Assembly (NCBI GenBank): GCA_947564305.1 | Contig: CANOBT010000294.1 | Location: forward strand, 1 to 5,315 | Origin: an uncultured Lachnospiraceae bacterium | Lineage (GTDB): Bacteria > Bacillota_A > Clostridia > Lachnospirales > Lachnospiraceae | Direction of reading: 5' to 3' | Length of the DNA: 5,315 nt | Program-made: the position numbers and the translations under genes | Shown: piece by piece, positions 1 through 5,315 of the stretch | Layout of the letters: each line of letters begins with the position of its first letter | Position numbering within the stretch: the first letter of the stretch is position 1 | Notes under the pieces: model-generated | What the model was told of the DNA's origin: nothing | Databases searched by the model: none | Seen by the model: only the letters and a program-made list of their open reading frames with translations

Positions 1-359
1 GGTTTTTCTGCCAATATAAGCCGTATTCTTGGATGCCTGTCAAAAATTTCCTGCACTTCTTCATCAATTTTATCTTTCCAGCCATGGAAACATTCATAAA
101 GAAAATAATATTCTAATTCTTCCTGGGTACAAAAGTTACGGATTTCATAAAACGAAATGATAGTAAAAAAATATTTCCCATCATATACCGCAAAAGCGAA
201 TTCATATTTTTCCAAAAAATTATATTGCCCATAAAATTGAATAAAAAAATCTAATTGAACATCTCTAAGCTGTATGACCTTTGTCTCTAACTCAATTAAT
301 TTAGTCCATGAGTTTATTTTATTTTTAACACAATTTTCTTTTCTTAGCATCCTCTCCAT
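1..359 (-). CDS. Unrecognised protein, 3' end beyond the left edge
   Basis: An open frame of 119 codons starts with MERMLRKENC and runs off the left edge without a stop. I do not recognise the family. The protein is rich in aromatic and charged residues (for example FFIQFYGQY, YFFTIISFYE, EELEYYFLYE, FHGWKDK) and shows no signal peptide or membrane segment, so it is probably a soluble cytoplasmic protein. I chose the ATG at 359 because AAAGG lies about 6 bases upstream. The next in-frame ATG, at 350, has GGAGAGG directly against it, which is too close. An in-frame TGA at 387-389 closes the frame upstream. It begins 63 bases after the stop of the 381-aa gene with no evident terminator between, so cotranscription is possible. 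The coding call is based on the open frame, the ribosome binding site and plausible protein composition only. Confidence 0.7.
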   Translation of the reverse strand, partial: MERMLRKENCVKNKINSWTKLIELETKVIQLRDVQLDFFIQFYGQYNFLEKYEFAFAVYDGKYFFTIISFYEIRNFCTQEELEYYFLYECFHGWKDKIDEEVQEIFDRHPRIRLILAEK

Positions 360-422
360 ATATTTCCTTTCATTAAGAGCTACAATTCATCGCGGGATTT
401 TTGCGTCCTCTAGTTCCTCAAT
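360..422 (-). other. Short intergenic spacer
   Basis: These 63 bases separate two genes on the same strand. Apart from the ribosome binding site of the left gene, I see no strong hairpin with a T tract and no clear promoter. This favours read-through from the 381-aa gene into the left partial gene. Confidence 0.5.
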
Positions 423-1568
423 CTATCCTGCTTTAACATCAATATCTGGTTTTTCACTCTGCTCTACTTCCATCCCCTCATCTTCTTTACCTTGTTCTGC
501 TTTCATATCCTCATCTTCTTTCTTACCTTGTTCTGCTTCCACACCTGCATCTTCTTCCTTACCTTGTTCTGTCTTCACTTCCTGTTCGGAGTTTTCTTTC
601 TGCTCCTCTTTTTTACCGGAATCTAACTCTTCCTGTTGCCCTGCCTCTCTCCTAAACACTGGCAGTCCTGGCAAAAGCGCCATATCCTCATCTTCTATGG
701 ATTCCTGCTGTTTTTGTTCTTCTTGTACCACATCTTCTTCAATATTTTCAATTTCATAATCAAACGAAATCTGTACTTCTCCATCCTCCCAGACAAGCTC
801 CGGATTGGAATTTAACGTCCCTGTAAAATAGAATGAACCTGTACTGCCGTCGCTTGGCCCTGCAAAACTACCGTTTTCATCATATTTCGATGCCTTTAAG
901 AACAAAACGTACTTATCCGAAATTCCTTCCAATACATTCAATACCCTTTCCGTTTTTTCAACTTCATTCTTCCACACGACATCTACGTTCAACTTTTTTA
1001 TATGTGAATGGTGATCTGAAACCTTCTCTTCTGAAAATTCATACACATCCTCTGTTGAGCGATAATATACTTCTATATTTTTTATTTTAATAGCAACATC
1101 TGTGTTCCCATAATTTTCAACTTTAAAATCATCCGAAAAAATCTGCCCTCTACCACTTAGATTATCGGGATCTAAAAAGGCCTTCGTACCTGTCGGAAAT
1201 GCTACATTATATATACATGATTCTTCCGCTTCGTTTGTTATGTCATCTTCTTCGGTTTTTTCATCTTTTTCAGATTTTTCAGTCTCTTCACCATTTACAG
1301 CTTGTTCAGTTTCCGGCGCTTCTTTTTTCTCAGCAACTTCATCCACTGCATTGTTTTTTTCCGATGATGGGGTTTTTTCTTCTTTATCCAGACCTTTTGC
1401 CTCACCATCTTCTTTTATATCTTCTATATCTTCTGCAGCTTTTACGACCGTACAGTTTGAAAACACGTTATCAACATCAGTAATTCCATTTTTCCAATAT
1501 TCCCCATTCAATTTGTTTATACAGCAAAATAGAATAACTATTAAAAATGACGCCATCTTCCTCTGCAT
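423..1568 (-). CDS. Exported acidic protein with a surface-type domain and repeat tail
   Basis: 381 residues of unknown function. The N-terminus (MQRK, then a hydrophobic stretch at about residues 6-17) looks like a signal peptide or signal anchor, though the cleavage site is unclear. Residues 45-117 are an acidic Glu/Lys/Asp low-complexity arm. Residues 118-275 form a folded, probably beta-sandwich domain that includes YNVAFPTGTKAFLDPD, GSFYFTGTLNSN (244-255) and WEDGEVQISFDYEI (260-273). The rest is an acidic tail with 12-residue repeats of the form (A/T)EQGK(E/K)ED. There is no LPXTG motif or C-terminal membrane anchor. The start at 1568 is supported by GGGAGA 8 bases upstream. The domain shares a motif with the 359-aa protein encoded upstream, so I infer a cell-surface or extracellular role in the same system. 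A hairpin at 1696-1725 separates it from that gene, so it probably has its own promoter. Confidence 0.85.
   Translation of the reverse strand: MQRKMASFLIVILFCCINKLNGEYWKNGITDVDNVFSNCTVVKAAEDIEDIKEDGEAKGLDKEEKTPSSEKNNAVDEVAEKKEAPETEQAVNGEETEKSEKDEKTEEDDITNEAEESCIYNVAFPTGTKAFLDPDNLSGRGQIFSDDFKVENYGNTDVAIKIKNIEVYYRSTEDVYEFSEEKVSDHHSHIKKLNVDVVWKNEVEKTERVLNVLEGISDKYVLFLKASKYDENGSFAGPSDGSTGSFYFTGTLNSNPELVWEDGEVQISFDYEIENIEEDVVQEEQKQQESIEDEDMALLPGLPVFRREAGQQEELDSGKKEEQKENSEQEVKTEQGKEEDAGVEAEQGKKEDEDMKAEQGKEDEGMEVEQSEKPDIDVKAG
465..572 (-). repeat. Three tandem 36-base repeats in coding sequence
   Basis: On the plus strand the anchor TTACCTTGTTCTG recurs at 487, 523 and 559, exactly 36 bases apart. 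The units encode TEQGKEEDAGVE, AEQGKKEDEDMK and AEQGKEDEGMEV (residues 333-368), and a fourth decayed copy (EQSEK) follows. The unit length is a multiple of three, so copy-number change would alter the tail length without a frameshift. Confidence 0.85.
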
Positions 1569-1576
1569 TCTAACAC

Positions 1577-1582
1577 TCTCCC
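1577..1582 (-). promoter_or_regulatory. Ribosome binding site of the 381-aa gene
   Basis: GGGAGA lies 8 bases before the ATG at 1568. It favours this start over the in-frame Met five codons in. Confidence 0.65.
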
Positions 1583-1597
1583 TAAATACACTTCCAG

Positions 1598-1642
1598 CTA
1601 CTTTGAATCATCCTGTCTTACAAAGAAATAATCCTCTGCCAT
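1598..1642 (-). CDS. Possible 14-codon leader ORF
   Basis: A short ORF encodes MAEDYFFVRQDDSK and ends in TAG, 29 bases before the start codon of the 381-aa gene. It has an AGGAG sequence (1650-1654) with an ideal 7-base gap to its ATG, better than that of the large gene itself. The peptide is charged and lacks a hydrophobic stretch, so it is not an evident toxin or signal peptide. It could be a leader peptide that influences translation or transcription of the next gene, or a chance ORF. I have only the ribosome binding site and position as evidence. Confidence 0.35.
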   Translation of the reverse strand: MAEDYFFVRQDDSK

Positions 1643-1670
1643 GGATATTCTCCTATACCAGACACACAAC

Positions 1671-1690
1671 TTTATAAAACTTTATAAAAT
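1671..1690. repeat. Two tandem copies of TTTATAAAA(C/T)
   Basis: TTTATAAAAC is followed directly by TTTATAAAAT in the AT-rich gap between the terminator hairpin and the 381-aa gene. It lies where a promoter for that gene would be expected and contains TATAAA-like -10 cores. No convincing -35 box stands at the right distance, so I do not call a promoter. Confidence 0.4.
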
Positions 1691-1695
1691 TTAAA

Positions 1696-1725
1696 CTCCA
1701 ACCCGCCTTTTCAGGTGAGTTGGAG
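1696..1725 (-). terminator. Probable intrinsic terminator after the 359-aa gene
   Basis: A near-perfect inverted repeat has a 7-bp outer stem (CTCCAAC/GTTGGAG), continues as CCGCCT/AGGTGA with one mismatch and a G-U pair, and closes on a 4-base TTTC loop. On the minus strand it is followed by TTTAAATTTTATAAA, which is T-rich but interrupted. It lies 34 bases after the stop of the 359-aa gene. A second weaker hairpin (GGTGT/ACACC, 1730-1746) is followed by a T5 tract on the plus strand, so the region may terminate in both directions. Confidence 0.65.
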
Positions 1726-1758
1726 CGCAGGTGTGGCAGAAACACCCCTTTTTCTACA

Positions 1759-2838
1759 TTATTTTACTGTCAATGTTGATATAACGATACGACCGTCAGA
1801 TAACGCAATCACAAGATCCTGCTTATTATCTTTATAGTCTTCGCCAGTTAAAAAGTCTAAACCGCCGTCCGTCTTTGGAATCTTGATTACAGCTTTACCT
1901 GCAGTAGAATAATCCACACTATATGCACCATCTTCCCAGATATAATCTCCGTAAAGTCCAGCCCCATCATTATGAAGGCCAATGGCTGATACGGTAGCTT
2001 CTCCAATGTTTGGAACCTCAATAGACACATCTGCAGCGCTGGTTCCTGATGTAAATTCTGGAGCCGTAGCAATCTTTGGTGTCGTAATTGAGCGAGCCTT
2101 GCTTGCCCTTACCTCGTATGTGATATTTACTGCGATATCATCCTTTTTCCAATCTGCGTTTGCGTTTGCAACACCTGTAACTGCAAAGGAACCTACCGCT
2201 GCTTTTACCTTAGTCGGATCGGATGTAAACTTTGTTGCAGGTGCTGTTGCGGAAGTATCTCCAGTTGGAGCAGCAATATCTACGGAAAGCAATGAACCAT
2301 ATTTTGTAATCGGCACACTGTCAACAGGTGTTGTATAAACTGCCGGTGTCTTTGTTGTAAACTGTGCAAAATTAAGCTTTTTATTTGCATCAAAAGCCAA
2401 AGTCTCACCCGCCTTGGCGTCTATAGCTGCCGGTGTTTGAGCAGTCGTAAGATTCAGGTTAATTTTCTTACTGGTCGAATTCGCATTTTCAGTAAATGTA
2501 TTATACTCCGTGATAACATCACTCGCCTTAGACGTGATCGTCGCCTTAACCGTAGCATTTACTGGAATACCAATGTCTTTCTCGGCATCTACGGATGCGT
2601 TCCAGATATCAATGCTTTCTGATGCAACTGAAAACTTCTTTACATCTGTAGCAGTGCTGTCGGCAAACGGGTTAACCTCGATATTAGCCGCCAGCGGGAC
2701 CTGAATCGTCAGAGCCGGTGAGTAAACATCAAAAGATGTGTCAAGTGTGCCGCTTGGCTCCGATGCCAATGCAGATGCCGGAGCAAACATTGTCATTGTC
2801 AAAGCAACCGCCGTTGCCTTCGTCAATTTAGATTTCAT
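1759..2838 (-). CDS. Exported Ala/Thr-rich surface protein, probably abundant
   Basis: 359 residues with a textbook signal peptide: MKSKLTK, a hydrophobic core, and PASALA with predicted cleavage after Ala25. The mature protein has no cysteine and is rich in Ala, Thr, Ser, Val and Asp, as is usual for secreted beta-sheet proteins. The segment LTIQVPLAANIEVNPF (43-58) and the strand DIGIPVNATVKATI (88-101) open a domain that ends in GSFAVTGVANANADW (216-230) and DDIAVNITYEV (233-243). A separate C-terminal domain follows (about 255-359), with IWEDGAYSVDY and repeated beta-strand patterns. There is no LPXTG, SLH or LysM-like motif that I can see, so the anchoring mode is unknown. The start is fixed by AGGAGGT 10 bases upstream, and the strong site suggests high expression. 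It lies 126 bases after the 167-aa membrane-protein gene and probably works with it. Function unknown; a structural surface or fibre subunit is an inference. Confidence 0.88.
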   Translation of the reverse strand: MKSKLTKATAVALTMTMFAPASALASEPSGTLDTSFDVYSPALTIQVPLAANIEVNPFADSTATDVKKFSVASESIDIWNASVDAEKDIGIPVNATVKATITSKASDVITEYNTFTENANSTSKKINLNLTTAQTPAAIDAKAGETLAFDANKKLNFAQFTTKTPAVYTTPVDSVPITKYGSLLSVDIAAPTGDTSATAPATKFTSDPTKVKAAVGSFAVTGVANANADWKKDDIAVNITYEVRASKARSITTPKIATAPEFTSGTSAADVSIEVPNIGEATVSAIGLHNDGAGLYGDYIWEDGAYSVDYSTAGKAVIKIPKTDGGLDFLTGEDYKDNKQDLVIALSDGRIVISTLTVK

Positions 2839-2848
2839 AATGCGTTAT

Positions 2849-2855
2849 ACCTCCT
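2849..2855 (-). promoter_or_regulatory. Consensus ribosome binding site of the 359-aa gene
   Basis: AGGAGGT, a full anti-SD match, lies 10 bases before the ATG at 2838. It settles the start codon and suggests strong translation. Confidence 0.85.
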
Positions 2856-2856
2856 A

Positions 2857-2940
2857 TTAATTTAATTTCTGATTTATGTATATCACGAGTGATGCAGTAA
2901 TATCTGCCATCTTACCACATCCACCCATGGACATACCCAT
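2857..2940 (-). CDS. Possible 27-codon ORF abutting the next ribosome binding site
   Basis: In the gap between the two surface genes, an ORF beginning MGMSMGGCGKMA encodes 27 residues. Its TAA lies one base before the AGGAGGT of the 359-aa gene, an arrangement that would allow translational coupling. No Shine-Dalgarno sequence precedes the first ATG, so it may be chance. Confidence 0.2.
   Translation of the reverse strand: MGMSMGGCGKMADITASLVIYINQKLN
2882..2907. promoter_or_regulatory. Two adjacent short inverted repeats in the leader of the 359-aa gene
   Basis: ATCAC-GA-GTGAT (2882-2893) is followed directly by GCAG-TAATAT-CTGC (2894-2907). They sit 44-69 bases before the start codon. They could be an operator or RNA hairpins that shape the 5' leader. 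No partner protein can be named. Confidence 0.3.
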
Positions 2941-2964
2941 AATATTGATGAAAAAATTCTTATC

Positions 2965-3468
2965 CTACTCTTTCACCACCATGAGACTTACGGTAAATGA
3001 TACAGCACCAAGTTCTTTGTCGGGGTCTTCATCATCTAATATGTGATAAGTACATACAGCGTCATGTACTCCATCCGGCAGCACTTGGTTTAACTCCAGC
3101 TTCTCCAATTTTTTTCCAACCGGCAGAACCGGCGAACTATAAAGCAACGTCTGTTCTTCATTATCAAGGTATACCTCGAAATAGCACTCATAACTATTAC
3201 TTACAGAATTCCCAATCTGGGCATTAGTAGAAACTGCGCTTCCGGAAGGAAACGTCCAAATCATATTCATGTCAGTTGTAAAAGTCGCATTCGCGGCTTT
3301 ATCATCCTTGTCGCCGACTACAAGCCCTTCCGAAACATTTCTCTCTGTCTTTTCCTCAGACTTGGTTAATAGAAAATAGATTACAGCGCCCAAAGCAACA
3401 ACTATCAAGAATAAAATTATAATAAGTATTTTTTTCCACTTTGAATTGTCCTTTTCCTTTTTTTCCAT
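2965..3468 (-). CDS. Single-pass membrane protein with a beta-rich ectodomain
   Basis: 167 residues. A short lysine-rich cytoplasmic tail (1-13) precedes one hydrophobic helix (about 14-34, WKKILIIILFLIVVALGA). The positive-inside rule puts the C-terminus outside. After an acidic linker, residues 61-167 form an Ig-like, strand-rich domain with MNMIWTFPSGSAVSTNAQIG (68-87), YFEVYLDN, LLYSSPVLPVGKKLEKLEL (108-126), the hairpin-like DGVHDAVCTYHILDDEDPD, and a final SFTVSLMVV strand. Cys95 and Cys139 could form a disulfide. I recall similar small ectodomains in clostridial surface-protein loci but know no function. The start has AAGGAG (3475-3480) 6 bases upstream. It is the first gene of a probable pair with the 359-aa exported protein, and could anchor, assemble or receive it at the membrane. 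That role is inferred from context only. Confidence 0.85.
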   Translation of the reverse strand: MEKKEKDNSKWKKILIIILFLIVVALGAVIYFLLTKSEEKTERNVSEGLVVGDKDDKAANATFTTDMNMIWTFPSGSAVSTNAQIGNSVSNSYECYFEVYLDNEEQTLLYSSPVLPVGKKLEKLELNQVLPDGVHDAVCTYHILDDEDPDKELGAVSFTVSLMVVKE

Positions 3469-3474
3469 TTTTCT

Positions 3475-3480
3475 CTCCTT
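3475..3480 (-). promoter_or_regulatory. Ribosome binding site of the 167-aa gene
   Basis: AAGGAG stands 6 bases before the ATG at 3468, confirming the start. Confidence 0.75.
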
Positions 3481-3570
3481 ATTAGTAAGCTATTGTCATC
3501 GTTTTTACTTAAATAAAATACATAAACCTTCTCTGATATCATTACTGATTTTAATAAGGCATATTGGTCA
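3481..3570 (-). promoter_or_regulatory. AT-rich upstream region of the surface genes, possible guide segment
   Basis: This stretch lies between the presumed end of the TnpB element and the ribosome binding site of the 167-aa gene. It is AT-rich and should hold the promoter of the two-gene unit unless transcription comes from tnpB. I find no well-spaced -35/-10 pair. If the 3571-3582 hairpin ends the RNA scaffold, the first bases here on the minus strand (TGACCAATATGCCTTATTAA, 3551-3570) would be the guide. The boundary is not certain. Confidence 0.3.
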
Positions 3571-3993
3571 CTCTCCTAAGAGAATGATGCGAATCTCTTC
3601 GCTTCGCTCCTCGCTACATCATGACGTATTATCTGAGCTTATCCGATACGAACAGTTCTGCATTCTCTGTCCTACATTTACACATTCCATCTGCACTCAT
3701 CCATCCTCATGTTCACAAGGTCCTGGCATATCCAATCCGCAGACTCCAAGGAATCCCCCTTTTACCCGCCTTCTAATGCCGTTTTAATATGTATTGATGC
3801 ATTACCTCTAACCCAATACACTTCTTTTTATATAGCAGGCTTATCCTGCCTTATCATGAACCTACCTCTTAGTCCTTTGGAACCATCCGGCTCCTTTCGG
3901 TAAAACCTCGGCTCATCACCGCTGCTTATCTAAATGGCTGTTCTTATGATCTTGTTTCCTATTCTGACAAATTAGAGCTGCCTCATAATCCGG
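3571..3993 (-). ncRNA. Putative omega/guide RNA scaffold downstream of tnpB
   Basis: About 420 bases after the tnpB stop contain no credible gene on either strand but several potential hairpins on the minus strand: GGT-TTT-ACC (3899-3907), TCC-AAA-GGA (3873-3881), a 5-bp GCAGG/CCTGC stem with a 5-base loop (3835-3849), TAATGC/GCATTA enclosing AATA/TATT (3774-3804), CGTAT/ATACG (3625-3650), a long bulged hairpin (3584-3622) and CTCT/AGAG (3571-3582). Known TnpB proteins bind an RNA made from the 3' end of tnpB and the transposon right end, with the guide just beyond that end. Position, strand and hairpin content fit this. The length is at the long end for such RNAs, and the exact 5' and 3' ends are guesses. 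Confidence 0.5.
3584..3622 (-). repeat. Imperfect palindrome at the presumed element right end
   Basis: ATGAT+GCGA pairs with TCGC+ATCAT (9 bp), with a TAC bulge on one side and an 18-base loop containing CTTCGCTTCGCTCC. Subterminal imperfect hairpins of this kind mark IS200/IS605 ends, where TnpA binds, and they also form the 3' stem of the guide RNA. A 4-bp hairpin (3571-3582) follows at once. Confidence 0.6.
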
Positions 3994-3996
3994 CTA
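3916..3996 (-). other. In-frame continuation after the tnpB stop codon
   Basis: Beyond the TAG (3994-3996) the same frame continues for 25 codons, starting PDYEAALICQNRK, to TGA at 3916-3918. The wording looks protein-like and joins smoothly to the preceding GQGDGVLY. The TAG is one base from CAG (Gln). The stop may be a recent nonsense change that removed a C-terminal tail, or the natural end of the family. Confidence 0.35.
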
Positions 3997-5315
3997 ATAT
4001 AGCACCCCATCACCCTGCCCTCGCTTCTTTACATTGCGGGCAGTATTGGTCTTTTCTTCTTCCTGATATCCGCAAGCTGAACAAGAGAACACTCCTGCTG
4101 TCTTCGTTCCAAGCACACCGCACATACTGCACTCGTTACTAATATTCTTTCCAAGTACTTCCAGAATCTCAATTGACTGTTCTTTACATTTCTGTTCCAA
4201 ACGCTTCCTTATATATCCTCTCTGCCATTGAGCAATGGAATAGTTAATCTTCTTATTGTGTCCACCGGCCTGCGGCTTTGGTAGTTTCACAACATAGATA
4301 ACCTTAGGCTTTTCCTCTGCAAGAAAATAATTCAATTCGTGGTTAATATAACTATGAAGTCCTTCTTCTAACCGCCGCTTCTTTGCACAATATTTCTTAC
4401 GTCCCGGATTATCTCCCTTATTTCTTCTATAACTACTTGCCTGCTCCCTCACCCAATCCGAATATCCGGTCTGATATTTACCTAATTCCGTTCCATATCG
4501 ATGCCCTTCGTCTGTTGTCAGCATTGTATTGAAACCAACCGCCACCCCCACCTGATTTACATAATCCATATGACGTCGGACTGCAACATTTACCGGAACC
4601 TTGAGTTCAATGCGATTCTCCTTGGGATATAATTTCATTCGCAGCTGGCACTGATATTGGTTATTGTCTGTCAGCGGTATAAAAATCCGTTTACGCTTCT
4701 CTTTAATGGAAATATAGATTCCACCGTCGGCATAACGGTATGCTCGTTCCGCTATGGAAAATACATTCGCCGTGTCTGTATGAAGCTTTACATGATACTT
4801 TCGCACCTGTCTACATAAATATCGATGCATTTTTTCGCTATCCACTTCTCCAGCCAACTCACAGTATTGTCTGTTTACCTTTGCAGCCAACTCAATCGGC
4901 TTTTGGTTCAATACTGCCTCAAATGCATTATTTACCTTTAATATGAAGCGAAGATAATGTTTTTCTTCTTCCTTGAAGCTTTCATTCTTATTCACCAGCT
5001 TTACAAGCTTCGTTTTTGTCCTTGTCCATTGACTCTTGATATCTGCCAGTGCGTCAAAGACTGCAAGATAGAAGTAAACAGCCGGCAATCCCAATGTTTC
5101 CCGGTATCCGCTTGCGGTCATCTCATTTTGCACGGTATATCCCGGATAAATCTTTGATAGGCTTCCTATCCCGCCAAACCTGTCATACACATAGTTTTTG
5201 ACCTTCCTGTAATCCTCAGCGATATCCAGAAGCTTATGCATATCTGTATCGCTGACTGATTCTTTATTGTCACTAGCAATTATGTATTTATTTTTTAATA
5301 TTTTAGCTTCATCAA
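3994..5315 (-). CDS. tnpB: TnpB-family protein with all RuvC catalytic residues lost, N-terminus beyond the window
   Basis: TnpB is an RNA-guided DNA nuclease of IS200/IS605 elements. Numbered from the Met at 5241, this protein has an N-terminal helical/WED-like half (1-225), a split RuvC fold and a zinc ribbon with Cys371, Cys374, Cys387 and Cys390. RuvC-I reads VGVAVGFNTMLTTDEG (231-246), with Ala234 where GIDLG has Asp. RuvC-II reads VIYVVKLP (314-321), with Val318 where Glu is expected. RuvC-III reads EEEKTNTARNV (394-404), with Lys397 in place of the Asp of DxNAAxN. The flanking motifs are otherwise well kept, so the alignment is secure and a nuclease-dead protein is predicted. The Met at 5241 has no Shine-Dalgarno sequence, and the frame stays open to base 5315, so translation probably starts upstream. 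It ends at TAG 3994-3996. DNA binding without cleavage, as in TldR proteins, is the likely activity if it is functional. Confidence 0.88.
   Translation of the reverse strand, partial: DEAKILKNKYIIASDNKESVSDTDMHKLLDIAEDYRKVKNYVYDRFGGIGSLSKIYPGYTVQNEMTASGYRETLGLPAVYFYLAVFDALADIKSQWTRTKTKLVKLVNKNESFKEEEKHYLRFILKVNNAFEAVLNQKPIELAAKVNRQYCELAGEVDSEKMHRYLCRQVRKYHVKLHTDTANVFSIAERAYRYADGGIYISIKEKRKRIFIPLTDNNQYQCQLRMKLYPKENRIELKVPVNVAVRRHMDYVNQVGVAVGFNTMLTTDEGHRYGTELGKYQTGYSDWVREQASSYRRNKGDNPGRKKYCAKKRRLEEGLHSYINHELNYFLAEEKPKVIYVVKLPKPQAGGHNKKINYSIAQWQRGYIRKRLEQKCKEQSIEILEVLGKNISNECSMCGVLGTKTAGVFSCSACGYQEEEKTNTARNVKKRGQGDGVLY

Follow-up and report, generated by a model that had tools for sequence, protein, structure and literature searches.

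The window analysed here (the whole 5,315-nt stretch, from an uncultured Lachnospiraceae bacterium) carries on its minus strand a gene for a nuclease-dead TnpB (3994..5315, open frame 3994-5313), the 5' end of which lies beyond the window edge. The open frame encodes 439 aa, or 415 aa when counted from the ATG present in the window; the first-pass annotation had described an intact frame of more than 400 codons. The frame scored 34.9 bits against the Pfam family Cas12f1-like_TNB (cut-off 26.3) and 48.7 against NCBIfam guided_TnpB, under the cut-off of 100. All three acids of the RuvC site are replaced, as read from the codons and from an alignment with reference TnpBs (alignment A3): the RuvC-I Asp by A258 (GCG, 4540-4542, minus strand), the RuvC-II Glu by V342 (GTG, 4288-4290, minus strand) and the RuvC-III Asp by K421 (AAG, 4051-4053, minus strand). 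These residues of the open frame are A234, V318 and K397 when numbered from the internal ATG. In two of the four reference TnpBs (Halobellus and Salmonella phage Sen-NF), the acids of the motifs G(I/V)DLG (D), EDL (E) and DxNAAxN (D) aligned to A258, V342 and K421. In the same alignment, two Thermus IS607-type TnpBs (L198 and L200) have D, E and Q at the three RuvC positions, and since both carry Q at the last one, the third RuvC acid is not universal among TnpBs. Where an active nuclease reads D/E/D, the window reads A/V/K. The three codons were thus correctly placed in the first-pass annotation, and A, V and K stand opposite acids in those two of the four aligned TnpBs; the four zinc-ribbon cysteines that it reported as kept are invariant across 58 sequences.

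Of the 5315 bases of the window, 5270 are identical to locus L001, from Lachnospiraceae bacterium B50_50_CF_H. The final 45 bases (5271-5315) differ from L001, the break falling within the 5' part of the gene for the dead TnpB, and were absent from the five genomes searched; this divergent end is either an assembly chimera or a real recombination. One protein, P0002, is nearly the same as that of the window and differs mainly in its N-terminal part.

Homologues were collected in three ways. A first protein search gave 1736 proteins, of which the 120 listed were aligned with the window frame; none of these 121 sequences has an acid at any of the three RuvC positions (A in 117 and S in 4; V in 117, M in 2, I in 1 and A in 1; K in 121). 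A genome scan confirmed 206 stretches, and among the best 80 of these 206 loci and the window, again, 81 of 81 sequences are without an acid at the three positions (A in 58 and S in 23; V in 56, A in 11, P in 7, I in 4 and M, T and Q in 1 each; K in 79 and R in 2). For a second subclade, seeded with L105 (48% identity), the 120 matches listed of 1409 all lack the acids (A in 119 and S in 1; P in 120; R in 114, K in 4, S in 1 and G in 1). L105 (1501-2787), L090 and L094 belong to this second dead subclade and read A/P/R at the three positions. The ratio dN/dS, calculated for 50 pairs of moderate divergence, had a median of 0.12 and a maximum of 0.23. The first-pass annotation had proposed asking whether close homologues are non-acidic at the same three positions with dN/dS below 1; acids were absent there in all three collections, and dN/dS was below 1 in all 50 pairs. 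In conclusion, the loss of the acids is a family trait, clade-wide rather than confined to one dead copy, and the examined clade is under purifying selection. All three sets also agree with the description of a TldR as a TnpB homologue with an inactivated RuvC. Given the other acids that are conserved in the protein (E64, D216, E326 and E334 in 81 of 81 sequences, E or D at 420 in 77 of 81), a relocated catalytic acid is conceivable but, from the alignment, unlikely.

Counting the distant subclade, full-length copies without an internal stop numbered 7, 3, 4, 7 and 2 in five genomes; a fragment of the gene was additionally present in two of the five. Judging from record titles, the loci come from Lachnospiraceae and other Clostridia, many of them presumably from mouse gut. 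Viral contigs and phage records yielded no close relatives, and plasmids only distant ones. In L060 (3909-5200), the upstream region and the N-terminal coding part are duplicated as a 432-nt inverted and a 300-nt direct copy, and L003 and L051 carry N-terminal fragments of the gene in their upstream regions.

Three genes follow the dead TnpB gene in the window, all on the minus strand: a small protein with an N-terminal membrane segment (2965..3468), a protein judged by eye to be a surface protein with a signal-peptide-like start (1759..2838) and a Glu/Lys-rich protein (423..1568). Their families neighbour the dead TnpB gene in 27, 5 and 3 of 80 loci, respectively; the first gave nothing above the Pfam cut-off, the second no Pfam or NCBIfam match and the third no curated family match. 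In these 80 loci, recurrent downstream neighbour families share the strand of the dead TnpB gene. They comprise a 485-aa protein (41/80 loci, e.g. L043 1795-3249; no Pfam match for the one representative scanned), a signal-peptide-like protein family (19/80), DegT-type aminotransferases (15/80), a cytidylyltransferase-oxidoreductase fusion (9/80) and family-2 glycosyltransferases (6/80), together with epimerase-like proteins, named by eye, that are mostly but not always downstream (9/80). Upstream are found a tyrosine recombinase family (10/80 loci), a serine recombinase family (5/80) and a family of 541-aa proteins (12/80). Five of the ten neighbour-family representatives scanned against Pfam were matched, and neither csrA nor flagellin was among these ten families. 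On this gene order, dead TnpB genes head predicted surface-protein or polysaccharide operons in Lachnospiraceae and their relatives.

A pair of inverted repeats, each arm nearly palindromic, lies upstream of the start codon (in L001 at 4488-4517 and 4634-4663, outside the window). With at least 20 of 24 positions paired and 70-170 nt between the arms, such pairs were found in 51 of 75 loci, compared with none in 75 shuffled sequences and none in 150 windows taken elsewhere in these loci. The start-to-start distance was 123-155 nt in 47 loci and 193-194 nt in four, and these four may be other repeats. All five serine-recombinase loci have a repeat pair. It was present in none of the ten tyrosine-recombinase loci (L026, L027, L055, L059, L066, L068, L070, L071, L073 and L078), which possibly use another switching mode. 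The segments between the repeats are homologous and occur in both orientations: of 50 that could be oriented, 41 are L001-like and 9 inverted, with 2 of 548 pairs inconsistent. Within one genome, L002 and L007 are mutually inverted, with 96.5% identity over 115 nt. We searched these segments for the promoter pattern TTG[AGC]CN-17 nt-TANNAT; where detected, it faced away from the gene in every L001-like locus (27 of 27) and toward it in every inverted one (4 of 4), and it was not detected in 19 of the 50 oriented segments. As the promoter mostly faces away from the gene, most assembled copies would be OFF. The two marks of an inverton, a promoter flanked by inverted repeats and its occurrence either way round, are thus present in the relatives and in L001, at a position beyond the window.

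Conservation between loci extends beyond the stop codon of the dead TnpB gene. In the window this region is a putative guide-RNA scaffold (3563..3993, minus strand), with landmarks on the same strand at 3898-3905, 3853-3860, 3769-3781, 3601-3611, 3582-3590 and 3563-3571 (GTGACCAAT). RNAalifold, applied to 27 loci of mostly short spacing (the window copy being outside this alignment), predicted 47 pairs, 28 of them with compensatory change, and an energy of -40.6 kcal/mol, compared with -2.8 (sd 2.1, minimum -8.2) in 30 column shuffles. Rfam gave a single match to the downstream RNA, below threshold. The region ends in GATGACCAAT followed by RTRYYTTATT in 75 of 80 loci (at most 4 mismatches), 203-699 nt past the stop codon. 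In the window, the 10 nt that follow the scaffold are ATGCCTTATT (3553..3562, minus strand, class GCC), the first part of a putative guide; the final stretch is read as a guide because of its position, its 5' neighbour and the operator-like sites described below. The guide core is nearly invariant over the 75 loci, and guide classes switch about 30 times on a tree of 77 dead TnpBs. In L009 and L023, tandem hairpin repeats of about 57 nt past the stop codon lengthen the RNA region.

With at most 2 mismatches, the RNA end motif gave 22 matches in five genomes and none in the reversed control; two weak matches in genome G002 were away from any dead TnpB. The motif was missing at one distant dead-TnpB copy in G001 and at two in G002, and none of the first type was found beside L105, L090 and L094 of the second subclade. 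It was present in 36 of 37 further genomes (reversed control 0) and in 9 of 12 genomes of the genus; in a wider sampling it was found in 2 of 61 genomes, with likewise 2 matches in the control. The first-pass annotation had read the gene as one that lost catalysis without decay, retained for RNA-guided binding in the manner of TldR. Such a TldR-like function would fit, because the clade lacks the three acids, is under purifying selection and is followed directly by a covarying RNA whose 3' end is guide-like.

Sequences resembling the guide-like end also occur as operator-like sites. In the window, GGTTTAT followed by GTATTTTATT (a TAM-like part and class ATT; 3512..3528, minus strand) is a candidate operator that precedes the next start codon by 44 nt. 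We defined a strict site as TWTAT followed by RTRYYTTATT, the class being given by positions 3-5. There were 19 exact matches in 75 loci, of which 14 (in 12 loci) followed the guide on its own strand at a distance of 45-141 nt, compared with none for the reversed pattern. The rule leaves most loci without a site, and polysaccharide-type loci have none behind the guide. In a wider sampling, the combination of guide and site was found in 2 of 397 and 1 of 61 genomes. A loose genome-wide scan (2 mismatches) gave no enrichment over the reversed control, exact sites being read in three of five genomes. The strict scan of the sister genome G004 found 4 sites genome-wide and 4 in the reversed control; because it is at control level there, the strict site is remarkable only through its position behind the RNA. 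Two of the four G004 sites precede a repressor-like gene, and were treated as chance. Within the 485-aa gene, the VYVPYF codons contain RTNCCNTATT, which at first resembled a target, a coding 'operator', in polysaccharide loci; Tyr was encoded by TAT in 28/33 and 27/33 cases compared with 80% overall, and CCT was somewhat raised (14/32). This candidate was dropped because codon use there is close to that of the whole gene.

The relation between guides and sites was tested with 91 loci that could be assigned to a genome (for 9 of these, only the guide was available), which contain 17 sites in 15 loci, before surface genes. The locus's own guide class was never found at the site (0/17; 3.8-4.2 expected; P 0.0085 when all loci were shuffled and 0.0044 within site-bearing genomes only). 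Exact identity to the own 10 nt was likewise absent (0/17; 1.7-1.9 expected), which is not significant (P 0.12-0.15). Seven of the 17 sites equalled another guide of the same genome over 10 nt (4.6-4.9 expected; P 0.11-0.13) and nine did so by class (7.8-8.5 expected; P 0.33-0.51), neither being significant. Taken jointly, self-avoidance and non-self matching gave P 0.018 for 10 nt and P 0.002-0.003 for the class. These permutations ignore kinship; when lineages were collapsed by hand to ten, guide class and site class were associated (P 0.002), with P 0.08 for self-avoidance alone. The strict rule was chosen after looser tests and then applied to all loci, an order that is post hoc; under looser rules the mean self mismatch gave P 0.01-0.07 (23 sites), and 0 self and 6 non-self exact matches gave P 0.10-0.21 (24 sites). 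The exact non-self pairs are the L009 site with the L030/L032 guides, the L030 and L032 sites with the L023/L074 guides, the L006 site with the L011/L020/L025 guides, the L003 site with the L004 guide, the L013 site with a second RNA end in G406 and the L203 site with the L159 guide. The window site (class ATT) agrees with the L010 guide in class and differs from it in the first base. No exact TAM-joined site for the window guide was present in G004, G402 or G405.

From these sequence features, we lean towards the view that a domesticated nuclease-dead TnpB and its own guide RNA form an RNA-guided DNA binder heading a phase-variable surface operon. The promoter between the inverted repeats would flip between ON and OFF, for which the comparison of relatives, outside the window, provides strong evidence. 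In the ON state, gene order and strand suggest that a single transcript would carry the dead TnpB, the guide RNA and the surface genes. The complex is predicted to bind the TAM and RTRYYTTATT between the RNA and the surface genes at other loci of the genome and would thereby block their transcription. It would spare its own locus, where the site class differs from the own guide class, with moderate statistical support, and surface structures would be displayed one at a time or in a ranked manner. A further, tentative proposal, which we hold possible at somewhat less than even chances, is RNA-guided mutual exclusion: several phase-variable operons per genome, each with a dead TnpB and a guide, in which guide classes silence operons with matching leaders and the own site is kept mismatched. 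Judging from the observed sites, silencing would run from GCC guides to ATC loci, from ATC guides to ATT loci and from ATT guides to ATGCC loci, of which the window is an example; these relations among GCC, ATC and ATT would form a ranking or even a cycle.

The site studied always lies within the leader of its own operon, exact partners are missing for most loci, and exact matches to non-self guides, taken by themselves, do not exceed chance (7/17). These observations would suit an action in cis: the dead TnpB and the RNA would attenuate or autoregulate the operon that encodes them, and the operator-like sites, instead of being targets in rival operons, would be elements of the leader or promoter that are related to the RNA end. 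The own class is never found at the site, however (P 0.004-0.009), and the guide-like RNA, being of the same sense as the site, could pair with DNA only and not with the leader transcript; we consider cis action rather unlikely.

The near-invariance of the guide core over 75 loci, most of which have no operator, might instead indicate a TldR-like repressor whose target or targets lie elsewhere (a single fixed gene of the chromosome, or more than one), with incidental leader sites and with the flipping promoter and surface genes as described. The window guide has no exact target among the surface loci of the sister genome, and target sites are placed inside ORFs by Walker 2026 (PMC13418256). 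No better target was found, the strict sites elsewhere in G004 being at control level and codon use at the match within the 485-aa gene showing no constraint, so that this explanation appears quite improbable. The recombinase families upstream (tyrosine in 10 loci, serine in 5), the multi-copy nature of the family and the N-terminal fragments and inverted duplicates of a few loci could also point to a part of a recombination or mobile unit, an invertase accessory or a decayed transposon protein, that regulates nothing. We regard this as highly improbable in view of the dN/dS of 0.12, the conserved RNA with its guide-like end, the operon order on one strand and the absence of close relatives from viral contigs and phage records, with only distant ones on plasmids.

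RNA-guided cross-silencing has its closest precedent in csrA-tldR loci, reported to contain hin, promoter inversions of about 120 bp and predicted cross-targeting of flagellin genes (Walker 2026, PMC13418256). As in the clade studied here, these are dead TnpBs of gut bacteria with a guide RNA downstream (putative in our case), an invertase gene (in our case a candidate, the serine recombinase family of 5 loci), promoter inversions upstream and several loci per genome with predicted cross-targeting. Their cargo is flagellin genes and csrA, with sites inside fliC ORFs and experimental RIP/ChIP data (PMC13418256), whereas the present clade, known from sequence, has adhesin-like and polysaccharide operons, a clade-wide guide core and leader sites that avoid the own class. 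The main text of Walker 2026 contains neither Lachnospir-, Clostridi- nor polysaccharide. The phage flagellin (FR-phi) TldR, originally reported by Wiegand et al. (2024) and described in PMC13418256, is also a nuclease-dead TnpB; it represses the host flagellin promoter by RNA-guided binding, a mode of action that we propose for the present clade, but that description does not mention a flippable promoter. The type V-M effector Cas12m2 (PMC10442227) has a non-canonical RuvC and silences by binding, without dsDNA cutting, but belongs to a CRISPR system. In Bacteroides capsule control (PMC7315117), each switchable surface operon has a leader gene and promoter inversion, as here, and UpxZ represses non-adjacent capsule operons, in parallel with the cross-silencing we propose; UpxY/UpxZ act by protein antitermination and its inhibition, with no RNA guide, and are a functional parallel, not a relative. 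Among the keyword matches listed (titles and abstract starts), there was no publication on a dead-TnpB surface-operon clade, which may be named in Wiegand 2024 or Altae-Tran 2023. TldR is already known; the clade described here follows the logic of csrA-tldR, with a different cargo and a guide core common to the whole clade.

Our best reading is that the clade may carry out TldR-like, RNA-guided cross-silencing of phase-variable surface operons. The guide and the site are short and easily swapped, so that the idea is directly testable with reporters. If it is true, gut commensals choose their surface coat through a natural network that resembles CRISPRi and has a small recognition code and self-sparing; TldR biology would reach beyond flagellin to adhesins and polysaccharides, and the system would be an RNA-guided counterpart of the Bacteroides UpxY/UpxZ logic.
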